A DNA stretch of 64,000 bases from an uncultured Tateyamaria sp. (GTDB taxonomy: Bacteria > Pseudomonadota > Alphaproteobacteria > Rhodobacterales > Rhodobacteraceae), in NCBI RefSeq assembly GCF_947497045.1, contig NZ_CANMEU010000002.1, positions 558,001 through 622,000 of the forward strand, in the 5' to 3' direction. Below are positions 1-64,000 of the stretch, piece by piece. Position 1 is the stretch's first letter. Each line of letters begins with the position of its first letter. Under the pieces are notes generated by a model. That model saw only the letters and a list, made by a program, of their open reading frames with translations. It was not told the origin of the DNA and did not search any database. The position numbers were made by a program, and so were the translations under genes.

Positions 1-251
1 TACATCGCGACATGGCGTGCCATGGCGTGCACAAAGCCGTCCGGCTCTGTCGCCTTGGCTGCGATGCGATGTCGGTGCTTGATCCTCATAAGGGTTTTGT
101 TTGGCATCTGGCGCGCATGGGGCAAGACGTGGGGCGGGCCATGCGCTGTTTTCTCGGTAAATGTTGCGCAACAGACTCAGCGAATGGCGCCCCGAAGGCC
201 GCCATCCCTGAGACGCCACTGCGCCAATGCTATGCGAGCATCAGAGCTGCG
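1..251. other. No supportable gene at the left edge
   Basis: This stretch follows the 3' end of pntB. Open frames cross it on both strands, but their codon use and composition (many Cys, Arg and His residues) look like non-coding or antisense sequence, and no family motif was recognised. A 3' fragment of a gene lying outside the window cannot be excluded. Confidence 0.4.
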
Positions 252-1769
252 TCAGTCAATGAGAGGCAGCAGTGTGTCGATGGACGCCTTTGCATCGCCA
301 TAGAACATCCGCGTGTTGTCCTTGAAGAACAGCGGGTTCTCGATGCCCGAGTATCCCGTCCCCTGCCCGCGCTTGGACACAAAGACCTGTTTGGCCTTCC
401 AGCATTCCAGCACCGGCATGCCCGCGATGGGCGAGTTCGGATCGTCTTGGGCCGCCGGGTTCACGATGTCATTGGAGCCGATCACGATGGCCACATCCGT
501 ATCCGGGAAGTCATCGTTGATCTCGTCCATTTCCAGCACGATGTCGTAAGGCACCTTGGCCTCGGCCAAGAGCACATTCATGTGCCCCGGCAGACGCCCC
601 GCCACGGGGTGGATCGCAAAGCGCACGGTCTTGCCCTTGGCGCGCAGCTTGCGCGTCAACTCGGCCACGCCCTGCTGCGCCTGCGCCACGGCCATGCCGT
701 AACCGGGGATGATGACGATACTGTCAGCCTCATTCAGCGCCGTTGCAACCCCATCCGCGTCGATGGCAATCTGTTCACCCTCGACCGCCATCTGCTCGCC
801 CGCGGGGCCGCCAAAACCACCCAGAATAACCGACACAAAGGACCGGTTCATCGCCTTGCACATGATGTAGGACAGGATTGCGCCGCTCGAGCCGACCAGC
901 GCACCCACCACGATCAGCAGGTCATTGCCAAGGCTGAAGCCAATGGCTGCCGCCGCCCACCCCGAATAGGAGTTCAGCATCGACACAACCACAGGCATGT
1001 CCGCCCCGCCGATCCCCATGATCAGGTGATAGCCGATGAACAGCCCCAACAGCGTCAACAAAACCAGCGTGAACGTCCCGCCGGACCCGAGATACATGAA
1101 GGTCAACAAAAGCGACAGACCCGCCGCCCCGGCGTTCAGGTAGTGCCCGCCCGGCAGCTTCTGCGCGCTGGTGTCCACCTGGAACGGCAACAGCGAGGAC
1201 CCGCCCGCCAGTTTGGCATAGGCGATCACCGACCCGGTGAATGTCACCGCGCCAATCCAGATGCCCAGCACCAGTTCGACGCGTAGAATGCCGATCTCGA
1301 CGCCCGACTTCTTGGCAATCAACTGGCCAAAGACGGACAACCCCTCATAGGCTTCCTTGGGCAGCCCGACCACGGTCAGCCCGTCCTCGGCCACCGCGCC
1401 CAGCACCAGCCCCTCGGCCTGATAGATCCCGTCGATATAGTTGATCATCAGATCCGCGTTGAAGCCGACGAACACCGCCGCCAGACCGACAAGCGAGTGC
1501 ATGATGGCCACGAGTTCGGGCATCTGCGTCATCTCGACCTTGGTGGCGAGCTGATAGCCCACCGCCGCGCCGCCCCCGATCAGGACCAGCGATGCGAACC
1601 ACAGACCCGAACCCGGACCGATGAGCGTGGCAAGAACCGCGATGGCCATGCCCGCGATGCCGTACCACACGGCACGCTTTGCGCTTTCCTGGCCCGACAG
1701 ACCGCCAAGTGACAGGATGAACAGAATGGCCGCGACAACATAGGCCGCAATGGTGAATGCGTTTTCCAT
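252..1769 (-). CDS. pntB: NAD(P) transhydrogenase subunit beta
   Basis: This is the beta subunit of the proton-translocating nicotinamide nucleotide transhydrogenase, which uses the proton gradient to reduce NADP+ with NADH at the inner membrane. The ATG at 1769 gives 505 aa, starting [11 protein letters not shown]; longer in-frame starts overlap pntA. The first ~320 residues are a series of hydrophobic segments (domain II). The C-terminal ~170 residues form the NADP(H)-binding domain III, with the [10 protein letters not shown] stretch near residue 351, [16 protein letters not shown], and the family-typical [10 protein letters not shown]. It lies 13 bases after pntA on the same strand, so the two are an operon. 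Nothing is truncated. Confidence 0.97.
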
Positions 1770-1782
1770 GAAGTGCGCCCCC

Positions 1783-3363
1783 TCAGGATTTCTGGAACAT
1801 GGCGAGCATGCGCCGGGTGACGAGGAAGCCGCCAAAGATGTTGATGGCGGCCATGAAGATACCGAGCCCCCCAAGCAGCGTGATCAAAGCGCTGGTCGAT
1901 CCGATCTGAATCAGCGCGCCCAGGATAATGATGCTTGAGATCGCGTTGGTCACCGCCATCAGCGGCGTATGCAGCGAATGCGCCACGTTCCAGATCACCT
2001 GGAAACCGATGAACACCGACAAAACGAACACGATAAAGTGCTGCATGAAGCTGGCCGGCATGCCGGGGATCATCCCGATGCCAAGGACGACAGCCGCGCC
2101 TACGGCCAGCAGAATGACCTGGTTCTTGGTCTGGGCCTGAAAGGCAGCCGTCTCGGCGGCACGTTTTTCCTCGGGCGTCAGGTCCTTGGGCGCTTCCTTT
2201 TTCGGAGCAGCAGCGATGGCGGCCACCTTGGGGGGCGGCGGCGGGAATGTGACCTCGCTTGCATGGGCGATGGTTGCCCCCCGGATCACGTCATCTTCCA
2301 TGTTGTGATTGATAACGCCGTCTTTTTCGGGCGTCAGGTCCGTCATCAGGTGGCGGATGTTGGTCGCATAAAGCGACGAGGACTGGGTCGCCATCCGGCT
2401 CGGGAAGTCGGTGTAGCCGATGATGGTGACGCCATTGTCGGTCACGATCTTTTCGTCCATGACCGTCAGCTTGCAGTTACCACCCTTTTCGGCGGCAAGG
2501 TCGACGATGACCGACCCGGGCTTCATGGCCGCGACCATGTCCTCGGTCCACAACTCGGGGGCTTCGCGGTTGGGGATCAGGGCGGTGGTGATCACGATAT
2601 CGACCTCGGGGGCCAATTCGCGGAACTTGGCCAGTTGGGCCTCGCGGAACTCGGGGGACGAGACGGAGGCGTATCCGCCCGTGGCGGCCCCGTCAGTCTG
2701 TTCTTCCTCAAAATCGAGGTAGACGAACTCGGCCCCCATCGATTCGACCTGTTCGGCCACTTCGGGACGCACATCGAACGCATATGTGATCGCGCCAAGC
2801 GATGTGGACGTGCCGATGGCGGCCAGTCCGGCCACACCCGCACCGACAACCAGCACCTTGGCCGGGGGCACCTTGCCCGCAGCAGTGATTTGCCCGGTAA
2901 AGAAGCGGCCGAAGTTGTTGCCCGCCTCGATTACCGCACGGTAGCCCGCGATATTGGCCATGGACGACAGCGCATCCATTTTCTGAGCGCGGCTGATGCG
3001 GGGGATCATCTCCATCGCCACCACGGTCGCGCCTTTCTTGGCGGCGCTTGCCATCTTGGCTTCGTCTGCCACGGGGCTGAAGAACGAAATCAGGGTCTGC
3101 CCTTCGCGCAGCCGTTTCATTTCGGTCGCATCGGGGGCGCGCACCTTGGCCAACACATCCGCAGCCTTCCACAGGGCGGCAGCGGTCTTGACCACCTCGA
3201 CGCCCGCAGCCTTGTAATCGGCATCCAGAAATCCTGCCTCCTCGCCCGCGCCCGTCTCGACCACACAGGTGTGGCCCAGCTTTTGCAGTGCGGCGGCGCT
3301 ATCAGGGGTCATCGCGACCCGACGCTCTCCGGCATAGGTTTCTTTTGGTGTTCCAATCTTCAT
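1783..3363 (-). CDS. pntA: NAD(P) transhydrogenase subunit alpha
   Basis: Alpha subunit of the membrane transhydrogenase. Residues 1-370 form the soluble NAD(H)-binding domain I, with a Rossmann glycine motif VVGAGVAG near residue 174. A Pro/Ala-rich linker follows, then three to four membrane helices from about residue 412, so the membrane part is fused as in E. coli PntA (510 aa) rather than split into a separate gene. The start at 3363 (MKIGTPKE) is preferred because GGGGGA lies nine bases upstream. An in-frame ATG at 3372 would sit directly on that site. It is first in the pntA-pntB operon; a short intergenic region upstream should hold the promoter, but no boxes were assigned. Confidence 0.97.
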
Positions 3364-3509
3364 GGCGCGCATTCCCCCATGTTTAATGCAAATATGTCTT
3401 GGTCTGGCCGTCAGGCGATATGGTGCAGCAGATAGGGGTGTCCACTATCGATCCCCGCAACGAGATACAAGCGCGGCCCCAACGTCATCCACGAAAGAAT
3501 CGAAAAGAT

Positions 3510-3962
3510 TTAAACCCATCTGCGCACTTTCTGTTCGTAGCACGCAAATTCGGCGCGGAAGACACGGCGCATCCGGCTTTCTTCGGAGATAATGAAATGC
3601 CGCTCGATCCACCATATGAAGATCGGAACCAGGACCAGCGATGGCACTGCGTCAAAGCGCAGGATCAGGCCTGTCAGGATCAAGGCATCCCCCAGGTAGA
3701 TCGGATTGCGGCTGCGCCCGAACACTCCGTTGCTGATCAGCGTCGCCGGGGTTTGATGGGGAATAATGGTTGTGCGGGCGCGGGCAAAGGCCACCGCCGC
3801 CAGTGCAATCAGCACGACACCGGCCCCGATCAGCAACCCAGACAACAACTCGGTCACAGGGTGCGCCATGCTGAGGCCCATGGGCGCGTATTCGGACTGC
3901 GCCCAGGCCGCCGCAATCGCAAGGATCAGCCAGACTGGAGGTATGTCGATCATTTTGAACAT
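3510..3962 (-). CDS. Isoprenylcysteine/phospholipid methyltransferase-like membrane protein
   Basis: A 150-aa protein with about four hydrophobic segments. The signature near residue 83 (RSRNPIYLG) and the C-terminal stretch with paired acidic residues (EESRMRRVF) and a terminal Tyr/Arg-rich tail match the SAM-dependent ICMT/PEMT-type small membrane methyltransferases. The true substrate is unknown; bacterial members act on lipids or quinone-like compounds, or are uncharacterised. The start at 3962 has AAGAGG about eight bases upstream. It is divergent from the SDR gene at 4058, separated by 95 bases, and is followed by pntA in the same direction after 146 bases. Confidence 0.8.
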   Translation of the reverse strand: MFKMIDIPPVWLILAIAAAWAQSEYAPMGLSMAHPVTELLSGLLIGAGVVLIALAAVAFARARTTIIPHQTPATLISNGVFGRSRNPIYLGDALILTGLILRFDAVPSLVLVPIFIWWIERHFIISEESRMRRVFRAEFACYEQKVRRWV

Positions 3963-4057
3963 CCGCCCGCCTCTTTCTCAGGACCTTCCCGATCAAGGTT
4001 GATCCAATCGCCGCGTCCACGCAAGCTGGGTACAACGAATTGTGAAAGGACCACCGG

Positions 4058-4819
4058 ATGGACGACATGTTGAACGGCAAGCACGCATTGGTCACCGGCG
4101 GAGGGACTGGTATTGGGCTGGCCATTGCCTGCGCCCTTGCAGCCAAGGGGGCACAGGTCACGATCACAGGACGGCGCCAATCCGTGCTGGACGGGGTCGC
4201 TGGCGACGGGCTGTTCGGCGCGGCGATGGATGTACGCGACGAGGGGGCAGTTCGCGATGTGATCGCAGCGTCCGTGAAGGCACGCGGCCCCATTCAGATC
4301 TGTGTGCCGAATGCGGGCATCGCCGAGGGGCGCAGCCTGCACAAGACCGATATGGCATTCTGGCGCAACATGATGGCAACCAACCTTGATGGCGCTTTTC
4401 TGACGATCCGCGAATGCCTGACATCCATGCGCGAGACCGATTGGGGCCGGGTGATAGCCGTCTCGTCCATTGCGGGCCTGCGCGGCCTGCCCGGCGCGCC
4501 CGCCTATGCAGCCTCAAAACACGGTCTGATCGGGATGATCCGCAGCTTGAGCGAGGATTATCTGGGGTCGCCCTATACGTTCAACGCACTTTGTCCGGGC
4601 TATGTGGACACGCCTATCGTGGATCGCAATCAAGAGGCCATTGCCGCGCGCACCGGCATGAGTACCGAGGATGCGCGTGATGTCATGGTCAAGGCCAATC
4701 GGCACAAGCGCCTGCTTGAGGTCGAGGAGGTGGCGGCCGCCGCGCTTTGGCTGGTCGGACCGGGATCGCAAAGCATCAACGGGCAGAGCATCCAGATTTC
4801 GGGGGGTCAAACGGTGTAG
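4058..4819 (+). CDS. SDR family oxidoreductase
   Basis: A classical short-chain dehydrogenase of 253 aa. It has the TGGGTGIG cofactor-binding motif at residues 13-20, an NAG motif (PNAG) near residue 85, a catalytic Ser in VSSIAG, and YAASK around residue 150. The C-terminal ISGGQTV ending is typical. An Arg in the second strand (TGRR) fits NADP(H) preference, which is inference. Relatives include 3-hydroxybutyrate and 3-hydroxyacyl-CoA dehydrogenases, but the substrate cannot be told from sequence. It is not in an operon: the next gene is on the other strand and REP-like hairpins begin right at its stop codon. Confidence 0.9.
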   Translation: MDDMLNGKHALVTGGGTGIGLAIACALAAKGAQVTITGRRQSVLDGVAGDGLFGAAMDVRDEGAVRDVIAASVKARGPIQICVPNAGIAEGRSLHKTDMAFWRNMMATNLDGAFLTIRECLTSMRETDWGRVIAVSSIAGLRGLPGAPAYAASKHGLIGMIRSLSEDYLGSPYTFNALCPGYVDTPIVDRNQEAIAARTGMSTEDARDVMVKANRHKRLLEVEEVAAAALWLVGPGSQSINGQSIQISGGQTV

Positions 4820-4841
4820 GGGGGCGGAGGACACCTCCGCC
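4818..4841. repeat. REP-like hairpin 1 next to RAYT gene
   Basis: The head GTAG overlaps the SDR stop codon. It is followed by a perfect 8-bp stem GGCGGAGG / CCTCCGCC (4823-4830 and 4834-4841) with a 3-base loop. The GTA(A/G)G head plus GC-rich stem is the layout of REP sequences served by RAYT transposases, and a RAYT-type gene begins its 3' end here. Confidence 0.6.
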
Positions 4842-5405
4842 TTACGAGGCGAGCGGCGGTTTGCTGTAAGGCGCACGTGTCGTGCGCCCGATGGGGGCAT
4901 ATCCAGCCCCGACGGTTTCGAAGGGCGCAACCGTGCCTTGCGCCAGCGCGCGATGGATCGACGAATAGGGCCAGTGCTCGGGCCTGTTCACCAGTCCTGC
5001 CTGTACGGGAGCGGTAAAGATCATATGGCGGTGCAGCGCCAGATCCTCGCCGTCCCGAATGCGGTGTTCCCAAAACCGGCGCTGCCACAGCCCCTTCTCG
5101 CCCGGGCGCAAGCGCTGGTCCGACACATCCTCGGGTGCGGGCACAGCGCGGGAAAACAGGCTTTTGATCATCCGCCAGCGGCGCGAAAAATCGGCATCAC
5201 CCGGGGGCAAGGTCCACAAACAGTAGATCACATCCGGCAACACGACGATCTCGTCTATCTGAAACGGTTGGGCAAGATGCGCTTTACGCATCACCCCGCG
5301 CAGCACATCCACGTGGCGCACAAACAGATCATCCCCCCGGCGGGCCGCCCGTACCGTAAAGAAATAGGTATGATCAGGCAGCTTTGAACGGATGTAGCGA
5401 GGCAT
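4842..5405 (-). CDS. RAYT-like (REP-associated tyrosine) transposase, HUH motif lost
   Basis: A 187-aa protein of the IS200-like Y1 transposase superfamily, RAYT subgroup. The N-terminus (PDHTYFFTVRAARR), the LPD...LWTLPPGDADF region near residues 56-72 and the WQRRFWEHRIRD segment follow the family closely. In the relatives I recall, the HUH metal site reads D-H-(hydrophobic)-H-C-(hydrophobic)-WTLP. Here the same place is D-V-I-Y-C-L-WTLP, so both histidines are gone. The later HFNPVKHGLV-like stretch has also drifted, to IFTAPVQAGLV. It is therefore probably inactive as a nuclease. REP-like hairpins lie at and just beyond its 3' end, one of them inside the last codons. Confidence 0.85.
   Translation of the reverse strand: MPRYIRSKLPDHTYFFTVRAARRGDDLFVRHVDVLRGVMRKAHLAQPFQIDEIVVLPDVIYCLWTLPPGDADFSRRWRMIKSLFSRAVPAPEDVSDQRLRPGEKGLWQRRFWEHRIRDGEDLALHRHMIFTAPVQAGLVNRPEHWPYSSIHRALAQGTVAPFETVGAGYAPIGRTTRAPYSKPPLAS
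4866..4888. repeat. REP-like hairpin 2 inside the RAYT 3' end
   Basis: The head GTAAG is followed by a perfect 8-bp stem GGCGCACG / CGTGCGCC (4870-4877 and 4881-4888) with a TGT loop. It has the same orientation and layout as the hairpin at 4818-4841, 48 bases away. It encodes part of the C-terminal residues of the RAYT protein, suggesting that the reading frame now ends inside the repeat. Confidence 0.6.
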
Positions 5406-5450
5406 GCTGCCACGCTAGACCTACTTTGGTTAAGGCAGGCTTAACGCCCC

Positions 5451-6230
5451 TCAGGCGCTGCGCAGCGCAGGGCGCGCGCGGCCCCCGTCGGCCCAGTCAC
5501 GGCAGGCCGCACCAAACGCCTCGAACAGGGGGCGCGACACCGGATCGGCCTGCGCATTCCATTCCGGATGCCACTGCACCGACAGGCTGAACCCCGGCGC
5601 GCCTTCGATATAAATTGCTTCGGGTGTGCCATCGGGCGCATGCCCGTCCACGACCACACGCGGCCCCGCCTTTTTAATCCCTTGCCCGTGCAGCGTGTTG
5701 GTGGGCACGGATTGCGCGCCCATCAGCTGGTGGAACACACCGCCCTCGGTAAAGGTCACGTCGTGACGCAGGGCAAACTTTTCCTCCAGCGTGCCATCCG
5801 GGGGCATGCGGTGGTTGGTGCGCCCCGGCAGGTCCCGGATTTCGGGATAGAGGGAGCCACCCATGGCCACATTGACCTCCTGAAAGCCGCGACAGATCCC
5901 AAGCAAGGGCTGGCCACGCTCCACCAGGGCGCGAATCAATGGCAAGGTCACACCGTCCCGCTTACGATCAAACGCGCCGTGGGCCTCGGTCGGTTCTTCG
6001 CCGTATTCTTCGGGGTGGACGTTGGCGCGCCCGCCGGTGAACACAAAGCCCGCGCAATGGGCCAGCAGGTCTTCGATACGGACCTTGTCCGGCTCGGCGG
6101 GCACCAGCAATGGCAGTCCCTCAGCCACATCCGCCACAGCAGATATATTGATCAGGCCTGCCGCCTGCACCTCGTATTCATCGTTGATCAGGTGGTGGTT
6201 GGAAATGATACCGATGATGGGACGGGCCAT
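5451..6230 (-). CDS. Gamma-glutamyl-GABA hydrolase-like peptidase C26 (class I glutamine amidotransferase fold)
   Basis: A 259-aa protein of the PuuD-like peptidase C26 family, which cleaves gamma-glutamyl amides such as gamma-glutamyl-GABA in polyamine breakdown. The nucleophile Cys lies in GICRGFQ near residue 112, the catalytic His in VQWHPEW near residue 220, and a TGGRANVHPEEYGE segment matches the substrate-side loop of the family. The ATG at 6230 (MARPIIGII) is chosen over an upstream in-frame ATG at 6251. No polyamine genes are adjacent, so the substrate is inferred from family only. The gene stands alone between the RAYT gene and the GlcG-type gene, all on the minus strand. Confidence 0.88.
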   Translation of the reverse strand: MARPIIGIISNHHLINDEYEVQAAGLINISAVADVAEGLPLLVPAEPDKVRIEDLLAHCAGFVFTGGRANVHPEEYGEEPTEAHGAFDRKRDGVTLPLIRALVERGQPLLGICRGFQEVNVAMGGSLYPEIRDLPGRTNHRMPPDGTLEEKFALRHDVTFTEGGVFHQLMGAQSVPTNTLHGQGIKKAGPRVVVDGHAPDGTPEAIYIEGAPGFSLSVQWHPEWNAQADPVSRPLFEAFGAACRDWADGGRARPALRSA

Positions 6231-6341
6231 GGAATCCTCAGTCAACTGCAAGCGTTGCGGCCGTTATAGGACGCAGGCCACAAAACGCATAGAGGGGCCC
6301 GCGCGCAGATGACTGTGCGCAGACCCGCAGAGCGATATGGC

Positions 6342-6767
6342 CTAAATCTCAGCCGAAAGGGACGCCGCCTCGATCCCCGCCACGGCAGCTATGGCATCAT
6401 TGTCGGAGGTATCGCCCGTCACGCCGACCGCGCCGATCACGGCTCCCTTCCTGTCGCGCATCAACACGCCCCCCGGCACAGGCACGACCTGCCCCCCAAA
6501 AAGCCCGTTCACCGCATCCATGAAATAGGCCTGCTGTTCGGCTCGCGCCATCTGCGCCGTGCCTGCCATGCCCAGCATTACCGCGCCATAGGCCTTGCCG
6601 TGGGCAATCGCAAAGCGCCCCGGCGCGGCCCCGTCTTCACGCTCGAACGCCTGCACATGGCCGCCCGCATCCAGCACCACAACCGACAGCGGTTTCAGCT
6701 CCATCTCGCGGCCCTTCTCAAGCGCCTTGCGAATGATCGTACGCGCCTTGCGCAGTGAAATTGTCAT
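6342..6767 (-). CDS. GlcG/HbpS family protein
   Basis: A 141-aa protein of the heme-degrading/heme-binding HbpS and GlcG family, a profilin-like fold often encoded beside glycolate or glyoxylate enzymes. Typical features are the VVVLDAGGHVQAF strand near residue 30, a Gly/Ala-rich helix around AIAHGKAYGAVMLG, and the GGVLMRD...GAVGVTGD stretch. The start at 6767 has GAGGAGAG seven to eight bases upstream. It lies 103 bases after malate synthase G on the same strand. In E. coli glcG and glcB are in the same glycolate operon, so a shared role in C2 metabolism is plausible, but the molecular function is not known. Confidence 0.85.
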   Translation of the reverse strand: MTISLRKARTIIRKALEKGREMELKPLSVVVLDAGGHVQAFEREDGAAPGRFAIAHGKAYGAVMLGMAGTAQMARAEQQAYFMDAVNGLFGGQVVPVPGGVLMRDRKGAVIGAVGVTGDTSDNDAIAAVAGIEAASLSAEI

Positions 6768-6870
6768 CTCGTCTCTCCTCATGCGGGGCCGTCTGCCCCT
6801 TCTTCGTTCCAAAAAGTCGTGCGCAGCGCAAAGGGCCGTTTCCTCGCGCCTGTCGCCCTACACGTGCGGC

Positions 6871-9024
6871 TCAGCCCGCTTTGTATTCCAGCCGACGGGC
6901 GTGCAAGACGGGCTCGGTATAGCCCGAGGGCTGCACCCGCCCCTTCAAGACCAGATCGCAAGCGGCCTGAAACGCAACCCCGTCATAACCCGGAGCCATG
7001 GCCGTATAGGTCGGATCGCCCTCATTCTGGCGATCCACCACAGCCGCCATTTTCTTGAGCGCGGCCAGGACCTGATCCTCGCTCACCACACCGTGGTGCA
7101 GCCAGTTCGCCATGCCTTGCGCCGAAATGCGGCAGGTCGCGCGGTCTTCCATCAGGCCGACATCATTGATGTCCGGCACTTTGGAACAGCCCACCCCCTG
7201 ATCAATCCAACGCACCACATAGCCAAGGATGCCTTGGGCGTTGTTCTCCATCTCGCGCGCGATTTCATCGTCCGAGAAGTTACGGCCCACAGCCACCGGA
7301 ATGGTCAGCAAATCCGCCAGCGTGCCACGGGCACCACCCGCTTCGATCTCGTCCTGACGGGCCAGCACATCCACGCTGTGATAGTGGGTCGCATGCAGGG
7401 TGGCTGCGGTTGGCGAGGGCACCCACGCACAGGTCGCGCCCGCTTGGGGGTGGCCCACCTTGGCCTCCAGCATCTCGGCCATAAGGTCAGGCATGGCCCA
7501 CATGCCCTTGCCGATCTGCGCACGCCCCTTCAGACCGCAGGCGAGGCCAATGTCCACATTGCGATCCTCATAGGACGAAATCCACGCAGCCCCCTTCATC
7601 TCGCCCTTGGGGATCATGGGTCCTGCTTCCATCGAGGTGTGGATTTCATCGCCCGTACGATCAAGGAAGCCCGTGTTGATGAAGGCCACGCGCGATTTGG
7701 CGGCGCGGATACATTCCTTGAGGTTGGCAGAGGTGCGCCGCTCCTCGTCCATAATGCCCAGCTTGACCGTGTTGGCGGGCAGGCCCAGCACCTTTTCCAC
7801 GCGGGTGAAAATTTCGTCCGCAAAGGCGACTTCGGCAGGCCCGTGCATCTTGGGTTTCACCACGTAGACCGATCCGGCAACCGAGTTGCGTGGCCCGTCG
7901 GTCTTGGCCAGATCGTGCATCGCAATCAGGGTGGTGATCATCGCATCCATCAGCCCCTCGCCGACCTCGTTGCCGTCGCGGTCATGGATCGCAGGGTTGG
8001 TCATCAGGTGGCCGACATTGCGGATCAACATCAGGCTGCGGCACTTGATCGGCAGATCGCTGCCATCGGGGGCGGTGTAGGTGAAATCCCCGTACATCCG
8101 CCGTGTGACGGACGCGCCGCCCTTTTCAAAGGTCTCGGACAGATCGCCCTTCATCAGGCCCAACCAATTGGAATAGGCGAGCACTTTGTCCTCGGCATCC
8201 ACAGCCGCCACACTGTCTTCGCAATCCATGATGGTGGACAAAGCAGCCTCAAGATTGACGGTCGCGATACCTGCGGCATCCGTGGCCCCGATCTCGTGGT
8301 TCGGATTGACGAGAATCTCGATGCCAAGGCCATTGTTCCTGAACAGGAAATGCGTCCATTCATCGCCACCCGCATGGCCTGCATATTGGGCGGGATCAGC
8401 CAGCGTGACTGTCTGCCCACCAGCCTTGATCACCAACGCGTGCCCGTCGACGCCAAGATGATCGACTTCCGCCCACTTGGCCCCGTTCAGCGGAACCGCG
8501 CTGTCCAAAAAGCCCTTGGCCCACGCAACGACGCGGGCGCCGCGGTCCTTGTCATAGCCCTTGCCGCTTGGCAGATCGCCCAGCGCATCCGTGCCATAAA
8601 GCGCGTCATAAAGACTACCCCAGCGCGCATTGGCCGCATTCAGCGCAAAACGCGCATTGGTGATCGGCACGACAAGCTGTGCACCGGGTGTGTGGGCAAT
8701 TTCAGGGTCGACATTCTGCGTCTCGATTTCGAAATCGGGGCCTTCGGGTACCAAATACCCGATCTCGCGCAGGAACGCCTCGTAGGCGGTGGCGTCATGG
8801 GGGCCGCTGCGGTGGGCGACGTGCCAGGCATCAATCTTGGCCTGCATCGTTTCCCGCGTTTCCAGCAAGGCACGGTTCTTGGGGGCAAGATCGTGGACAA
8901 TGGCCGAAAACCCGGCCCAGAAGTCTGCCGACCCGACACCTGTGCCCGGCAATGCCTGACTTTCAACAAATTGGGCCAATACCTCGGCAACGGTCAAATC
9001 GGCGCGTTCTACGTATGTTGTCAT
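6871..9024 (-). CDS. glcB: Malate synthase G
   Basis: Malate synthase G condenses glyoxylate with acetyl-CoA to malate in the cytoplasm, the second glyoxylate-shunt step and the entry point for glycolate-derived carbon. The 717-aa length fits the ~720-aa G isoform. Visible hallmarks are the N-terminal LPGTGV region, [18 protein letters not shown], the active-site Arg in IRNVGHL near residue 334, the KPKMHGP...MDEERRTS block, and the catalytic Asp in LMEDRAT near residue 626. No isocitrate lyase gene is in the window. The upstream region contains an inverted repeat that could bind a regulator. The GlcG-type gene follows on the same strand. Confidence 0.97.
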
Positions 9025-9096
9025 GGTCGGATCTCCTGACTTCGGATTCTGGCGTTGCCCGAGACTTAGAGAAAAAGTTTCCTATCGTAAACAACA

Positions 9097-9117
9097 TTGG
9101 TCATATAATTTTACCAA
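9097..9117. promoter_or_regulatory. Inverted repeat in the malate synthase promoter region
   Basis: TTGGT (9097-9101) and ACCAA (9113-9117) are inverted around an 11-base A/T-only core, about 75 bases upstream of the glcB start. The spacing and AT-rich centre are compatible with a dimeric repressor site. No regulator gene is nearby and promoter boxes are not clear, so this is suggestive only. Confidence 0.3.
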
Positions 9118-9149
9118 AACCTCCACACACCAGCACAATAGGCAGTTTT

Positions 9150-9296
9150 TCACGTCCTGGAGGCCCGGCGACACCGCTCCGAACAGTATTTGACCTCGTC
9201 CCAGACCTTTGCCCACTTCTTGCGCCATGTGAACGGACGCGCGCAGATCAGGCACATCTTTTGCGGCAACTCCGATGTCTTCCGCATCCTGGCCAT
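9150..9296 (-). CDS. DUF2256 domain mini-protein
   Basis: A 48-aa protein whose whole length matches the DUF2256 family. It contains a CLIC pair near residues 15-18, the conserved RPFTWRKKWAKVWDEV core and a second YCSERCRR pair. The four cysteines suggest a small metal-binding knuckle, probably zinc, which is inference. In other bacteria this family is often found near photolyase-like genes; none is present here. The ATG at 9296 is chosen because the conserved region starts soon after it; the frame stays open upstream, but that part lacks similarity. It sits upstream of glcB in the same direction. Confidence 0.8.
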   Translation of the reverse strand: MARMRKTSELPQKMCLICARPFTWRKKWAKVWDEVKYCSERCRRASRT

Positions 9297-9432
9297 ACTC
9301 AAAGGACCCCTCTGATTGCACCGCGTCGGTCCGTGCCCAACCCGCTTGATCACATCAAAACTCCGGCGTCGCCAAAACAGGCAACACCGGATCAATCACT
9401 TCTACGCCAAACTGGTGTTGCCATCACAGTTT

Positions 9433-9705
9433 TCAACCATCAGGCCCGCAGCATCTACGCCGCCCATAACGGTCGCAAGCACCAAGGCGCGTCCACAGCT
9501 TGACTGCGTGCGACGTCATCTGCCCGCCCCCCACGAATGCCGAAACGTCAATCAGAACAAATGCCATTGCAATCACCGCACAGCCAATGCCCCGCAAAGA
9601 CAGGCGGGCGTTCGCTGCCCGCTTTTCAAGCCCTGTGCCAGACGCTGACAAGGTGGATCCATCCGGCAACTGCAGCGGCGGGTGACCTTGAAGCCCCGGC
9701 ATCAT
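9433..9705 (-). CDS. Possible small membrane protein, uncertain
   Basis: A frame of 90 codons in the 459-base space between the DUF2256 gene and pepN. Residues 40-60 form one hydrophobic segment (RGIGCAVIAMAFVLIDVSAF), and the first two thirds have GC-rich third positions like a gene. The last ~20 residues look non-coding, whereas a -1 shifted frame over the same bases reads on in a more protein-like way (ALVLATVMGGVDAAGLMVEN) to a stop near 9400. This could be a frameshifted gene or chance. No family was recognised. The remainder of the gap shows nothing else. Confidence 0.25.
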   Translation of the reverse strand: MMPGLQGHPPLQLPDGSTLSASGTGLEKRAANARLSLRGIGCAVIAMAFVLIDVSAFVGGGQMTSHAVKLWTRLGACDRYGRRRCCGPDG

Positions 9706-9755
9706 GGGCCTAACCTCTTGTCATCCGGTTTGGTTCCATGAAAAGGCGATACATG

Positions 9756-12299
9756 ATGCGCGACGCGGCCCCTCAGACGATCTATCTCGCCAATTATACC
9801 CCGTTCGGCTTCACCGTCGAAGAGGTGCATCTGACCTTTGATCTGGCCCCATCAGCAACCCGCGTCACCTCGCGCATCCGCTTTGCGCCCAACCCGGATG
9901 CAACGAACAACGCATTCTTTCTGCACGGCGAGAACCTGTCGCTGATCTCTGCCAAGATCGACGGAGAAGCCGTGACCCCAACCCTGACGGCGGAGGGGCT
10001 GAGTTGCGACGTGCCCAACATGCCGTTTCTGTGGGAGGCGGAGGTCCAGATCGACCCCATCGCCAACACAGCCCTCGAAGGACTGTACCAATCAAACGGC
10101 ATGTACTGCACCCAATGCGAGGCCGAGGGGTTTCGCAAGATCACCTACTACCCCGACCGCCCCGATGTCATGTCCACGTTCACGGTGCGCATCAACGGGC
10201 CCCACGCAACATTGCTGTCCAACGGAAACCCGGTCGCGTCGGGGGATGGGTGGGCCGAGTGGCATGACCCATGGCCCAAACCAGCCTATCTGTTCGCGCT
10301 TGTGGCAGGCGAATTGGTCGCCCACCGCGATACATTCACCACGTCCGAGGGGCGGCACGTGGACCTCGCCCTTTATGTCCGCCCCGGCGACGAGGGCAAA
10401 TGCGCCTTCGGGATGGAGGCGCTCAAGGCGTCAATGACTTGGGACGAAGAGGTTTATGGGCGGGCCTATGACTTGGACGTGTTCAACATCGTGGCCGTGG
10501 ACGATTTCAACATGGGCGCGATGGAAAACAAGGGGCTGAACGTCTTCAACGCCTCCGCAGTCCTTGCCAGCCCCGAAACCTCGACTGACATGAATTTCGA
10601 ACGGATCGAGGCGATCATCGCGCATGAGTATTTCCACAACTGGACCGGTAACCGGATCACCTGTCGCGACTGGTTCCAGCTGTGCCTCAAGGAAGGGCTG
10701 ACCGTGTTCCGCGACAGCCAGTTTACGGCTGACATGCGTTCTGAACCCGTCAAACGCATCTCGGACGTGATCGACCTGCGGGGCCGCCAATTCCCCGAGG
10801 ATCAAGGGCCCCTCGCCCACCCTGTCCGCCCCGAAAGCTTTCAGGAAATCAACAACTTCTATACGGCGACAGTCTATGAAAAAGGGGCCGAGGTCATCCG
10901 CATGCTGAAAACGCTTGTCGGCGATGCAGCCTATGCCAAGGCCCTCGACCTTTATTTCGAACGCCATGACGGTCAGGCCTGCACCATCGAAGACTGGCTG
11001 GCGGTGTTCACGGACGCAACAGGACGCGATCTCACCCAATTCAAACGGTGGTATTCGCAGGCTGGTACGCCGCGCGTCGCTGTCTCTGAAAACTATGAGG
11101 ACGGCACCTACACCCTCACCTTTGCGCAATCCACACCGCCCTCGGCGACCACCGCCGATCCGCAACCCCAAGTGATCCCGCTGGCGGTCGGATTGCTGAC
11201 CCCCGATGGGTCCGAGGCGATGGGCACGCAGGTCCTCGAACTGACCCAAGCCAGCCAGACGTTTTCATTCCCCGGGCAGGCGGCCAAACCGATTCCCTCG
11301 ATCCTGCGCGGGTTTTCGGCCCCCATCGTGCTGGATCACGACGCCGATCACGCCTTTCTGCTGGCCCATGACACGGACCCCTTCACCAGATGGGAGGCCG
11401 CGCGCAACCTCGCCCGCACCTCGCTGATGAACACGCTGACCAAGGGAACAGGACCTGATACCGCGTGGCTCAACGGGATCGCCAAAGTGCTGCTTGACGA
11501 CGGTCTCGATCCGGCCTATCGCGCGCTGATGCTGGGCCTTCCCGGGCAATCCGAACTCGCTGCCGATCTGCACCGCGACGGGCACATCCCCGACCCCGAC
11601 ACGATCTGGACGGCGGTGACCAACCTCAAACAGGCGCTCTCGGATCAGATGCGCGACGACCTTGCGGGGCTGTACGCAGCACAACAGGTGCCGCCCCCCT
11701 ACCGCCCCGACGCCACACAAGCCGGCAAACGCGCCCTGGGCAACGCGATACTGTCGCTGATCACCCGGCAGGATGGCGGGGACACTGCACAGGCGCAATA
11801 TGACGCGGCCGACAACATGACCCAGCAACTCGCCGCACTGGCCAACCTGATCCGCGCAGGCCGGGGGGACGCGGCGCTGGCCACATTCGAAGCGCAGTGG
11901 AAAGACGACCGGCTGGTGATGGACAAGTGGTTCGGCCTGCAAGTGACCGAGGCCAAACCCGACGATGCCGCCGACACCGCCAAGGCGCTGACACGGCATG
12001 CCGATTTCAACTGGAAAAACCCCAACCGGTTCCGCGCCACGCTCGGCGCGCTGGCCGGACACCACGCAGGGTTCCACGCCAAGGATGGGTCGGGCTACAG
12101 GCTTCTGGCGGACTGGCTGATCCAGCTGGACCCGCTCAATCCACAAACCACCGCGCGGATGTGCGCCGCGTTCCAGACATGGCGGCGCTATGACGCGATC
12201 CGCCAATCAATGATCAGCAAGGAACTTGACCGGATCGCAAGCACACCCAACCTCAGCCGCGACACCACCGAAATGATCACCCGGATTCGCGAAGCATGA
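9756..12299 (+). CDS. pepN: Aminopeptidase N
   Basis: An M1-family zinc aminopeptidase (847 aa, close to the usual ~870) that removes N-terminal residues from peptides in the cytoplasm. The exopeptidase motif GAMENKGLN is near residue 255. The zinc site HEYFHNW followed 18 residues later by the Glu of LKEGLTVF is near residues 290-315. The C-terminal half is the helical domain of the PepN type. Alternative ATGs occur at 9738 and 9753; 9756 (MRDAAPQTIYL) matches where the family homology begins, with AAAAGG about nine bases upstream. It is transcribed alone and followed by a dispersed intergenic repeat. Confidence 0.96.
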   Translation: MRDAAPQTIYLANYTPFGFTVEEVHLTFDLAPSATRVTSRIRFAPNPDATNNAFFLHGENLSLISAKIDGEAVTPTLTAEGLSCDVPNMPFLWEAEVQIDPIANTALEGLYQSNGMYCTQCEAEGFRKITYYPDRPDVMSTFTVRINGPHATLLSNGNPVASGDGWAEWHDPWPKPAYLFALVAGELVAHRDTFTTSEGRHVDLALYVRPGDEGKCAFGMEALKASMTWDEEVYGRAYDLDVFNIVAVDDFNMGAMENKGLNVFNASAVLASPETSTDMNFERIEAIIAHEYFHNWTGNRITCRDWFQLCLKEGLTVFRDSQFTADMRSEPVKRISDVIDLRGRQFPEDQGPLAHPVRPESFQEINNFYTATVYEKGAEVIRMLKTLVGDAAYAKALDLYFERHDGQACTIEDWLAVFTDATGRDLTQFKRWYSQAGTPRVAVSENYEDGTYTLTFAQSTPPSATTADPQPQVIPLAVGLLTPDGSEAMGTQVLELTQASQTFSFPGQAAKPIPSILRGFSAPIVLDHDADHAFLLAHDTDPFTRWEAARNLARTSLMNTLTKGTGPDTAWLNGIAKVLLDDGLDPAYRALMLGLPGQSELAADLHRDGHIPDPDTIWTAVTNLKQALSDQMRDDLAGLYAAQQVPPPYRPDATQAGKRALGNAILSLITRQDGGDTAQAQYDAADNMTQQLAALANLIRAGRGDAALATFEAQWKDDRLVMDKWFGLQVTEAKPDDAADTAKALTRHADFNWKNPNRFRATLGALAGHHAGFHAKDGSGYRLLADWLIQLDPLNPQTTARMCAAFQTWRRYDAIRQSMISKELDRIASTPNLSRDTTEMITRIREA

Positions 12300-12306
12300 C
12301 CACCTG

Positions 12307-12368
12307 CCCTTCTTTTGACCAAAAATACCGCGGGGGTGAGCGCGCATGCGCGAGGGGGCTGGCCCCCT
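12307..12368. repeat. Dispersed intergenic repeat, copy A
   Basis: A 29-base block (12307-12335, CCCTTCTTTTGACC ... TACCGCGGGG) is identical to the reverse complement of 47901-47929. After it come the palindrome CGCGCATGCGCG (12341-12352) and a hairpin with arms AGGGGGC / GCCCCCT and a TG loop (12353-12368). In both copies the block and hairpin lie just downstream of a stop codon, here pepN, in the same orientation relative to that gene. The hairpin may act as a transcription terminator or mRNA end protector. Confidence 0.7.
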
Positions 12369-12536
12369 TGACCCGCCCGCCGCAGGCGAAACCCGCCTGA
12401 TGCCTGATACCGCGACAGTCCCCCCGAAACGGCGCGCCAAGACCGTGCCGCACCCTTTGAGCTGCCTCGACACCCCGGAACCACTCGGCGCACGGTTCAC
12501 CCCGACCCCACCCTCAACTGACAAAAGGCCCAGCCT

Positions 12537-13274
12537 ATGACCCAACGCCCCATTTGCCTTATCACAGGTGCCTCCGCCGGAATCGGAGCCGCCTGCGCCA
12601 GGCTGGCCGCCCCCGACTACGATCTGGTCCTGAACTACCGCACCGATACGAACGGTGCCAGGGCGGTACAGGCCGAGGCCGAAGCCGCAGGGGCCAAAGC
12701 GGTGCTGGCACAAGGGGATGTGTCAAACCCCGACAATATCGCGGCCATCTTCAAAACACTCGACGACACGTTCGGACGGCTCGACACGTTGATCAACAAC
12801 GCGGGGATCGTGGCGCAATCGGCCAGACTGACGGACATGACACACGCGCGGCTCACGCAGATGATGAACGTGAACGTCATCGGGGCGATGCTGGTGGCTA
12901 AGGAAGCTGTTTTACGGATGCGAAACACGGGCGGGGCCATCATCAACGTCTCCTCCGCCGCCGCACGGCTCGGATCGGCAAACCAGTATATCGACTACGC
13001 CGCCTCCAAAGCGGCGATCGACACCTTCACCAAGGGGCTCTCGGACGAGGTCGCAGCGGACGGTATCCGGGTGATGTCGGTCCGTCCCGGCCTGATCGAT
13101 ACAGGGCTGCACGCCAAGGGGGGCGAACCAGGCCGCGCCCAAAAGCTGGCCCATATGGTGCCCATGAAACGCGAAGGCTCCGCCGAAGAGGTCGCGCGCG
13201 CCATCCTTTGGCTGGCCTCGGATCAGGCCAGCTATGTGACAGGCTCCACCCTTGATGTGACCGGCGGGCGTTAG
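12537..13274 (+). CDS. SDR family oxidoreductase
   Basis: A 245-aa classical short-chain dehydrogenase. Motifs: TGASAGIG at residues 10-17, NNAG near residue 85, the active-site Ser in NVSSAAA and YAASK near residue 153, ending in the common DVTGGR. An Arg after the second strand (NYRTDT) suggests NADP(H) use. It resembles YgfF/glucose 1-dehydrogenase-like members of unknown substrate. The stop is six bases before the next gene, so it probably heads a three-gene operon with the PH-like membrane protein and the lipoprotein hydrolase. Confidence 0.9.
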   Translation: MTQRPICLITGASAGIGAACARLAAPDYDLVLNYRTDTNGARAVQAEAEAAGAKAVLAQGDVSNPDNIAAIFKTLDDTFGRLDTLINNAGIVAQSARLTDMTHARLTQMMNVNVIGAMLVAKEAVLRMRNTGGAIINVSSAAARLGSANQYIDYAASKAAIDTFTKGLSDEVAADGIRVMSVRPGLIDTGLHAKGGEPGRAQKLAHMVPMKREGSAEEVARAILWLASDQASYVTGSTLDVTGGR

Positions 13275-13279
13275 GCGGC

Positions 13280-13711
13280 ATGACGCCCTACCGATACGAA
13301 ACCACGGGGCGCAACCGACGCACGCTGATGACGGTGCTTGGGGTGTGGGGCGCGATCCTGCTGGCCATCGCCTATCTGGACGCGGCACTCTGGCTGATGG
13401 CGCTGATCGCACTGGCAACGGCCCCTGCCCTATATGACCTGTTCTCGGGGCGACGGGCGGGCCTGTCACTGGAAACCGAGGGGCTGCGCTGGTTTGCGGG
13501 GCGGCAAACCGGCGACATTATCTGGGACAAGATCAGCCACATCCGGCTCGACACCCGGCTCGACTTTTCGGTACGGGCCAGTGCGGTGCTGACCTCCGGG
13601 CGCAAGGTCCGTATCCCGCTTGAGGCCACGCCCCCCTCAGATACATTCGAGGCCGCACTGAAACTGCGCGCAATCGATGTGCAACGCCACCACTTCTCAC
13701 TTCTGGGATGA
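13280..13711 (+). CDS. Small membrane protein with PH-like C-terminal part
   Basis: A 143-aa protein. Residues 15-55 hold two adjacent hydrophobic segments. The C-terminal ~85 residues are predicted-looking beta strands (LSLETEGLRWF, IIWDKISHIRLD, GRKVRIPLEA), a pattern seen in bacterial PH-like domains of membrane proteins of unknown function. I do not recognise a named family with certainty. It begins six bases after the SDR stop and its last four bases overlap the start of the hydrolase gene (ATGA), so the three are likely co-translated. Confidence 0.7.
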   Translation: MTPYRYETTGRNRRTLMTVLGVWGAILLAIAYLDAALWLMALIALATAPALYDLFSGRRAGLSLETEGLRWFAGRQTGDIIWDKISHIRLDTRLDFSVRASAVLTSGRKVRIPLEATPPSDTFEAALKLRAIDVQRHHFSLLG

Positions 13712-14595
13712 AGCGCGCGGCCCTCTTTGCCGCCCTCCTTTGGGGCGCAGGCTGCGGTGTGCCCGCGCAATTCAACACGACCGACCCGCTAACCTTCGCA
13801 CCCGGCGCGTTTGACACAGCCAACCACGCAGTGATCGGGGTGCCCGGCGCGTTCACCTCCATTCGGGTGCTTGCCCCGCTTGAAAGCCTCAGGACCAGAA
13901 CCCGCGCCGTCGCATATTACCGCCTGCCCGGCTTTGACGGGCGGCCCGATAACGAGTGGGTGGTGATCGACAAGGCCGCAGCCCGCATCGCGCGGCTGAC
14001 CCGTGATCACGCGCTGACGCGGATCGACCTGATCGGGCATTCGACAGGGGCCGTCATCGCGCTGGAGGCGGCCAAGCGCATCCGCCAGATCAGCCCCAAT
14101 ACGGATGTGTACGTACACGCGATATCCTCAGCACTGCCTTCCCCCCAGCCAATCCTCGCCGGGGTGCGCGGCGCAGGCGGCACAGTGGCCGCCGCCGCCC
14201 GCACAGGCAGCCTGAACCCGCGCAAGGTCTGGCTCGCATATTATCGCAGGCTGGCATATGGGCCGGACGCTGATGTCAGCCCCACAACGTCCCAAGCCGC
14301 TGACGCCCTGGTCGCGGCCAATGATGACCGGATCACGCTGCCGGACAAGGGGTTGGGACGACGTCACACGCGCGCACTCAGACGGTGGACCAATCCTGAT
14401 CCGGACGCTGCAAATGGGGCAACACTGACCTATTACCATGGTGCGGTCGATCCGGTCTTTCCACCAAGAGCCACCAAACGCTTCACCGACACCTTGCCAG
14501 ATGCCAACCTGAAGCTGGTCGAGGGGCACGGACACCTGCTGCTGCTGACCTATCCCGAAATATGGGACACGATCAAAGATCAGATCACGGAATGA
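13708..14595 (+). CDS. Alpha/beta hydrolase, predicted lipoprotein
   Basis: A 295-aa protein with a lipoprotein signal (basic start, hydrophobic stretch, lipobox GAGC with the Cys at residue 16) followed by an alpha/beta hydrolase domain. The nucleophile elbow GHSTG is near residue 112, an acidic residue lies in YHGAVDPVFP near residue 250, and a His in EGHGHLLLL near residue 273 completes a plausible triad. Substrate is unknown; esterase or lipase activity in the periplasm, anchored to a membrane, is the likely role. It overlaps the preceding gene by four bases. It converges with the lytic transglycosylase gene. Confidence 0.8.
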   Translation: MKRAALFAALLWGAGCGVPAQFNTTDPLTFAPGAFDTANHAVIGVPGAFTSIRVLAPLESLRTRTRAVAYYRLPGFDGRPDNEWVVIDKAAARIARLTRDHALTRIDLIGHSTGAVIALEAAKRIRQISPNTDVYVHAISSALPSPQPILAGVRGAGGTVAAAARTGSLNPRKVWLAYYRRLAYGPDADVSPTTSQAADALVAANDDRITLPDKGLGRRHTRALRRWTNPDPDAANGATLTYYHGAVDPVFPPRATKRFTDTLPDANLKLVEGHGHLLLLTYPEIWDTIKDQITE

Positions 14596-14638
14596 ACCCC
14601 TACCTCATTGAGAAATAATGGCGATTCAACGCGCCACC

Positions 14639-15307
14639 CTACTCAGAAGCAGCCAACACCCGCGGGCGCGATTGGGGCCGCACTGCATCGATCGGGGCGC
14701 AATAGGTCTGGCGGCGCAACCACCCGGCCATATCCGCACGTTTCGCCTTGGATCGCATCGGCCCCCAATCGGCCGCAACCCCGCGCCCGCCGGGGCCATA
14801 GATCACACCATCACGCGGCACGGTCACCGCCATGATGCGCACCGCGCAACTTAAGTTCGCAGCCCCGTTCTTGAGGGCCTCACCCGTCCCCACATTGCAC
14901 TCGTATCCCCGCGCCGTGGCCGGCAGGATTTGCAACAACCCAAACCACTTGCCGCCACCGCCCACCGCGCGGGGCTTATAGGTGCTTTCATATTTGGCGA
15001 GGGCGGAGAGAAACCCGATCCAGAAAGCGCGCCGATCCCGGTCCGACGCCGTTTCATAGCGCGGGCACCAGGTCTCAATGTCCGCCGGAACAAGGTCAAC
15101 CAGCGGGCGGCCGTGGGTCTTGAGGGCCGAATTGGCCGCGCGATTCCACAAGACATGACCGGGCTGATGGGTCCACCGGGTGCGGGGTACGTTGCCCTCA
15201 CGGGCGGGCGGGCGCAGCCCGTCAAACGGCGCGTCCTGCGCCTGCACAGGCGGCACGAACACAGCAAAGCATGCGCAAAGCGCGGCGAGGGTAACAACAT
15301 ATCTCAT
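14639..15307 (-). CDS. Lytic transglycosylase-like protein, secreted
   Basis: A 222-aa protein with a signal peptide (MRYVVTLAALCACFAVF..., cleavage near VQAQ-D at residue 24), followed by an SLT-type lysozyme-like domain. The catalytic Glu is probably that in LAKYESTYKP, followed by the GLLQI segment typical of soluble lytic transglycosylases. These enzymes cleave peptidoglycan glycan strands with anhydro-muramyl products. The start at 15307 is set by the signal peptide; upstream in-frame codons are not protein-like. The late CNVGT and LSCAVRIM stretches, with a Cys pair, are typical of the Roseobacter members. It is divergent from the gene at 15538. Confidence 0.82.
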   Translation of the reverse strand: MRYVVTLAALCACFAVFVPPVQAQDAPFDGLRPPAREGNVPRTRWTHQPGHVLWNRAANSALKTHGRPLVDLVPADIETWCPRYETASDRDRRAFWIGFLSALAKYESTYKPRAVGGGGKWFGLLQILPATARGYECNVGTGEALKNGAANLSCAVRIMAVTVPRDGVIYGPGGRGVAADWGPMRSKAKRADMAGWLRRQTYCAPIDAVRPQSRPRVLAASE

Positions 15308-15537
15308 GGGCGCGCAGTATGTTGGCGTGCGCACGCCCCTGTCCAGCACGCAGCACGCACCTTTTCGCCCATTTGAGGCCCCATCAGCGACAATCGGCAC
15401 GCATGGCGATTATTGTCAAAACCTGCGCGGGAATGTGCACATATGGACCGCCGAAACTTCGTGAACTTGACGCCACCCTGCCCGAATTGTGACCCAATTT
15501 GCGCGCAGTTAGGACGGGTAAACAGTTTGGATGGTTG

Positions 15538-16842
15538 ATGATGGCATTTGCAGAACGCATTCTGGGACCCTTGGTGCATATACGTGATCGATTTTCGCTC
15601 ACGCGTCTGGACATGGCGCATGATGGCGTTCTGCAACATGTCCGGCAGGCCCGGCCCAAAGCGCCCCCGGCACAGGTTGCGGCTGTTCTGGATGATGCCC
15701 TCTCGATCCCTTGCCCCGATCCCACAGCCGAGGAACGCACCCGCGACGCCCATCAGGCGCGCGGCCTGAAACTTGCGCGGTCCGAAGATTGGGGGCAGCT
15801 GACGGAGGAGATCGCGCAAGCTGACAGCGCGCGGCGCAAGACCCCGGGCGGCAAACCCGTAGCCGAGCTGATGGCCTATGGCGCGCGCGCCGATGTGGTC
15901 GGTGCTGCCGAGCACGCGCTGCTGTCCGGGCGGCCCACGCCGGGGGCCCCTCTGCTGGCCGGGATCGAAGCGCTTGAACAGGTGCTGGCCGGGGACCCCA
16001 CGAACCCGATCCTGTCCGCAATCGTGGCACAGGCCCATATGGACATTGGCTGGGCGTGGCGCGGGACAGGCTGGGATATCGAAGTGCCCGCCCGCAATCG
16101 CGAAGCCTTTTCTGCCCATTTCGATCGGGCCGCTGACATCGTGAATGACCGCGCCGACTGCATTGCCGGATCGCCCCTGCTGGCGGCAACCGCCTGTGCA
16201 CTGTCATCTGGCCGGGGCGGGGCCGTGCGCCACACCGTCACCCAATATGAAACCTGGATCGACCTTGATCCGAAAAATGCGCAGGCGCTGCGGGCTTTCG
16301 GCGCGCAATTGCTGCCCCGCTGGCATGGTGATTATGCCCGGCTTGAGCTGGAAGCGCGGCGCGTGGCGGGCCGGACCCATGACATCTGGGGGGCCGGTGG
16401 ATACACTTGGATGATGCTGGACGCGATCTCTGTCGATACGGAGGCCTGCCTGCGCGTTGACATCGCGTTCTTCGTCGACGGGCTGCACGATATCCTGCGC
16501 CATGCACCCGATCAGCATACCGTCAACCTGCTCGCGGCCTATTGCGCCAATACGATGGGCTCCATGCCCACCGGACATGATGAGACCGACTATGTGCGCG
16601 CCCAGATCGCGGAGGCCGCAGTGTGGATCGTGCGTGATCATCTGACCGAATTGCATCCGATGCTATGGGCCCATGCCGCGCGCGGCTTTGACAATGCGTT
16701 GCGGGTGCGCTGCGCCGATACGTTTGCCGCTTCGGGCTATGCGGACGCCCTGCGTTATCTGACGGGTGTGTTCCGCCGCGAACTCAGTGCGGGCAACCGG
16801 GTGGTCTTCACCGACAAAGGGGCCGAGATGCGGCCAGGCTAA
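15538..16842 (+). CDS. Hypothetical protein, alpha-helical repeat-like
   Basis: A 434-aa protein without a recognised family. Most of it is Ala- and Leu-rich helix, with segments such as LEQVLAGDPTNPILSAIVAQ and IDLDPKNAQALRAFGAQLLP that look like degenerate TPR repeats. There is no signal peptide or membrane helix. ATGs at 15538 and 15541 are both possible; homology cannot decide. The upstream region is shared with the divergent lytic transglycosylase gene 230 bases away. GC-rich third positions agree with its neighbours, so it is a resident gene rather than a recent arrival. Confidence 0.7.
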   Translation: MMAFAERILGPLVHIRDRFSLTRLDMAHDGVLQHVRQARPKAPPAQVAAVLDDALSIPCPDPTAEERTRDAHQARGLKLARSEDWGQLTEEIAQADSARRKTPGGKPVAELMAYGARADVVGAAEHALLSGRPTPGAPLLAGIEALEQVLAGDPTNPILSAIVAQAHMDIGWAWRGTGWDIEVPARNREAFSAHFDRAADIVNDRADCIAGSPLLAATACALSSGRGGAVRHTVTQYETWIDLDPKNAQALRAFGAQLLPRWHGDYARLELEARRVAGRTHDIWGAGGYTWMMLDAISVDTEACLRVDIAFFVDGLHDILRHAPDQHTVNLLAAYCANTMGSMPTGHDETDYVRAQIAEAAVWIVRDHLTELHPMLWAHAARGFDNALRVRCADTFAASGYADALRYLTGVFRRELSAGNRVVFTDKGAEMRPG

Positions 16843-16884
16843 CCGCCGCGCACGTTGTCCAGATTTTAGGGGATGATCACGGCG

Positions 16885-17070
16885 TCAGGCAGGTGCCCGG
16901 TCGGGCGGCGCACCTTGCAGCACATCATGTGCAATCCGCGCCGCGCCCGTATCCAGTGTGTTCTCTCGCATCGACCCTTAGGCCCAATGCGCACCCATAG
17001 CATCACCGATGTAACCCTCTGGGCCGCGATGATAGGTCGTCGTGGCCACCCCCGATTTCCTGCAAGAACG
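16885..17070 (-). other. Possible decayed coding tail downstream of the 17071 gene
   Basis: Reading on past the stop of the gene at 17071-17556 in the same frame gives two further protein-like blocks, ending at stops at 16978-16980 and 16885-16887. The first contains TTTYHRGPEGYIGDAMGAHW; the second starts at an ATG (16969-16971) and reads MRENTLDTGAARIAHDVLQG. The three in-frame stops are each 93 bases apart. This may be the eroded end of a longer ancestral gene, a separate 28-aa ORF, or chance. Confidence 0.25.
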
Positions 17071-17556
17071 TCAGCGGGTAACCCTGCGCGCAGCCCCCGA
17101 CAGCAACGCGCGGGAGTAGACCTTGTGCGCGCCCGCAAGACTCTGGAACACTGGGCCAAGCGTGGGCGCGCCACCCCGTCCAGGCACTGGCACCACGACC
17201 GACCCAAAGCGCAGCGCATCTGGCGCGGCTTGCAACCAGGACAACGTGCGCCCCGACCGCTCGGCCAGTAAAATCTGATCGTCGCGGCGTGCTTCGAGCC
17301 GCCAGACCGCGAATGTGTCGCCCTGCCCGGTCGCCAGCGCGGCCACCTCCGCATCTGTGCTGGGCGTACGCGCCAGCAGGCGCAGCACAACCCGCTCGGC
17401 ACGAAACAGGGGCTGGGTGTAAAAGGCGGTGATGAAATCAGGCAACAAGACCGGCACAGCCACAGGCGTTTCAAAGCAATCCGTATAGTGGCCTGCACGA
17501 CGTGCGTACTCAGCGATCAGGCTGCCTTCGGGCGTTGGGATTTCGTCAATCTGCAT
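17071..17556 (-). CDS. Hypothetical protein, DUF2867-like
   Basis: A protein of 161 aa from the ATG at 17556 (MQIDEIPTP). Its centre (DFITAFYTQPLFRAERVVL, then GDTFAVWRLEARRDDQILL and RTLSWLQA) recalls the DUF2867 beta-barrel-like family, in which a conserved Trp-x-Leu/Val-Glu strand precedes a polar strand pair; this assignment is tentative. No signal peptide or membrane helix. It is divergent from gatB, 120 bases away. Possible remnants of a longer C-terminus lie downstream, but the present end (SGAARRVTR) is also a reasonable natural terminus. Confidence 0.6.
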   Translation of the reverse strand: MQIDEIPTPEGSLIAEYARRAGHYTDCFETPVAVPVLLPDFITAFYTQPLFRAERVVLRLLARTPSTDAEVAALATGQGDTFAVWRLEARRDDQILLAERSGRTLSWLQAAPDALRFGSVVVPVPGRGGAPTLGPVFQSLAGAHKVYSRALLSGAARRVTR

Positions 17557-17676
17557 CGCTATACTCTGCCATAAATTGCGGCTCACTTAAGGTGTGCAAT
17601 CGTCGCGCCCTCTTGCGGCGCATCACGCCCTGATCTATCCCGAACCGAAAGCGGCGCGATCACACGGGACGAGACC

Positions 17677-19188
17677 ATGCTGGACCTCACTTACGACACC
17701 CCCAAAGTCAAAACCATTGCCGGGGCGAAACACGACTGGGAACTCGTGATCGGGATGGAAGTGCACGCCCAGATCGCCAGCAATGCCAAGCTGTTCTCGG
17801 GGGCCTCGACCCGGTTTGGGGCCGAACCCAATGCCAATGTCGCATTTGTGGACGCAGCCATGCCGGGCATGTTGCCCGTCATCAACGAATATTGCGTCGA
17901 ACAGGCGGTGCGCACGGGCCTTGGCCTCAAGGCGGCGATCAACCTGACCTCGGCCTTTGACCGCAAGAACTACTTTTACCCCGACCTGCCGCAGGGTTAC
18001 CAGATCTCCCAGTTGTACCACCCCATCGTCGGCGAAGGCGAAGTGCTGGTCGAGATGGGCGCGGGCGTGGCGCGCCTCGTGCGCATCGAGCGTATCCACA
18101 TGGAGCAGGACGCGGGGAAATCCATTCACGACATGGATCCCAACATGTCCTTTGTCGATCTCAACCGCACGGGCGTCGCGTTGATGGAGATCGTGAGCCG
18201 TCCCGACATTCGCGGCCCCGAAGAGGCGGCGGCGTTCCTCACCAAGCTGCGCCAGATCGTGCGCTACCTCGGCACGTGCAATGGCGATATGCAGTCCGGC
18301 GCGATGCGCGCGGATGTGAACGTGTCGATCTGTCGGCCCGGCGATTACGAAAAGTATCAGGAAACCCAGGACTTTTCCCATCTCGGCACGCGCTGCGAGA
18401 TCAAGAACATGAACTCCATGCGCTTTATCCAGCAAGCCATCGAAGTCGAGGCGCGCCGCCAGATCGCCGTCGTCGAAGGCGGCGGCAAGGTCGAACAGGA
18501 AACCCGGCTTTATGATCCCGACAAGGGCGAGACGCGGTCCATGCGCTCCAAGGAAGAGGCACATGACTACCGCTATTTCCCCGATCCCGACCTGCTGCCT
18601 TTGGAGATCGAACAGGCCTGGGTGGACGAGATCGCCGCGAACCTGCCCGAACTGCCCGACGCCAAAAAGGCCCGGTTCATGGGCGATTTCGGGCTGACGG
18701 ATTATGACGCCTCAGTGCTGACGGCGGAAGTGGACACCGCAGCCTTCTTCGAAGAGGTGGCGCAGGGCCGCGACGGTAAACAGACGGCCAACTGGGTGAT
18801 CAACGAACTCTTTGGCCGTCTCAAAAAGGACGACCGCGATATCACCGACAGCCCCGTATCCCCCGCGCAACTGGGCGGCATCGTGGACCTGATCGCCAAG
18901 GGTGACATCTCGGGCAAGATCGCCAAGGACCTGTTTGAGATCGTTTATACCGAAGGCGGCGACCCCGCCGACATCGTCGAGGCGCGCGGCATGAAACAGG
19001 TGACGGATACCGGCGCGATCGAAGCGGCGGTGGACGAGATCATCGCGGCCAACCCCGCCCAGGTCGAAAAGGCGCGGGAAAACCCCAAGCTCGCGGGCTG
19101 GTTCGTGGGTCAGGTGATGAAGGCAACGGGCGGCAAGGCCAATCCCAAGGCCGTCAATGAATTGGTTGCCAAAAAGCTGAACGGTTGA
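17677..19188 (+). CDS. gatB: Asp-tRNA(Asn)/Glu-tRNA(Gln) amidotransferase subunit B
   Basis: GatB is the kinase/transamidation subunit of GatCAB, which converts Glu-tRNA(Gln) to Gln-tRNA(Gln) (and Asp- to Asn-tRNA(Asn)) in the cytoplasm. The 503-aa length is normal. Family signatures include IGMEVHAQI near residue 26, [19 protein letters not shown] near residue 89, the DVNVS strand near residue 211 and the YRYFPDPDL motif near residue 303. The C-terminal ~150 residues form the helical tail and YqeY-like domain that recognise tRNA. gatA and gatC are not in the window. A REP-like palindrome follows the stop codon. Confidence 0.98.
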
Positions 19189-19189
19189 C

Positions 19190-19213
19190 GTAGGGTGGGC
19201 AATATTGCCCACC
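19190..19213. repeat. REP-like palindrome between gatB and the methyltransferase gene
   Basis: After the head GTAG, the 20 bases 19194-19213 form a perfect palindrome with arms GGTGGGCAAT / ATTGCCCACC. It sits between two convergent stop codons, so it could terminate transcription from both sides. The GTA(A/G)G head and GC-rich arms match the hairpins at 4818, 4866 and 62736. Confidence 0.6.
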
Positions 19214-19220
19214 TCACCCA

Positions 19221-20411
19221 TCACACCAGCAAGCGCGAATAGTGCATCATGCCAGAGGCACAAAGTGCTGCCTCGACCTGTGGCCAGACCTCATCGAACC
19301 CGGACAGGCCGGAGCCTTTGGCGATCTGCGCCAGGCTGCGCCGCCCATCGACCAGCGCGATGGCCGAGGCCGCCGCGCGCGGCACCTTGAACACAAACGC
19401 CTCGCCTGCCGTGTCCACCGTGATCCGCCCCGTCTCGGCTACGTGTTGCGCAAGCTGTGTGCCCGACACATCGCGCAGATGCGGCACTGCTTCGGGCTGA
19501 CCATAGGGCGGTGCGATCACCTGTCCCCTGGGCCGGGCATAGATCACATGGGTCTTGAACGTGCCGCGCAGGTCTTCGGCCAGTTGCATCCGTGCGACCG
19601 CATCCATCCCGGGCATCTCACCCACCAACGGGGCGGGATCATACAGCATCGGCTGCGGCGTGCCGGAAAAGTCCAGCCCTGCCGCCTCAAGCGCGCCTAT
19701 CAGATCGGCAATCGAAAACGGCACGTCCGAACTGTGCAGCAGCAGATCGTAAAACCCCGCATCGCCTTGCTGATGATCCACCACCCGGACGTTGCGTTTA
19801 AACGGGTGACCCTCGGGCAGTGACGCAAACACCACCTTGGCACGTTTGAGCCGTTTGCGCGGCTCCAGCCCCTGAAACAACTGCCCGAACGCGGCTTGCA
19901 AAGCATAGACCCCGGATCGGCCATGGGGCGCGTAGACCATCAACCCCATCCCGCCATCCGGGGCCAGCGCGCCCGCCAGCGCATCAAATCCAGCTTGCGG
20001 GTCGGACAGATGATGCAGCACGCCACAACAATCGATGTAGTCGAACGGGCCATAATCCCCGGCGTCCAGCAATGATCCCGTGACAAAGGTGATGCCGCTC
20101 AACTTGCGCACCTCGGCACGTTTTTCGGCAATGCGGCGGGACGCCACAGACATATCCAGATAGGTGATCTCGTAAGGACGACCCGCATCGCTCAGCATCT
20201 GCGCCAGCTGGATCAGCGCGTCCCCGGTGCCCCCGCCCGCCACCAGCGCGCGCAGGGGCACGGACCAGTCCCGCGACCCGCCCCACAGCCAGTGATCCAT
20301 CTCGACCGGCAGCGAGGGCGAGCCGGTGATCAGCCGCCTGCGCTCGTCCGTGGGCTTGCGCTCGGGGTAAGGATAGGCCTCGTACTGGGCCTGCACGTCG
20401 TCAGTGGTCAT
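19221..20411 (-). CDS. Class I SAM-dependent methyltransferase with C-terminal winged-helix-like domain
   Basis: A 396-aa protein. The SAM-binding motif I (LVAGGGTGDALIQLAQ) is near residue 58, an acidic residue ends strand 2 (TYLDMS), and DYIDCCGVLHHLSDP near residue 127 is motif IV/post-IV. The last ~80 residues (FVFKVPRAAASAIALVDGRRSLAQIA...) look like the PqqD-like helix-turn-helix domain found in some peptide-modifying enzymes, which is tentative. The N-terminal YEAYPYPERKP is a family feature of a widespread group of uncharacterised methyltransferases. It converges with gatB and is divergent from the thioesterase gene. Substrate unknown. Confidence 0.82.
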   Translation of the reverse strand: MTTDDVQAQYEAYPYPERKPTDERRRLITGSPSLPVEMDHWLWGGSRDWSVPLRALVAGGGTGDALIQLAQMLSDAGRPYEITYLDMSVASRRIAEKRAEVRKLSGITFVTGSLLDAGDYGPFDYIDCCGVLHHLSDPQAGFDALAGALAPDGGMGLMVYAPHGRSGVYALQAAFGQLFQGLEPRKRLKRAKVVFASLPEGHPFKRNVRVVDHQQGDAGFYDLLLHSSDVPFSIADLIGALEAAGLDFSGTPQPMLYDPAPLVGEMPGMDAVARMQLAEDLRGTFKTHVIYARPRGQVIAPPYGQPEAVPHLRDVSGTQLAQHVAETGRITVDTAGEAFVFKVPRAAASAIALVDGRRSLAQIAKGSGLSGFDEVWPQVEAALCASGMMHYSRLLV

Positions 20412-20486
20412 ATCCGCTCCGGGATGGGTGGTCTTGCCCCCTGCTCTGCCCTAGGCTCGGCAAAACTGCAATGCTGTGAGCCGCCC

Positions 20487-20960
20487 ATGACCACCCCGTT
20501 TCGATCCGAACAGATGACGGTGAAACCCGAATGGATCGACTATAACGGGCATCTCAACATGGCCTATTACAACGTGTTGTTTGATGAAGGGGCCGATCAG
20601 GTCTATCCGCTGATGGGGTTCGGGCCCGACTATCTGGAGCAGACGGGATGCACCACCTACACAGCGGAATTTCATCTGAGTTATGTACGCGAATTGCATG
20701 TGAACGATCCGGTCTTTGTCACCTTCCAACTCGTTGATTTTGATGCCAAACGCTTCCACTCCTATCAGGAAATCTGGCATGCGGACGGATGGCTTGCCGC
20801 CTGTGGTGAGGCGATGACACTGCATGTGGATCAATCGGGGCCGCGTGTTGCCCCGATGCCCGCCGATGTGCTGGCGAAGGTGAGCGCCCTTGCAAGCGCG
20901 CACGCCTCTTTTCCCCGCCCCGAGCGGATGGGGGCCAGCATCGGGATCAAGCGGCGCTGA
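20487..20960 (+). CDS. Acyl-CoA thioesterase family protein (hotdog fold)
   Basis: A 157-aa protein of the 4-hydroxybenzoyl-CoA thioesterase-like hotdog family. The conserved WIDYNGHLNMAYYNVLFDE segment near residue 16 contains the catalytic-type Asp and the start of the long helix. The FHLSYVRELHVNDPV strand-turn follows. Bacterial relatives include carnitine-linked acyl-CoA thioesterases, but no carnitine genes are near. The ATG at 20487 is chosen because it gives the normal family length; the longer frame overlaps the divergent methyltransferase gene. Confidence 0.85.
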   Translation: MTTPFRSEQMTVKPEWIDYNGHLNMAYYNVLFDEGADQVYPLMGFGPDYLEQTGCTTYTAEFHLSYVRELHVNDPVFVTFQLVDFDAKRFHSYQEIWHADGWLAACGEAMTLHVDQSGPRVAPMPADVLAKVSALASAHASFPRPERMGASIGIKRR

Positions 20961-21038
20961 GCACTGCGCATACCCCTTTTCACCGCGCGCCCGTGTCGCT
21001 ATACGCCTGCGACACGCATCCGACACAAGGGGTCAAGC

Positions 21039-21545
21039 ATGTCCGGTTGGGAATACAAAGTCGTGCCCGCCCCCACCAAAGGGGTCAAAGGCAAAGGCGT
21101 CAAAGGGCCCGAAGGGCGCTTTGCCAACGCGCTTGAACTCCTGATGAACGAGATGGGCGGCGAGGGCTGGGAATTTCAGCGCGCCGAAACCCTGCCCTCC
21201 ACCGAACGTGCGGGCCTGACCGGATCCACGACCGAGTGGCGCAATGTCATGGTGTTCCGCCGCGCCGTGGCCGACCCGATGGACGATTTCGAATCGGAAT
21301 TGCTGCCCCCACCCGCTCTGGTTCCGGTGCCCGAGGTCGCGGGTACAGGCGAGGACGCCACTGCCGCAGAGCCCGAAGGTTCAGACGCCAAATCAGACGA
21401 CACATTCACGCCCGGCAAAGGGGCCACCGATATGCTGCCCGACAACGGCGTCGAAGAAACCAGCGAGGTGGCGGGCATGACCACGTCGCTCAAGAATCTT
21501 GCGACACAGCGCAATACAGCGGACGGTGAAAAAACCGACGGCTAA
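21039..21545 (+). CDS. DUF4177 domain protein
   Basis: A 168-aa protein. Residues 1-75 match DUF4177: MSGWEYKVVPAP, a helix with LELLMNEMGGEGWEFQRAE and a final strand (WRNVMVFRR). The remaining ~90 residues are acidic, low in complexity and probably disordered. Function is unknown. It is convergent with bolA, overlapping its 3' end by four bases (21542-21545). Confidence 0.85.
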   Translation: MSGWEYKVVPAPTKGVKGKGVKGPEGRFANALELLMNEMGGEGWEFQRAETLPSTERAGLTGSTTEWRNVMVFRRAVADPMDDFESELLPPPALVPVPEVAGTGEDATAAEPEGSDAKSDDTFTPGKGATDMLPDNGVEETSEVAGMTTSLKNLATQRNTADGEKTDG

Positions 21546-21799
21546 TCGCCCAGGTCAAGCGCCAGGGCATGGATGCGACCAATCAGGTCAGCCCCAAGGG
21601 CTGCATGAACCGCGCGGTGCCGCGCGATCCGGGATTTCCCTTTGAATTCAGATGTGCGCAGCATGACGTTAAAGTGACTTTCACCCGCTGCGGGTGCTCC
21701 TGCATGACCCGCATGGGACGCGCTGTCATCCACAACCTCGACCTCGCGCAAATCAAACGACGCGCGCAATTGATCTTCTATTTCCTGCCGAACTGACAT
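21542..21799 (-). CDS. bolA: BolA family protein
   Basis: An 85-aa BolA-type protein. BolA proteins pair with monothiol glutaredoxins around a [2Fe-2S] cluster and take part in iron-sulfur trafficking and stress responses. It has the N-terminal helix (VRQEIEDQLRASF), the ESHFNVMLRTSEFKGKSRIARHR core with the conserved invariant His and the RHRAVH helix, and the end GRIHALALDL. The ATG at 21799 has AGGA followed by an A tract upstream. A longer open frame exists but its extension is not BolA-like. The gene is divergent from the J-domain gene and convergent with the DUF4177 gene. Confidence 0.93.
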   Translation of the reverse strand: MSVRQEIEDQLRASFDLREVEVVDDSASHAGHAGAPAAGESHFNVMLRTSEFKGKSRIARHRAVHAALGADLIGRIHALALDLGD

Positions 21800-21874
21800 T
21801 TTTTTTCCTGCCCCCCTTCCACTCTCACCCCACAAGTCTAAACTCCTGTCCTCGAGTCGGAAAGGACCTCCCTT

Positions 21875-22501
21875 ATGCGCAAATCTGATCCCTTTGGTTT
21901 TGACATGTCCGTCTCGTCGGCGAAAAAGAAAAACCCGCGCGGACGGCGCGGTATGTCCGGGGCGTCCGAGACCTCTGTGCGCCAGTGCGACCATGACGGT
22001 TGCGAAGAGGCGGGCAAGTTCCGCGCGCCCAAAGCGCCCGATGTGCTGGATGATTTTTTCTGGTTCTGCCAGCAGCACGTGCGCGAGTATAACCTGAAAT
22101 GGAATTTCTTTGACGGCACGACCGAGGCCGAAATCAACGCCCAACAATCAAAGGACAAGGTGTGGGAACGCGCGACAAAACCCATGACCGACCCCGAGGC
22201 GCGCGCATGGGCCCGTTTGGGTATCGAAGACCCCCATCAGGTGCTGGGCAACAACTCCACCCAGAACCCGGGCCGCAACAAGCCCGGCGGCGGGCGCAAG
22301 CTGCCCCCCACCGAAAAGCGCGCCGTTGAAATTCTGGACGCCGCCCAATGCACGACCAAGGCCGAGGTGCGCAAAGCCTACAAGGCCCTGATCAAAGTGC
22401 TGCACCCGGACATGAATGGCGGCGATCGCAGCCAGGAAGAACAGCTGCAAGAGGTCGTGTGGGCCTGGGATCAGATCAAGGAAAGCCGGAATTTCAAATA
22501 G
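21875..22501 (+). CDS. J-domain (DnaJ-like) protein
   Basis: A 208-aa protein with a C-terminal J domain. The HPD tripeptide that activates DnaK ATPase is in VLHPDMNGG near residue 177, preceded by the helix II region (TKAEVRKAYKALIK). The N-terminal ~140 residues contain a Cys/His-bearing stretch (CDHDGCEEAGKFRAPK...WFCQQHVREYN) that could bind a metal. This domain order is typical of a Rhodobacterales J-protein found next to bolA and cobS. It likely acts as a specialised co-chaperone; clients are unknown. cobS follows after 231 bases. Confidence 0.9.
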   Translation: MRKSDPFGFDMSVSSAKKKNPRGRRGMSGASETSVRQCDHDGCEEAGKFRAPKAPDVLDDFFWFCQQHVREYNLKWNFFDGTTEAEINAQQSKDKVWERATKPMTDPEARAWARLGIEDPHQVLGNNSTQNPGRNKPGGGRKLPPTEKRAVEILDAAQCTTKAEVRKAYKALIKVLHPDMNGGDRSQEEQLQEVVWAWDQIKESRNFK

Positions 22502-22732
22502 CGGGCCGCGCCTCCGCGCCCACTGGCATAGCGTTTTTCTCAACTGGACTAGTCCGCCGCCCGCCCCTTGAAAGCACGTTTAATCCACGCCTGTGCCCCA
22601 AGTGCTTGTGCGGAAACACGCAATGTTGCAGACCTGATTTTCCCCTTCCCCTTGCCCTTGGCCGCGTTATGTTGCACCACAACTGGCGCGCCGCTGCATG
22701 GCGCGCCTTACGATTTATAAGGGATAGTCGAG

Positions 22733-23719
22733 ATGGCCGACGGCGCGATGGATATCAATGCAAAACCAAGCGAAGAGATTTCGGTTCGCGACGTCTTCGG
22801 CATTGATAGTGACATGATGGTCAGGGGGTTTGCCGAAAACTCCGACCGCGTGCCTGACATCGACAGCACCTACAAGTTTGATCCTGACACGACGCTGGCC
22901 ATTCTGGCCGGGTTTTCGCACAACCGCCGGGTGATGATCCAAGGCTATCACGGTACGGGCAAGTCGACCCATATCGAACAGGTCGCTGCCCGTCTGAACT
23001 GGCCTGCGGTGCGTGTGAACCTCGACAGCCACATCTCCCGCATCGACTTGATCGGCAAGGATGCCATCAAGTTGAAAGACGGCAAGCAAGTTACTGATTT
23101 CCAAGAGGGAATCCTGCCCTGGGCCTTGCGCAACCCGACCGCCATCGTGTTTGACGAATATGATGCAGGCCGGGCGGACGTGATGTTCGTGATCCAGCGT
23201 GTGCTGGAGGTGGACGGCAAGCTGACCCTGCTGGATCAGAACCAGGTGATCGAACCCCACCCCTATTTCCGCATCTTTGCGACCGCCAATACCGTGGGTC
23301 TGGGTGACACCACCGGCCTTTATCACGGCACGCAACAGATCAACCAGGGCCAGATGGACCGCTGGTCGCTTGTGGCGACGCTCAATTACCTCAGTATTGA
23401 TGCAGAGACAGCCATCGTGCTGTCCAAGAACCCCCATTACAACACCGCCGAGGGGCGCAAGACGGTCAAGCAGATGGTGACCGTCGCCGATCTCACCCGG
23501 ACCGCGTTTATGAACGGCGATCTGTCGACAGTCATGTCGCCACGCACCGTGATCGCGTGGGCGCAAAACGCTGAAATTTTCCGCAATGTGGGCTATGCGT
23601 TCCGCCTGTCGTTCCTGAACAAATGCGACGAGCTGGAGCGCCAGACGGTGGCTGAGTTCTATCAGCGTCTGTTTGATGAGGAACTGCCGGAGTCAGCAGC
23701 GAGCGTGAGCTTGGGGTGA
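22733..23719 (+). CDS. cobS: Aerobic cobaltochelatase subunit CobS
   Basis: CobS is the AAA+ ATPase subunit of the CobNST cobaltochelatase, which inserts cobalt into hydrogenobyrinic acid a,c-diamide in aerobic cobalamin synthesis. The 328-aa length is normal. The Walker A motif GYHGTGKST is near residue 70, Walker [10 protein letters not shown] near residue 140, and a sensor-type TAN follows (FATANTVGL). CobS forms a hexameric ring with CobT, and the large subunit CobN is not in the window. The stop codon overlaps the start of the next small gene by one base (TGATG). Confidence 0.97.
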
Positions 23720-24105
23720 TGCGGATCGCAATGGCTGTTTGCGCGCTTAGCGCGACGCCCGCCATTGCGGCCATCGCTGATGTTGCCCTCGAATTTGCCA
23801 ACTGCGTCGGTCAAGCGGAGGCATACATCATGCGCGCCGCTGAATATTCGGACATGAGCGTTGTCATTGCCAAGAATGAGGCGACATTCGCCGAGATCGT
23901 CAGGCACATAGACAACCGCGATCAGGTAGAAGTGACGCGGCATCAAGGCCGCACAGACTGGGACAGCAGAGCCGATGCCTTGCTTGCAACAGGCGGCAAT
24001 ATGACAGGCCCCGAATGGGACGCCACCGTGGATGCGACACTGCACTGCGAAGCGCTGCGTCTTGAACTGATATCAGCGGGCGTTTTAAAAGAGGTCGGAC
24101 AATGA
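23719..24105 (+). CDS. Small secreted protein of unknown function, between cobS and cobT
   Basis: A 128-aa protein with a signal peptide ([17 protein letters not shown]), so it should be exported while its neighbours act in the cytoplasm. The mature part is mostly helical and has two cysteines (FANCVGQ and TLHCEAL), which could form a disulfide. No family was recognised. The ATG at 23719 shares a base with the cobS stop; a GTG at 23716 is also possible. Its 3' end overlaps the cobT start by four bases (ATGA). Translation should therefore be coupled across all three genes. Confidence 0.75.
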
Positions 24106-25979
24106 GCACGCAAAACGACAACCCCGCCGATCCGTTCAAAAAGGCGCTCGCCGAGGCCACCAAGGTCATGGCCAATGACCCCGAGTTGAACGTCAGCTAT
24201 TCGGTCGATCCCTCGGGCGTGTCGGGCGATGCGATGCGTCTGCCCCAAGTCAGCCGCCGCATGACCCGCGACGAGGTGATGCTGGCCCGCGGCACCGCGG
24301 ATGCACTTGCGCTCCACCGCCGCTATCACAACGGGCAGACCCATTCGCGCTATTCCCCGCAAGGTGAAATGGCACGCGATCTTTATGAGGCGATGGAAAC
24401 CGCGCGCTGCGAGGCGATGGGCGCGCGCGACATGCCGGGCACGGCCGGAAACATCGACGCCAAGATCAGCCATGATGCGATGCGCCGGGGTTATGAACAA
24501 TGCAAGCAAGCCAGCGATGTGCCTTTGGCCGCCGCCGCGGGTTATCTTGTGCGCCACCTTGCCACGGGTCGCGACCTGCCCGGCGGTGCACAGAACGCGA
24601 TGGAGTTGTGGCGCGGCTTTATCGAGGATCAGGCGGGCGGCACCCTTGAGAACCTGGATGAAATTCTCGATGATCAGGCCGCCTTTGCCCGGTTTGCCCG
24701 GCAGGTGATTACCGACCTTGGCTATGGCGATCAACTGGGCGATGACCCTGACCGGATCGACGAGGATCAGGAAGACGAGGCCGAAGAAGGCCAGGACGAG
24801 GATCAGGATCCCGACAGCACCGGCCAGGACGATCAGGACGATGAAGAGGCCGAAGGCACACCGGAAAGTTCGCAAGAAGAACAACAGGATGCGAGCCAGG
24901 CACAGGTGTCCATGGATGACATGGCCGATCAGGAGATGGGCGAAGAAGCGGAGATGCCCGATGGCGAGGCCCCGCTTGAACCCCCTGCCCCACAACCCGT
25001 GTCCGAGGCCGATCCCGACTACCGCGTCTATCTCGACACCCATGACGAAGAGATTTCCGCCGCTGATCTGGCTGAGCCCGTCGAATTGGAACGGCTGCGC
25101 GCCTATCTGGATCAACAGCTTGAGCCGTTGAAAGGGGCCGTGAGCCGCTTGGCCAACAAGTTGCAACGCCGCCTGCAAGCCCAGCAAAACCGGTCCTGGG
25201 AGTTCGATCTGGAAGAAGGCACGCTGGATGCGGGCCGTCTGGCGCGGATTGTGGCGAACCCCACCACGCCCCTGTCCTTCAAGGTCGAGAAAGACACCGA
25301 GTTTCGTGATACCTGCGTGACGCTGCTGCTCGACAATTCCGGCTCCATGCGCGGTCGCCCGATTTCGATTGCCGCGATCTGTGCCGACGTTCTGGCCCGC
25401 ACGCTGGAACGCTGCAACGTCAAGGTCGAAATCCTCGGCTTTACCACCCGCGCGTGGAAAGGGGGCCTCGCCCGTGAGGCGTGGCTGAACGAAGGCCGCC
25501 CAGCCCAGCCCGGCCGTCTGAACGATCTGCGCCACATCATCTATAAATCCGCCGACGCCCCATGGCGGCGCGCACGCCCCAATCTGGGCCTTATGATGAA
25601 AGAGGGCTTGCTCAAGGAAAATATCGACGGCGAGGCACTGGAATGGGCCCATCGCCGCATGATGGGTCGCCCCGAGGCGCGCAAGATCCTGATGGTGATT
25701 TCGGATGGCGCGCCTGTGGATGACAGTACCCTGTCGGTGAACCCCGCCAACTATCTTGAAAAACACCTGCGCGACGTGATCGCCATGGTCGAGCGCAAGA
25801 AGGCGGTCGAGTTGCTGGCCATCGGGATCGGGCATGATGTCACCCGCTATTATGATCGTGCGGTGACGATCACGGATGTGGAACAGCTTGCCGGGGCGAT
25901 GACCGAGCAGTTGGCTGCGCTTTTTGACAGCGATCCGCGGGCACGGGCGCGCGTAATGGGGATGCGGCGCGCAAGCTGA
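24102..25979 (+). CDS. cobT: Aerobic cobaltochelatase subunit CobT
   Basis: CobT is the MoxR-partner, VWA-domain subunit of the cobalt chelatase complex. The 625-aa protein has an N-terminal helical domain, a long acidic low-complexity linker (about residues 215-300, rich in Asp, Glu and Gln) and a C-terminal von Willebrand A domain. The metal-adhesion motif DNSGSMRG is near residue 409, and a [11 protein letters not shown] segment near residue 540 matches the family. It works with CobS as the chaperone-like ATP-driven module for CobN. It is the last gene of the cobS operon and is followed by a dispersed repeat. Confidence 0.97.
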
Positions 25980-25983
25980 GATC

Positions 25984-26018
25984 GGCCCTCTGGGGGAGTT
26001 TATTTGGCAAGATGAAGG
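25984..26018. repeat. Dispersed intergenic repeat, degenerate copy C
   Basis: The sequence between the cobT stop and the next gene (...GGGGGAGTTTATTTGGC, then AAGATGAAGG) is a degenerate match to the block at 47901-47929 on the same strand. The shared pattern is a G-rich start, a TATTT-GG core and a GAAGG end. In this copy GAAGG lies seven bases before the next ATG and so may serve as its ribosome binding site. Confidence 0.45.
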
Positions 26019-26024
26019 TGGATC

Positions 26025-27815
26025 ATGTTTCAGAGCTTTGAGGTCACGGCACGGCCTGAGCAGGGTCCGCCACGACTGTCCATGTTGCGCGGCGAACTGG
26101 AAGCGGAAGGGCTGGATGGGTTTCTGGTACCCCGCGCAGATGCGCATCAGGGCGAATATGTCTCGGCCCGAGATGAGCGGCTGGCATGGCTGACCGGGTT
26201 CACCGGATCTGCCGGGTTCTGTGCGGTTTTGAAAGACATCGCAGGTGTGTTCATCGACGGACGCTACCGCACTCAGGTCAAGGCGCAGGTCGCGTCCGAT
26301 TTCACCCCCGTACCATGGCCTGAAACCTCGCTGGCCAACTGGCTGCGCGACCAATTGCCCGATGGGGGCCGCGTCGGCTTTGATCCGTGGCTGCACACCC
26401 CCGGACAGATCGCACAAGCCCACGAGACCCTTGAGGGGTCAGCCGTGGAGTTGGTGCAAAGTCCCAACCTCGTGGATCGCATCTGGTTGGATCAACCCGC
26501 CCCCGCAGCTGAACCTGCCAAGGTGCACCCCATTGAATTTGCGGGCGAATCCCATGGTGAAAAGCGCGCCCGGCTGGGCAAAGCCCTGAGCGCCCAAGGG
26601 GCCACTGCGGCGGTGATCACCTTGCCTGACAGCCTGTGCTGGCTGCTCAACATTCGGGGCGCAGATATCCCGCGCAACCCGATTGCCCAAGGGTTCGCGG
26701 TGTTGCACGCTTCGGGTGCGGTTGATCTGTTTATGGACCCGTCCAAGCTGGATAATGTGCGCGATCATCTCCGGGCCGACGTGATGTGTCATGCCCCCGG
26801 GGCGTTTCTGGATCATTTGACCGGGCTTGAGGGACCGGTCCTGCTCGACAAATCCTCGGTGCCCGTGGTTGTAGCCGATGCGGTGGGCGATCGGGTGCAA
26901 TGGGGCGATGACCCATGTGCCCTGCCCAAGGCCTGCAAGAACGATGCCGAAATCGCAGGCAGCGCCGAGGCACATCTGCGCGACGGGGCGGCGGTGGTTG
27001 AACTGCTGTGCTGGCTTGACGGCCAAGACCCCGGCAGCCTGCACGAAACGCAGGTTGTCACCCAGCTTGAGACCTATCGCCGCCGCGACAACGCGCTTCA
27101 GGACATCAGCTTTGAGACCATCGCGGGCACCGGACCCAATGGCGCGATCATGCACTACCGCGTGACCGAAGAAACCGACAGCCTGCTGCAGGACGGGCAC
27201 CTGATTGTGCTCGACAGTGGCGGGCAATATCTGGATGGAACGACGGATATCACCCGCACCATTGCAATCGGCACCCCACCGGATGAGGCGCGCACCGCCT
27301 TTACCCGCGTGCTGATGGGCATGATCGCCATGTCACGACTGAACTGGCCCAAAGGGCTTGCGGGCCGCGATATCGAGGCCATCGGGCGGGCCCCTCTTTG
27401 GTACGCGTATCAGGATTTTGATCATGGGTTGGGGCACGGCGTTGGTGCCTATCTGTCCGTGCATGAAGGCCCTCAAAGGTTAAGCCGCGTCGGCACGGTG
27501 GTGCTGCAACCGGGCATGATCCTATCAAACGAGCCGGGCTATTACCGCGAAGGGGCGTTTGGCATCCGGATCGAGAACCTGATCGTGGCGCAAGAAGCCA
27601 CCCCGCCAGTGGGTGGAGATGCGCACCGCGACATGCTGAACTGGCGCACGCTGACTTTTGCGCCCATTGACCGACGGCTGATCGTGATCGATATGCTGGA
27701 TCAGCCAACGCGCCAATGGCTCAATGCCTACCACGCTGAAACACTTGAGAAAATCGGCCCTCGTGTCTCGGATCAGGCGCGCGCTTGGCTGGAACAGGCC
27801 TGCGCGCCGCTCTAG
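26025..27815 (+). CDS. Xaa-Pro aminopeptidase (M24B)
   Basis: A 596-aa protein of the long, three-domain aminopeptidase P type, which removes N-terminal residues preceding proline. Two creatinase-like N-terminal domains (LVPRADAHQGEYVSARDERL near residue 36) precede the C-terminal pita-bread metallopeptidase. Metal ligands are visible: two Asp in DSGGQYLDGTTDITRT (residues ~395-410), His in HGLGHGVGAYLSVHE (~470), and Glu in SNEPGYYREGAFGIRIEN (~503 and ~517). Cytoplasmic, with no signal peptide. GAAGG seven bases upstream supports the start. It lies 45 bases after cobT but is probably independent in function. Confidence 0.94.
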   Translation: MFQSFEVTARPEQGPPRLSMLRGELEAEGLDGFLVPRADAHQGEYVSARDERLAWLTGFTGSAGFCAVLKDIAGVFIDGRYRTQVKAQVASDFTPVPWPETSLANWLRDQLPDGGRVGFDPWLHTPGQIAQAHETLEGSAVELVQSPNLVDRIWLDQPAPAAEPAKVHPIEFAGESHGEKRARLGKALSAQGATAAVITLPDSLCWLLNIRGADIPRNPIAQGFAVLHASGAVDLFMDPSKLDNVRDHLRADVMCHAPGAFLDHLTGLEGPVLLDKSSVPVVVADAVGDRVQWGDDPCALPKACKNDAEIAGSAEAHLRDGAAVVELLCWLDGQDPGSLHETQVVTQLETYRRRDNALQDISFETIAGTGPNGAIMHYRVTEETDSLLQDGHLIVLDSGGQYLDGTTDITRTIAIGTPPDEARTAFTRVLMGMIAMSRLNWPKGLAGRDIEAIGRAPLWYAYQDFDHGLGHGVGAYLSVHEGPQRLSRVGTVVLQPGMILSNEPGYYREGAFGIRIENLIVAQEATPPVGGDAHRDMLNWRTLTFAPIDRRLIVIDMLDQPTRQWLNAYHAETLEKIGPRVSDQARAWLEQACAPL

Positions 27816-27888
27816 CTCTGGTCGCAGCGACATTCCTCTGTTACATCTGCGCGTCATCACATCACAAACCCTCGAAAAAGGAGACCTC

Positions 27889-28233
27889 ATGGCTGATCAT
27901 ATCACGATCCGCAAAGCACCCGGCACATGGACTGTGCGCGCGGGCGGGGCTGTCTTGGGCGAAAGCACGCAGGCCCTTGAACTGACCGAGGGTGATTATC
28001 CGTTTGTGATCTATTTCCCGCGCGATGATATCGCGATGGCCTTTCTGGACCGCACCGACAAGACGACACATTGCCCCCATAAGGGAGATGCAGCCTATTT
28101 CTCGGTGGTGACAAAATCACAAACGCTGGAAAATATGGTCTGGAGCTATGAAAGCCCCAATGAGGGTGTTGCCCGGATCAAGGACCATCTCGCGTTTTAC
28201 GTTGGCAACGGTATCGCGGTCGAACAGATCTGA
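27889..28233 (+). CDS. DUF427 domain protein
   Basis: A 114-aa protein that is a single DUF427 domain, a small beta-tent fold of unknown function. Signatures include RKAPGTWTVRAGGAVLGES, then YPFVIYFPRDDIAMAFL and the Cys-containing CPHKGDAAYFSV stretch. The ATG at 27889 has AAAAAGGAGA just upstream, a strong ribosome binding site. An in-frame ATG at 27724 would overlap the aminopeptidase gene and adds unrelated sequence. It follows the aminopeptidase gene by 73 bases and is convergent with the ClC gene. Confidence 0.9.
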   Translation: MADHITIRKAPGTWTVRAGGAVLGESTQALELTEGDYPFVIYFPRDDIAMAFLDRTDKTTHCPHKGDAAYFSVVTKSQTLENMVWSYESPNEGVARIKDHLAFYVGNGIAVEQI

Positions 28234-28301
28234 CATGCAATTGACGGAAGGGTCGGTGGGCGGGTGCCTTTTGCGTCAGCAAAACAGACCGCGCATCGGG
28301 C

Positions 28302-29990
28302 CTAGCTGTGTTCCTCGGCCGCTGTGGCCGCAAGCGCCCGGTTATACGCCTTGAGCGCATCCACATGGAACAATGCGCCGCGCAATTCGGGTGCTGCGTT
28401 CTGCCCCGTCAGCGTCACCACCGGAACAAAGCGTATCATCGTGCGATCAAAGATTGGCAGCGCCACCTCAAGCGTTGCTGTCGCATCCACATAGATCCCG
28501 TCGCCAATCATCTCCCAACACTTGGCCTCATCCGCGGCGCGCGCGTCATTCATCTTGCGCATGACGCCACTGACCCGGAACATCGCCAGCAAATACGCCT
28601 GCGGCCCGGCGGCCAGATGCACGCCCCGCCGCTCAAGCTGGGTCAGGAAAAAACTGCGATCGACCAGCCGCGACGACAGCGCGGTCGACATCGACACCGC
28701 AACCATCACAGCAAGGCCCGTCTGCCAGTCCCCGGTCAGTTCGAACACGATCAGCGTCGTGGAAATCGGCGCACCCAGAACCGCCGCCGCGACCGCCCCC
28801 ATCCCCGCCAGCGCGTAAAGCGTGACGGACCCCGACACTTCCGGGAAAATACTGGTCGCCACGAGGCCAAAGCCAAGCCCCGACAACGCCCCGATCATCA
28901 ATGACGGCGAGAACACCCCGCCCCCCATGCGGCCCGCCATGGTGATCGCCACCGCTGCCGTCTTGAGAATAACAAACACCACCACCTCGTTCAGTGCCAG
29001 CTTTCCGGTCAGCGCCAACGACGTGGTCTCGTACCCGACCCCAATGATATGGGGATAGAATATCGCAAGCCCCCCCAACAACGCCCCAGCAATCGCGGGC
29101 CGCAACCACCGGGGCAGCCCCGTGCGCGCTTGCAAGGCGGAGCCGACATCATCCGTCCAGAAGATCGCGCGCATCAGCACTACGGCGACCAGCCCACACA
29201 TGAGGCCAAGCAACAGAAACGCGGGCAGTTCCTGATAGAATACCAATTCGTTCGCCTCGGGCAGCATGAACTCGGTAACGTCCCCGAATTCGAGCCGGTT
29301 GATGATTGTTCCCGCCACCGCCGCAATCACGATGGGCGCAAAGGCGTGGACCGCAAAGTGGCGCAACACCACCTCAAGCGCAAAGAGCGCCCCGGCGATG
29401 GGCGCGTTGAAACTGGCCGAGACCGCAGCGGCGACCGCGCATCCCAGCAGGTCCCGCCCCGTAATCCCATCCGCCTTGATCCAGCGGCACACCTTGGTCG
29501 AAATCACGGCAGCGATGTGCACCACCGGCCCTTCCCGGCCCGTGGAACCACCCGAGGACAATGTGATGAAACTCGCAAAGGCCGAAGCCACCCCGGCCCG
29601 CGTGCTGACCCGGCCATCGCGCAAGGCAGCGCCCTCGATCACGTCAGCCACAGATCGGGCCACCCCGTCGGTCGTGAATTTGTGCAGGACCACCCCCACC
29701 ACCAGCCCCCCGATGATCGGGATGATCAGCACCAGATACCACGGCAGCGACGAGGCAAAACTGTGCAGGTATTGCACGTCCTCCGTCCCGTATAGCCAGG
29801 CCTGCAACGCCTCGATCCCTTTGCGGAAAAACAGCGCGGCAAAACCGGCCGCTATCCCGATGGCAAGGGCGATGAACCAGAACTGGATCTGACTTGGGCC
29901 GCGTTGGCGCAGCACATGCCAGCCATCGCGAAATGCGCTGAGCGCATGGTCAAGCTGTTTGGCAAAGATGGGGCGCTGAAAAGGGGACAT
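28302..29990 (-). CDS. ClC-type chloride channel/antiporter
   Basis: A 562-aa integral membrane protein of the ClC family with about ten or more hydrophobic helices across residues 35-450. The ion-path signatures are recognisable: GSTGREGPVVHI near residue 147, including the gating Glu of the GREGP motif, and GGVFSPSL near residue 370. The last ~110 residues are a soluble domain in the place of the CBS pair, but only weakly CBS-like. The gating Glu suggests a Cl-/H+ exchanger rather than a passive channel; this is inference. It lies after recN on the same strand, with a 95-base gap. Confidence 0.94.
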   Translation of the reverse strand: MSPFQRPIFAKQLDHALSAFRDGWHVLRQRGPSQIQFWFIALAIGIAAGFAALFFRKGIEALQAWLYGTEDVQYLHSFASSLPWYLVLIIPIIGGLVVGVVLHKFTTDGVARSVADVIEGAALRDGRVSTRAGVASAFASFITLSSGGSTGREGPVVHIAAVISTKVCRWIKADGITGRDLLGCAVAAAVSASFNAPIAGALFALEVVLRHFAVHAFAPIVIAAVAGTIINRLEFGDVTEFMLPEANELVFYQELPAFLLLGLMCGLVAVVLMRAIFWTDDVGSALQARTGLPRWLRPAIAGALLGGLAIFYPHIIGVGYETTSLALTGKLALNEVVVFVILKTAAVAITMAGRMGGGVFSPSLMIGALSGLGFGLVATSIFPEVSGSVTLYALAGMGAVAAAVLGAPISTTLIVFELTGDWQTGLAVMVAVSMSTALSSRLVDRSFFLTQLERRGVHLAAGPQAYLLAMFRVSGVMRKMNDARAADEAKCWEMIGDGIYVDATATLEVALPIFDRTMIRFVPVVTLTGQNAAPELRGALFHVDALKAYNRALAATAAEEHS

Positions 29991-30085
29991 GGGGCGCGGA
30001 TCGCAATGACATTTACCGTTCCGTCTTAGGGCAAGTCCCGAGGCGGCGATAGCCCGCGTTTTGTCGCGCGGCCTGTGGCGTTGCC

Positions 30086-31735
30086 TTAACCACTCAGCAG
30101 GGCGCGGGCGGCCCCGCGCGCCTCATCCGTGATCGTGTCACCCGCCAGCATACGCGCGATTTCGTCGATACGGTCGGGATCGGCCAGCGGCACCACGCGC
30201 GATGTGGTCATGCCCTTCGCCACCTGCTTTTCCACCCGCCAGTGATGTGCGCCAAGGGCGGCCACTTGTGGTGAATGCGTGACAACCAGAACCTGCCCGC
30301 CCTGCGCCAGCGATGCCAGCCGCCGCCCCACCGCGTCCGCCGTGGCCCCGCCCACCCCGCGGTCAATTTCATCAAAGATCATCGTCAGGCCCGACTGCTC
30401 GCGTGTCAGACACACCTTGAGCGCCAGCAGGAAGCGGCTGAGTTCGCCGCCCGAGGCGATCTTGTTCAGCGCCCCCGCAGGTGCACCGGGGTTGGTGGCC
30501 ACGGTAAAGGCGACCGCATCACGCCCATCGGGACCGGGTGTTTCTTCGGTGATTTGGGTCGCAAACACCGCCCGCTCCATCTTGAGCGGGGCAAGCTCGG
30601 CCATGACCGCCTTGTCAAGCGCCCTGGCGGATTTGGTGCGACCCTCATGCAAAGTGCGGGCGGCGGCATCATAGGTATGTTCGGCGCTGCGCAGTTCTGA
30701 CCGCAAGCGACCCAGATCGGCGTCGCCCGCGTCGAGGGCGGCCAGCTTGGTGCGCAACCCATCGGCAAAGACGGCCAGATCATCCGGGGCCACGCCGTGC
30801 TTGCGCGCCAGGGCGCGGATCGCAAACAGGCGCTCCTCCGCATCCTCCAACTCACTGGGGTTGAACGACATCTGATCAAGGGCGCGGGCGATCCCCTCAC
30901 TGGCTTCATCCACTTCGACCATCGCACGGGCCAAGGCGGCGAGCGGGGCGTCAAGCTGGGTCTCGGCCTGCTCTGCCACCCCGTCAAGCCAGCGCAAGGC
31001 GTCACTCAGCGCACCCTCCGCCCCGCCCTGCCCAAGGATCTGTTGCGCACGCTGGACATCTTCGCGGATGCGCTCGGCCCCTTGCATCATGCGGCGGCGG
31101 GTGTCGAGTTCGGCCTCTTCCCCGGCTTGTGGATCCAGCGCATCCAACTCGGCAACCGCATGGCGCAAAAACTCTTCTTCGGCGCGGATCGCCTCCATCT
31201 CGGCCTCGGCTGCGGCAAGGGCTTTCCTCGCCTCGCCCATGGCACGCCATGTTTGACGGGTGCGGGACCGGGCAGCCCCAAGACCCGCAAAGTCGTCCAG
31301 AATCGCACGGTGACCGCGCGGGTTCAGCAGGCCGCGATCGTCATGCTGGCCATGCAATTCAATCAACGTCTCACTCAGGGCGCGCAGCACCTCGCCCGAA
31401 CAACGCCGGTCGTTGACCCAAGCCGTCTTGCGCCCATCTGCGGTATTCACGCGGCGCAGGATCAATTCGTCACTGGTGGGCAGCCCCGCCTCCTCCAGCA
31501 CGGCATGGGCCGGATGGCCGTCAGGCAGGTCAAACCACGCCGTCACCTCGCCCTGTTTGGCCCCTTGCCGCACCAGTTCGGCCCGGCCCCGCCATCCAAG
31601 CACAAAGCCAAGCGAATCCAAAAGGATAGACTTGCCCGCTCCGGTCTCTCCCGTCAGCACGTTGAGACCGGGCTGGAACACAAGCTCCAACCGGTCAATG
31701 ATCAACATGTCCGAGATATCAAGCCCGCGCAGCAT
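30086..31735 (-). CDS. recN: DNA repair protein RecN
   Basis: RecN is an SMC-like ATPase that acts early in repair of double-strand breaks. The 549-aa length is normal. It begins with MLRGLDISDMLIID and the Walker A motif GETGAGKS near residue 30. A coiled-coil middle follows, with Ala/Glu/Arg-rich helices at residues 150-370. The signature SGGELSRFLLALK is near residue 433, and the Walker B FDEIDRGVGG near residue 458. It is the last gene reading out of the lpxC-bamD end of the dcw cluster, 39 bases after bamD. No LexA-type site was identified upstream. Confidence 0.97.
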   Translation of the reverse strand: MLRGLDISDMLIIDRLELVFQPGLNVLTGETGAGKSILLDSLGFVLGWRGRAELVRQGAKQGEVTAWFDLPDGHPAHAVLEEAGLPTSDELILRRVNTADGRKTAWVNDRRCSGEVLRALSETLIELHGQHDDRGLLNPRGHRAILDDFAGLGAARSRTRQTWRAMGEARKALAAAEAEMEAIRAEEEFLRHAVAELDALDPQAGEEAELDTRRRMMQGAERIREDVQRAQQILGQGGAEGALSDALRWLDGVAEQAETQLDAPLAALARAMVEVDEASEGIARALDQMSFNPSELEDAEERLFAIRALARKHGVAPDDLAVFADGLRTKLAALDAGDADLGRLRSELRSAEHTYDAAARTLHEGRTKSARALDKAVMAELAPLKMERAVFATQITEETPGPDGRDAVAFTVATNPGAPAGALNKIASGGELSRFLLALKVCLTREQSGLTMIFDEIDRGVGGATADAVGRRLASLAQGGQVLVVTHSPQVAALGAHHWRVEKQVAKGMTTSRVVPLADPDRIDEIARMLAGDTITDEARGAARALLSG

Positions 31736-31774
31736 CTGTTCAGCCCATCAGGTGGCAGACACCCGCCCCATTGT

Positions 31775-32644
31775 TTACAGCCAGCGACCCTGGACCGTCT
31801 GACGATAAACCTGCGCCAGCCAACCATTGCCGCGCACCCGCGGTTTCAGGCCCTTCCCGGTCAGCAGCCTGAAGCTGTCCTCGTACCAGTCCGTCGACTG
31901 ATAGTTGTAGCCAAGGATCGCACCAGCGGTTTGCGCCTCATCTGTGAGGCCAAGGGACAGGTAGCTTTCGACCAAGCGGTGCAGCGCCTCGGGCGTGTGG
32001 CTGGTGGTCTGGAAATCCTCGACCACCACGCGGAACCGATTGATGGCGGCGGTGAAGTTGTCACGACGCAGATAATAGCGTCCGATCTCCATTTCCTTGC
32101 CCGCAAGATGATCAAAGGCGAGGTCGAATTTCAGGATCGCGGATTTCGCATATTCACTGTCGGGATAACGCTCGATCACTTCGCGCAAGGATTGGAGCGC
32201 CTGAAAGGTCAGACCCTGATCCCGGCCCACTTCGTCGATCTGATCATAATAGCTGAGCGCGAGCAGATATTGCGCATAGGCGGCGTCATCATCATCGGGA
32301 TAAAAGTCGATGAACCGCTGTGCGGCGGACCGACTGTTGGGATAATCCTTGTCTCGGTGATGCGCAAAGGCCTGCATAACCAGCGCACGGCGCGCCCAGT
32401 CAGAATAAGGATAAAGCCGCTCGATCTCGGAGAAATAGAAGGCCGCCTCGGTCGGATTGCCCTGCTCCAGTTCGAACTCACCACGCTCAAAGATCTGCTC
32501 GGCCGCGAAGGTTTCTAGCGGCACCTCCTGGCGATTGAAGAAACTGCCCGTCGTGGGACGATCGCTGCCGCCCCCACACGCGGACAACATTGCCGTGACC
32601 CCTAGGATCATCGTGAACCGGAAAAAGGATTTACCGCCGATCAT
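31775..32644 (-). CDS. bamD: Outer membrane protein assembly factor BamD
   Basis: BamD is an outer-membrane lipoprotein of the BAM complex that folds beta-barrel proteins. The 289-aa protein starts with a lipoprotein signal ending in LSAC (Cys at residue 22). It then shows the FERGEFELEQGNPTEAAFYF and PYSDWARRALVMQAFAHH segments of the first TPR repeats, and further TPR-like helices to about residue 240. It lies between lpxC and recN on the same strand. This lpxC-bamD-recN order next to ftsZ is common in alphaproteobacteria, so the assignment is secure. Confidence 0.95.
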   Translation of the reverse strand: MIGGKSFFRFTMILGVTAMLSACGGGSDRPTTGSFFNRQEVPLETFAAEQIFERGEFELEQGNPTEAAFYFSEIERLYPYSDWARRALVMQAFAHHRDKDYPNSRSAAQRFIDFYPDDDDAAYAQYLLALSYYDQIDEVGRDQGLTFQALQSLREVIERYPDSEYAKSAILKFDLAFDHLAGKEMEIGRYYLRRDNFTAAINRFRVVVEDFQTTSHTPEALHRLVESYLSLGLTDEAQTAGAILGYNYQSTDWYEDSFRLLTGKGLKPRVRGNGWLAQVYRQTVQGRWL

Positions 32645-32747
32645 ACCCTGCTACCCCCAAGAAACGCTCAACATCGCCCTGTTCCAGGCTGTTTGCCTGT
32701 CTGTACCACAAACATAACCAAGGATAAAATGACGTTTTCGCCCTCGT

Positions 32748-33671
32748 TCAGGCAACTGCCGGAATCTCGTCCCAAACGAGGCCTGCACCGGGCAGCATTG
32801 CCGCCTGTTTGTCCGAACAGGTCACCATCCGGAACGCATCGGGGGTCGCAAAAACCTTGCGCAACAACTGATTGGTCAGCGTGTGCCCTGCGCAGATGCC
32901 TGTGTAGTGACCGATCACCGGGGCACCGGCCAGCGCCAGATCTCCCAACGCGTCCAGCATCTTGTGGCGCACGGGTTCGTCCGAATGGCGCAAACCGCCG
33001 GGGCTCGACACGCGGTCGCCGTTGAACACGACCGCGTTCACACCGGGCGCACCACCCAAAGCCAGACCGCTGGCCTGCATCCGCTCAACATCATCCTGAC
33101 GGCAGAAGGTACGGCTGTCGCTCAACTCGCGCGCAAAGCTACCATTGGACATGTTCAGCGACTTGGACTGACGGCCAATGGCGCTGTCCTCGAAATCGAT
33201 ATGGAAATCGATGCGCATCACGTCCGTCGGGGCGAGGGTCGCAGTTGCATCCCCTTGCGTCACGGTCACGGATTTCAGAATTTCGATGGCCCGGATCGGG
33301 GCACCCAGACGGCGCAGGCCGCGCTGCATGATGCCACGCACAAACGGCACAGCTGACCCATCAAGGATCGGAACCTCGGGGCCATTCACTTCGACCAATG
33401 CATTGTGCACGCCGCAGCCTGCGAGGGCCGCCATTATATGTTCGACTGTACCAACGGACACGCCAGCATCGTTCACAAGCGTCGTGCAAAGGGGGGATTG
33501 GTGGACCACATCATAGCGCGCGGGGATCATCGTGTCGCCGGTTTCGATGTCTGTCCGGCGAAACCAGATCCCATGTTCGGCGGTGGCCGGACGAATCGTA
33601 AGGTGCGCAGGTTTACCCGAGTGCAAGCCGCACCCTGTAAAACTCACTGGCCCTTTGACTGTCGCTTGCAC
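32748..33671 (-). CDS. lpxC: UDP-3-O-acyl-N-acetylglucosamine deacetylase
   Basis: LpxC catalyses the committed step of lipid A synthesis, a zinc-dependent deacetylation. Zinc ligands are visible as His in VEHIMAAL and His/Asp in RHKMLDALGDLAL; a further conserved His is in GHTLTNQ. A GTG start at 33671 (V-QATVKGPVSFTG) gives 307 aa, equal to the usual 305-310, and homology begins at once. The frame is open to an ATG at 33770, but that adds 33 residues without family resemblance. The gene is separated from ftsZ upstream by a strong terminator, so it probably has its own promoter in the 197-base gap. Confidence 0.95.
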   Translation of the reverse strand: MQATVKGPVSFTGCGLHSGKPAHLTIRPATAEHGIWFRRTDIETGDTMIPARYDVVHQSPLCTTLVNDAGVSVGTVEHIMAALAGCGVHNALVEVNGPEVPILDGSAVPFVRGIMQRGLRRLGAPIRAIEILKSVTVTQGDATATLAPTDVMRIDFHIDFEDSAIGRQSKSLNMSNGSFARELSDSRTFCRQDDVERMQASGLALGGAPGVNAVVFNGDRVSSPGGLRHSDEPVRHKMLDALGDLALAGAPVIGHYTGICAGHTLTNQLLRKVFATPDAFRMVTCSDKQAAMLPGAGLVWDEIPAVA

Positions 33672-33820
33672 TGGACCCACCCACTCGCAATTTCTGACTG
33701 ACTGACAGTTATTGCGGTGCAGCAAAACACTCAACTCAATCTTTGCAACGGTCTGAAACATGTGCAACATATCAAGGCGACATAACGCGCACGAAAATAC
33801 AAACCATTGTTTATAAACGG

Positions 33821-33846
33821 AAAAAGGGCCGCCCTTTGGCGACCCT
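33821..33846 (-). terminator. Rho-independent terminator of ftsZ
   Basis: On the minus strand, 22 bases after the ftsZ stop, arms AGGGTCGCC (33846-33838) and GGCGGCCCT (33833-33825) pair over nine positions with one G-T wobble around an AAAG loop. A run of T follows (33825-33821). This separates the dcw transcript from lpxC. Confidence 0.85.
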
Positions 33847-33868
33847 CTCTTTTGTTCGTGACCAAAAT

Positions 33869-35485
33869 TTAGTTGGCTTGGCGCCGCAGGAAGGCCGGAA
33901 TTTCAATCCGCTCCTGTTCCGGGTCTACAGCCTCGGTTGGTTGAGGCGCAGGCGCAGGGGCCGGAGCCGCCCCACGAGTCTGAACGGGCGGCTGTTGGCG
34001 CGTCGGCGCGGGCGCAGGAGCCCCTTCGGGCGTGCCCGTCATCCGGTTGATCAATGAGTTGATGCCGAACCGCGGTTTTTCCGCACTGGGTTGTGCCGCC
34101 GGGGCGGGCTGCGGTGCGGGTGCGGCCTTTTGCGTGGCGGCGCGCAGACGGGCCAACGCCTCGGGCGATGGTGTGCCGGGGGCCGGCGCGCGCGGTGCGA
34201 CGAAGTTTTCAGCAGGCTGCATTTCAGGTTCGGGCGTTGGTTCGAACGCGGCAACTTGCGGCTGATAGGCCGGGGGTGGCAGGTCATCTTCGGCAGCGAC
34301 GGGTGTGTCATCCGCAAAGATATCCTCGGCCATGTCCTGTGCGGCGGCCTCGTTCACATCAAGTTCCTGAAACAGCGATGGCTCTTCGGCGGCTGCGGCC
34401 ACGGGAGCAGATGCCGGTTCTGCCATCGGTGCAGCGGGTGCGGGCGCTTCGGCCGCGACCGATTGCGCCAATGGTGCAGCCATCGACCGGCGCGGCACCG
34501 GCATTTCGGAGTGTACGTCGCTGGCGTCGATGCCCGTGGCAACCACGCTGACGCGCATCATGCCTTCCATCGCCGTGTCCAGCGTCGAACCGACGATGAT
34601 GTTGGCGTCCGGATCGACCTCTTCGCGGATGCGGTTGGCCGCTTCGTCGAGTTCGAACAGGGTCAAATCGTGAGCGCCGGTGATGTTGATCAGAACGCCC
34701 TTGGCACCGCGCAGGCTGATTTCGTCCAGCAGCGGGTTCGCGATTGCCTTTTCGGCGGCCTGGATCGCGCGATCTTCGCCGTCCGCCTCGCCCGTGCCCA
34801 TCATCGCCTTGCCCATCTCGTCCATCACGGCACGCACGTCCGCAAAGTCGAGGTTGATCAGGCCCGGACGGACCATCAGGTCGGTCACGCCTTTGACGCC
34901 TTGATAAAGCACATCGTCAGCCATCGAGAACGCCTCGGTAAAGGTCGTCTTTTCATTGGCCAGACGGAACAGGTTCTGGTTGGGAATGATGATCAGCGTA
35001 TCGACCATCTTTTGCAGGGCATCGACACCGTCTTCGGCCTGCTTCATCCGCTTGGCCCCTTCGAACTGGAAGGGTTTTGTCACAACACCGACGGTCAGCA
35101 CACCCAACTCGCGGGCGGCCTGGGCGATGATCGGCGCGGCACCTGTGCCGGTGCCCCCGCCCATGCCAGCGGTGATAAAGCACATATGCGCACCCGCCAG
35201 ATGATCGACGATCTGCTCAATTGATTCTTCGGCCGCCGCGGCCCCGACAGAGGCGCGCGCCCCGGCCCCGAGGCCTTCGGTGACCTTGATCCCCAACTGC
35301 ACCCGGTTCGTCGCGGCGGACTGTTGCAGCGCCTGCGCATCGGTGTTGGCAACGACGAAATCGACGCCATCCAGTTGTTTTTCAATCATGTTATTGACGG
35401 CGTTCCCGCCTGCCCCACCGACGCCAAACACGGTGATGCGTGGTTTCAGCTCGTCATGTCCGGGCAACGATAGGTTCAAGGTCAT
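33869..35485 (-). CDS. ftsZ: Cell division protein FtsZ
   Basis: FtsZ is the tubulin-like GTPase forming the Z ring. The 538-aa protein has the GTP-binding [12 protein letters not shown] near residue 21, the tubulin signature [10 protein letters not shown] near residue 107 and the [12 protein letters not shown]7-side region near 205. After residue ~320 comes a long Pro/Ala-rich variable linker of about 200 residues. It ends in [16 protein letters not shown], the conserved C-terminal peptide that binds FtsA and other partners. The long linker is typical of alphaproteobacteria. It follows ftsA by 174 bases, which could carry a separate promoter, and ends at a strong terminator. Confidence 0.98.
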
Positions 35486-35659
35486 GGATCAGTCCGCCTG
35501 TCTGGTTTGCCGCATTCGCGGGTGTTTTTGTGCCTAAATTCCCACAATCCTACTGTTTTGTGGCCCCAACGTCACCCTTAAAACGCGGATTTACCGCAAA
35601 ATATGGGCAAATTCTTGCTGTCGTTCACTCTATGTCCACCGAACATCCAGATATTGCGC

Positions 35660-36994
35660 TCACCAGTTGTCCCGGAACCATTTTACAGCCCGGCGCAGCG
35701 ACCGCGCCGGATAGCGATCATGCGGGATATCGAAATCCCACCATTCGTCCTGTGGATGGGCCGCAAACAGCGCAAGGCCCACGGCGCTGGCAAATCCCGG
35801 CCCCGTGGCGGCTTGCGGCAGTCCGTGCACCCGAAGCGGACGGCCCAGGCGCACCTGCTGGCCCAAAATCTTGCTGGCCAACCCGTCGAGGCCGGGGATC
35901 TGGCTGCCCCCGCCCGTCAGCACGATCTGCTGGCTTGGCAGGTGGTCAAACCCGGCGGCATCCAGACGGGCGCGGACTTCTTCCAGAATTTCCTCGACCC
36001 GAGGACGCATGATCCCGATCAACTCGGCGCGGCTGGCTGTGCGACGGTCATGTTCGTAATCACCGGTATCCCCACCGATCTCGATCATCTCACGGTCATC
36101 CATGCCCGTGGCCTGAACGCCGCCGTAGAATGTCTTGATCCGTTCGGCATTGGCCGTGGGCACTTGCAGGCCCATCGAAATATCCGAGGTCACGTGATCG
36201 CCGCCCATGCGCACCGCATCCGCATAGATCATGTGTTTCTTGATAAAGATCGACACGCCGGTAGAACCGCCACCAAGGTCGATACAGGCCGCGCCAAGCT
36301 CTTGCTCATCTTCAACCAGCGCAGCAATCCCGGACGCATAGGCCGAGGATGCAATCCCGGCGAGCTCCAGATCACAGCGTTTCACGCAATGGGCCAGATG
36401 CTGCACCGCGGGCGCATCCACCGTCAGCATGTGCATGTCCACGGCCAACGCATTACCCAACTGCCCGCGCGGGTCCGACAGGCCCGAGCGGTGATCGAGC
36501 GCAAAATTCACCGGCTGCGCGTGCAGCACCTCGCGGTTTTCGCCGTAATCCGGCACATCGCATTGCGACAAGACACGGGCCACATCCTGTTCTGACACCA
36601 CCTGCCCTTCCAGATCGACCTGCGCGTCCAGACCATAGCTGCGCGGCTCGGCCCCAGAGAAACAGGCGATCACATGATCAACACGGATGTTTGCCATCTT
36701 TTGGGCTGCTTGCAGGGCAGTGCGAATGGCACGTTCGGTCTCCTGCATCGCGCAGATCTCGCCAAAACGAACCCCGCGCGAGCGGGTGGTGGCCGCGCCG
36801 ATGACCCGGAATCCCGACTGCCCGGCCAATGACCCGATCTCGCCCTCTTCGCCCAGTTTGGTGGTGCCATCAAAGCGCAGCACAAGGCAGGCGATCTTGG
36901 AACTGCCCACGTCCAGAATGGCGACAACCCCCCGCTGCATCGCGATCTTGCGCATGTTCCGCATGCTGCGTTGGCTGTCATATAGATCGGTCAT
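35660..36994 (-). CDS. ftsA: Cell division protein FtsA
   Basis: FtsA is the actin-like ATPase that tethers FtsZ to the membrane. The 444-aa protein contains the phosphate-1 loop VAILDVGSSKIACLVL near residue 23, the CIDLGGGSTGVSIFI phosphate-2 loop near residue 220 and a GGGSQIPGLDGLA adenosine loop near residue 370. The C-terminal end (LRRAVKWFRDNW) is the amphipathic membrane-targeting helix. The start at 36994 (MTDLYDSQRS) is chosen; an in-frame upstream start lies within ftsQ. The ftsQ stop is five bases upstream, so translation is probably coupled. Confidence 0.96.
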   Translation of the reverse strand: MTDLYDSQRSMRNMRKIAMQRGVVAILDVGSSKIACLVLRFDGTTKLGEEGEIGSLAGQSGFRVIGAATTRSRGVRFGEICAMQETERAIRTALQAAQKMANIRVDHVIACFSGAEPRSYGLDAQVDLEGQVVSEQDVARVLSQCDVPDYGENREVLHAQPVNFALDHRSGLSDPRGQLGNALAVDMHMLTVDAPAVQHLAHCVKRCDLELAGIASSAYASGIAALVEDEQELGAACIDLGGGSTGVSIFIKKHMIYADAVRMGGDHVTSDISMGLQVPTANAERIKTFYGGVQATGMDDREMIEIGGDTGDYEHDRRTASRAELIGIMRPRVEEILEEVRARLDAAGFDHLPSQQIVLTGGGSQIPGLDGLASKILGQQVRLGRPLRVHGLPQAATGPGFASAVGLALFAAHPQDEWWDFDIPHDRYPARSLRRAVKWFRDNW

Positions 36995-36999
36995 AACTG

Positions 37000-37881
37000 T
37001 CACTCGGTCCCGGAATTCAACTGTCGGATACGCCACCATTCTTCGGTGGCGGTCGTGTTCATGCGCACGGTCGGGCGGCCTGTCAGACGCAGATCAATGC
37101 GGGCGATGTCGCGGCTGAGGACTTCGTCCACACCGTGCAGGGCAATCACGCGTTCAAGCGCCCCCACCGGGTTTTCGACCGGAAGCATGATGCGCTGGTC
37201 GCGATCCAGCACCACGTCCCACCGCCGATCGCCAAGACGGACAAGGCCGCGCAGTCGATTGCCCAACGGGGCCCCGGCCCGCACCAGCGTCAGCGCCTCG
37301 TGCACATGGGCCGGGGCACCGTCGCCTGCAATCACAGGCAGGTTGGGCCGCAAACCACGGCGCGCGATGGGGCCAACATGCACACCGCTTTCGTCGATCA
37401 GTGTCAGACCCTCGGGCGTGCGCCAGATCGCAACAGGCACGCGCGGGATCAGATCGATTTGCAGCACACCGCCGGGGCGAATGCGCACGCTCGCCTCGCG
37501 GATGGGCGGCATTTCAAGGATCCGCGCCCGCATCGCAGCCGGATCGAGGTCAAAAGACGAAATCGGGAAATCCAGCGGGATCGCGGTGCGGATCGCATCG
37601 GCCAGTTCCGGGTCACCCCCGTCAATGGCCATCAGATTGACCATGAATTCGGGGCGCTGCTCGATGCTGGCCCGCGTCTCGGCGACCGTGTCGCGGATTG
37701 CGGCCTGGGTGTCCGGATCCGACAGGAACCACGTGGCCGCCCCAAGTGAGACCGCAAAGGGCAAGCCTGCCCGCAAGGTCAGGCGGAACAGCGGCGTCAA
37801 CATCAGCCGCTGCATCCGGTAAGACCACCGCGAGGGGGCCGGGTCGGCCTTGGGGCTACGGCGGCGGTTCAACGATGGCAT
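37000..37881 (-). CDS. ftsQ: Cell division protein FtsQ
   Basis: FtsQ is the bitopic divisome scaffold that binds FtsL and FtsB. The 293-aa protein has a basic cytoplasmic tail (residues 1-45), one membrane segment ([18 protein letters not shown] near residues 37-56), a POTRA-like domain ([21 protein letters not shown]) and the beta-rich C-terminal domain. The start at 37881 (MPSLNRRR) is preferred; it overlaps the ddl 3' end by 13 bases. It is followed at once by ftsA. Confidence 0.93.
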
Positions 37882-38792
37882 GAGGCGTCCTCCACCATCC
37901 ACACGCACAGCTCACCAAAGGAAATGCCCGCGGCCAGCGCCTGCTCCGGGGTCAGGGATGTGGGCGTCATGCCCGGCTGCGTGTTGGTTTCCAGCAGGAT
38001 CAGCCCGTCCGCGCCCTTGTCCTCATCCCACCGGAAATCGGTGCGGCTGACACCGCGACAACCCAGGGCGTTGTGGGCGCGAACCGCATAATCAAGGCAA
38101 AGCTCGGTGATTTCGGTGGGCACATCGGCAGGGATCACATGGCGCGACCCGCCCATCTTGTACTTGGCATCATAGTCATACCAGCCGTTGGTGATGATAT
38201 CGGTCACACCGAGCGGACGCGTGCCCATCACGGTCGTGGTCAACTCGCGCCCCGGCGCAAAGGCTTCGACCATCACATCGGCAGGCATGTCGAGGCTGAG
38301 TTGCGGGGGACCATTGGCCGCCTCATGCACGAGATAGACACCAACGCTTGAGCCCTCATTGTTGGGCTTGACCACATAAGGGGGCTGCATCACGTGGCGC
38401 GCACGCACGTCTGAGGCGGGCGCAATGATGCTTTTGACGACAGGCAGACCGGCGGCGATATAGACGTCCTTGGTGCGCTGCTTGTCCATGGCCAGCGCCG
38501 AGGACAGCACACCGGAATGCGAATACGGAATGCCCAGCCATTCGAGCATGCCCTGCACGCAGCCGTCTTCACCCCACCGCCCATGCAGGCAATTCAGAAC
38601 CGCGACTGGTTTTTCGGATGCAAGAACAGAAGCGAGATCGGGGCCTGCATCGACCTCGACCACCTCATATCCCCGGTCCCTCAAGGCGGCTGCGCAGGGT
38701 TTCCCGCTGGACAGGGACACCTCGCGTTCAGCCGAGGGGCCACCCATCAATACAACCACTTTTTGGGACGTCCTGCTCGACTGACCCGCCAT
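37869..38792 (-). CDS. ddl: D-alanine--D-alanine ligase
   Basis: Ddl joins two D-Ala molecules using ATP for the pentapeptide stem. The 307-aa ATP-grasp enzyme shows [19 protein letters not shown] near residue 12, the [16 protein letters not shown]-terminal catalytic region, [15 protein letters not shown] with the ATP lysine near residue 140, and the C-terminal metal-binding [15 protein letters not shown]. Its 3' end overlaps ftsQ by 13 bases, consistent with a single transcript murB-ddl-ftsQ-ftsA. A 96-base gap separates it from murB. Confidence 0.97.
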
Positions 38793-38888
38793 GTGCCTCT
38801 CGTCTCGGAGCCCGTTTTCGGGCCCTCATTGGTTATCGCCGATATTTGATTTTTATGTTCGGCCCGCCTTGCCCATAGTGCCGGTTTT

Positions 38889-39815
38889 TTACTGCCCCGG
38901 TTCACCTATGCGCATAATTTCCCATTCTAGCGTGATACCACTGGAATCGTAAACCTTTTTCCGCACCTCTTCGCCCAATCCTTCAAGATCGGCTGCGGTG
39001 GCACCTCCGGTATTGATCAGGAAGTTGGAATGTTTCTCGCTCATCTGCGCCCCCCCGCGCATGGCACCGCGCAGGCCCACGTCGTCAATGACCTTCCACG
39101 CCTTAAGGTCATGCACGTCATCCGCGCGGCCCGTCGATGAAAAGCCCGCCGGGTTGCGGAAGGTCGAACCTGCACTGCGATCCCTGGTGGGTTGGGTCGC
39201 GTCGCGCTTGGCCAGTTGATCCTCCATCCGCGCATGCAGCACCGCCGCCTCGGCCAAAGGCGCACGCAACGTGACCGAGGTCAGCACCGCACCCTCGGGC
39301 AGATCGGACTGGCGATAGCGGAAATTCATGTCATCGGGGCCAAGGCGGATCAGGCTGCCATCGCGCAGCACCGCCTCCGCCCCCCCGAATACGTCCGCGG
39401 TGTAGCTGCCATAGCAACCCGCATTCATCCGCACCGCCCCTCCAATCGAGCCGGGGATCGTGCGCAGAAAGGTCAGATCGGCACCCGCATCCGCCGCCCG
39501 GCGTGCCACATGCGCATCCAATGCGGCGGCCCCCGCGGTGACGGTCTCACCCTCGACGGTGATGCCGTTGAACCCGCGCCCAAGCCGGATCACGACAGCG
39601 CGCAAGCCCCCGTCGCGCACGATCAGATTGCTGCCAACCCCCATGGGAAAGACCGGCACCTCGGGCGGGAGTGCGGCCATGAACGCCTGCAAATCCGCGA
39701 CATCAGTGGGCTGGAACAGCCAGTCTGCCGGTCCGCCCACGCGCAACCATGTGAGGGTCGAGAGGTCCTTGTTCGGGGTCAGGGTGCCGCGCACCTGTGG
39801 CAGATCATAACGCAT
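38889..39815 (-). CDS. murB: UDP-N-acetylenolpyruvoylglucosamine reductase
   Basis: MurB reduces UDP-GlcNAc-enolpyruvate to UDP-MurNAc with NADPH and FAD. The 308-aa protein has [15 protein letters not shown] near residue 22, the FAD-binding [12 protein letters not shown] near residue 60, [18 protein letters not shown] near 118, the proton-donating Ser in AGSTFRNP near 220, and the final catalytic Glu in [11 protein letters not shown]. The ATG at 39815 (MRYDLPQV) gives the family length; the upstream in-frame extension is not conserved. It precedes ddl and follows a set of small membrane-protein genes. Confidence 0.96.
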
Positions 39816-39847
39816 GTGGCGACCCTTGGCCTGTTGCGCAGGCGCGG

Positions 39848-40117
39848 TCAAGTCGCCCGGGTACGGTCCCGCAGCAGCCATGCAAAGATCGCGCCACCCA
39901 CCAGCCCGGTCGCAGCCGTTGGCGCAATCAGATAGGACAGCAGAATAAAGCCGACCCCGTCACCGGGGTGGAGGCCCGCTGGCGCAAAGCTGGTATAGAG
40001 CGTCAGACTGATCAGCATCAGGAACCCCGCCAGCACCAGCAGCGGGCGGCCACGGCGCACCAGTATGAACGCAAGCACGCAGCCCACGGCAACAGATGTG
40101 ATCGCAAGCCCGGTCAT
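39848..40117 (-). CDS. Small membrane protein in mur cluster
   Basis: An 89-aa protein with three hydrophobic segments ([31 protein letters not shown] and a C-terminal pair of short helices). No enzyme motif was seen. The ATG at 40117 overlaps the 3' end of the preceding DUF2484 gene by four bases (40114-40117), so it belongs to the same translational unit. Its role in wall synthesis is unknown; homologues at this place are known mainly from Rhodobacterales, as far as I can recall. Confidence 0.7.
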
Positions 40118-40362
40118 CGCACGATCCGTCCCTTGATCCAGCGGCCCAGATAGATGACGGGCCAGCGCAGGATGCTCATCCCCGCCGCAAGCACCAGCAG
40201 CCCGGCCCACGGCCCGTGTTGCCATGTGACATAGCCCACAATCGGGATGCCGATGGCGATCAACCCATAGGCGTTTGTCCAGTGATTGTCCCGACTTGGG
40301 AACATCGCCATCACATTGGCGGCAAGGCCCCAGAGACAGGCAAGGATCAGGGATAGGCTCAT
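40114..40362 (-). CDS. DUF2484 family membrane protein, second copy
   Basis: An 82-aa protein with three hydrophobic segments. It shares with its upstream neighbour the layout of a short N-terminal helix ending in AMFPSRD, a central helix pair, and a basic C-terminus after SILRWPVIYLGRW. This pattern is typical of DUF2484, small membrane proteins of unknown function in Rhodobacterales. It overlaps both neighbours by four bases (ATGA). Confidence 0.8.
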   Translation of the reverse strand: MSLSLILACLWGLAANVMAMFPSRDNHWTNAYGLIAIGIPIVGYVTWQHGPWAGLLVLAAGMSILRWPVIYLGRWIKGRIVR

Positions 40363-40622
40363 GGGCGCAGCTCCGGCGGAAGTTGGGGGTTTTGACCACG
40401 GGCCTTGGCCCAGAAATAGCGCAACGGATTGCGGAACATCGACACGAATGCGGCCAGCGCCAGCGCGCCCGCCCACCATGCAACACTGATCCCGATCCAG
40501 AGGATCAGGACAGGGGCGGCAATCAACAGGGTGATGCCGGGGATATATTGGCGACGCATGGGCAGCATTGCGACCAAAGTGGCAGCAAAGACCCATCCGA
40601 TACAGGCGAACGCAAGGATCAT
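40359..40622 (-). CDS. DUF2484 family membrane protein, first copy
   Basis: An 87-aa protein that starts with [20 protein letters not shown], followed by PMRRQYIPG and two further hydrophobic stretches, then [11 protein letters not shown] and a basic tail. The spacing of the AML-P and RNPL/RWPV elements matches the downstream DUF2484 gene, so the two look like diverged duplicates. It starts inside the last codons of murC (ATGA overlap 40619-40622). Confidence 0.8.
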
Positions 40623-42025
40623 GCGGCCCCTTTCTGCAAGCGGCCCGGCAAGGCATTGGCCCAGGCCGAGATCGTTCCAGCCCCAAGGCAGACCACCATG
40701 TCACCGGGACGTGCCTGTTCGCGCACCAACCGTTCCAGATCGTCCTCGCCCATCACGGCGCGCGCATGGCGGTGACCATGGCGGATCAGGCCCGCAACCA
40801 GATCATCGCGCGATGCACCCTCAATCGGGTCCTCGCCAGCCGAGAAGATGTCGGTAATCCCGACCACGTCGGCATCGTTGAAACAGGCACAGAACTCATC
40901 GAAATGATGGTGCAGCCGGGTGAAGCGGTGCGGCTGATGCACCGCGATCACGCGACCTGTCGTGGCTTGGCGGGCAGCTTTGAGCACGGCGGCAATCTCC
41001 ACCGGGTGGTGACCATAATCATCAATGATCGTGACCCCCTCAATCTCGCCCACGCGGGTAAAGCGGCGGTTAACGCCGCCGAAATTGGCCAGCGCGGTGC
41101 GGATTTCCTCGCCCTTCATGCCCAGATGGCGGGCAACGGCAACGGCCGACAGCGCGTTCGAGACGTTGTGATCGCCCGGCATCGGCAGGGTGCAGCCTTC
41201 GATCACCATATCCTCGCCCTGAAGCGCGACATCGAAATGCGCCACGCCCGCCTTGTAAGTCAGATTGATTGCGCGCACGTCCGCCTGGGCGTTGAAGCCA
41301 TAGGTGATGACACGCCGGTCGGTGATCTTGCCCACCAGCGCCTGCACTTCGGGGTGATCGGTGCAGCACACGGCGACGCCGTAAAACGGGATATTCGAGG
41401 TGAAATCAAGAAAGCCCTGCCGCAGGTTCTCGATGGTGCCCCAGTGTTCCATATGCTCGGGGTCGATGTTGGTCACGATGGCGATGGTGGCGGGCAGGCG
41501 GTTGAAGGTGCCGTCGCTCTCGTCGGCCTCGACGACCATCCACTCGCCCTCGCCCTTGCGCGCGTTGGAACCATAGGCGTGGATGATGCCGCCGTTGACG
41601 ACCGTGGGGTCAAAATTGCCCTCGTCCAGCAATGCGGCGACCATGGTGGTCGTGGTCGTCTTGCCGTGGGTTCCGGCCACCGCGATGTTCGATTTCAGGC
41701 GCATCAGTTCGGCCAGCATTTCGGCACGGCGCACAATGGGCAGACCCAACGCGCGGGCCGCATCCAGTTCCGCGTTGCCCGGTTTGATAGCGGATGAGAT
41801 GACGACCACAGCCGCCTCTTCGACGTTCCTGGCCGTCTGGCCGACAAAGATATGCGCGCCCAGTTCAGCCAGCCGGTCGGTGATGGGCGAGCGTTTGAGG
41901 TCAGAACCCTGCACGCGGTAGCCGTGGTTCAGCAGCACCTCGGCAATGCCTGACATGCCAATACCGCCGATGCCGACGAAATGGATGGGGCCCACGTCTC
42001 CGGGCAGTTTGGTGGCAGCATTCAT
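40619..42025 (-). CDS. murC: UDP-N-acetylmuramate--L-alanine ligase
   Basis: MurC adds L-Ala to UDP-MurNAc, the first peptide-stem step. The 468-aa Mur ligase has an N-terminal Rossmann domain ([17 protein letters not shown] near residue 15), the ATP-binding [11 protein letters not shown] near residue 118, the DESDGTFNR motif, and the C-terminal domain with [12 protein letters not shown] near residue 338. Its start overlaps the murG stop by four bases and its stop overlaps the first DUF2484 gene by four bases. Confidence 0.98.
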
Positions 42026-43119
42026 GTCTGGCCCTTCTCGGCTAGGATTTCGACCATGGCGGCCAGTGTTTCGGTGGCGTCGGGTTTGGCGACGCTTTGT
42101 GCGGCGCGCGACATCTGCAATGCGCCGTCGGGGTTGTCGAGGACGGTTGCAATCTGTGCCGCAACGGCATCCACGCTGAGCTGACTTTCGGGGATCAGGA
42201 TGGCGGCGCCCGCATCGACAAGGCTGCGCGCATTCAAGGTCTGATGATCACCTGTGGCCACGGCATAGGGGATGAGGATCGACGGACGCCCAATGATCGA
42301 GATATCCGCGACCGAAGATGCCCCCGCGCGGCTGATCACCAGTTGCGCCTCGGACATGCGGCGCGGCACGTCCTTGAAAAAGGGCTGCACATCTGCGGCA
42401 ATCCCATGTTCGTCGTAAAAGGCGCGCACGCGGTCTTCATCCTCACCGCGCGCCTGATGGCTGACACGGATATTTTTGAGCCGATCCACCGGCAGGCTCG
42501 CAATCGCGGGCGGGATCACATCCGACAGGATGCGAGCCCCTTGGGAGCCGCCGATCACCAGCACCTCCATCGGGTAATCACCGGGCGCGATATACCCAGA
42601 CCCTGCCCGTTCCAGCACCGCGCCGCGCACAGGATTGCCCACATGGATGCCCTCGACACCTTCCGGCAATTCGGTCGGCCATGTCCCGCAGGCCACCGCA
42701 TCCACGCGGGACGCAAAGACCTGGTTGACCCGGCCAAGGACGCCGTTTTGTTCATGGATCATGCGCGGCAGGCGCAGCAGGGTGGCCGCCGCCATCGCCG
42801 GGATCGTTGGATAGCCGCCAAAGCCGACCACAGCCGCAGGCTTGTCCCGCATCATCTTGAACACCGCGCTGACCACCCCCGCCCCGATCCGAAACGGGGT
42901 CGCGGCCTTGGCCGGCAAACCGCCGCGCGCAAAGGTGCTGGAGGATATCTGTTCGATCTCGGTCGTGTGGGGGAAGCCACCGGTATAGCGCGCGCCGCGC
43001 GCATCCGTGCTCAGCTTGACCCGCCAGCCACGCGCCAGCATCGCTTCGGCCAAGGCTTGGGCCGGGAACATGTGCCCGCCCGTGCCGCCCGCCGCGATGA
43101 GGAGCAAGGGCTGGCTCAT
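42022..43119 (-). CDS. murG: UDP-GlcNAc--lipid I GlcNAc transferase
   Basis: MurG makes lipid II by adding GlcNAc to lipid I on the inner face of the membrane. The 365-aa GT-B glycosyltransferase has the glycine loop [15 protein letters not shown] at residues 6-20, [11 protein letters not shown] near residue 97, the second glycine loop IGGSQGARI near residue 185, and the [12 protein letters not shown] donor-site segment near 265. The ATG at 43119 is the functional start; the longer frame upstream lies within ftsW. It overlaps ftsW and murC by four bases each. Confidence 0.97.
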
Positions 43120-44279
43120 CTGCGCCGCCCCAGAAGGTCCGAAATCTCGCCCTGTGGGCGGGTACGGGTGAAGGCGAGCAGCATGCCCACCGCGATGCCC
43201 GAGGCGATCACCGAACTGCCCCCGTAGGACACGAAGGGCAAGGTCATGCCCTTGGCGGGCAACAGGCGCACAGCCACACCCATGTTGATCATGGCCTGCA
43301 CCCCGAACATGCAGGCCAGCCCCGTGCCCGCAAGGCGAATGAACGGATCCCGCTCGCGCACAAGGCGCAAGAGCGAACGCACGACGATGCCAGTATAAAG
43401 CGCGATGATACACAAAACGAGGATCAGCCCGTATTCTTCCGCCGCCACGGCAATGATGAAATCCGTATGCGCATCGGGCAGCGACCATTTCACTTGCCCC
43501 TCGCCCACGCCCACACCAAACAACCCACCTTCCTGGATGGCGTTGGTGGCATAGCCAAGCTGTGTGCGCGGATCGACATCCGGGCTCAGAAAGCCGTCAA
43601 TGCGGCGCGCAAAGTGCTCGGAATTGGAATAGGCGATGGTGCCCGCAAACACGACCATGCCGGCCATGCCGACAAGCAGGACCATGGGCGCGCCCGCCAC
43701 GAAATACATCACACCCCAACCAAACAGGACAAGACAGGCCTGACCAAAATCGGGTTGCAGGGCGAGCATCAGAACGATGGAAATACACAGCGCGAACGAC
43801 CAAACCTTGCCCGGCGGGCCGTTGATGTCCTGACTTGCGGCCATCATCCAGGCGGCGGCCACGACAAAGCCGGGCTTGAGGAACTCTGAGGGTTGGATTG
43901 AGGCAAAGCCAAGCGAATACCACCGCATCGCACCCTTGCCAAAGTCGGTGCCAAAGAAGGGCAGCAACGCCAGTGCGACAAAGGCGACCACAAAACCAAG
44001 CACCGCCAGGCGACGCACCAGCACAGGCGTCATCATCGACGTCAGGATCATCGCAATCAGCGCACCCACCCCGAACACCGCCTGTCGGATCACATAATGA
44101 AAGGGGGGAAAGCCGTTCTTTTCGGCCAGTGGCACCGAGGCCGCAAGCCCAAGCAACAGCCCGATCGCAAACAGGATCAGCACGCAGCTGAGCGACCATT
44201 TGTCGATGGTGCGCCACCATTTTGGAAGAATGGGTTCGCCGTCCCGGATAGGAACCGCGCCATAGACCATTTCTGTCAT
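43116..44279 (-). CDS. ftsW: SEDS-family peptidoglycan glycosyltransferase FtsW
   Basis: FtsW polymerises lipid II at the division site with FtsI. The 387-aa protein has about ten membrane helices. Family marks include [19 protein letters not shown] near residue 118, the PDFGQACLV motif near 178, the conserved polar loop with [16 protein letters not shown] near 275, and [20 protein letters not shown] near 338. The ATG at 44279 (MTEMVYG) gives a normal length; an upstream in-frame extension is not FtsW-like. A 122-base gap separates it from the peroxiredoxin gene. Confidence 0.97.
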
Positions 44280-44401
44280 GATCTGCCGCCTCACTGCTGT
44301 CACTGCCTCTGGCCCTCGGTGTATCCCCGAAGTGCCGTCGCGCAAGCATAGCGGCAAAATGTGGCGCGGGCTAGCCCTTGTTCGGCTGGCCCGCACGGTG
44401 G

Positions 44402-44929
44402 TTAGGCGGCTTTATGCGTGCCGCGAATGGGGTAGTCATTTTCGCGGACGAACCTGATGCCATTCAGCGTCCCCTCAAGCCCCGGGCGCAGGAAGGGGGC
44501 GTTCGACACATCCACCATCTGGATGACGCCATCAGCGTTGATCACGAACAGCCCCGGCTCGGCAAAGGGGCGGTCGGTTTCCTGCGGGCCGCGCGGATCC
44601 GACACATACAGGCCAAGAGCATCCATCTGCTTGAGTGTCAGGCCGTAACCCACTGGCATTGTGAGGCTTTGCTCATCCGCCATGGTCTGGGCCTTGTCCT
44701 TGGGATCGCCCGACACGACAACCACATCAACGCCAAGGTCGTGGAATTTGGTCTGCATCCCTTCCAATTCCGCGAGGTAGCGTTTGCACAGCGGACAATG
44801 CAGGCCGCGATACACAATCACCAACTGCCAGTCGTGCCCGCCCTGCGGGTCGCCCAATGTCGTGGTGTCCCCGGCAAGGGTGTGAACTTCGGTCCTGGGA
44901 AAGACGCTGCCTGCGGCCAATGCGGTCAT
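44402..44929 (-). CDS. Peroxiredoxin-like protein (AhpC/TSA family)
   Basis: A 175-aa thioredoxin-fold protein. The peroxidatic site reads YRGLHCPLCKRYL near residue 40, with a CxxC instead of the Thr-x-x-Cys of typical peroxiredoxins; this is the 'peroxiredoxin-like' or redoxin subgroup. The SGDPKDKAQTMADE stretch near residue 82 is common to the family. It probably reduces peroxides or disulfides in the cytoplasm; its partner is unknown. AAGGAA nine bases upstream supports the start at 44929. It is divergent from the flavoprotein gene at 45036, and together they interrupt the dcw cluster between murD and ftsW. Confidence 0.88.
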   Translation of the reverse strand: MTALAAGSVFPRTEVHTLAGDTTTLGDPQGGHDWQLVIVYRGLHCPLCKRYLAELEGMQTKFHDLGVDVVVVSGDPKDKAQTMADEQSLTMPVGYGLTLKQMDALGLYVSDPRGPQETDRPFAEPGLFVINADGVIQMVDVSNAPFLRPGLEGTLNGIRFVRENDYPIRGTHKAA

Positions 44930-45035
44930 CTCGAATTCCTTTCGGGTTTTTTGCTGCTTCAGGACGTAAGCCTGCGCCGCCGCGCCGCAACCCCTGCGCC
45001 TTGACCCTTTCTGTGCAATCCTGCACGCACGGGTC

Positions 45036-46211
45036 ATGGACTACGATACACTTGTCATCGGGGCTGGCGCGGCTGGCATGATGTGCGCCGCCCACGCTGG
45101 CGGGCGTGTACTGGTCGTGGACCACGCCAAAGCGGCCGGAGAAAAGATCCGCATTTCAGGCGGTGGGCGGTGCAATTTCACCAACATGTATTGTGAACCT
45201 GCGGCGTTCCTGTCGCAAAACCCGCATTTCGCAAAATCCGCATTGGCGCGCTACACGCAGTGGGATTTTGTTGCGCTTGTGGATGCCCACGGGATCGCGT
45301 GGCATGAAAAGACGCTCGGGCAGTTATTCTGCGATGTATCGGCCAAAGAGATCATCGCCATGCTACACGGGCTGATGCGAGGCGCGGGTGCGGAGCTGCG
45401 CTTGCGCACCTCTGTCAGCGATCTTGCAAAGACGGCGGACGGGTTCACCGCCACCGTGACGCAGGACGATAAGGCAAAGCCAATCACCGCTCGCAATGTG
45501 GTGGTCGCCACGGGCGGGAAATCCATCCCCAAAATGGGCGCAAGCAGTTTTGCCTATGACATCGCGCGCCAGTTTGGGCATGCACTGACCCCGCTTGAAC
45601 CCGCATTGGTGCCCTTCACCTTCGCTGATCGCCGGTTCGCTGACATTTCGGGTGTCGCCTGCCCGGCCCGAGTGACAGCCAATGGCCCCGCCTTTGACGA
45701 GGCAGTGCTGTTCACCCATCGCGGCCTGTCCGGCCCTGCGATCCTGCAAGCGTCGAGTTATTGGGATGCAGGCCAGTCGATCCGCCTGCATCTGGTGCCC
45801 GAGGCGGACCTTGGGTCCGCCTTACGCGACAAGCGGCGCACGGAAGGGAAAAAGGCACTGACCACCGAATTGGCGCGGCATTTGCCGACCCGGCTCGTCG
45901 ATCACCTGAGCACACAGATGGACCTGTCGGGGCGCTTGGGCGATGTCTCGGATGCACGGATTGACGCGCTGGTGCATGATCTGTCCCATTGGGCGCTCAC
46001 GCCTGACGGCACCGAAGGGTATCGCACCGCTGAAGTCACACGCGGCGGTGTGGACACGGACGGGCTGAGTTCCAAGACGATGGAGTCCAGGACCACACCG
46101 GGCCTCTATTTCATTGGCGAGGCGGTGGATGTGACGGGCTGGCTCGGCGGGTACAACTTCCAATGGGCCTGGTCCTCGGCCATGGCCTGTGCGAGCGCGC
46201 TTGAGGACTGA
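45036..46211 (+). CDS. FAD-dependent oxidoreductase, HI0933/YhiN family
   Basis: A 391-aa flavoprotein of the HI0933/YhiN group. It has the N-terminal dinucleotide motif VIGAGAAGMMCA at residues 7-18, the family signature SGGGRCNFTN near residue 41, VVATGGKSIPKMGASSFAYD near residue 151 and the C-terminal FAD site FIGEAVDVTGWLGGYNFQWA near 360. Family members are called NAD(P)/FAD-dependent oxidoreductases, but the substrate is unknown. It is the only plus-strand gene within the dcw cluster and converges on murD. The 241 bases between its stop and murD show no gene. Confidence 0.92.
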   Translation: MDYDTLVIGAGAAGMMCAAHAGGRVLVVDHAKAAGEKIRISGGGRCNFTNMYCEPAAFLSQNPHFAKSALARYTQWDFVALVDAHGIAWHEKTLGQLFCDVSAKEIIAMLHGLMRGAGAELRLRTSVSDLAKTADGFTATVTQDDKAKPITARNVVVATGGKSIPKMGASSFAYDIARQFGHALTPLEPALVPFTFADRRFADISGVACPARVTANGPAFDEAVLFTHRGLSGPAILQASSYWDAGQSIRLHLVPEADLGSALRDKRRTEGKKALTTELARHLPTRLVDHLSTQMDLSGRLGDVSDARIDALVHDLSHWALTPDGTEGYRTAEVTRGGVDTDGLSSKTMESRTTPGLYFIGEAVDVTGWLGGYNFQWAWSSAMACASALED

Positions 46212-46452
46212 TCTCTGTCTCGGAGCCGCCGTTGCCTGCACCCGAACGGTCAGATGAAGGCGCGCGCATCAAGGCAAATCGCCGAGGGCCCCCGGAACGG
46301 GGAGACGGCTATTTTCCTTGAGGGGCGGGACGTCATCTGGCAGGCACGGGATCAGGCAAGGGTGGATGCGAGACAGATTTCTGTCTTGGTGAGCCAGCAG
46401 CTGACTATCCCAGATCAAGAATGTCGTGTGCGCGTCAGCGCGCTCCGCTGGA

Positions 46453-47850
46453 TCAGAGGCGGCTGGTGACTTCAGCCACGAAATCCTCGCCCCGTCGCTC
46501 GAAGCTGTCATATTGATCAAAGCTCGCCGCCGCAGGGGCCAGCAGCACCACGTCGCCGGGTTCCGCATCCGCCATGGCGGCCTCGACGGCCGCCTTCATC
46601 GTACCACACACTTGCGCTTCGACATCCAGTTGCATGGCGAACTGCGCCGCCTCGCGTCCGATCACATAGGCCTTGCGCACCGACCCTGCCGCCGCCTCAG
46701 CCAGCCCGCCAAGCCCGCCCTCTTTCTGCAACCCGCCGCAAATCCAGCGCACATTCTGAAAGGCGGCCAGCGCCTTGGCCGCGCTGTCCATGTTCGTGGC
46801 CTTGCTGTCATTGACATAGCGCACGCCGTCCGCCTCGGCGATCAGCTGGCTGCGATGTGGCAACCCGGCAAAGGTGCGGAACGCGCCCTCGATCACCTTC
46901 GGGGCCACGCCCACCGCGCGCGCCGCCGCATAGGCCGCGCACGCGTTCTGGTGGTTGTGCGCACCCGGCAATCCGGGGACCTCGCGCAGATCAATCGAAG
47001 CCACCTGCCGCCCTTTGCGGGTTTCCGACAGAAACCCCTTGCGCGCAAAAACCTGCCAGCCGGGGCCGTTCAGCTTGGCCTCGACCGAAACGCGGATCAC
47101 CCGATCATCGCCGCACCCTTCGCTCAGTTGGTTGGCGAGATAGCGCCCTTCGGCCTCGTCCACGCCAATCACGGCGCGGTCGGGTCCACCTTCGGAAAAA
47201 AGGCGGCGCTTGGCTGCGAAATACCCCCCCATGCCTGCATGTCGGTCCAGATGATCCGGGCTGAGGTTGGTGAAGACCGCCACATCCGGCGTCAGCGCAC
47301 GGGCCAGATCGGTCTGATAGCTCGACAGCTCCAGCACGATAATTTCACCGTCATGGGGCGTATCCAGATCAAGCACCCCACGCCCGATATTGCCAGCCAG
47401 TTGGCTGGGCCGGCCCGCGACCTCCATGATGTGATGGAGCAACGCGGACGTAGTGGATTTGCCGTTCGATCCGGTGACCGCGATCACGCGCGGGGGCGTG
47501 TCGAGCGCGCTCGATTCCGGGGTGGCAAAGGATTGAAAGAACAGCCCGATGTCGTTGTCGACCGGGACACCGGCGGCGAGGGCCGCAGCCACCACCTGGT
47601 TGGGTGTGGGGTAAAGGTGCGGGATGCCGGGGCTGACGATCAGCCGGGCGATGTCATCGAAGGCGTTTTGTTTTTTGAGGTCGGTGCAGGCGAACCCTTC
47701 GGCTTCCGCCACCGCCCGCGCGTCCGGATTGTCATCCCAGCAAATGGGCTGCGCCCCGCCTGCGGCGAGCGCGCGTGCCGCCGACAGCCCTGAGCGCCCG
47801 AGCCCCAATACGGCGACGCGTGCGCCTGTGAGGCCTCGCACCGGGATCAT
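46453..47850 (-). CDS. murD: UDP-N-acetylmuramoyl-L-alanine--D-glutamate ligase
   Basis: MurD adds D-Glu to UDP-MurNAc-L-Ala. The 465-aa Mur ligase has an N-terminal Rossmann-like domain ([17 protein letters not shown]), the ATP-binding [13 protein letters not shown] near residue 124, the [10 protein letters not shown] motif near residue 194 and the C-terminal [15 protein letters not shown] near 325. The start at 47850 is set by homology; the longer frame reads through the intergenic repeat and is not conserved. A dispersed repeat lies in the 91-base gap between the mraY stop and this start. The downstream neighbour on the other strand is the YhiN-type gene. Confidence 0.97.
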
Positions 47851-47879
47851 AAGGGCGCGCCTTTGGTCCGGGTGGAAAC

Positions 47880-47929
47880 GAGGGGCCAGCCCCTCGCGCT
47901 CCCCGCGGTATTTTTGGTCAAAAGAAGGG
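47880..47929. repeat. Dispersed intergenic repeat, copy B
   Basis: The 29 bases 47901-47929 are the exact reverse complement of 12307-12335. Next to them are hairpin arms GAGGGGC / GCCCCTC (47880-47886 and 47889-47895) with a 2-base loop, the counterpart of the hairpin at 12353-12368. Read on the minus strand the element lies directly after the mraY stop, the same arrangement as copy A after pepN. Here it splits mraY and murD within what should be one operon. Confidence 0.7.
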
Positions 47930-47941
47930 GCGAGGCGCGCA

Positions 47942-49024
47942 TTACCGCACCTTGAGTGTGGCAAGGCCGATCATGGCGAGGATAAGTGCGATGATCCAGA
48001 ACCGGATCACGATCTGCGGCTCGGCCCAGCCCTTTTTTTCGTAGTGATGGTGGATCGGAGCCATGAGGAAGGCGCGCTTTCCGGTCCGTTTGAAATAGAT
48101 CACCTGGATCATCACGCTGAGCGCTTCGGCCACGAATACGCCACCAACGATGGCGAATACGATTTCATGTTTGGCGGCCACTGCGATTGCGCCAAGCGCG
48201 CCCCCAAGGGCCAGTGAGCCTGTATCCCCCATGAACACAGCCGCCGGAGGGGCGTTGTACCACAGGAACCCGAGCCCCCCACCGATGATCCCCATCGTGA
48301 ACACCAGCAACTCGCCTGTGCCGGGCACATAGTGCAGCCCAAGGTCTTCGGTAAAGTCCACACGCCCCACCACATAGGCGATCACCCCAAGCGTGCCCGC
48401 CGCGATCATCACCGGCATGATCGCCAATCCATCCAGCCCGTCCGTCAGGTTCACCGCATTGGCCGAGCCCACGATCACGATGATCGAGAAGGGGATGAAC
48501 ATGAGGCCGAGATTGATCAGCACATCCTTGAACACCGGTACGGCCAATTGGCTTTGCAGCCCATCAGGGTGCGCCAGAGTGGAGAGGTAGGCCGCAATCG
48601 CCGCAATCAGAAAGCCCAGAAGCAGACGCACCCGGCCAGACACGCCCGCCGTCGTCTGTTTGGACACTTTGGCATAATCATCCGCAAATCCGATGAGGGC
48701 GAAAGACAGCGTGACCCCCAGAACGATCCACACAAATGGATTGTCCAGCCGCGCCCAAAGCAAGGTGGATGTGACCAGCGCGCCCACGATCAGCAGCCCG
48801 CCCATGGTCGGCGTGCCGGCCTTGGCAAAGTGCCCCTCGGGGCCATCATCGCGGATCGGCTGGCCTTTGCCCTGACGCCGACGCAGCACGTTGATCAGGG
48901 GTCGCCCAAAGATGAACCCGAACAAAAGTGCCGTCAGAAACGCGCCCCCGGCGCGGAACGTGATATAGCGGAACAGGTTGAAAAAATCCCCGCCATCGGA
49001 AAGTGCCGTCAACCAATAGAGCAT
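47942..49024 (-). CDS. mraY: Phospho-N-acetylmuramoyl-pentapeptide transferase
   Basis: MraY transfers phospho-MurNAc-pentapeptide to undecaprenyl phosphate, making lipid I. The 360-aa protein has about ten membrane helices. Active-site marks are TPTMGGLL near residue 75, the DDYAKVSKQ aspartates near residue 118, [13 protein letters not shown] near 192, [12 protein letters not shown] near 265 and the histidine-rich [12 protein letters not shown] loop near 325. It is 11 bases after murF on the minus strand. Confidence 0.98.
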
Positions 49025-49035
49025 TGCTGCTGTCC

Positions 49036-50484
49036 CTACTCATTATCTTGTGGGTCTGCGCCCGTTGCCCCCGGATGGCCCATTTTGCGGATCGCGTCAA
49101 CGATCTGCGCGAGTTTCATGCTGAGCGAGCCCTTGACCAGCACAACATCGCCGCTGTCGAGGCGACGGGCCACGCGGGGTGCCATCTCGGCTGCGGTTTC
49201 GGCCCACATCCCCTGTTTTTGCGCCGGAAGGGCTTCGTGCAGGTTTTGCATGAGCGGGCCGATGCAGTGGATCGTATCGAGCGCCGCGACCGCGTCCAAT
49301 TCGGCCAGTTCGGCGTGCATGTCCGGCCCGTCGGGGCCAAGTTCTTTCATATCGCCCACAAATGCGATGCGTCGCCCCTTGCTGACCCGCCCGATATCAT
49401 GGGTCACCTGGGCCGCCGCCAGAACGTCGAGCGAGGCCGCCATGGAGGTCGGGTTGGCGTTGTAGCTGTCGTCGATCAGCTCCAGCGTGAGGTGGGTTTC
49501 GACCGGGTCCAGCGTGATGATTTCGCGCGCCCCACGTCCCTCATAGGGAGTCCAACGGCCCAGAGATTGCGCAGCCAGCGCCAGATCCGCGCCCAATGCC
49601 TCTGCGGCGGCCAAAGCCCCGAGCCCGTTCATGGCGAAATGTTTGCCCACCGCGCCGACCTTGAACAGCAACGGCTGGCCATGGGCTTCGGCCCTCACGA
49701 TTGTGGTATCCTGTTGCAGATCGACGGATTTCAGAACGAAATCAAAGCCGTGTTCCCCGAACCCGATGTCGCGACGTTTCGCATCATGGGCCTTGGCCTG
49801 AAGGATCGCAGCCGTCGAGCAGTCGTTGTTCAGCACCGCCGTGCCCCCATATTCGAGCCCTTCGATGATCGACGCCTTTTCCAGCGCGATCCCTTCGATG
49901 TTGTCGAACGCCTCAAGATGGGCGGCGGCCACGGTGGTGACCATCGCCACATGAGGCCGCGCAAGCTTGGCCAATGGTGCGATTTCGCCGGGGTGGTTCA
50001 TCCCGATCTCGATCACCGCATATTCGGTATCGGCGGGCATCCGCGCCAACGTCAGCGGCACCCCCCAGTGGTTGTTGTAGCTGGCCACAGAGGCGTGGGT
50101 GCGCCCCTGATCCGACAGGATCGCGCGCATCATTTCCTTGGTCGAGGTCTTGCCAACCGAGCCTGTGATCGCCACCACCTGTGCGTCTGTGCGAGCACGA
50201 GCCGCAGCACCGAGCGTTTCCAATGCGGCAAGGACATCAGGCACGACCAGCAAGGGCGCATCATCGGCAACGTCTTGAGGCACATGGTTCACAAGGGCCG
50301 CCCCGGCCCCGGCGTTGAGCGCTGCGGCAACGAAATCATGCCCGTCGCGTGCCGCCTGCAAGGCCACGAAAAGGTCGCCCGGTTGCAGGGTGCGCGTGTC
50401 GATGGAGACGCCGGTTACGCTCCAGTCTCGGGTATTGCGTCCGCCTGTTGCAGCGGCAGCGTCGGTCGAGGTCCAAAGGCTCAT
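49036..50484 (-). CDS. murF: UDP-MurNAc-tripeptide--D-Ala-D-Ala ligase
   Basis: MurF adds the D-Ala-D-Ala dipeptide to UDP-MurNAc-tripeptide. The 482-aa Mur ligase shows [17 protein letters not shown] near residue 27, the ATP-binding [13 protein letters not shown] near 108, the [10 protein letters not shown] acidic/Met segment near 165, and [15 protein letters not shown] near 342. Its start overlaps the murE stop by four bases and it leads into mraY after 11 bases. Confidence 0.97.
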
Positions 50485-51956
50485 GTCAGTCGTCCCTCCA
50501 GCGCAGCGACGGCCACGCTTGCCTGTTCTGCGTCGTCAAAAGGCAGCACATCGTCGCCTACAATCTGCCCGACTTCATGGCCCTTGCCCGCGATCAGCAG
50601 CGCGTCGCCGGGTTCGAGCATGTCAACCGCGCGCAGGATCGCCTCGGCCCGGTCGCCCACTTCGGTGGCATCGGGGCAGCCTTCCATCACGGCGGCGCGG
50701 ATCGACGCAGGGTCTTCGCTGCGCGGATTGTCGTCGGTCACGAACACCACATCGGCGTGCTGCGCGGCGGCCTGCCCCATCAAGGGGCGCTTGGCCGCAT
50801 CGCGGTCCCCGCCTGCGCCCACGATGGTCACAAGTTTGCCCATGACATGCGGGCGCATCGCCGACAGGGCCGTGGCCACCGCGTCAGGCGTGTGGGCGTA
50901 ATCGACAAAGACCGCCGCACCGTTTTCGCGCCGTGCGGCAAGTTGCATACGGCCTCGCACGGTATCAAGATACGGCAATGTTTCGAACACCCGCGCAGGC
51001 TCCGCACCGCAGGCGATCACGAGGCCGCACGCCAGCATCACGTTGTCGGCCTGAAAGCCCCCGATCAAAGGCAGGCGTGCCGTATAAGCCTTGCCTGCGT
51101 ACTCAAAGCGCACATCCTGCCCCGTCGCATCAAAGCGTTGCGCCGACAGGTGCAGATCGCCCCCGTCCCGGCCTACGCTCAACACGGTCTGGCCCCGCGC
51201 ACGCGCGATGGCGGCCATGTCCACACCGCGCGCATCGTCCATATTGATCACTGCCGTACCGTCTTCGGGCAGTACCCGCGCGAACAGGCCCGCCTTGGCA
51301 TCGAAATAGGCCTCGAAGGTGTGGTGATAATCAAGATGGTCCTGGGTGAAATTGGTGAACCCGGCGGCCTTCAGCATCACCCCGTCAAGGCGGCGCTGAT
51401 CAAGCCCGTGGGAGGATGCCTCCATCGCGGCGTGAGTGATTCCGTTGGCGGCGGCCTCCGCCAGCGTGCGGTGCAGCGTGATCGGCTCGGGCGTGGTGTG
51501 GGCGAGCGGCGCAGACCATGCCCCCTCGACTCCGGTGGTGCCGAGGTTGACGGCTGCCAGGTCCATCTCGACCCAGATCTGGCGCACGAAGGTGGACACC
51601 GACGTCTTGCCATTGGTGCCGGTGACTGCGACCATCGTTTCGGGCTGGCCGCCAAACCAAAGCGCGGCGGTACGGCTGAGCGCCTCGCGCGGGGCGTCCG
51701 CAATCACCACTGCGATACCGTCGAGCACATCAGCGGCGATCTCGGCTCCTTCGGCATCCGTCAGCACGGCCACGGCCCCCATGCGCACCGCATATTGGAT
51801 GAATTCGGCCCCATGCACCCGCGCACCGGGCATGGCGGCAAACAGGACCCCGTCCCTGACCTCGCGGCTGTCCACGGCAATGCCGGTGATGTCCGGATTT
51901 GCCCCACCGCGGGCGGTCAGACCCAAGGTTGAAAGTGATCGTGTCTGCGCACCCAT
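50481..51956 (-). CDS. murE: UDP-MurNAc-L-Ala-D-Glu--meso-diaminopimelate ligase
   Basis: MurE adds the third stem residue. The 491-aa ligase has GIAVDSREVRDGVLFAAMPG near residue 27, TGTNGKTSVSTFVRQ near residue 107, and the selectivity motif DNPR in TDDNPRSEDP near residue 405, which marks meso-diaminopimelate rather than lysine. The ATG at 51956 (MGAQTRSL) is preferred; a GTG at 51995 almost touches the ftsI stop and adds residues that are not conserved. It is preceded by ftsI with a 40-base gap and overlaps murF by four bases. Confidence 0.97.
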   Translation of the reverse strand: MGAQTRSLSTLGLTARGGANPDITGIAVDSREVRDGVLFAAMPGARVHGAEFIQYAVRMGAVAVLTDAEGAEIAADVLDGIAVVIADAPREALSRTAALWFGGQPETMVAVTGTNGKTSVSTFVRQIWVEMDLAAVNLGTTGVEGAWSAPLAHTTPEPITLHRTLAEAAANGITHAAMEASSHGLDQRRLDGVMLKAAGFTNFTQDHLDYHHTFEAYFDAKAGLFARVLPEDGTAVINMDDARGVDMAAIARARGQTVLSVGRDGGDLHLSAQRFDATGQDVRFEYAGKAYTARLPLIGGFQADNVMLACGLVIACGAEPARVFETLPYLDTVRGRMQLAARRENGAAVFVDYAHTPDAVATALSAMRPHVMGKLVTIVGAGGDRDAAKRPLMGQAAAQHADVVFVTDDNPRSEDPASIRAAVMEGCPDATEVGDRAEAILRAVDMLEPGDALLIAGKGHEVGQIVGDDVLPFDDAEQASVAVAALEGRLT

Positions 51957-51996
51957 ATCTGCTTTGGCCTTTTTTGGCTCGGGTGCGCACGGCACC

Positions 51997-53784
51997 TCAG
52001 TTGCTGCTGGTGAGCGTTATATCAGCCAGTCTGCCCGGTTCAACGGTTGGCCGCAGACCCAGGAGCGGGGCGATGCGTCCGATCATCTCGGCCGCGACGG
52101 GCACGGCCGTCCACCCGGCGGTGCGGCGCGGCTTGTCGCCAGATGTCTCGACCGGTTCGTCCAGCGTCACCACGAGCACGTATTTGGGATCATGCGCAGG
52201 GAAGAGGGTGGCGAAGGTGGCAATCACCTTGTCCTCGTAATACCCGCCGCGCGGCTTGGGTTTGTCGGCGGTGCCCGTCTTGCCGCCCACCGCATAGCCG
52301 GGCACTTCGCCCATGCTGGCCGTGCCAGAAGTCACTACCGCACGCAGCATATCGCGCGCCGCATTGGCAGCACCCGTGCTCATCACCCGTTCCTTGGTTT
52401 GAGGGCCGGTCTGTTTGAGGATGGTCGGGTCCACCTTGAAGCCGCCATTGGCGATGGCCGCGTAGCCCGCCGCCAGATGCATCGGCGAGGTGGACAGCCC
52501 GTGACCATAGCTGATCGTGACCGCACTGAGATCGGTCCAGCGTTTGGGCAACAGCGGCTTGCCGGTGCGCGCCTCGAAAATCTCGAACGGGGTCGCGTCG
52601 AAAAAGCCGAGGGATTTCAGAAATTCCTGCTGGCGCTTCACACCGATCTGCAAGGCCATGCGACCCGTCCCCCGGTTCGAGGATTTGACGATGATGTCAC
52701 TGACGCTCAGCTTGCCGTAGTTCTTGTTGCGGAATTCACCTATAGGAAAGCCGCCCACGCGCATCGGACCAGAGGTATCGATGACGGTCGAGGGGGACAC
52801 GAGGCCCAGCTCGATGGCCTGCGCGGCGGCAAATATCTTGAAAGTCGAGCCCAACTCATACACCCCCTGCACTGATCGGTTGAACAGCGGGCTGTCGCTT
52901 TGATCGCCCTTGGTGGCCGGGCGGGGGCGATTGTTGGGATCGAAATTGGGCAGGCTCACGACTGAAATCACCTCGCCCGTGTGTACATCCATCAGAACGG
53001 AGGTCGCACCCTTGGCGTTCATAATCTTCATGCCGCCATAAAGCACGCGTTCGGAGGCCGCCTGCACTGTCAGGTCCAGCGACAACTCAAGCGGGTTTTG
53101 TCCGTTGGCGGGATCGCGCAGATAGTCGTCAAACTGCTTTTCAACGCCTGCAACGCCGATAACCTCAGCCGCGCTCACGCCTTCCTTGCCAAAGGACGCA
53201 CCACCCAGCACATGGGCGGCCAGCGTGCCGTTGGGATAAAGGCGCATGTCGCGGGGGCCGAACAACAGGCCGGGATCGCCGATTTCATGCACCAATTGCA
53301 TCTGTTCAGGGCTGATTTTCTTCTTGATCCACAGGAACTTGCGCTTGCCGGTGAACTGTTTGATCAGGTCCGCCTCTTTGAGGTCGGGAAACACGGCTGC
53401 CAGCCCCTTGGCCGAGGCCACCGGGTCCACCATGTGGGGTGGTTGGGCATACAGCGCGTGGGTTTCGAAATTCGTGGCCAGCAGATGCCCGTTGCGATCC
53501 ACAATGTCGGCGCGCGAGGCCGAAATGGCGGCCCCTTGGGCGGCGGTGCGCGGCTCGACCGGCTCGGATGTTGCCAGCATGCCCATGCGTAGGCCCACAA
53601 CGCCAAAGGCGCAGAAAAAGAACAGGCCCAGCACCAAAAGCCGCCCTTCGGCGCGTTGACGGGCGTGATCGCGCATGTCCTCGTGACGGGCGCGGATGTT
53701 TTCGCGTTCAATCGCGTCCGGATTTTCGCCAGCTTCGCGGGCCGGCAGGATACGGGCCAGCGGGCGCAAGGGGGTGCGGATCAT
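51997..53784 (-). CDS. ftsI: Division-specific transpeptidase FtsI (PBP3)
   Basis: FtsI cross-links septal peptidoglycan. The 595-aa class B penicillin-binding protein has a ~47-residue cytoplasmic tail, one membrane helix (RLLVLGLFFFCAFGVVGL), a pedestal domain, and the transpeptidase domain. The active-site SxxK is in GSTFKIFAAAQ near residue 312, SxN in VKSSNRGTG near 366, and KTGT in VGGKTGTADKP near 505. Its start overlaps the ftsL stop by four bases. Confidence 0.97.
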   Translation of the reverse strand: MIRTPLRPLARILPAREAGENPDAIERENIRARHEDMRDHARQRAEGRLLVLGLFFFCAFGVVGLRMGMLATSEPVEPRTAAQGAAISASRADIVDRNGHLLATNFETHALYAQPPHMVDPVASAKGLAAVFPDLKEADLIKQFTGKRKFLWIKKKISPEQMQLVHEIGDPGLLFGPRDMRLYPNGTLAAHVLGGASFGKEGVSAAEVIGVAGVEKQFDDYLRDPANGQNPLELSLDLTVQAASERVLYGGMKIMNAKGATSVLMDVHTGEVISVVSLPNFDPNNRPRPATKGDQSDSPLFNRSVQGVYELGSTFKIFAAAQAIELGLVSPSTVIDTSGPMRVGGFPIGEFRNKNYGKLSVSDIIVKSSNRGTGRMALQIGVKRQQEFLKSLGFFDATPFEIFEARTGKPLLPKRWTDLSAVTISYGHGLSTSPMHLAAGYAAIANGGFKVDPTILKQTGPQTKERVMSTGAANAARDMLRAVVTSGTASMGEVPGYAVGGKTGTADKPKPRGGYYEDKVIATFATLFPAHDPKYVLVVTLDEPVETSGDKPRRTAGWTAVPVAAEMIGRIAPLLGLRPTVEPGRLADITLTSSN

Positions 53785-54137
53785 GGCTGCTGCTCCTCTT
53801 CCTCAAGCTCACCGGACACCTCGACTGCGTTTTCGAGGATCAGCGCAGGTGGGGCTGGATAGGCGACCTCGTCCACACGCCCAAACTGGTCGGGGCGGAA
53901 GGGCAACAGGCCAAGGCGATCAAAGTTGATGTCGGCCAGATCGCGCAGCCGGTCGGGGCGGTTCAGATAGGCCCATTCAGCGCGCAACACAGCCAGACGG
54001 GAATGGGTGATGCGTATGTCGCGGTGCAACTGGTCGGTTTTGGCAAGCGACTCTTGCGTCGCGTAATTCTCGCGGTAGGCCCAAAAGGCCAGACCGATCA
54101 CGGCCAGTGTCGTCAATATATAAAGTATGGTGCGCAT
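53781..54137 (-). CDS. ftsL: Cell division protein FtsL
   Basis: FtsL is a small bitopic divisome protein that joins FtsB and FtsQ. The 118-aa protein has one membrane helix at residues 3-20 (TILYILTTLAVIGLAFWA), a heptad-like coiled coil up to about residue 60 (ATQESLAKTDQLHRDIRITH), then AYLNRPDRLRDLADINFDRLGL, which is the family's conserved end. An acidic tail follows. It shares one base with the rsmH stop (TGATG) and overlaps ftsI by four bases. Confidence 0.9.
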   Translation of the reverse strand: MRTILYILTTLAVIGLAFWAYRENYATQESLAKTDQLHRDIRITHSRLAVLRAEWAYLNRPDRLRDLADINFDRLGLLPFRPDQFGRVDEVAYPAPPALILENAVEVSGELEEEEQQP

Positions 54138-55102
54138 CAGAGCGTCCCCTTGATCTGCGGCATTCCAATGGATTTTGCGTCAATATCCCCCGCCGGGGCG
54201 TCCGTGCGGGTCGCGATGCGCAACTTGGCTGAGCGGCTGCGCGGATTGGCGGCAAGTTCGGCCGCATCCGGACCAATGGCCTTGCGGCTTTTGACGGTGA
54301 ATTGGGCGGCAGTTTTCGTGGTCTCGGGGGCATAGCGGTTGGCATTGGCCTGCTTGCCCGCCCGCGCGGTGAGGAAGCGTTTGACCATGCGGTCCTCGAC
54401 CGAATGAAAGGTGACAACAGCCAGCTTGCCACCTTCTGCCAGCGCACGTTCAGCGGCCATAAGCCCCTGATAAAGCTCACCATATTCATTATTCACCGCA
54501 ATGCGCAGCGCCTGAAAACTCCGCGTTGCAGGATGGGACTGTCCGGGCTTGGGGCGCGGCAGGCATTTTTCGACCACCCTAGCCAGTTCAAGCGTGGTGG
54601 TGACGGGGCGCGCCGCAATGATGGCCCGCGCGATTCGCCGGCTGGCGCGCTCTTCACCGTAGTGGAACAGGATATCGGCGAGGGTTTCTTCCTCGGCGCT
54701 GTTCACGATATCGGAGGCGGACGGGCCGTCCTGGCTCATCCGCATGTCAAGGGGGCCGTCCTTCATAAAGGAAAACCCCCGACCTGCCTGATCCAGTTGC
54801 ATGGAACTGACACCAAGGTCGAGAACCACGCCGTCCAGACCATCAGCATAGGCATCAAGGTTGGAAAATACGCCAGGCTGCATGACCAGCCGGTCGCCGT
54901 ATGCGATCGCCCAATCGACGGCCATGTCAAAGGCGAGCGGGTCACGATCCACGGCGATCACCTGTTCGGCCCCGGCCTCAAGCAAGGCGCGGGTATAGCC
55001 ACCAGCCCCGAACGTGCCATCCAGCCAACGCCCCTCAATAGGCGCACAATGCGACAGGATCGCGTCGATCAGTACCGGTATATGTGGCCCCCCAGCCGAC
55101 AT
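54137..55102 (-). CDS. rsmH: 16S rRNA (cytosine(1402)-N(4))-methyltransferase
   Basis: RsmH (MraW) methylates N4 of C1402 in 16S rRNA. The 321-aa protein starts at 55102 with [15 protein letters not shown] and has the SAM-binding [17 protein letters not shown] near residue 27, [20 protein letters not shown] near 93, and the C-terminal [12 protein letters not shown] near 235. The open frame extends far upstream, but that part is the antisense-like reading of mraZ. The mraZ stop is one base upstream. Confidence 0.97.
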
Positions 55103-55103
55103 T

Positions 55104-55595
55104 TCAGCCCATGTCCCCGTCAAGATAGACGGATGGATCAAGATCCGGGTCGAACCCGTCATCATCGAGGGCTGCGATGCTCGCGTCATAGGCTTCGGGC
55201 CGCCAGATCTCGAACGTATCCCCGGAAGAGACGAAGCGGGCCATGCCATCCAGCCCGATCTTGTCGCGCAACTTGGCGGGCAACACAATGCGGCCCGTGT
55301 CATCCACAACCGTCTCGATGGATTGCGCGCTATACAGCCGCTCCATCGCCTTGCGCTTGGCCGAGCCGCGGGGATGTTTGGAAATCTTGTCGTCGACCTC
55401 GTCCATCGCCTCGATGGTGAAGCCTTCAAGAAAGGCGCGGGTGTCGCCGCCATAGACAATGATGATGCGCGGCGGCAGGCCGTCGGTCCAGTCCGGGTCG
55501 CCCGCTTCGATCACACGACGAAACGAGGCCGGGATAGACACCCTGCCCTTCGCGTCCACCTTGTGGTCGCTTTCGCCTCTGAACCTGCGTGCCAC
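55104..55595 (-). CDS. mraZ: Transcriptional regulator MraZ
   Basis: MraZ is the AbrB-fold DNA-binding protein that represses its own dcw operon in E. coli. The 163-aa protein has two related halves, each with a GRVSIPA- or GRIVLPA-type motif ([15 protein letters not shown] near residue 12 and [14 protein letters not shown] near 98). The start codon is GTG (55595). In E. coli MraZ binds repeats of TGGGN at a 10-base period. A similar array is present at 55871-55910, about 275 bases upstream. The long leader between contains an intrinsic terminator. Confidence 0.95.
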
Positions 55596-55646
55596 CGTTT
55601 GGCCCGTCCCTTTTTAACGTCAGCACATGATCCCCATCCGTGCTGT

Positions 55647-55693
55647 AGAAATGGAAACGGCGGGTTGATCTGCTGCCACTGATCAACCCGCCG
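55647..55693 (-). terminator. Leader terminator in front of mraZ
   Basis: Arms CGGCGGGTTGATC (55658-55670, plus strand) and GATCAACCCGCCG (55681-55693) pair perfectly over 13 bases around a 10-base loop. On the minus strand the hairpin is followed by TTTCCATTTCT (55657-55647). It should stop a fraction of transcripts before mraZ, giving attenuation of the dcw operon. Confidence 0.85.
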
Positions 55694-55862
55694 CCCTCGT
55701 CCCGACTTGCGGGATGTCCAGCTGCGCGCGCCACCTGGGGGGATGTCTGCTCGCTCGCGCGCCGGATCTCTGGTCTGATGAAAGCGAGGTGCCTGTATGA
55801 AACCTGCTAGAGTTTTGTTGTCTGCGTGGGGTCGTTTGCTGCCCCGTGTCTCGTTCTCATCT
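55647..55862 (-). ncRNA. upsM: UpsM-like leader sRNA upstream of mraZ
   Basis: In Rhodobacter sphaeroides the mraZ 5' leader is terminated early and gives the abundant ~200-nt sRNA UpsM. Here the same place holds a Rho-independent terminator (hairpin 55658-55693, then a T-rich stretch to 55647), 52 bases before the mraZ start. A transcript starting near the repeat array at 55871-55910 and ending there would be about 210-220 nt. The 5' end given is an estimate. The assignment rests on position and structure, not on sequence alignment. Confidence 0.65.
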
Positions 55863-55870
55863 GATGCATT

Positions 55871-55910
55871 AGGGATGCCATGGGATAACATGGTACGCAA
55901 TGGTTTTTTG
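55871..55910. promoter_or_regulatory. MraZ-box-like direct repeats with 10-base period
   Basis: On the plus strand four consecutive 10-base units begin AGGGAT, TGGGAT, TGGTAC and TGGTTT (starting at 55871, 55881, 55891 and 55901). An additional TGGGAT is at 55930. The period and TGGGN core match the operator bound by MraZ in E. coli. The array lies at the expected promoter of the mraZ leader. Between here and mrp (to 56221) the DNA is AT-rich, with the hairpin GCCCATG / CATGGGC at 56189-56208 after mrp and no convincing gene. Confidence 0.6.
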
Positions 55911-56221
55911 AGGAGTCATTGAAGTGCAATGGGATGAAGTCGGCCATATCCAACACCTTAAAGGCTGTAATTTTCAGCCTATTTAAGCCTATAAGGTTAT
56001 CGGTCAAACTGTAGCCACTATATGTTGTGCTCACCTTTGCACGCCCAGCTTATCCCACATTTTCCCAAAAAAATGCGATATAGGGCGCAGTTTTTTGTAC
56101 GTTTATGCTTTGTTCTTAAGCTATTTTCATCAAAAACACGCGATTCACTCGAATTTGATTCGAATCTAACGGCCAGACGCAGCCTATTGCCCATGAATTC
56201 CCATGGGCTTGGCAACCACGG

Positions 56222-57295
56222 TCAGGCCACGCCGCCTTTGATCAGCCCCTGCGCGATCTGCGCATAGGCGTCCGCCATCGGCCCGTCCCCTGCGGCAATC
56301 GGTGTGCCTCCGTCTCCGGCCAGCCTGGTGTCGAGGTCAATGGGCAGCGCGCCAAGCAGCGGCACACCCATCTTTTCGGCCTCCGCCGCGACACCGCCCT
56401 GACCAAAGATCTGATGCTGTGACCCGCAATCAGGGCAAATGAACATCGACATGTTTTCGATCAGACCCAGAACGGGCGTCTTGAGCGTCGCAAACATGTC
56501 CAGCGCCTTGCGCGCGTCGATCAGGGCCACGTCCTGCGGCGTCGATACAACTATGGCACCCGTCAGTTCGGACTTGGTGCACAGCGTCAACTGCACATCC
56601 CCCGTCCCGGGCGGCAAATCGACCAACAGCACGTCCAACTCGCCCCACTCCACCTGCCCCAGCATCTGTTGCAGCGCGCCCATCAGCATTGGGCCGCGCC
56701 AAACGACCGCTTTGCCCTCTTCCATCATAAAGCCGATGGACATGAGCGTGACGCCGTGGGCATGCAGCGGGATGATCGTCTTGCCATCCGGGGATGCGGG
56801 GCGCTTGTTGACCCCCATCATGCGCGGCTGGCTTGGACCATAAATATCTGCATCCAGCAGGCCCACCTTGCGTCCCTGTCTGGCAAGCGCCACGGCAAGG
56901 TTGGAAGAGACGGTGGATTTGCCCACCCCCCCCTTGCCCGACCCGATGGCCAGAATGCGCTGTACGCCGGTGGGTTTGGTCGGCCCCTCTTGCGGCTTGG
57001 GGTGGCCGCCGATCTTGAGGCTGGGCGGTGCAGCCGGTTTTGCGGCTGGACCGTGGGCCGTCAGGGCCACACGAGCCTGCGCCACACCGTCCATATCGCG
57101 CACCAGCTGTTCGGCAGCCGCGCGGATCGGCTCCATCCGGGCCGCAATCTCGGGGCTGGGCGCTTCGATCACGAATTGCACCTGATTCCCGTCAACCGAG
57201 ACCGCACGAATCAAATCACGGCTCACAAGGTCGCCCCCATCGGGCATGCCGATACGGGCCAACGTGGCGAGGATATCGTCTTTGGTCACAGGCAT
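56222..57295 (-). CDS. apbC: Mrp/NBP35-type Fe-S cluster carrier ATPase
   Basis: A 357-aa P-loop protein of the Mrp/ApbC family that holds and transfers [4Fe-4S] clusters. Residues 1-85 form the DUF59/MIP18-like domain; a Pro-rich linker follows. The deviant Walker A GKGGVGKST is near residue 119, DADIYGPSQPRMMG near 150, and the cluster-binding CPDC pair in FICPDCGSQ near residue 290. It reads toward the mraZ leader on the same strand, but an AT-rich gap and a hairpin at its end suggest an independent unit. Confidence 0.95.
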   Translation of the reverse strand: MPVTKDDILATLARIGMPDGGDLVSRDLIRAVSVDGNQVQFVIEAPSPEIAARMEPIRAAAEQLVRDMDGVAQARVALTAHGPAAKPAAPPSLKIGGHPKPQEGPTKPTGVQRILAIGSGKGGVGKSTVSSNLAVALARQGRKVGLLDADIYGPSQPRMMGVNKRPASPDGKTIIPLHAHGVTLMSIGFMMEEGKAVVWRGPMLMGALQQMLGQVEWGELDVLLVDLPPGTGDVQLTLCTKSELTGAIVVSTPQDVALIDARKALDMFATLKTPVLGLIENMSMFICPDCGSQHQIFGQGGVAAEAEKMGVPLLGALPIDLDTRLAGDGGTPIAAGDGPMADAYAQIAQGLIKGGVA

Positions 57296-57460
57296 GGTGC
57301 ATTTCTCCGCTCGGGTGCCACATTAACTGGCAGATTTCGCGGCGCACACAAGAGGCGCCGACACAGCCGCGACATCAGCGCCGGTTTATTGGGCGGGTCG
57401 CACAAGATTTCAACTGCAACCCTATGCAATTGCTGCATAGCAGCATTGCCGCAGAAAGTA

Positions 57461-57488
57461 TTGTGCAGACGCAGCATTCACTTATGTT
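57461..57488 (+). promoter_or_regulatory. Possible RpoH-type promoter of the DUF1127/sRNA unit
   Basis: TTGTGC (57461-57466) and TATGTT (57483-57488) are spaced by 16 bases, 45 bases before the DUF1127 start. In R. sphaeroides the equivalent unit is driven by RpoHI/RpoHII. A near-perfect inverted repeat lies just upstream (57426-57449). The boxes are weakly constrained, so confidence is modest. Confidence 0.4.
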
Positions 57489-57532
57489 TGGGTCAACGAA
57501 ATTGAGCAAGTTTAGAAAACGAGGCAACACAC

Positions 57533-57766
57533 ATGGCCTATTACAACGACATCAACACCCGCAGCGATCTGGTTGAGCGCATCCTTGGTGCAGCCGCGCG
57601 CATTCTGGAAACAGCAGCCGAGCGGCGTGCGCAAAACCGCATCTATCGCACCACATTGGGCGAGTTGGATGCCTTGTCGAACCGCGAGCTGGCTGATCTG
57701 GGCATGCACCGCTCCGAACTCAAGCGTGTCGCCTGGGAATCGGCTTACGGCAGCGCTGCGCACTGA
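57533..57766 (+). CDS. DUF1127 small protein (CcaF1-like)
   Basis: A 77-aa protein with a C-terminal DUF1127 domain (YRTTLGELDALSNRELADLGMHRSEL), an Arg-rich short helical domain. In R. sphaeroides a DUF1127 gene directly precedes the CcsR sRNAs; its product, CcaF1, has been described as an RNA-binding protein affecting sRNA maturation and turnover. Here the same gene order occurs: four CCTCCTCCC hairpins begin 11 bases after its stop. The start has GAGG nine bases upstream. The N-terminal half (RSDLVERILGAAARILETAAERRA) is an amphipathic helix. Role by homology and context. Confidence 0.88.
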   Translation: MAYYNDINTRSDLVERILGAAARILETAAERRAQNRIYRTTLGELDALSNRELADLGMHRSELKRVAWESAYGSAAH

Positions 57767-57776
57767 ACATCGAGAT

Positions 57777-57851
57777 CAGATGTCCCTCTCCTCCTCCCTG
57801 GGGCATCTGTAAATTTGCGGCGGCGTCCTCCTCCTCCCTGACGTCGCCGCA
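57777..57851 (+). ncRNA. CcsR-type (cuckoo) sRNA unit 1
   Basis: Two hairpins expose CCTCCTCCC. In the first, arms CAGATG (57777-57782) and CATCTG (57804-57809) close a loop with the motif at 57790-57798. In the second, 12-bp arms 57816-57827 and 57840-57851 (one G-T wobble) enclose the motif at 57830-57838. Two such loops per RNA is the described form of CcsR/cuckoo RNAs of Rhodobacterales, which are cut from the DUF1127 transcript and induced by stress. The motif imitates the anti-Shine-Dalgarno end of 16S rRNA. Confidence 0.85.
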
Positions 57852-57890
57852 CCTTTTCATTCCGCGCCCTTAAGGGTGCATCACGAGACA

Positions 57891-57973
57891 CATCGCGATC
57901 CGGTCCTCCTCCTCCCTGACTGGTGCGATGTTGCCAGAGCGGCGGCCCCTCCTCCCTGGGGTCGCCGTTTTTT
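57891..57973 (+). ncRNA. CcsR-type (cuckoo) sRNA unit 2
   Basis: It has the same two-hairpin form as unit 1. Hairpin three has arms CATCGC / GCGATG (57891-57896, 57925-57930) and an inner stem CCGGTC / GACTGG; its loop carries CCTCCTCCC at 57908-57916. Hairpin four has 10-bp arms 57940-57949 and 57958-57967 with the motif at 57948-57956, then six T. The palindrome CCCTTAAGGG (57867-57876) lies in the spacer from unit 1. Expected products are processed ~75-85-nt RNAs. Confidence 0.85.
57940..57973 (+). terminator. Terminator of the DUF1127/CcsR unit
   Basis: The last CCTCCTCCC hairpin (arms 57940-57949 / 57958-57967, 10 bp with one wobble) is followed directly by six T (57968-57973). It therefore serves as both sRNA stem-loop and intrinsic terminator of the transcript. 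Confidence 0.88.
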
Positions 57974-57976
57974 ACG

Positions 57977-58197
57977 TTGTGTTCACGAAGGTGAACACGA
58001 AGGGTGACAAGGACTGCTTTCGAAGGAAAGCTGTCAGCCACTCCGCAGCGTCCAATCACCACGTTCCAACTTGCCAAGGCGCAAATCCTGCCCGTGATCG
58101 CGATGGGTTGAGGTCGAACGATAGGAAGTGGCCGACAGCTTTTTTTTGCAAAAAGCAGTCCTTGCCACTGATTGCTTTCACCTTCGTGAAAGCAATC
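57977..58197. repeat. Inverted pair of ~65-bp hairpin-bearing repeats
   Basis: Copy one (57977-58042, plus) and copy two (58197-58127, minus) share three blocks in the same order: TTCACGAAGGTGAA (57982-57995; 58190-58177), CAAGGACTGCTTT (58008-58020; 58164-58152) and AAAGCTGTC(A/G)GCCACT (58027-58042; 58142-58127). Each copy has two small hairpins. The outer one of copy two is a perfect 12-bp stem (58170-58181 / 58186-58197) that overlaps the uvrD stop and can serve as its terminator. The 84-base centre has no gene. Confidence 0.8.
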
Positions 58198-60755
58198 TAA
58201 AACGGAATGTCATCACACCCCGTGATAAATTTCGAAATAACCTTCTTCAGACCGGCCTTTTCAAACTCGATCTCCAGTTTGTCGCCTTCGATCCCCACAA
58301 CCGCACCATAGCCGAATTTCTGGTGGAACACCCGCTCGCCCATGGTGAAACTGGACACCGCATCAAGGTCTATCACCGTGTTGCGGCTTTCCTTGGGCTG
58401 ACCGATGGGGCGATCGCCCGCACGCGCTTGCAGACGCCTCCAGCCGGGTGAGTTGTAAACATTCGCATCTGCCGCCGCCTGATGCAGCCGGGATTCCCCC
58501 ATGGAGGGCGCCGCCGCACCATATCCACCACCATATAATCCGGGCGGGGTCAGCACATCCACATGCGCTTCGGGCAACTCGTCAATAAAGCGGGACGGCA
58601 GCGACGATTGCCACTGCCCGAACACGCGCCGATTGGCGGCAAACGAGATTGTGCAGACCTCTTCGGCGCGGGTGATGCCGACATAGGCCAGGCGGCGCTC
58701 TTCTTCGAGGCCCTTGATCCCGCTTTCGTCCATGGATCGCTGCGAGGGGAACAGGCCATCCTCCCATCCGGGCAGGAACACGCAAGGAAATTCGAGCCCC
58801 TTGGCCGCATGCAGCGTCATAATCGACACCTTGGCCCCGGCCTCATCCTGTTCGTTGTCCATGATCAGCGACACATGTTCGAGGAACCCTTGCAGGTTCT
58901 CGAACCCCTCAAGCGCTTTAACCAACTCCTTGAGGTTCTCAAGCCGCCCCGGTGCCTCCGGCGTCTTGTCGTTCTGCCAATGGGCGGTGTAACCACTTTC
59001 GTCCAGAATGATCTCGGCCAGCTCCACATGGCTGACAGGGGGCGGGCCGTATTCACTGCGCAAGGGCACCACGCCGTCATCCAGAACGCTGTCATCCTCT
59101 GCCACCTCGATCCGGGGGCCGCGCAGCTTGGCATGCCATCTGGAAATGCCTTCGGCCAGGCTGCGCAACTCAGTCCCGCCCTTGCCCTTGATCAAACCCT
59201 GCTCGACCGCCAAGAGCGCACCCTCGACCAATGAGACTCCATTGGCGCGGGCGGTGATCTGAATGGTTTGTTGCGCCTTGTCGCCAAGGCCGCGCTTGGG
59301 GGTGTTCACGATCCGCTCGAAGGCCAGATCATCCTCGGGGCTGACGACGACGCGGAAATAGGCCATCGCATCGCGGATCTCCATCCGCTCGTAAAAGCGC
59401 GGGCCGCCGATCACGCGGTAGGGCAATCCGATGGTCAGAAACCGATCCTCGAAGGCCCGCATCTGGTGGCTGGCGCGGACCAGAATTGCCATTTCGTCCA
59501 GCGACACCGGGTCCATGCCCCGGGTGCCCCGCTGCGCGGCCTCGATCTCGTCCCCGATCCAGCGCGCCTCTTCCTCGCCGTCCCAATGACCGATCAGGCG
59601 GACTTTCTCGCCCTCTTCCTTGGCCGTCCACAACGTCTTGCCAAGCCGGTTCTCATTGCCGTCGATCACGCCCGAGGCGGCGGCCAGAATGTGAGGTGTC
59701 GAGCGGTAGTTTTGTTCCAACCGCACCACATGGGCACCCGGAAAATCCTTTTCAAAGCGCAGGATATTGCCCACCTCTGCCCCGCGCCAGCCATAGATTG
59801 ACTGATCGTCATCGCCCACACAGCAGATGTTCTTGTGTCCTTGGGCGAGCAGGCGCAGCCATAGGTATTGAGCGACGTTGGTATCCTGATACTCGTCCAC
59901 CAGAATAAAGCGGAACCAGCGTTGATATTGTTCCAGCACATCCGGGTGGGTCTGAAAAATGGTGACCATATGCAACAGCAGGTCGCCAAAGTCGCAAGCG
60001 TTCAGTTCAAGCAGGCGACGTTGGTATTGTTCATAAAGCTCGACGCCCTTGTGATTATACGCCCCACCATCAGATGCGGGTATCTTATCCGGTGTCAGCG
60101 CGCGGTTTTTCCAGCCATCGATGATATTGGCCAACTGGCGGGCGGGCCAGCGCTTGTCGTCGATCCCGGCGGCGCGGATCAGCTGCTTCATCAGGCGGAT
60201 CTGATCATCGGTGTCCAGAATGGTGAAGTTGGATTTCAAATGAAGGCCGCGGCGCGCGCCGTCGGTACCGCTCTGTGATTGAAAATCGCGCGGCGGGCCA
60301 AGCTCCTCTTGTGCCGTAAGCTCCCTGTCACCCGTGCCAGCATCACTTTGGATTACCTTGCCATCGTCCATCGAAATCAATTCGGCATGACGCCGCAGCA
60401 GCTTCACACAGATTGAGTGGAAGGTGCCCAGCCAAGGCACCCCTTCGATCTGCCCGCCGAGCATCGCACCCACGCGGGTCTTCATCTCGCGCGCAGCCTT
60501 GTTGGTGAAGGTCACCGCCAAAATCTCGTTCGGACGCGCGTTCCCGGTGTTGAGCAGATGAACGATACGCGCCGTCAGCGCACGGGTCTTGCCCGTACCG
60601 GCCCCGGCCAGCATCAGCACCGGACCGTCCAGCTTTTCGACGGCCGCGCGCTGTTCGGGGTTCAGACCGTCCAGATAGGGTTGCGGACGCGCAGCCATCG
60701 CACGGGCCGACAGGGATGCGCCCTCAAAGGCATCAAATTCATCATAACTGCTCAT
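58197..60755 (-). CDS. uvrD: ATP-dependent DNA helicase UvrD/PcrA
   Basis: An SF1A 3'-5' DNA helicase acting in mismatch and nucleotide excision repair. The 852-aa protein is longer than E. coli UvrD (720 aa). Motifs: Q-motif LNPEQRAAV near residue 30, Walker A AGAGTGKTRAL near 50, motif II VDEYQDTN near 288, motif III GDDDQSIYGWRGA near 312, motif IV LEQNYRS near 347, motif V TLHAAKGLEF near 655 and motif VI YVGITRAEE near 698. About 40 residues rich in Gly, Asp and Gln (about 128-170) interrupt domain 1A before LKSNFTILDTDDQ. The C-terminal ~50 residues form a Tudor-like domain. Confidence 0.96.
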   Translation of the reverse strand: MSSYDEFDAFEGASLSARAMAARPQPYLDGLNPEQRAAVEKLDGPVLMLAGAGTGKTRALTARIVHLLNTGNARPNEILAVTFTNKAAREMKTRVGAMLGGQIEGVPWLGTFHSICVKLLRRHAELISMDDGKVIQSDAGTGDRELTAQEELGPPRDFQSQSGTDGARRGLHLKSNFTILDTDDQIRLMKQLIRAAGIDDKRWPARQLANIIDGWKNRALTPDKIPASDGGAYNHKGVELYEQYQRRLLELNACDFGDLLLHMVTIFQTHPDVLEQYQRWFRFILVDEYQDTNVAQYLWLRLLAQGHKNICCVGDDDQSIYGWRGAEVGNILRFEKDFPGAHVVRLEQNYRSTPHILAAASGVIDGNENRLGKTLWTAKEEGEKVRLIGHWDGEEEARWIGDEIEAAQRGTRGMDPVSLDEMAILVRASHQMRAFEDRFLTIGLPYRVIGGPRFYERMEIRDAMAYFRVVVSPEDDLAFERIVNTPKRGLGDKAQQTIQITARANGVSLVEGALLAVEQGLIKGKGGTELRSLAEGISRWHAKLRGPRIEVAEDDSVLDDGVVPLRSEYGPPPVSHVELAEIILDESGYTAHWQNDKTPEAPGRLENLKELVKALEGFENLQGFLEHVSLIMDNEQDEAGAKVSIMTLHAAKGLEFPCVFLPGWEDGLFPSQRSMDESGIKGLEEERRLAYVGITRAEEVCTISFAANRRVFGQWQSSLPSRFIDELPEAHVDVLTPPGLYGGGYGAAAPSMGESRLHQAAADANVYNSPGWRRLQARAGDRPIGQPKESRNTVIDLDAVSSFTMGERVFHQKFGYGAVVGIEGDKLEIEFEKAGLKKVISKFITGCDDIPF

Positions 60756-60843
60756 GGCCGCAATCTAGCCGCTTCGACCCAAAAGGGAAAGACTGGTGTT
60801 CACGCGATGTTCTTCACCCTGGTTCCAAAAAACCCCGCGGGAC

Positions 60844-60885
60844 GGGCTGTGGGGTCGTAGGGGCTGACCCATCGATCAACAGCCC
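60844..60885 (+). promoter_or_regulatory. Nested hairpin upstream of the hydroxyacid dehydrogenase gene
   Basis: Outer arms GGGCTGT (60844-60850) and ACAGCCC (60879-60885) enclose inner arms GGGTC (60852-60856) and GACCC (60866-60870), 38 bases before the start at 60924. It could be a leader structure or the terminator of another transcript; no known riboswitch was recognised. Confidence 0.3.
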
Positions 60886-60923
60886 GCTTGCGGCACGCCC
60901 GCAGCCTCTCCATAGTCCGCGCC

Positions 60924-62063
60924 ATGGACCTGACCAACCGATACCCCGCCCTCAGCGATTTACGCACCCGTGCACGGGGGCGAATCCCCAAATTCGTGTG
61001 GGAATACCTCGACAGCGGCACCGGGGTTGAGGCCGCCAAGGCCCGCAACCGGGCCGCACTGGACCGGATAGGGATGATCCCGTCCGTACTGCATGGCGAG
61101 TTCGACCCGGATCTGAGCACAGAGCTGTTCGGACATCAGATGCCCCTGCCCTTCGGGATCGCGCCCGTGGGCATGTCGGGCCTTATGTGGCCCAACGCCG
61201 AACGGCATCTGGCGCGGGCGGGTGCACGCCTTGGAATCCCCTATACCCTCTCGACGGTGGCCACGGCTGCCCCCGAAGACATTCAGGGTGATCTGGGCAC
61301 GCATGCGTGGTTTCAGATGTATCCGCCGCGGGATGAGGGCATTCGTACCGACATGCTGAACCGCGCTAAGGCGGCCGGGTTCAGGACATTGGTGCTGACG
61401 GTGGACGTGCCCGTGGCCTCCCGACGTGAACGCCAGACCCGCTCGGGCCTGACCAATCCGCCCAAACTGACGCCCCGTCTGCTGGCACAGGTTGCGCAGC
61501 GCCCGGCCTGGGCCCTCGGCATGGCCCGCACCGGCATGCCACATATGCGCATGCTGGATGCCTACGCCACCAAGGCCACCGCCAATCTGCCGGTGACGGC
61601 CCATGTCGGGTATCTGCTGCGCACCTCACCTGATTGGGACTATGTGTCGTGGCTGCGCGATGCCTGGGAGGGTCCGTTTGTGATCAAGGGGGTCATGCGC
61701 GGCTCGGATGCCGAGCGGCTCGAAGGGCTGGGGGCCGACGCGATCTGGATTTCCAATCACGCAGGGCGCCAATTCGATGGCGCGCCCGCCACCATTGACG
61801 TCCTGCCTGCCGTGCGCCGCGCCACCAAGCTGCCGATCATTTTCGACAGCGGCGTTGAAGGCGGGCTCGATATCCTACGTGCCATCGCCTCGGGCGCGGA
61901 CTTCGTCATGCTGGGCCGCGCGTGGCACTACGCGTTGGCGGCCCTCGGCCCCGGTGGCATTGATCATCTGGCCCATATCCTGACCGCCGATCTCAAGGCC
62001 AATATGGGTCAGTTGGGCAGCAAGACACTCCGGGACCTGCCCAAACCCTTTCAACACAGCTGA
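60924..62063 (+). CDS. FMN-dependent alpha-hydroxy-acid dehydrogenase (L-lactate dehydrogenase-like)
   Basis: A 379-aa TIM-barrel flavoenzyme of the LldD/glycolate oxidase family, which oxidises L-2-hydroxy acids such as L-lactate with FMN. Visible marks are the start PALSDLRTRARGRIPKFVWEYLDSG, PFGIAPVGMSGLMWP near residue 85, TLSTVATAAPEDI, the catalytic SNHAGRQFDGAPA (His and Arg) near residue 276, and the FMN phosphate site DSGVEGGLDILRAIASGADF near 308. The ATG at 60924 (MDLTNRYPAL) is preferred over an upstream TTG. It follows uvrD divergently and precedes the SOD-like gene. Confidence 0.93.
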   Translation: MDLTNRYPALSDLRTRARGRIPKFVWEYLDSGTGVEAAKARNRAALDRIGMIPSVLHGEFDPDLSTELFGHQMPLPFGIAPVGMSGLMWPNAERHLARAGARLGIPYTLSTVATAAPEDIQGDLGTHAWFQMYPPRDEGIRTDMLNRAKAAGFRTLVLTVDVPVASRRERQTRSGLTNPPKLTPRLLAQVAQRPAWALGMARTGMPHMRMLDAYATKATANLPVTAHVGYLLRTSPDWDYVSWLRDAWEGPFVIKGVMRGSDAERLEGLGADAIWISNHAGRQFDGAPATIDVLPAVRRATKLPIIFDSGVEGGLDILRAIASGADFVMLGRAWHYALAALGPGGIDHLAHILTADLKANMGQLGSKTLRDLPKPFQHS

Positions 62064-62149
62064 TCCACCATGCGACAACTTGGCATCGAATAGGATGCCA
62101 TACCCGCCTGTTGTTCCCACAGACATCGCAACAAGCATCGGAGCATGAG

Positions 62150-62695
62150 ATGAAAGACGCAATGAGCACCGTTCTTATGTTGGCCATCGTAGCTGGCAGT
62201 ATGGCCTTTGGCTGGCGAACGGCCCTGGCCGACGGTCACGCCGCAACCGCCACTTCAGACCTCAAGAACATCAACGGCGACACGATCGGCATGGCCAACC
62301 TGCAACAAACCGCCCACGGCGTGCTGGTGCACATAAAGGTCAGCGACCTGCCACCCGGCAAGAAGGGCGTGCACTTTCACGCCAAGGCACATTGCGCCGC
62401 CGACACTGGTTTCAAATCGTCCCATGGCCACCACGGCGAGGAGGACGGCGCGCACGGTCTGCTTAACCCGGCCGGACCGGGCAAGGGCGATCTCGGCAAT
62501 ATCTTTGTCGGTACGGATGGCGTGGGCGAGATGGAAGTGTTCAAGACCGGCGCAACCCTGGACGGTGGTGATCTGCCGCTCCTTGACGCCGACGGGACCG
62601 CGATCGTCATCCATGCAGAGGCCGACGACCATATCAGTCAACCCATAGGTGGCGCAGGCGCGCGTATCGTCTGTGGCCTGATTGACGCAGGCTGA
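62150..62695 (+). CDS. Cu/Zn superoxide dismutase-like protein, unusual metal site
   Basis: A 181-aa secreted protein of the Cu/Zn-SOD family. A signal peptide (about residues 1-27, ending ALADG) precedes a domain with the copper-site HFH in GVHFHAKAHC, the distal AIVIHAEADDH strand carrying the fourth copper His, and the disulfide pair (AHC and RIVCG). The zinc loop differs from the common form: the usual histidine of the G-P-H-A-G-D-L segment is absent (GPGKGDLGN), and a His/Glu-rich stretch (SHGHHGEEDGAHG) replaces the normal GGHFNP...HG. It may be a copper-only enzyme or may have lost activity. Confidence 0.85.
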   Translation: MKDAMSTVLMLAIVAGSMAFGWRTALADGHAATATSDLKNINGDTIGMANLQQTAHGVLVHIKVSDLPPGKKGVHFHAKAHCAADTGFKSSHGHHGEEDGAHGLLNPAGPGKGDLGNIFVGTDGVGEMEVFKTGATLDGGDLPLLDADGTAIVIHAEADDHISQPIGGAGARIVCGLIDAG

Positions 62696-62735
62696 GCCAC
62701 GCCCGGGCAGATGATACATCCGCCCGAAAACATCG

Positions 62736-62757
62736 TAAGGCGCATCCTGATGCGCCC
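62736..62757. repeat. REP-like hairpin between SOD and pyc genes
   Basis: The head GTAA is followed by a perfect 8-bp stem GGCGCATC / GATGCGCC (62740-62747 and 62750-62757) with a CT loop. It has the layout and head of the hairpins near the RAYT gene at 4818-4888. It lies 41 bases after the SOD-like gene stop and could also terminate it. Confidence 0.6.
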
Positions 62758-62858
62758 CCCCCCGGGGGCCCCTACCCACAACCACGTATTGTTTGCGCTT
62801 ACCAAACGTCATAGAAGATGCTGCAACTGCAAAATACCGGCCCCGGGGGGAGCATAAC

Positions 62859-64000
62859 ATGCCCGATTTCCAGAAAATTCTCATCGCCAACCGGGGTGAG
62901 ATCGCCATCCGCATCATGCGCGCGGCCAATGAAATGGGCAAAAAGACAGTCGCCGTCTTCGCCGAGGAAGACAAGTTGGGCCTGCACCGCTTCAAGGCGG
63001 ACGAAGCCTACCGCATCGGCGAGGGCCTTGGCCCGGTCGCGGCCTATCTCAGTATCGACGAAATGATCCGCGTCGCACGCGAAAGCGGTGCCGATGCGAT
63101 TCATCCGGGCTATGGTCTGCTGTCGGAAAACCCTGATTTCGTGGATGCCTGCGAGCAGAACGGGATCACCTTCATCGGCCCCCGCGCCGAAACCATGCGC
63201 GCCCTTGGCGACAAGGCATCCGCCCGCCGTGTGGCGGTCGAGGCGGGCGTCCCCGTGATCCCGGCAACCGAAGTTCTGGGCGACGACATGACGGCCATCA
63301 AGAAAGAGGCCAAAGAGGTCGGATATCCTCTGATGCTCAAGGCCTCGTGGGGCGGTGGCGGTCGGGGCATGCGCCCGATTGCCGATGAATCCGAGGTCGA
63401 GGAAAAGGTGCTCGAAGGGCGGCGCGAGGCCGAGGCCGCATTTGGCAATGGCGAGGGGTATCTCGAAAAGATGATCCTCAAGGCCCGCCATGTCGAAGTC
63501 CAAATTCTGGGCGACAAGCATGGCGGAATGTACCACCTGTTCGAGCGCGACTGCTCTGTCCAGCGCCGCAACCAGAAAGTGGTCGAACGCGCCCCTGCCC
63601 CTTACCTGACCCCCGAACAGCGGGTCGAAATCTGCGATCTGGGCTACAAGATCTGCAAGCACGTGAACTATGAATGCGCGGGCACCGTCGAATTCCTGAT
63701 GGATATGGCGACGGGCAAATTCTACTTCATCGAAGTGAACCCGCGTGTGCAGGTCGAACACACCGTGACCGAAGAGGTGACGGGCATCGACATCGTGCAG
63801 GCCCAGATCCTGATTGCCGAGGGCAAGACCATTCAGGAAGCCACCGGCAAACCCACCCAGAAAGACGTGGTACTGACAGGCCACGCCCTGCAAACCCGGA
63901 TCACGACCGAAGACCCGCAGAACAACTTTATCCCCGACTATGGCCGCATCACCGCCTACCGCGAGGCCACAGGCATGGGCATCCGCCTTGATGGCGGCAC
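62859..64000 (+). CDS. pyc: Pyruvate carboxylase, N-terminal part (cut by window end)
   Basis: The frame from the ATG at 62859 stays open to the window end, giving the first 380 residues. They are a biotin carboxylase domain: FQKILIANRGEIAIRIMR at the start, HPGYGLLSENPDF near residue 86, the glycine loop KASWGGGGRGMRP near 162, and NPRVQVEHTVTEEVTG near 293. The GLHRFKADEAYRIGEGLGPV segment points to pyruvate carboxylase rather than the free AccC subunit. The full enzyme (about 1150 aa) makes oxaloacetate from pyruvate. GGGGAG seven bases upstream supports the start. Confidence 0.88.
   Translation, partial: MPDFQKILIANRGEIAIRIMRAANEMGKKTVAVFAEEDKLGLHRFKADEAYRIGEGLGPVAAYLSIDEMIRVARESGADAIHPGYGLLSENPDFVDACEQNGITFIGPRAETMRALGDKASARRVAVEAGVPVIPATEVLGDDMTAIKKEAKEVGYPLMLKASWGGGGRGMRPIADESEVEEKVLEGRREAEAAFGNGEGYLEKMILKARHVEVQILGDKHGGMYHLFERDCSVQRRNQKVVERAPAPYLTPEQRVEICDLGYKICKHVNYECAGTVEFLMDMATGKFYFIEVNPRVQVEHTVTEEVTGIDIVQAQILIAEGKTIQEATGKPTQKDVVLTGHALQTRITTEDPQNNFIPDYGRITAYREATGMGIRLDGG

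Follow-up and report, generated by a model that had tools for sequence, protein, structure and literature searches.

The window, by which we mean the whole 64-kb stretch of DNA analyzed, carries near its right end a short DUF1127 gene, an array of four hairpins beginning 10 nt after its stop codon and, upstream of both, a conserved promoter module at 57423-57488. The upstream neighbor of this unit codes for an Mrp/NUBPL-type ATPase and the downstream neighbor for a UvrD helicase, both on the - strand. The features of the locus are as follows:

57423..57448, + strand: box A of the promoter module, TATGCA-N4-CTGCATAGCAGCATTG, from the alignment of loci and published motifs
57461..57488, + strand: putative core promoter, TTGTGC (57461-57466), 16 nt, TATGTT (57483-57488), from the 26-locus alignment
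57464-57477, + strand: box B, a second TGCA-N6-GCAT, overlapping the core promoter
57533..57766, + strand: gene for a 77-aa, CcaF1-like DUF1127 protein (open reading frame and PF06568)
57777..57809, + strand: hairpin 1 of unit 1, with CCTCCTCCC in a 13-nt loop (pattern search and folding)
57816..57851, + strand: hairpin 2 of unit 1, a 12-bp stem and a loop with CCTCCTCCC (pattern search and folding)
57864..57879, + strand: short palindrome between the units (inverted repeat), a possible processing region
57890..57931, + strand: hairpin 3 of unit 2, a bulged stem and a loop with CCTCCTCCC (pattern search and folding)
57936..57973, + strand: hairpin 4 of unit 2 (predicted fold 57936-57971), with only TCCTCCC unpaired

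The DUF1127 open reading frame scores 36.9 bits against PF06568 (cut-off 23.3) and lies immediately 5' of the array, the arrangement of "CIN1" (DUF1127-cuckoo) loci. Exact copies of CCTCCTCCC, located both by reading the sequence and by pattern search, start at 57790, 57830, 57908 and 57948; pattern search finds the motif nowhere else in the window on either strand, and four copies are reached in none of 100 shuffles of the window, which average 0.38. Across the whole genome the motif occurs 19 times, as compared to nine for its reversed control, and four of those 19 form the DUF1127 array. The initial annotation, made from the sequence alone, described four motifs on four hairpins in two two-hairpin units behind a DUF1127 gene, and both the positions and the predicted folds agree with this: the fold z-scores are -6.2 for unit 1 and -5.6 for unit 2, with none of 200 shuffles of either being equally stable. 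It further placed the motif in all four loops, which holds for hairpins 1-3 (the third with a 2-nt bulge in its stem) but not for hairpin 4, whose predicted stem takes up the first two C of the motif and leaves TCCTCCC in the loop. Its reading of this last hairpin as the terminator stands in that the hairpin leads into a run of six T (57968-57973), the first of which pair within the predicted fold; yet hairpin 4 is absent from the sites listed by a scan for terminator-like structures, and we regard it as the probable intrinsic terminator. The same-genus locus L059 shows, by eye, a similar element at the place of the inter-unit palindrome.

The definition of the cuckoo family, as cited in the available text of PMC4504443, includes two to four hairpins with a conserved loop motif, and the array presents four hairpins with four copies of CCTCCTCCC. 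The covariance search suggested at the outset gave a graded answer: the Rfam model CcsR1 (RF02791) matches unit 1 at 43.9 bits (E 2.6e-9) and unit 2 at 32.1 bits (E 7.9e-6), both below its gathering score of 65.3, the ar14 model (RF02344) reaches 48.0 bits on unit 1, likewise short of its gathering score (58.8), and no Rfam family reaches its gathering score in the window. Two relatives do pass the CcsR1 gathering score, G051 with 106.2 bits and G091 with 94.1 bits, and they share the layout of the window, with the promoter module, a DUF1127-like frame (by eye) and then the array, which comprises 14 and 12 motifs, respectively. Together, the anatomy and these relatives bear out the proposed CcsR/cuckoo identity and support a CIN1 locus that carries an anti-Shine-Dalgarno array of the cuckoo/CcsR type. 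With CcsR1-4 of Rhodobacter sphaeroides it has in common the DUF1127 gene, the two-hairpin units, the CCUCCUCCC loops and a terminal hairpin with a T-run; it differs in having two units rather than four and in the shortened loop of hairpin 4. It also resembles NfeR1/alpha-r14 of Sinorhizobium meliloti (RF02344), for which repeated CCUCCUCCC hairpins and a TGCA-N6-GCAT promoter element at about -70 are likewise described, although NfeR1 is reported as a free-standing three-hairpin RNA whereas the array follows a DUF1127 gene. The array is of a known type, a further example of an RNA family already described.

Such arrays are widespread in the family: 178 of 248 genomes have two copies of CCTCCTCCC 20-45 nt apart, as do 162 of the 215 with a completeness of 90% or more and a contamination of 5% or less, with the reversed control giving at most four matches per strand in any family genome. 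Array size varies considerably. Behind the homologous gene of a same-genus genome (G240, locus L059) we see three two-hairpin units, one with a degenerate motif (units by eye), as compared to two in the window, indicating that copy number changes within the genus; at the other extreme the array of G165 has 26 CCTCCTCCC motifs. In the latter (L301, L008) the motif spacing recurs, by eye, as a higher-order three-hairpin unit of ~140 nt.

Compensatory stem changes, which had been named as a test of the array, are evident in the relatives. Taking the 525 exact motifs that start 150-2500 nt past the beginning of the module at 106 loci, we scored the best stem per motif, using right arms from other loci as the control. 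Real arms give a mean score of 9.69 and swapped arms 4.95, while 79.8% of the real and 18.9% of the arm-swapped stems score at least 7, the control probably being itself inflated by a common GCGGCG-type arm. The left arms are distinct in 373 of 419 cases, in keeping with the non-conserved helix sequence expected of cuckoo RNAs. The earlier statement that stems differ while loops are identical is too strong for the window, where the 3' arms of hairpins 2 and 4 both contain GTCGCCG. A relaxed search recovered 502 hairpins, of which 394 have the CCTCCTCCC 9-mer, 52 only CTCCTCCC, 26 TCCTCCC, 19 CCTCCC and 11 other loops; the three hairpins recovered at L164 and L185 all lack the full 9-mer. These two loci are from Planktotalea and Roseobacter metagenome-assembled genomes and have arrays behind DUF1127 with loops of CTCCTCCC or shorter. 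Taken together, co-variation and the relaxed search show that the stems are kept as stems despite sequence change and that the loop core is (T)CCTCCC. This pattern bears on whether the hairpins are nothing but a 3' stability or terminator structure of the DUF1127 mRNA, with identical loops left over from tandem duplication. The position of the array directly behind the gene and the six T after the final hairpin suit such a role, but constant loops on rebuilt stems with so many distinct left arms do not, nor do the free-standing arrays lacking DUF1127 described below; we hold it to be very improbable.

What the present analysis adds is the promoter module, which matters more than the array. It was derived by reading upstream of the array in 30 relatives and the window and has the layout TATGCA-N4-CTGCATRGCAGCATTG, ~11 nt, ATTGTGCA-N3-GCAGCAT, ~5 nt, TATNTT. 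The module scores at least 29 out of 37 in 26 of these 31 loci, with 22 columns invariant across the 26 when aligned. Among the remainder, pattern search finds neither the module block nor a DUF1127 frame at L006, L014 and L016, L008 lacks the block only by being cut at the locus edge (the longer piece L301 contains it), and L026 has a weak module (26/37; 27.1 bits). A sequence-only profile built from the 26 loci finds the module in 228 of the 248 family genomes at E <= 0.01 and in 206 at E <= 1e-6 (hand count), with the contributing genomes matching by construction and the 22 matches weaker than 1e-6 being possibly due to chance. A pattern scan of named genomes gave at least 80 module loci (117 stretches listed), and among the module loci listed every title naming a genus or family points to Rhodobacterales.

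The 106 module loci assembled for further comparison comprise 80 from named genomes (by module pattern), 25 from the family (by box A score) and the window. A DUF1127-like open reading frame lies within 900 nt of the module in 101 of them, by a profile built from these same loci. Of the other five, L174 is cut after 70 nt, while L158, L194, L196 and L018 have free-standing cuckoo arrays behind the module. The first 700 nt of L194 hold, by eye, two successive free-standing two-hairpin RNAs, the -35/box B portion of the module being repeated in front of the second. At L001, L004, L026 and L029 box A holds an ATG in frame with DUF1127 and thus reads as an N-terminal extension of the protein, M-x-x-L-H; the automatic annotation of these proteins may start too early.

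Box A has counterparts in the LsrB/VtlR regulon of Rhizobiales, which includes NfeR1 and AbcR1, AbcR2 and three DUF1127 genes in Brucella, and VrsA in Agrobacterium. The S. meliloti cuckoo-type RNA NfeR1 is reported to be activated by LsrB via TGCA-N6-GCAT near -72 to -57 (PMC10746234); for PabcR1 an LsrB consensus GCAT-N3-TG-N3-T is given at -61 to -49 (PMC8844928); and Brucella VtlR, the LsrB orthologue, is described as controlling AbcR2 and three DUF1127 genes through the motif CAATGCAGCCATGCA (PMC12595884). Box A contains TGCA-N6-GCAT at 57425-57438, roughly -70 to -57 relative to a transcription start that is predicted, rather than mapped, near 57495; the counterpart of GCAT-N3-TG-N3-T falls at about -60 to -48. 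In the latter the window reads GCAT-AGC-AG-CAT-T and so departs from the strict PabcR1 consensus, whose T is replaced by A in 77 and by G in 28 of the 106 loci, one giving no match. The 15-mer at 57434-57448 has two mismatches to the published Brucella VtlR site when compared with the reverse complement of CAATGCAGCCATGCA; since 4.6 matches are expected by chance per 64 kb at three mismatches, this site counts only by its place.

Among the 31 loci, picked solely by their arrays, paired TGCA-N6-GCA(T) elements 22-34 nt apart and at most 480 nt upstream occur in 18, whereas none of the 212 control window-strands drawn from these loci has them, and the VtlR 15-mer with at most two mismatches gives the same figures (18/31 versus 0/212). 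The motifs were taken from the papers, albeit sought after the block had been seen. Two other candidates for box A were rejected by eye, namely an NtrC site (TGC-N11-GCA), which is off by one, and the OxyR box, which does not match.

The genome of the window also encodes an orthologue of LsrB, which scores 374 bits as compared to 175.6 bits for the next LysR protein. As references we used LysR genes downstream of trxB in genomes of the class, which came from 13 of the 30 trxB loci taken. The protein is 44-51% identical to 11 of these 13 trxB-linked LsrB sequences, and the region of the DNA-binding helix is nearly alike (by eye). In a tree of 47 proteins, in which long branches, including two doubtful trxB-locus rows, leave the deep forks unsure, the LsrB copies of the family form a single clade (100/100) nested among the trxB-linked LsrB, while the other 19 LysR proteins of the genome fall outside the LsrB group (92/70). 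The orthologue search, the identities and the tree thus disagree with the statement, in the text available from PMC11975290, that LsrB is found solely in Rhizobiales; an LsrB-type protein is reported from many Alphaproteobacteria in PMC7486931. A trxB-lsrB operon was sought in the genome of the window and not found: the orthologue is located elsewhere, the open reading frames around trxB include a divergent Lrp-like gene, with none of the LysR type among them (named by eye), and the promoter of the lsrB orthologue itself has no module. Eight family genomes were judged to be missing LsrB (best E worse than 1e-80), five of which keep the module; five of the eight are less than 90% complete and two are drafts of 320-460 contigs, while the assembly of another, G090, has about 10 contigs and a completeness of 97%. 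As almost every genome of the family carries LsrB, its presence or absence relative to the module says little.

Compared with the LsrB/VtlR regulon of Rhizobiales, the locus shows the same cargo of anti-Shine-Dalgarno-type RNA and DUF1127, the same type and position of box, and an orthologous regulator. It differs in that a single operon holds both cargoes, the T of the published consensus is replaced by A or G in the box, and lsrB is unlinked to trxB. From these sequence comparisons we infer that an LsrB-type regulator switches on the DUF1127-array operon. In the literature searched, as far as its text was available, we found no link between Rhodobacterales cuckoo/CcsR RNAs and LsrB/VtlR, though the founding cuckoo papers might describe the promoter.

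The module can also be read as that of an ordinary CcsR locus transcribed by RpoHI/RpoHII alone, with box A being the site of some other factor or part of an extended promoter. The -10 region in the 26-locus alignment is often CCATNTT, which we take to resemble RpoH sites, and a sigma-70 consensus scan of 57300-58100 returns no site; moreover, the available R. sphaeroides papers assign the ccaF1-CcsR promoter to RpoHI/RpoHII. RpoH on its own leaves unexplained why a block lying 13-38 nt 5' of the -35 element is conserved, why this block resembles three published LsrB/VtlR motifs, and why it occurs before free-standing cuckoo RNAs. We therefore consider RpoH alone unlikely, while noting that control by RpoH and control by LsrB can both be true at once.

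One such free-standing RNA is found in the same genome. The only other strong module is on contig C13 (29.2 bits, E 1.6e-6; the next match has 15.1 bits), where it precedes a free-standing RNA with one CCTCCTCCC hairpin and one CTCCTCCC hairpin:

C13:81755-81955 (L067 1380-1580), - strand: second free-standing cuckoo RNA, behind the same type of module

This RNA scores 42.9 bits with ar14 and 34.4 bits with CcsR1, both below gathering, and its site reads GCAT-AGC-TG-CAT-T, which fits the consensus GCAT-N3-TG-N3-T. About 0.6 kb from the C13 module is the start of a divergent gene whose product has a ParA-type ATPase domain; it may be repA of a repABC replicon. When plasmids were searched with the second RNA by BLAST, one record was returned, with 31% query coverage.

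Across the class, the module profile matches 67 of 385 genomes at E <= 0.01, five of them in the family; the 62 outside it match at E 1.8e-6 or weaker, and such weak matches are often due to chance. At 25 out-of-family loci an anti-Shine-Dalgarno hairpin lies 70-330 nt downstream in five (5/149 in controls) and a DUF1127-like open reading frame is present in three. Scanning 20 sources, 18 of them from the 25 loci, gave suhB/MmgR RNAs above gathering at four loci, one being also among the five with hairpins; for most of the 25 we found no hairpin, DUF1127 or suhB/MmgR cargo. Box A-like sequences lie ~170-195 nt upstream of the suhB/MmgR RNAs above gathering at L278, L282, L284 and L288, which belong to one family, other than that of the window. 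The most telling match outside the family, though weak (18.4 bits, E 0.0033), is that of G287, directly downstream of a trxB-lsrB pair and followed by hairpins with CTCCC (by eye) and AbcR-like RNAs that Rfam recovers only below gathering; the AbcR genes of A. tumefaciens are reported to sit just downstream of the trxB-lsrB pair. A strict NfeR1-like promoter pattern, combining the LsrB box with sigma-70 elements, has no match in the 385 class genomes, the rhizobial box being taken from PMC10746234. The ar14 model matches 10 of 240 class genomes, none above gathering; of 12 ar14 loci inspected, five lack CTCCTCCC in the search range, and among the other seven the exact box occurs only in two records of the second RNA of the window genome.

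We propose with good confidence a CIN1-type operon with LsrB/VtlR-type activation and cuckoo RNAs cut by RNase E as the whole explanation of the locus. Transcription would probably be activated from box A, at about -70 to -48, by a LysR regulator of the LsrB/VtlR type, perhaps assisted by box B over the -35 region and by an RpoH-type sigma factor. The predicted transcript would run through DUF1127 and the array of two two-hairpin cuckoo RNAs to terminate at hairpin 4, and RNase E would probably cut it between the units to yield RNAs of roughly 80 nt. The DUF1127 protein may modulate RNA maturation, by analogy with the work on R. sphaeroides and S. meliloti; CcsR processing and help from DUF1127 are reported for the former (PMC8625941, PMC10253847). 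CcsR RNAs are characterized as stress-induced products that RNase E releases from the DUF1127 transcript. The loops would then probably pair with purine-rich Shine-Dalgarno sites of the GGAGG type and block the translation of many mRNAs.

Whether the loops act on specific mRNAs is where an alternative arises, namely that the hairpins are mainly a decoy (sponge) for a protein or the ribosome, with array length setting the dose. A highly variable array size, reaching the 26 motifs noted above, and a loop far more constant than the stems accord with this, as does the reported binding of CcsR RNAs to Hfq (PMC8307010). Against it, NfeR1, which has the same loops, is described as silencing ntrB through them, with mutated loops losing the effect (PMC10746234), and the mRNA of the FlhR regulator is reported as a target of CcsR1-4. 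We thus regard a mainly decoy function as rather doubtful and favor silencing of mRNAs through the loops.

More broadly, we lean towards the view that an LsrB/VtlR redox regulator with a cargo of anti-Shine-Dalgarno RNA and DUF1127 is an ancient alphaproteobacterial circuit rather than a speciality of Rhizobiales, which in Rhodobacterales has taken the form of one operon tuned by hairpin number. If so, the Rhodobacterales cuckoo operons would gain a named redox-responsive activator besides RpoH, and the AbcR, NfeR1, suhB/MmgR-like, DUF1127 and CcsR systems would be united under one regulator.

Finally, the stretch between the array and uvrD (57970-58202) is a long imperfect inverted repeat with 51-nt arms that are 78% alike, which has no match among plasmids. 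At the L059 locus a related stretch (GGCCGACAGC...AAGCAGTCCTTGCCAC) recurs, by eye, two or more times in tandem, which gives the repeat the look of a small element that is mobile or expanding.
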